From NCBI GenBank assembly GCA_900555195.1, contig USKC01000086.1:1-10598 (forward strand): DNA of 10,598 nt. Reading direction: 5' to 3'. The position numbers and the translations under genes were made by a program. The DNA comes from an uncultured Lachnospiraceae bacterium (GTDB lineage: Bacteria; Bacillota; Clostridia; Lachnospirales; Lachnospiraceae). This document shows positions 1-10,598 of the stretch, one piece after another. Under the pieces are notes generated by a model that did no database searches, was not told where the DNA came from, and saw nothing but the letters and a program-made list of their open reading frames with translations. The first letter of the stretch is position 1, and every line of letters begins with the position of its first letter.

Positions 1-50
1 GACAGCTCTTTAATCGCATCAATAATTTCCTGAGTGGATAATTTTGCCAT
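1..50 (-). CDS. rplL: Ribosomal protein L7/L12, N-terminal fragment (cut by window edge)
   Basis: Only the first 16 codons are inside the window; they read MAKLSTQEIIDAIKEL, a typical L7/L12 N-terminus. L7/L12 is the multicopy stalk protein of the 50S subunit. Its N-terminal domain dimerises and binds the C-terminal helix of L10, and its C-terminal domain recruits translation factors. The start is the ATG at 48-50, preceded by GGAGGT at 58-63 with a 7-nt spacer. It lies 28 nt downstream of the rplJ stop, the usual rplJ-rplL arrangement, and is presumably co-transcribed from the L10 leader promoter. The remainder of the gene lies beyond the left edge. Confidence 0.95.
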   Translation of the reverse strand, partial: MAKLSTQEIIDAIKEL

Positions 51-78
51 TTTATTTACCTCCATTATAATTTAATCA

Positions 79-648
79 TTATTCTGCTGCGGGTGCTTCT
101 GCTTCCGCGGCAGGTGCTTCTTCTGCGGCAGGGGCCTCTGCGGCCGTTCCTTCACATGCGGCAGCTCCGCCTTTCTCAGCCAGCTGCTTCATAACGCGTG
201 CGAAATTCGCAATCGGGGACTGAATGCTTCCAAGCAGCTTGGAGAGCAGTTCGTCTCTGGACGGGATCTGGGAAATAGCTGCCATACCCTTCGCGTCATA
301 TAATGCGCCTTCCACGACGCCTGCTTTGATTTCAAGCTTGTCAGCGGTCTTTGCAAATTTTGCAAGTTCTCTGGCCGGCGCAGTCGCGTCGGTAGAGGAA
401 ATCGCGATCGCGCTGGGTCCTTCAAGATAAGGAGCAAGCGCTTCAAAGTCCGTTCCCTTGAAAGCAAAGTTCATCATCGTGTTCTTGTAAACCTTATAGT
501 TGATTCCAGCTTCACGAAGCTGTCTGCGAAGAGCGGTATCCTGCTCTACAGTAAGTCCGCGGTAGTCAACCAGAACAACTGACTGCGCATCCTTAATCGC
601 TTCGGAAATCTCTGCAACTATAGGGGCCTTTACTTCCACTTTTGCCAT
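79..648 (-). CDS. rplJ: 50S ribosomal protein L10
   Basis: The 189-residue product matches L10 throughout. It begins MAKVEVKAPIV, has the conserved VVLVDYRGLTVEQ and LRRQLREAGINYKVYKNT stretches (about residues 24-57), the LEGPSAIA segment (about 75-82), and the IPSRDELLSKLLGSIQSPI region before the L7/L12-binding helix. L10 anchors L7/L12 dimers to 23S rRNA at the base of the stalk. The start ATG follows a strong AAGGAGGT site. Upstream lies an L10 leader with an attenuator, so autogenous control by L10 is expected. The protein is longer than the usual 165-175 residues because of an Ala/Glu/Pro-rich tail covering roughly the last 25 residues. rplL follows directly. Confidence 0.97.
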   Translation of the reverse strand: MAKVEVKAPIVAEISEAIKDAQSVVLVDYRGLTVEQDTALRRQLREAGINYKVYKNTMMNFAFKGTDFEALAPYLEGPSAIAISSTDATAPARELAKFAKTADKLEIKAGVVEGALYDAKGMAAISQIPSRDELLSKLLGSIQSPIANFARVMKQLAEKGGAAACEGTAAEAPAAEEAPAAEAEAPAAE

Positions 649-744
649 TTCTTTACCTCCTTATAGATTTTTCTGAAATAAATTCAGTGCCGAAAGGAGA
701 AAACGCGAACAGGAAACACCGCACGCTGCGGCATTCGCTATTCA

Positions 745-894
745 ACAAAAAAGCTCTCCGCCTAGACACGGAGAGCGACTTTTCATTCTATCCGGTTAAA
801 AACCGCACTGTACGTTCACTCTTTCCTCGGCAGGCGACCTATGCTTACACCGGCTGACCGGTACCTGCTGTCTTCGGCATGGTTCAACAGAACC
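745..894 (-). promoter_or_regulatory. L10 leader RNA with transcription attenuator
   Basis: Read leftwards, this stretch has the hallmarks of the Firmicutes L10 leader family. It opens with a hairpin (881-894). The conserved CCGAAGACAGCAGGT segment (863-877) and the CCTGCCGAGG segment (825-834) can pair through GCAGG/CCTGC, enclosing a small ACCGG/CCGGT hairpin (849-862). A further CGGTT/AACCG hairpin lies at 793-805. The leader ends in an intrinsic terminator: 8-bp stem GCTCTCCG/CGGAGAGC (753-776) followed by six U (747-752), well before rplJ. In this family, free L10 or the L10-L12 complex binds the leader and favours termination. The family assignment comes from recognised sequence blocks, not from a covariance search. 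Confidence 0.88.
747..776 (-). terminator. Rho-independent attenuator upstream of rplJ
   Basis: An 8-bp GC-rich stem (753-760 with 769-776), an 8-nt loop, and a run of six U at 747-752 in the leftward transcript. It lies about 100 nt before the rplJ start, inside the L10 leader, so it is an attenuator rather than the end of a gene. It is too far from capA (stop at 1094) to be simply that gene's terminator, though it would also stop read-through from capA. Confidence 0.85.
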
Positions 895-900
895 TTTTAT

Positions 901-929
901 ACCCTACCACGCGGAGGAATATTTGTCAA
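901..929 (-). promoter_or_regulatory. Promoter of the rplJ-rplL unit
   Basis: A perfect -35 box TTGACA (924-929) lies 17 nt from TAGGGT (901-906), which is preceded by TG one base upstream (extended -10). An alternative -10, TATAAA, occurs at 896-901 but would need a 22-nt spacer. Either placement starts RNA just before the L10 leader hairpin at 894. Several A-tracts on the transcribed strand lie directly upstream (945-1006). Confidence 0.65.
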
Positions 930-944
930 GGCGCAAATCGCATA

Positions 945-1020
945 TTTTCGTTTTTTGCCGCAGTTTTTTGCAGTGTTTTTGCCGCGGTTTTCTTGTCACA
1001 GCTTTTCTGTCACGGCTTCT
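945..1020. repeat. Degenerate T-tract repeat upstream of the rplJ promoter
   Basis: On the plus strand, runs of 4-6 T recur at 945-948, 951-956, 964-969, 976-980, 988-991 and 1003-1006. They are separated by short GC-rich words such as GCCGCAG, GCAGTG, GCCGCGG, GTCACAGC and GTCACGGC. Most units are 11-15 bp long. On the transcribed strand these are A-tracts at near-helical spacing just upstream of the -35 box, compatible with a bent or UP-element-like promoter region. That role is inferred. Confidence 0.5.
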
Positions 1021-1093
1021 TTGCCATTTGGCCTTCTGCATCCCTCCGCATCTGCTCCGCAATCCCGCATCCATTCTTAAACTGCCCTTTTTC

Positions 1094-2416
1094 CTATGCC
1101 CCCTTCGACACATACCCTTCCGCGTCGATCACCGCGCCCGGAGAAAGGCTCTGCATATAGGAAAGAACGCGCTGCTTCTCCGCCCCTTCCTGCATTGTGG
1201 CGCGGCAATCCTTCTGCAGCGCCGGGATGAACTGAAAGCTTTGCAGGGATCCATCTTCTGCATTCAGCGTCACGGTGACAAGGCAGGTATCCTGCGTCTT
1301 GGAATTGAACAGGAAATTCCCCAGGCTGTAAATCACAGGCGTATCCCCGTACCACTCGATCCCCTGCAGGACATGGGGATGATCTCCGATGATCAGATCC
1401 GCGCCCGCTTCCGCAATCAAAGGAGCCTGTTCCTTCTGGGCCCAATCCAGTTCTGCGGTGCTCTCCGTCCCCCAGTGGACATACACCACCACGAAATCGC
1501 TGACCGCTTTCGCCTTGGCCACCTCTTCTAAAAGCCTGTCCACGTTCCGGCAGCGGAAGACGCCCGCAGTATTCTCTCCGGCCTCCCGCGTATCCGGATT
1601 ATCCACACGCTCAATCTGCGTGGCGGACAAAAACGCAATCTTCACATTCGGGGTGACAAAACAAACCGGTTTTGCGGCCTCTTCCAGGTTGCGGCCAGCC
1701 CCCACATAGGGCATCCCAATCCCTTCCAGGGTGTCCAGGGTATCCAGCAGCGAGATCTCGCCATAGTCATAGGCATGGTTATTGGCCAGGGATACGATAT
1801 CAGCTCCCATATCGAACAGCAGGGCGGCATGCTCCGGTTTGGCCCGGAAGGTAAAAGCCTTCCCTGCCGTGGGCGTCCCCCTGTCGGTATAGGTGAATTC
1901 ATTGTTCACCATGAACACATCCGCTCCGCGCATTCTGGTAAGAAGCGCTTCGTCAAAGCCCGATTCAATATAGTTCTCCACATCTGTTCCAGCGCGGCTC
2001 TTCATCTTCGCCATAATCGCATACCCGCCGTCAAACAGAATATCCCCGGCAAATGTCAACGTGATCCCATCCTCTGACGCCGTAGTCAGGGGATACACAT
2101 TCTCCGCTTTCATGCGTTCCGGATCTGCCAGAAGAGCCGCATATTTTCCCGCGGATGCATTCGCAGAAACAGAAACGTCCGCATCGGAAGGCGGCACTCC
2201 TTCCGTAGAGGAAGCGTTTCCGGCGGCCTGAACCGTCTCCCCCTCCAGAATGGACAGGAGTTCCTCTTCAACCGTCACCGCCGTAAGAGATATGTCCCCG
2301 CCTCCCACCACGGCCCATTCGGCGAGCAGAAAGGTTCCCGCCAAAATGACTATCATAAACGCCAGCAAGGCAGCAGTCCCCGCACGCCGCTTTTTTCTCC
2401 TTCTTCCCGACCTCAT
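1094..2416 (-). CDS. CapA-family membrane-anchored metallophosphatase-like protein
   Basis: A 440-residue protein with the PGA_cap/CapA fold of the calcineurin-like superfamily. An Arg/Lys-rich N-terminus and one membrane helix (about 16-36) suggest a type II membrane protein with the catalytic part outside. Family motifs appear in order: LTFAGDI (D125), VNNEF (about 170-174), LANNHAYDYG (N213, H214), YVHWGTE (H314), GDHPHVLQG (H346, H348) and YSLGNFLF. CapA/PgsA proteins take part in poly-gamma-glutamate or capsule handling in some Firmicutes, but many clostridial homologues have no known substrate, and no other pgs/cap genes are nearby. The ATG at 2416 is preferred over the GTG at 2419 because GGGAGG lies 8 nt upstream. 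It has its own promoter and sits between rplA and rplJ. Confidence 0.88.
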   Translation of the reverse strand: MRSGRRRKKRRAGTAALLAFMIVILAGTFLLAEWAVVGGGDISLTAVTVEEELLSILEGETVQAAGNASSTEGVPPSDADVSVSANASAGKYAALLADPERMKAENVYPLTTASEDGITLTFAGDILFDGGYAIMAKMKSRAGTDVENYIESGFDEALLTRMRGADVFMVNNEFTYTDRGTPTAGKAFTFRAKPEHAALLFDMGADIVSLANNHAYDYGEISLLDTLDTLEGIGMPYVGAGRNLEEAAKPVCFVTPNVKIAFLSATQIERVDNPDTREAGENTAGVFRCRNVDRLLEEVAKAKAVSDFVVVYVHWGTESTAELDWAQKEQAPLIAEAGADLIIGDHPHVLQGIEWYGDTPVIYSLGNFLFNSKTQDTCLVTVTLNAEDGSLQSFQFIPALQKDCRATMQEGAEKQRVLSYMQSLSPGAVIDAEGYVSKGA

Positions 2417-2452
2417 CACATCATCCTCCCTGTCGGATAGTTTCTTTCCCCC

Positions 2453-2481
2453 ATTATCCTTTGGAAGTTCGGTTCCGTCAA
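2453..2481 (-). promoter_or_regulatory. Promoter of the capA-like gene
   Basis: TTGACG (2476-2481), a 17-nt spacer, then GATAAT (2453-2458), about 35 nt before the capA start. It lies just downstream of the rplA terminator, so capA is very likely transcribed independently of the ribosomal operon. Confidence 0.75.
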
Positions 2482-2492
2482 GTCTTTCTATG

Positions 2493-2529
2493 TTAAAAAG
2501 GCACGGGTACCAAACGCACCCATGCCTTT
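2493..2529 (-). terminator. Intrinsic terminator of the rpmG-secE-nusG-rplK-rplA operon
   Basis: In the leftward transcript a 12-bp stem (2518-2529 with 2497-2508, one G-U pair) encloses a 9-nt loop and is followed by a U-run at 2495-2499. It lies about 36 nt after the rplA stop codon. It separates rplA from capA. Confidence 0.92.
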
Positions 2530-2565
2530 CTCATCTCATCTATATCCGCTCTTTTGCGTCTATCC

Positions 2566-3255
2566 TTAGAACTTCGCAACAGATACCTTTACGCCAGGTC
2601 CCATCGTGCTCGCCAGCGTGATGCTTCTCAGATACTGTCCCTTCAGAGCTGAAGGTTTTGCCTTTACGATGGCATCCATCAGCGCATTGAAGTTCTCCAG
2701 AAGCTGTTCCTCGGTGAAGGAAGCCTTACCGATCGGAGCATGCACAATGTTGGACTTGTCAAGCCTGTACTCAATCTTACCTGCTTTGATATCGTTGATC
2801 GCCTTGGTCACGTCCATGGTAACCGTTCCAGCTTTCGGGTTAGGCATCAGGCCTTTCGGTCCGAGGATCTTACCCAGACGTCCTACAACGCCCATCATAT
2901 CGGGAGTCGCTACTACAACGTCAAAGTCCAGCCAGCCTTCGTTCTGGATTCTGGGGATCAGCTCGTCGCCGCCTACAAAATCCGCTCCAGCCGCTTCTGC
3001 CTCATTCACTTTATCGCCCTTCGCGAATACCAGAACCTTAACGGTCTTACCGGTTCCATTCGGAAGCACAACAGCTCCGCGGATCTGCTGCTCTGCGTGA
3101 CGTCCGTCGCAGCCTGTTCTGATATGCACTTCAACGGTCTCGTCAAATTTCGCGGTCGCAGTTTTCTTTGCCAGAGCGATCGCATCAGCGGGCTCGTATG
3201 CAACGCTGCGGTCTACAAGCTTGGCAGCCTCTTTATATTTCTTTCCATGTTTCAT
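2566..3255 (-). CDS. rplA: 50S ribosomal protein L1
   Basis: The 229-residue product has the standard L1 length and sequence. It begins [15 protein letters not shown], carries [25 protein letters not shown] motifs (split here as about residues 48-68), the [15 protein letters not shown] signature (about 133-147), and ends in the domain I strand [12 protein letters not shown]1 builds the mobile stalk at the E site of the 50S subunit and in many bacteria represses the L11-L1 operon by binding its own mRNA. The start ATG has GGAGG about 10 nt upstream. It follows rplK after a 101-nt gap and is the last gene before the operon terminator. Confidence 0.97.
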
Positions 3256-3356
3256 TTTCCATTCCTCCGTTGGTGGTTAACGCAGCTTTTTCTTTTACGC
3301 TGCTCCCAATTTTTTTGTTTTCGGGCAGTTCTGCCGCAAATGCAGCCTTCCAGCCG

Positions 3357-3782
3357 TTAGTCTTCCACTACAATACCCATGCTTCTGGCCGTGCCGGCAA
3401 CCATGCTCATTGCCGCTTCCACGCTCGCAGCATTCAGGTCAGGCATCTTCATCTCTGCGATCTCTCTGACCTTATCCTTGGAGATCGTCGCAACCTTGGT
3501 CTTGTTCGGAACACCGGAACCGGACTTCAGATTGCAGGCTTTCTTCAGCAGTACTGCAGCAGGCGGAGTCTTGGTCACAAAACTGAAGCTTCTGTCTGCA
3601 TAAACAGTAATTACAACGGGGATGATCAGATCTCCCTTGTCTGCCGTTCTTGCATTGAACTGCTTGGTAAACTCAACGATGTTCACACCGTGCTGACCGA
3701 GCGCAGGGCCAACCGGGGGAGCCGGAGTCGCTTTACCAGCAGGAATCTGCAACTTAATGTATCCTGTAACTTTCTTTGCCAT
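3357..3782 (-). CDS. rplK: 50S ribosomal protein L11
   Basis: A 141-residue protein of exactly the usual L11 length, starting [16 protein letters not shown]. The N-terminal domain includes the proline-rich [16 protein letters not shown] segment (about 20-35), and the C-terminal rRNA-binding domain has the [12 protein letters not shown] and GTARSMGI stretches. L11 forms the GTPase-associated centre with 23S rRNA and is needed for RelA-dependent stringent signalling. A GTG three codons upstream is open, but it overlaps the AGGAGGTG ribosome binding site. The ATG at 3782 lies 8 nt after AGGAGG and is the start. It is co-directional with nusG and rplA. Confidence 0.97.
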
Positions 3783-3813
3783 GTCAGGCACCTCCTAAAT
3801 ATAATGTGGTATG

Positions 3814-3862
3814 GCGCAGCCAATCTGCGCATGAATTCTTCATGCGGCCCGTTCCACCGGGC
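3814..3862 (-). promoter_or_regulatory. Hairpin cluster in the nusG-rplK leader (possible L1/L11 autoregulatory site)
   Basis: The 123-nt nusG-rplK gap folds into three consecutive hairpins in the leftward RNA. They are GCCCG/CGGGC with a 6-nt GTGGAA loop (3847-3862), an 8-bp stem with a GAA loop (3828-3846), and GCGCAG/CTGCGC with a 5-nt loop (3814-3830). The last two share bases 3828-3830, so their outer pairs compete. L1 represses the L11-L1 operon by binding leader RNA in E. coli and archaea. A comparable role here is inference. No poly-U run makes any of these a terminator. Confidence 0.4.
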
Positions 3863-3905
3863 GCTGCTTCCACAGCTCAACGGATTGCTCCATTAAACTT
3901 CTTGC

Positions 3906-4424
3906 TTACTGTGACTTACGAACCTCTGCAAAACTGATCTCCACAGGAGTCTCCCTGCCGAACAGCTCTACATTGATTGTAGCGGTCTGTTTGCTGTAAT
4001 CGATCTTCTGCACGACGCCGACCGTATCCTTCCAGGCTCCCGCAACGACAACAATCATATCTCCTTCCGCAAAATCGATGGAGACATTCTCTGTCTTAAT
4101 GCCGAGCGGCTTCATCTCCGCTTCCGTAAGCGGCACCGGTTTGCTTCCCGGTCCGACAAACCCGGTCACGCCTCTTGTATTGCGCACCACATACCAGGTA
4201 TCGTCGTTCATAACCATGTTAATCAACACATAGCCGGGAAAGAGCTTCTTCTGAACCACCTTTTTGGCACCGTTCTTCACTTCCACCACATCCTGCAGCG
4301 GAACACGGACCTCAAGAATCTCTTCTTCCAGATGCCTGTTTTCTATCGTCTTCTCAATGTTGGCCTTCACTTTATTCTCATATCCGGAATAAGTATGGAC
4401 CACATACCAGTTCGCTTCTGCCAT
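3906..4424 (-). CDS. nusG: Transcription termination/antitermination factor NusG
   Basis: A 172-residue protein of normal NusG length. The NGN domain (about 4-100) starts NWYVVHTYSGYENKV and has the KKLFPGYVLINM strand that contacts the RNA polymerase clamp. The C-terminal KOW domain (about 118-170) includes EGDMIVVVAGAWKDTVGVVQ and FGRETPVEI. NusG binds elongating RNA polymerase and links it to ribosomes via S10 or to Rho. It follows secE after 18 nt. The ribosome binding site is weak (GGGGTGG about 4-5 nt before the ATG), which may lower translation relative to neighbours or rely on coupling to secE. Confidence 0.97.
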   Translation of the reverse strand: MAEANWYVVHTYSGYENKVKANIEKTIENRHLEEEILEVRVPLQDVVEVKNGAKKVVQKKLFPGYVLINMVMNDDTWYVVRNTRGVTGFVGPGSKPVPLTEAEMKPLGIKTENVSIDFAEGDMIVVVAGAWKDTVGVVQKIDYSKQTATINVELFGRETPVEISFAEVRKSQ

Positions 4425-4442
4425 ACGTCCACCCCACCACTG

Positions 4443-4649
4443 TTATTTTACAAGGAAATCAATCGCATACTGAAGAATCATATCCAGAATGGCAATGATC
4501 CCTCCCATTACGATTGAAACCGCAACAACAGCAACGGACTGCTTCAGCAGCATCTCTTTATCCGGCCATGAGATCTTCTTGAATTCCGCTTTCACACCAA
4601 CAAAGAATTTGGGCTTAGGCACTTTTTCTTCGTTTGAGGAACTTCCCAT
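4443..4649 (-). CDS. secE: Preprotein translocase subunit SecE
   Basis: A 68-residue single-helix SecE typical of Gram-positive bacteria. It has a polar N-terminus, the amphipathic segment FFVGVKAEFKKISWPDK (about 15-31) with the conserved WP pair, and one membrane helix (about 37-60). SecE clamps the SecY channel of the Sec translocon. It starts at the ATG at 4649 with an AGAGGTG-like site upstream. It lies between rpmG and nusG, the conserved order in Firmicutes. Confidence 0.96.
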   Translation of the reverse strand: MGSSSNEEKVPKPKFFVGVKAEFKKISWPDKEMLLKQSVAVVAVSIVMGGIIAILDMILQYAIDFLVK

Positions 4650-4688
4650 TTTCTACACCTCTACGTCCACTGCTCGCCTTACAGGCTA

Positions 4689-4838
4689 TTATTTGGTTTC
4701 CTTGTGCATCGTGTGCTTTCTGCAGAATCTGCAATATTTGCTGGTCTCCATTCTGTCCGGATGGGCCTTCTTGTCCTTCGTCGTATTGTAGTTACGCTGT
4801 TTGCACTCTGTGCATGCTAATGTGATTCTCGTACGCAT
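4689..4838 (-). CDS. rpmG: 50S ribosomal protein L33 (zinc-type)
   Basis: A 49-residue reading frame: [20 protein letters not shown], followed by a Lys/Arg-rich middle and a CRFC motif, ending in KHTMHKETK. The two CxxC pairs (CTEC and CRFC) mark the C+ form that binds zinc, as opposed to the cysteine-free form induced on zinc starvation in species with both. GGAGGTG lies 6-7 nt before the ATG at 4838. It is the first gene of the operon and lies 39 nt ahead of secE. Confidence 0.95.
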
Positions 4839-4915
4839 GGTATCCACCTCCAACTGGTTTCTTTTTCCCTATTTTTAAGCATAAAAAAAAGACCTAAATC
4901 TTATCTCGCCCTATG

Positions 4916-4944
4916 ACTATATCACAGGAAAAAGGCCGCGTCAA
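4916..4944 (-). promoter_or_regulatory. Promoter of the rpmG-secE-nusG-rplK-rplA operon
   Basis: TTGACG (4939-4944), a 17-nt spacer and TATAGT (4916-4921). The expected start near 4909 leaves a leader of about 70 nt, A/U-rich with a U8 run (4883-4890), before rpmG. No other promoter-like pair of this quality was seen between it and rplK. Confidence 0.8.
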
Positions 4945-5097
4945 GTATTTTGCCGGATTTTGTGGCAGTTTGGTTATTGCTCAGCCCTTTGCACATGCCG
5001 TTCCGTCTCCCTTGTTTGTGACGCCTGGTTCCCCAGGCACGGGCATCCGCCTTCTGCGGCGCAGGGTTCGGCCGCATTCTTTTCCGCAAACCACTTT

Positions 5098-5239
5098 AAA
5101 AATTGGCTGTTTCTAAGCCTTGCATGTGGGAGGTTCACCCGCATGGCGGCTAAACTCCGCCCCTATGGGGCGTCAAACAACGCCGCCAGAGCGTGCGGGT
5201 GAACTTCCCGCGTGCAAGGCTTAGAAACAGCCAATTTTT
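5098..5239. repeat. Large palindromic repeat element, copy 1
   Basis: Two 46-nt arms (5098-5143 and 5194-5239) pair over their whole length: 43 Watson-Crick pairs and 3 G-U pairs. The outermost 27 pairs are perfect. Inside the arms is a second stem GGCGGC (5145-5150) with GCCGCC (5182-5187). A terminal hairpin CGCCCC-TAT-GGGGCG (5158-5172) sits within it. Unpaired A-rich internal loops flank the hairpin (5151-5157 and 5173-5181). Weaker pairing may continue to about 5084 and 5253. A run of five T closes the stem on both strands, so it could act as a two-way terminator. A related copy lies at 10303-10446 in the same orientation. No coding frame or target duplication was recognised. Confidence 0.88.
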
Positions 5240-5365
5240 GAAGCGGCATGCGGCAGAAGGGATACAGCCGTCCCCCGCGGCCATTCAGCCGGGCCAGGGA
5301 AGAAACCGGCGCGTACAAAGGGCATGTCCCCTCCCTCTGCGGGCCTATCCAACGGAAAATTTCAA

Positions 5366-7036
5366 CTAGCTGTTTGAACGGTTATTAACCTTCTGAAAGA
5401 TCAGGTACAGCAGGATCAGGATCCATGCTGCGGCGAGGAAACCAAGCAGCGCGACGGCCGTTGCGGGCAGAGGGCCAAGATCCGTTTTGCCTCCTCCCTG
5501 GGCGGCGGCAGTTTCATCTAAGTGGTACAGGGATGTCATGTCCGCATACAGTGCATCCATATAGGCGTCATCCACGGTTTCCTTCCGGCGGGTGGATTTT
5601 GCCACTTCTTCGATGAGCGATCCGGCCGCATCGCGCAGGGAAGTGGAGCCGTTGAATACGGGGGTCGTAAAGGTGTCCTGCGCGTGTTCCAGCAGGAGCT
5701 TTGCCGCTTCGATTTTCACATCATAATAGGTATCGTTGTCTTCTCCTGCGCGGGACAGATAATCCTGATATTCTGCAGAATTCTGTGCCTTGGTGGTGAC
5801 GGGCACATACCCTTCGGTCTGGGAATAGGGGATCTGCACGTCGTTGGATAAAAGGTACTGTACGAACAGCCAGGACGCCAGGACTTCCTGGGGATTTTCC
5901 TTATTGAAGATGCAGACGCTGGGCCCCTGGGAAATCATCTGCGGGTTCTGTGTATCATACTGGGGCAGCATCATGACCTCTGTCTCAAAATCCACCACCG
6001 AATCTTCTGAGATGTCGGACAGCGGCGCATCGCTGCCCATCCAGGTCGCGCCAGCGGTGGAATCGATGGCAAAAATGCATTGGCCCGCGTTCAGGAAGTT
6101 GGCGGGATAGCCGGAGATCTTGAACGTGGAAAAGGCGCCGGTTCCTACATGTTCCGCGACTGTATAGAGGAACTGCGTGGTGGTGTCGTTGAAAAGCTGG
6201 ATTTCTCCGCTTTCTGTGGAGTAACCCGCATTCTGCTGCTTCAGAACCTGAATCATCATGTTATCGGTGGATTTGTAGATAAAGGGGATCATGACCTCAT
6301 CATTGTTGAGGGCGAATGTCCCGTCCGCATTTTTTTTGGTGGCTGCTTCGGAGACCTCCCAGATAAAATCCCAGGTCAGGGTTTCAGGAAGGGTGTAGCC
6401 GAGCGCTTCCACATAGGTTTTATTCACATAACAGGCTTCCGTGGAACGCATGAAAGGCAGCGCATAGGTATGACCGCCGATGGTGCATTCTTCCAGAAAC
6501 TGCGGAATGATTTCCTCCTTTGTGGGAGAGTCGAACAAAAGGGCGCTTCCGCCCAGGCCGTATTCCGGATTGTCGAGCAGGGCATCCAGGGGAACTACCA
6601 CATTTTCACCGGTCAGGTAAGTGGCGATGTGATCCGGATAGGTGATGCAGACATTCGGCGTGGTACCTGTGGAAATGTTGGTGATCACATCATTATAAAT
6701 TTTTCCATAATCGGTATACAGGCGTAGGGTGACGGTGATGTTCGGATACAGCGCTTCAAAATCAGCGATGGCCTGCTTATAGATCTCTGTCTGCCGGACA
6801 TTGGTGTCGTTCTTGGCCCAGAAGGTAATCTCGAGCGGTTCTGTGGTATCGAAGCTTTCCGGAACCTGGAAGGCGGTCTGTTCCCTGCTGCCGTGACAGC
6901 CGGTGAAAGAAAACAGGCACAGAAGAACCAGAAGAAGCCCTGAAAGCCTTTTTCCGGAAAACAGCCGTCCGGACAGGGCGGTAAAAATGGGGGAAAAGAG
7001 CGTTGATGCACATCTTCCCGTTTGATTGCGTTTCAT
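5366..7036 (-). CDS. Extracellular solute-binding lipoprotein of a carbohydrate ABC importer
   Basis: A 556-residue family 1 solute-binding protein (MalE/UgpB-like). A long basic N-region (1-30), a hydrophobic core and the lipobox FTGC put the lipidated cysteine at C47. The binding domain starts ITFWAKND and continues with FEALYPNITVTL, a TTPNV/YPDHIATY segment, YALPFMRSTEACYVNK and a Gly-Pro-containing hinge near SQGPSVCIF. Unusually, the C-terminus carries a second predicted membrane helix (about 525-547) with a short basic tail, which would anchor the protein at both ends. The ATG overlaps the permease 2 stop as ATGA, implying coupled translation. The ligand (sugar, oligosaccharide or glycerol-phosphate type) cannot be assigned. 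Confidence 0.9.
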   Translation of the reverse strand: MKRNQTGRCASTLFSPIFTALSGRLFSGKRLSGLLLVLLCLFSFTGCHGSREQTAFQVPESFDTTEPLEITFWAKNDTNVRQTEIYKQAIADFEALYPNITVTLRLYTDYGKIYNDVITNISTGTTPNVCITYPDHIATYLTGENVVVPLDALLDNPEYGLGGSALLFDSPTKEEIIPQFLEECTIGGHTYALPFMRSTEACYVNKTYVEALGYTLPETLTWDFIWEVSEAATKKNADGTFALNNDEVMIPFIYKSTDNMMIQVLKQQNAGYSTESGEIQLFNDTTTQFLYTVAEHVGTGAFSTFKISGYPANFLNAGQCIFAIDSTAGATWMGSDAPLSDISEDSVVDFETEVMMLPQYDTQNPQMISQGPSVCIFNKENPQEVLASWLFVQYLLSNDVQIPYSQTEGYVPVTTKAQNSAEYQDYLSRAGEDNDTYYDVKIEAAKLLLEHAQDTFTTPVFNGSTSLRDAAGSLIEEVAKSTRRKETVDDAYMDALYADMTSLYHLDETAAAQGGGKTDLGPLPATAVALLGFLAAAWILILLYLIFQKVNNRSNS

Positions 7037-7908
7037 CCTTTCATACCTCCTCTTGATACGCCGGCCATGATCTGTTTGCGGAATATCAGGAACAGCACGA
7101 TCAGCGGAACGGAAATGACGACGACGGCGGCCATCATTGCGGGGATATTTTCCCGGCCGAAGCCGTTTTCCCGAATTTCCTGTATTCCGTTGGAGACCAG
7201 GAAATAGGCCGGATCATCTGTAATCAGCCTGGGCCATACATAGGAGTTCCAGCATTCGATCATTTTCAGAATGGTGATGGTGACCAGGGTCGGCTTACAG
7301 ATCGGGATCATCACCTTGAAAAGGTATTTCAGGTCAGAAGTGCCGTCCACCTTGGCGGCGCGGTAGAGCTCGTCCGGGACCTGTTCAAAGTTTTCCTTGA
7401 GCAGATAGATATAAAAAACAGAGGTGACGGACGGCAGGATCAGGCCGAGAAAGGAATTGCGCAGATCCAGGTTGGTGATGGTGACGAAATTGGTGATAAC
7501 AACCAGTTCGTTCGGAATCATCATCAGAGAGAGGAAGAGCGTGAAAAGAAGATCCTTTCCGCGGAAATTGAGCCTGGCAAAGGCATAGGCTGCCAGCGTG
7601 CTGACGATGACCATGAGCGCTGTGGTAGCAAGGGTGAAAATCAGCGTATTCAGAAGATACCCGCAAAGCGGCACTGTGGTGAATGCATCCCGATAGTTCT
7701 GGAGCGTGGGGGAGAGGGTGAAAAAAGTCGGAACATGCTCCGCATTATAAGAACTGTAGCTTTTCACCGAGGTCAGAAGCATCCAGTAAAAAGGAAACAG
7801 GACGATAATGGCCCATACGCTAAGAAGCAGATAAGTGAATGCTTTTACCGCCCCATCCCGCCAGGACGCGGCCTTTGATATGGTAGATTCAGTATGCTGT
7901 GGTTGCAT
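7033..7908 (-). CDS. Carbohydrate ABC transporter permease 2 (MalG/UgpE-like)
   Basis: A 291-residue inner-membrane permease with about six helices. The cytoplasmic EAA loop (about 180-206) reads ELYRAAKVDGTSDLKYLFKV followed by MIPICKP and docks on the ATPase. A first helix near 24-46 and the NYRDAF segment are typical of the MalG/UgpE half of CUT1 systems. The ATG follows AAGGAGG by 6 nt, and that site overlaps the permease 1 stop. It overlaps the binding-protein start by 4 nt. It is expected to form a heterodimer with the permease encoded upstream. Confidence 0.93.
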   Translation of the reverse strand: MQPQHTESTISKAASWRDGAVKAFTYLLLSVWAIIVLFPFYWMLLTSVKSYSSYNAEHVPTFFTLSPTLQNYRDAFTTVPLCGYLLNTLIFTLATTALMVIVSTLAAYAFARLNFRGKDLLFTLFLSLMMIPNELVVITNFVTITNLDLRNSFLGLILPSVTSVFYIYLLKENFEQVPDELYRAAKVDGTSDLKYLFKVMIPICKPTLVTITILKMIECWNSYVWPRLITDDPAYFLVSNGIQEIRENGFGRENIPAMMAAVVVISVPLIVLFLIFRKQIMAGVSRGGMKG

Positions 7909-7919
7909 TGTGCGCCTCC

Positions 7920-8810
7920 TTAATTGACAGACCGTTTTCGGCTGACCAGAAGATTGATGCAGGTGATGGTGAGGACGATGGCGAACAGAAGGATGGCTGC
8001 CGCCGATGCATAGGACGGATAACCGCCGCTGTCACCATAGAGCATGTCGTAAACGTATCCTACAATCGTATTCATCCCTGCCGCATTCAGATCCGTGCCG
8101 AACAGCGCCACCGCGTCGCTGTACGCCTTAAAGGCGCCTATGAATCCCGTGATCACCAGATAAAAAATCATGGGAGAGATCATCGGGAGCGTGATCCGCA
8201 GAAATGTCCGCAACTTGGAAGTGCCGTCCACGCGCGCGGCTTTATAGTAATCCGGGTTAACAGAGGCCAGTGCGCTGGTCAGAATGAGGATCTTAAAGGG
8301 CATAACCACCCAGATGGTGTAGAAGCACAGGACGAACATCTTCGCCCAGTAGGGCCCGTTAATGAAGTCCACGCCTGTTCCGCCGAACCACTGGATGATC
8401 AGATTGATCAGGCCGTCTGTATACTCTGTTTTTTGAAACAGCACCATGAAAACCAGTCCCACGGCAAGGGTATTGGTCACATAAGGCAGGAAATAGATGG
8501 TCTGGAACAGCTGCCGCAGAGGGCGGATGGAACTTAAACCCACGGATATCAGGAGCGCAAGCCCTGTGGAAAGCGGGACAGTGATGATGACCAGGATAAA
8601 TGTGTTGCGTACGGCCTGCAGGAAATAGGGATCGTGCAGGACATAGGAATAATTATAGAGTCCCACCCCATAATAGGTCTGGGAAGCGAAATTATAAGCT
8701 TCCTCCACGGAATAGATGAACACATCAATCAGCGGATAGACCATGAACAGGACGAGAAAAAGGAGCGAAGGCAGAAGATACAGCCAGGCCTTGTGATTGT
8801 TTTGATTCAT
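7920..8810 (-). CDS. Carbohydrate ABC transporter permease 1 (MalF/UgpA-like)
   Basis: A 296-residue permease with about six membrane helices. It starts MNQNNHKAWLYLLPSLLF, the usual UgpA-type first helix. Its EAA loop (about 188-212) reads YYKAARVDGTSKLRTFLRIT followed by LPMISP. The frame stays open 22 codons further upstream, but the ATG at 8810 has AAAGGAG 8 nt before it and gives the normal family N-terminus. It lies 69 nt after the ATPase gene and 11 nt before permease 2. It pairs with permease 2 to form the transmembrane channel. Confidence 0.93.
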   Translation of the reverse strand: MNQNNHKAWLYLLPSLLFLVLFMVYPLIDVFIYSVEEAYNFASQTYYGVGLYNYSYVLHDPYFLQAVRNTFILVIITVPLSTGLALLISVGLSSIRPLRQLFQTIYFLPYVTNTLAVGLVFMVLFQKTEYTDGLINLIIQWFGGTGVDFINGPYWAKMFVLCFYTIWVVMPFKILILTSALASVNPDYYKAARVDGTSKLRTFLRITLPMISPMIFYLVITGFIGAFKAYSDAVALFGTDLNAAGMNTIVGYVYDMLYGDSGGYPSYASAAAILLFAIVLTITCINLLVSRKRSVN

Positions 8811-8879
8811 GAAATGGACTCCTTTCCAAACGCGATACAGTCCGGATGGATCCGGGCTAGGGCAAAATGCTTTCAAAGA

Positions 8880-9980
8880 TCAGGAATCAAAAAGGATGCG
8901 TTCCTGCGTATCCTTGGAAAACAGGAAAACTTTTCCGGGTTTTAATGCGAAGCGCACCGTCTCTTTGGCGGCATCCACGCTGCTTTCCGTGTTGATGATG
9001 GAACGCACAGTCTCTCCCTGACAGGCGCTGTGTGTGGAAAGAATGCTGATATCCCGTCCCATGACCTCCACGCGGCCAAGGCGGCAGCTAAGCGGCCCGT
9101 CCGAACAGGGAAGAAAGCCTTCCGGACGGATCCCGACCCAGACTTCTCCGTCTGCGGCGCCCGGCACGGGAAGAACCGCTTCCGTACCGATATAGAGCTG
9201 CCCATTTCGGATCGAACCATCGAAGACATTGATGGGAGGAGTGCCGAGAAATTTGGCCACGAACAGGTTTCGGGGCTCGTCGTAGACCTCCTGGGGCCTG
9301 CCGGCCTGCATCAGCAGACCGTCCTTCATCACCGCGATCACATCGCAGATACTCATGGCTTCTTCCTGATCGTGGGTGACGAATACCGTCGTGATCCCGG
9401 TTTCCTGCTGGATCCTGCGGATTTCCTCCCGGGTCTGCAGGCGCAGGCGGGCATCCAGATTGGACAGGGGCTCATCCAGAAGGAGGACGCCGGGCATCTT
9501 CACCAGGGCGCGGGCAATGGCCACCCGCTGCTGCTGCCCGCCGGACAGTTCCTTGGGCCGCCGGTCAAGCAGGCCATCGATCTGTACCAGACTGGCCGCT
9601 TCCAGCGCGCGCCTGCGCATCTCCTCTTTGGAGGGCCGATCCTTTCCCTTCAGATTTTCCAGGGGAAATAAAATATTCTGCATTACGCCAAGATGCGGAT
9701 ACAGGGCGTAATTCTGGAACACCATGCCCACTCCCCTGCGCTCCGGAGGCAGGGCGGTCACATCCTGGCTGCCGAAGAAGATTTTGCCTTCCGTGGGTTT
9801 CTCCAGACCACAGATCAGATTCAGCGTGGTACTTTTCCCGCATCCGGATGGCCCGAGCAGCCCGACCAGCTTCCCGTCCGGGATTTCAAAGGAAAGGTCA
9901 TTCACAGCGATGACCTCTTCCGGATTTTTTCTGCCCCGCCCGGGGAATTTTTTTGTGAGATTCTGCAATACGATTTTCAT
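8880..9980 (-). CDS. Carbohydrate ABC transporter ATPase (UgpC/MalK/MsmX-like)
   Basis: A 366-residue ATPase with complete ABC motifs: Walker A GPSGCGKST (43-51), Q-loop Q89, signature LSGGQQQRVAIARAL (145-159), Walker B VLLLDE (165-170), D-loop SNLDA (173-177) and switch histidine VTHD (H203). The C-terminal part (about 235-366) resembles the TOBE/MOI regulatory domain of sugar importers. Two in-frame ATGs exist. The second (9980) is chosen because GGAGG sits 5 nt upstream, whereas the first (9992) lacks a site and lies within that region. It is the first gene of the operon. Many Firmicutes CUT1 operons lack their own ATPase and share one such as MsmX, so this system appears self-sufficient. 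Confidence 0.95.
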   Translation of the reverse strand: MKIVLQNLTKKFPGRGRKNPEEVIAVNDLSFEIPDGKLVGLLGPSGCGKSTTLNLICGLEKPTEGKIFFGSQDVTALPPERRGVGMVFQNYALYPHLGVMQNILFPLENLKGKDRPSKEEMRRRALEAASLVQIDGLLDRRPKELSGGQQQRVAIARALVKMPGVLLLDEPLSNLDARLRLQTREEIRRIQQETGITTVFVTHDQEEAMSICDVIAVMKDGLLMQAGRPQEVYDEPRNLFVAKFLGTPPINVFDGSIRNGQLYIGTEAVLPVPGAADGEVWVGIRPEGFLPCSDGPLSCRLGRVEVMGRDISILSTHSACQGETVRSIINTESSVDAAKETVRFALKPGKVFLFSKDTQERILFDS

Positions 9981-9992
9981 TTCTTCCTCCAT

Positions 9993-10016
9993 TCCCAGGC
10001 GCTTAAACGCTTGGGA
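9993..10016 (-). promoter_or_regulatory. Leader hairpin just upstream of the ATPase ribosome binding site
   Basis: In the leftward RNA, TCCCA-A-GCG pairs with CGC-C-TGGGA (8 pairs, one A-C mismatch) around a 6-nt loop. It ends 3 nt before the GGAGG of the ATPase gene. It could tune translation, but there is no U-run, so it is not a terminator. Confidence 0.45.
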
Positions 10017-10097
10017 CGTATACAGATCAGAGAGAAGGCGTTTCCTTTTCCTTTATTGCCGCCTCCACATCCAACAAAGATTTATACATCTTTCTCG

Positions 10098-10126
10098 ATT
10101 ATAGCGGATTTTTATCCGGTTCTCAA
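10098..10126 (-). promoter_or_regulatory. Promoter of the ABC importer operon, with internal palindrome
   Basis: TTGAGA (10121-10126), a 17-nt spacer and a perfect TATAAT (10098-10103). The spacer contains CGGAT-AAAA-ATCCG (10105-10118), a perfect 5-bp inverted repeat that could be a repressor operator. The transcript leader would be about 110 nt. No regulator gene lies in the window. Confidence 0.78.
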
Positions 10127-10302
10127 GGTGCGAGGCATAAGTAATTGGGTTCCGTAATGGGGGCCCGGGCTCCTGGGGGTGTTTCACGGGATGGTAACGG
10201 GGAGCCTGTGCACGATCAAGCCCCTGCGCCCGCCCCTCAGACAGCGCCCTGCCGCCCGTGATTCCTTTCGGGCACGGCCATCCGTTCGCCATGGCCACCT
10301 CG

Positions 10303-10446
10303 AAAATGGGCTGTTTCTAAACGTTTGCAAAAGGGGCGTTCTTCCGCGTGGCGGCTGAACTCCGCCCTGCCGGGCGTCGGACAACGCCGCCAGGGCGTGC
10401 GGAAGAACGTTCCGTTCACAAACGTAAGAAACAGCATCATTTTTTC
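10303..10446. repeat. Large palindromic repeat element, copy 2
   Basis: Same layout and orientation as the copy at 5098-5239. The outer word GGCTGTTTCTAA and its partner AAGAAACAGC are shared. The stem contains a perfect 11-bp section (10337-10347 with 10399-10409). The core again has GGCGGC (10350-10355) pairing with GCCGCC (10386-10391) around a CGCCC/GGGCG hairpin. Core loop sequences are almost identical to copy 1, while mid-stem sequences differ but still pair. Weaker complementary arms extend to about 10265 and 10480. Pairing in the outer half has a few mismatches, so this copy is less perfect than copy 1. Confidence 0.85.
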
Positions 10447-10598
10447 CCAGGTCCGGGTGAATGGACACCTGTGCCGAAAGAAGTCCCCGGACAGCCGAAA
10501 GGACAGGCCCCCCTCTTGTGAAAAGGAACCTTCGAGAACAGGCCCGTGCGGGAAGGGGAGAAAATTGCTTTCCGTGATTTTTCACCCTGCAAATAAAG

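Follow-up and report, generated by a model that had tools for sequence, protein, structure and literature searches.

Two palindromic elements of a Lachnospiraceae contig appear to belong to a small dispersed repeat family that probably ends transcription

Two palindromic elements, E1 and E2, lying in intergenic spacers of a gut bacterium within a window of 10,598 nt (the whole stretch of DNA analysed), have in common an asymmetric apex of ~50 nt, a partly shared inner stem and A/T tracts at the stem foot, and copies of them are found on public contigs, two as palindromes of ~440 nt. Judged from sequence and setting, the repeat family probably ends transcription. The full reading, that E1 and E2 belong to an ERIC-like palindromic repeat family of an Eisenbergiella-related Lachnospiraceae bacterium, that this family acts as a bidirectional terminator, and that template switching is at least part of what maintains the complementarity of its arms, has in our estimate about an even chance of being correct; the likeness to ERIC is a similarity in kind rather than a tested membership. 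ERIC (enterobacterial repetitive intergenic consensus), the same repeat as RU-1, is a large imperfect palindrome. RU-1 is given as 127 bp in the available part of its description (PMC2759123). The present repeat is likewise intergenic, non-coding and of similar size (<500 bp here), but it comes from another phylum, is likened by kind and not by sequence comparison, and has some copies that extend to about 440 nt with outer arms that differ between loci.

Both copies were present where the earlier note had placed them, at 5098-5239 and 10303-10446, as inner hairpins of 142-144 nt with a G+C content of 54-56%, and their gapped core pattern occurred twice in the window and never in 200 shuffles. 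On the + strand the minimum free energy was -110.6 kcal/mol for E1 and -77.7 kcal/mol for E2, as good in 0/200 shuffles (fold z on the + and - strands: -17.4 and -14.5 for E1, -8.3 and -8.1 for E2); on the - strand E1 folded more weakly, at -101.4 kcal/mol. Extended arms of E1 reach beyond the boundaries first drawn and make it an interrupted palindrome of 170 bp. The parts of the two elements are as follows.

5098..5239, unstranded: E1 inner hairpin, with an A-tract and a T-tract at its foot (fold z; no Rfam match above gathering)
5084..5143, unstranded: E1 left arm, partner 5194-5253 (arms 60 nt, 88% complementary, 50 nt between)
5194..5253, unstranded: E1 right arm, partner 5084-5143 (arms 60 nt, 88% complementary)
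5144..5193, unstranded: E1 apex; the core is asymmetric and has a terminal hairpin, a 5-nt bulge and two internal-loop strands (alignment A1 columns 51-100)
4946..5083, unstranded: E1 outer left flank, resembling the outer arms of P0122, P0123, P0124 and P0127; palindromic in P0127, not in the window
10303..10446, unstranded: E2 inner hairpin (fold z)
10321..10347, unstranded: E2 left mid arm, partner 10399-10425 (27 nt, 81% complementary)
10399..10425, unstranded: E2 right mid arm, partner 10321-10347 (81% complementary)
10349..10397, unstranded: E2 apex core (alignment A1 columns 51-100)

Pairing of the outer flanks beyond the elements was not above chance, the score being reached by 39/500 shuffles for E1 and 31/500 for E2. 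An Rfam search returned no family at or above the gathering cut-off for either element, and a known RNA family was dropped as their identity. The sole match, to MIR9555 on the - strand of E1 (39.7 bits, E 1.8e-4), scored under its cut-off of 119 and was taken as a chance match to a long hairpin.

Aligned with one another, E1 and E2 were identical in 107/152 columns (42/50 in the apex, 28/39 in the left arm, 26/38 in the right arm). The core had been described as nearly identical: the words quoted for it are indeed common to both copies, but taken whole, the apex exceeds the arms in conservation by only a modest margin. It had also been noted that the mid-stems differ and yet pair with themselves, and this held, in that 6 of 47 scored pairs (chosen from pairs common to both folds) were altered on both sides with pairing kept; three others had changed on one side to G-U, and two were broken in one copy. 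When the 3′ partner was slid by 1-3 columns, 0 or 1 double changes remained, and when the 3′ letters were shuffled the observed count was reached in 5/500 cases, a weak control with two sequences. Counting all pairs of either fold, 14 were possible only in E1 and 7 only in E2. The internal-loop strands TRAACTC and GTCRRACAAC vary little, stem pairs change with compensation, and the two imperfect hairpins share extrahelical bases.

Compensated stem changes are usually taken as proof of functional RNA, and the earlier note had read these as suggesting selection on a fold. The compensated differences are real, but that inference does not follow, since the arms of an inverted repeat become homogenised by template switching between them, which can also invert the spacer, with no need for selection on the fold, as documented in yeast (PMC8604942, in the part available). 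‘Covariation’ alone is therefore no proof of selection on RNA, and with two DNA copies no test separates fold selection from template switching. Because arm-to-arm copying can produce the same pattern, the family serves as a warning for covariation-based RNA discovery. As claimed, the long E1 stem departs from Watson-Crick pairing at three positions, all of them G-U on the + strand, where a fourth G-U pair lies further out; on the - strand the three read A-C. Since the ten Pfam-supported genes all lie on the - strand, on which E1 also folds less well, the G-U argument for an RNA fold is weak. Arm upkeep by template switching or conversion is proposed because the element is an interrupted palindrome: copying between arms would keep them complementary even as loci diverge in arm sequence, and now and then it may flip the apex.

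Further copies exist outside the window. Relatives were sought by searching non-coding frames as proteins among 5.8 billion proteins, and nine spurious ORFs on public contigs (P0121-P0129) matched E1 and E2, with E values of only 5.5e-16 to 0.45 in those searches and a best E per protein of 2e-62 to 7e-15 by tblastn against the window alone. Apex sequence was present in 8/9; P0123 comprises arm and flank only. DNA was in hand for E1 and E2 only, the other copies being protein translations, and arm pairing in these was judged by codon-compatibility (codon degeneracy) against 40 shuffles. By this test the palindromes of P0127 and P0128 span about 440 nt, running some 140-150 nt past the inner-hairpin ends (P0127: score 110.7, shuffle maximum 21.6, 3 incompatible positions; P0128: 125.9 against 17.7, 10 incompatible positions). 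The arms of P0129 scored 43.5 against 17.8, P0121 and P0122 rose above shuffles across no more than 24 and 21 positions, and codon-compatibility scores of P0124, P0125 and P0126 were not above shuffles. In P0124 the left arm is nearly absent, and P0126 is foreign in its left part.

Over the apex the 16 residues read by P0128 are those of E2, and the E1 apex frame is read by P0124, P0126 and P0127, in whose right arms the residues KKQHNF(L/I)TGLRKKNAA recur. Outer arms that resemble one another are found in P0122, P0123, P0124, P0127 and E1-left; at the chosen cut-off, neither the outer arms of P0128, P0125 and E2 nor the E1 right flank resemble any of the rest. Despite this likeness to no other copy, the outer arms of P0128 pair with each other, so that P0127 and P0128 have unlike outer arms that are each self-pairing. 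Dispersal is evident from the two loci in the window and from P0128, whose outer arms are unlike either. P0125 matches the + strand at 10301-10480 and then, in a later part of the one ORF, the - strand as far down as 10056, and is the only copy that still suggests an apex flip. It lies on a 900-base contig that may be a misassembly. A flip at the E1 locus was dropped, P0124 and P0126 being readable as right arms in unflipped order.

All ten genes with Pfam support lie outside the elements, and five ORFs overlapping the elements had no Pfam match at E 0.01. Three neighbouring features bear on function.

5366..7036, - strand: extracellular solute-binding protein (SBP) gene (PF13416/PF01547)
4916..4944, - strand: sigma-70-type promoter-like site TTGACG-17-TATAGT (10/12 consensus positions; consensus match only)
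10098..10126, - strand: sigma-70-type promoter-like site TTGAGA-17-TATAAT (11/12 consensus positions; consensus match only)

E1 follows the ABC unit, directly downstream of the SBP gene stop (5366), and directly beyond it the site at 4916..4944 stands upstream of an ORF read as rpmG; E2 precedes the ABC unit, with the site at 10098..10126 between it and the ABC ATPase gene. Next to each element is a promoter-like site where a gene unit begins. The scan gave 6 such sites compared with a mean of 4.1 in shuffles, and the two calls therefore depend on match quality alone.

Bidirectional intrinsic terminators have an A-tract before the stem and a T-tract after it, and occupy spacers between units; E1 and E2 have the same layout, also between units. 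T-tracts come close after the stem (CAGCC-AATTTTT in E1, CAGCATCATTTTTT on the + strand of E2, and a weaker CATTTTCG on its - strand), with A/T tracts at the stem foot of both copies and modest U-tracts. A transcribed hairpin followed by a U-tract, in a spacer between two gene units, would work as an intrinsic terminator whichever strand is read; transcription of the ABC-transporter unit would stop at E1, ahead of the rpmG promoter, which would explain the insulation of that unit from the ribosomal-protein unit. A terminator scan of the - strand found no other terminator-like site in the stretch from the SBP stop (5366) to the rpmG promoter-like site (4944). Neither E1 nor E2 was itself scored as a terminator, because the scan has a loop limit of 8 nt. 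Termination needs no stem of 46 bp with an asymmetric apex, and such a stem, with its internal loops, exceeds terminator needs, a point against the terminator reading.

It is possible, if doubtful, that the elements are non-autonomous MITE-like mobile elements of about 142 bp, with ends GGCTGTTTCTAA and TTAGAAACAGCC, mobilised by a transposase encoded at another place in the genome. Of the runs common to the outer parts of both inner hairpins, GGCTGTTTCTAA is the longest, the copies stand in different contexts, and their size (<500 bp), intergenic position and stable hairpin agree with prokaryotic MITEs such as SPRITE and QMITE2, among which terminator-like members are known (PMC10969869, in the part available). 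However, GGCTGTTTCTAA marks the left ends of both elements but the right ends differ, that of E2 departing from its own left end; P0127 and P0128 are palindromic some 140-150 nt past the proposed ends; and the G+C content of E1 and E2 contrasts with the typically AT-rich MITEs of the same source. Flanking direct repeats were not above chance: within 8 nt of the assumed ends the best in E1 was 4 nt (AATT, inside the palindrome) and E2 had none of at least 4 nt, compared with most often 4 nt at 400 random border pairs. This reading was rated lower because direct repeats were not found, although these fade with age and old copies may lose them (PMC10969869, same part). Selection for the fold of a structured RNA or cis-regulatory element, with the apex internal loops as the functional site, is unlikely; fixed loop strands beside compensated stems would fit it, but arm homogenisation would yield the same pattern, no Rfam family reached the cut-off, the ABC unit has one copy behind it and the other ahead of it, and the fold is stronger for E1 on the strand opposite the genes and about equal on both for E2. 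Very improbable is the earlier note's suggestion of a DNA hairpin read single-stranded by a Y1 transposase (REP-associated or IS200/IS605-type): the shared extrahelical bases suit it, but the inner hairpins greatly exceed the 20-40 bp stated for RAYT-type REP palindromes (PMC3733652, in the part available), and no such gene occurs among the Pfam-tested ORFs of the window.

That the long public-contig palindromes are fold-back or assembly artefacts, only the inner hairpins being real, seems improbable. P0126 has a stretch that we take to be typical of a sequencing adapter, P0125 mixes strands and several contigs are <1 kb, but a fold-back copy would pair perfectly, P0127 and P0128 have at least 3 and at least 10 incompatible positions as well as gaps, and the right-arm residues of P0124 recur in P0126 and P0127. 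There is a small chance that the repeat is defined by its centre, a mobile apex of ~50 nt building and maintaining its own palindrome from local DNA via hairpin-primed inverted duplication and arm homogenisation; this was rated lower because apex conservation is modest. If true, locus-specific arms of up to about 190 nt would surround one shared, flippable apex, the reverse of the usual MITE, in which the ends are conserved and the middle is free. In E. coli an interrupted palindrome of 85 or 246 bp can yield an inverted duplication centred on itself (PMC3315005, in the part available); E1 is also an interrupted palindrome, but there the event occurs only when SbcCD and RecA are lost, and the duplicated parts of the chromosome are large. 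The family offers a natural case for measuring the persistence and renewal of long palindromes in bacterial chromosomes.

In open-licence literature, titles and abstract starts held no description recognised as this palindromic repeat family. By blastn, E1 and extended E2 had no match among phages and E2 none among plasmids; E1 matched 7 Streptomyces plasmids over 31 nt (E 0.04), and extended E1 matched 7 Streptomyces plasmids, again over 31 nt (E 0.1), and 1 Pleomorphomonas plasmid (E 0.4). By tblastn, P0127 matched no plasmid and P0128 matched 3 phage records (E 0.2-0.5). A phage or plasmid origin was dropped, these being the only matches in the phage and plasmid scans and judged, like those in viral and genome contigs, to be chance. 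Viral contigs held 0 stretches with the core pattern, 1 with the right-hand core pattern (no covariance-model match), 37 with the outer-stem pattern (partner arm within 200 nt in 0/37) and 44 with GGCGGCTNAACTCCGCC, of which 2 had GCCGCC within 45 nt downstream and neither matched the covariance model; P0128 and P0127 as queries found no relative there. Genome contigs yielded 7 stretches, none from Lachnospiraceae as judged by record title, with folds within about 1.5 sd of shuffles, and the covariance model matched 0/7 of these unrelated genomes, which is uninformative for the family. Run on the window and 10/89 loci, the same model matched E1 and E2 on both strands, along with three weak fragments in L001 and L002 (E 0.9-2.3).

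Both of the palindromes that the earlier note had claimed were present as described. E1 (5098–5239) and E2 (10303–10446) are intergenic and have in common an asymmetric tip of ~50 nt, the apex, flanked by self-complementary arms. Fold energies were −110.6 kcal/mol (+ strand) and −101.4 (− strand) for E1, and −77.7 kcal/mol (+ strand) and −76.7 (− strand) for E2, and in each of these four folds 0/200 shuffles matched the real value; the gapped core pattern occurred twice in the window, compared with 0 occurrences in 200 shuffled windows. The arms of E1 are 60 nt long with 88% complementarity. Between the two elements 107/152 alignment columns were identical (apex 42/50, arms 28/39 and 26/38).

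The window reads as a stretch of Lachnospiraceae chromosome, with the following features:

rplJ (L10 gene), − strand, first in the listed gene order
738–895, − strand, L10 leader RNA preceding the L10 gene (RF00557; 57.5 bits, exceeding the gathering cut-off)
1094–2419, − strand, PGA_cap-family (capsule synthesis protein) gene
rplA, rplK, nusG and secE, − strand, in this order after the PGA_cap gene
putative rpmG ORF, − strand, after secE
ABC transporter unit, − strand, after rpmG

The PGA_cap gene interrupts the ribosomal-protein cluster, with the L10 gene on one side of it and rplA–rplK on the other. Identity of the solute-binding protein of the ABC unit to its Eisenbergiella relatives (78% and 77%, the only two organism-named among 120 relatives listed) would place the window near that genus, no more firmly than those two allow. 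On one side of E1 is the ABC unit's stop (5366), on the other a promoter-like site (4944–4916); E2 is placed upstream of the unit's own promoter-like site (10126–10098), its far side being beyond the window. These two promoter-like sites were the best of six found, against a shuffle average of 4.1. Both elements carry A/T tracts at the foot of the stem and, given this and their placement, are putative bidirectional terminators.

The nearest known kinds, going by the account in PMC10969869, are ERIC/MITE-like repeats, which E1 and E2 resemble in size, intergenic place and dispersal. Direct repeats flanking the elements were looked for and none was above chance; for this reason we do not file them as MITEs and call them members of a broader kind, intergenic palindromic repeats.

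DNA collections (phages, plasmids, viral contigs and genome contigs) yielded no further copies once apparent matches had been checked. A 31-nt piece of the E1 apex (5157–5187) matched seven Streptomyces plasmids at 91% (E 0.04), which was taken as chance. Because gene prediction can place ORFs over elements of this sort, the protein collection was searched with the window's non-coding frames, giving 3 proteins in one search and 6 in another, all of the candidates each time, at database E values from 5.5e-16 to 0.45. All nine of these spurious translations (P0121–P0129; eight from ENA and P0128 from NCBI) were mapped by tblastn onto E1 or E2. Six of them (P0121–P0124, P0126 and P0127) have matches in E1's outer left flank, and P0125 and P0129 additionally match E2-flanking sequence.

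Eight of the proteins, with ORFs crossing the apex, were assessed for the self-pairing that their codons allow. Against 40 shuffles this was far higher in P0127, P0128 and P0129, higher across the short left arm present in each of P0121 and P0122, and not above shuffles in P0124, P0125 and P0126. Around an apex of ~70 nt, P0127 has 188 paired positions (3 incompatible, 1 gap) and P0128 has 184 (10 incompatible, 2 gaps); both are thus, at the level of codons, imperfect palindromes of about 440 nt, the extent within the ORF, as pairing runs right to its start. Their imperfection disfavours simple fold-back artefacts.

Sequence beyond the inner hairpins was compared among twelve outer arms (12 shuffles per pair, cut-off the best shuffle plus 4; P0121, P0126 and P0129 left out). 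Those of P0122, P0123, P0124, P0127 and E1-left were mutually similar, and E1-type copies may be a single locus in related species. At this cut-off the outer arms of P0128, P0125, E2 and the E1 right flank resembled no other set, the sole exception being that those of P0128 pair with each other. Pairing of the window's own outer flanks was not above chance; P0129, a 68% match to the E2 locus over 78 residues (tblastn), has outer arms that do pair, unlike the E2 flanks. These comparisons point to at least three outer-arm types around related apices.

Template switching between inverted-repeat arms, described in yeast as homogenising arms and inverting spacers (PMC8604942), or inverted duplication seeded by palindromes, described for 85- or 246-bp interrupted palindromes in E. 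coli without SbcCD and RecA (PMC3315005), would either way give self-complementary arms that differ from locus to locus. The earlier note had taken compensating changes, with fixed internal loops, to suggest selection on a fold. Such changes exist: in a 47-pair structure that we assembled from pairs common to both folds, 97.9% of cells pair and six pairs have changed on both sides, against 0 or 1 in slid versions, and 5/500 shuffles attain six, figures which rest on two sequences and are descriptive, hardly a test. Across the full set of pairs from the two folds, 14 could form in E1 alone and 7 in E2 alone. Selection on RNA is possible, though not needed to explain the arms.

P0125 joins an E2 flank (− strand, to 10056) to an apex opposite in sense to that of the window, its other side resembling neither E2 flank at the outer-arm cut-off; on a contig of 900 bases, this may reflect an inversion, recombination of one copy with another, or a misassembly. 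In P0128 (163 aa, on a 13,198-base contig) the first half of the apex occurs twice in tandem, as MAAKLRP and then AWRLNSALPG, which suggests a partial duplication inside the apex.
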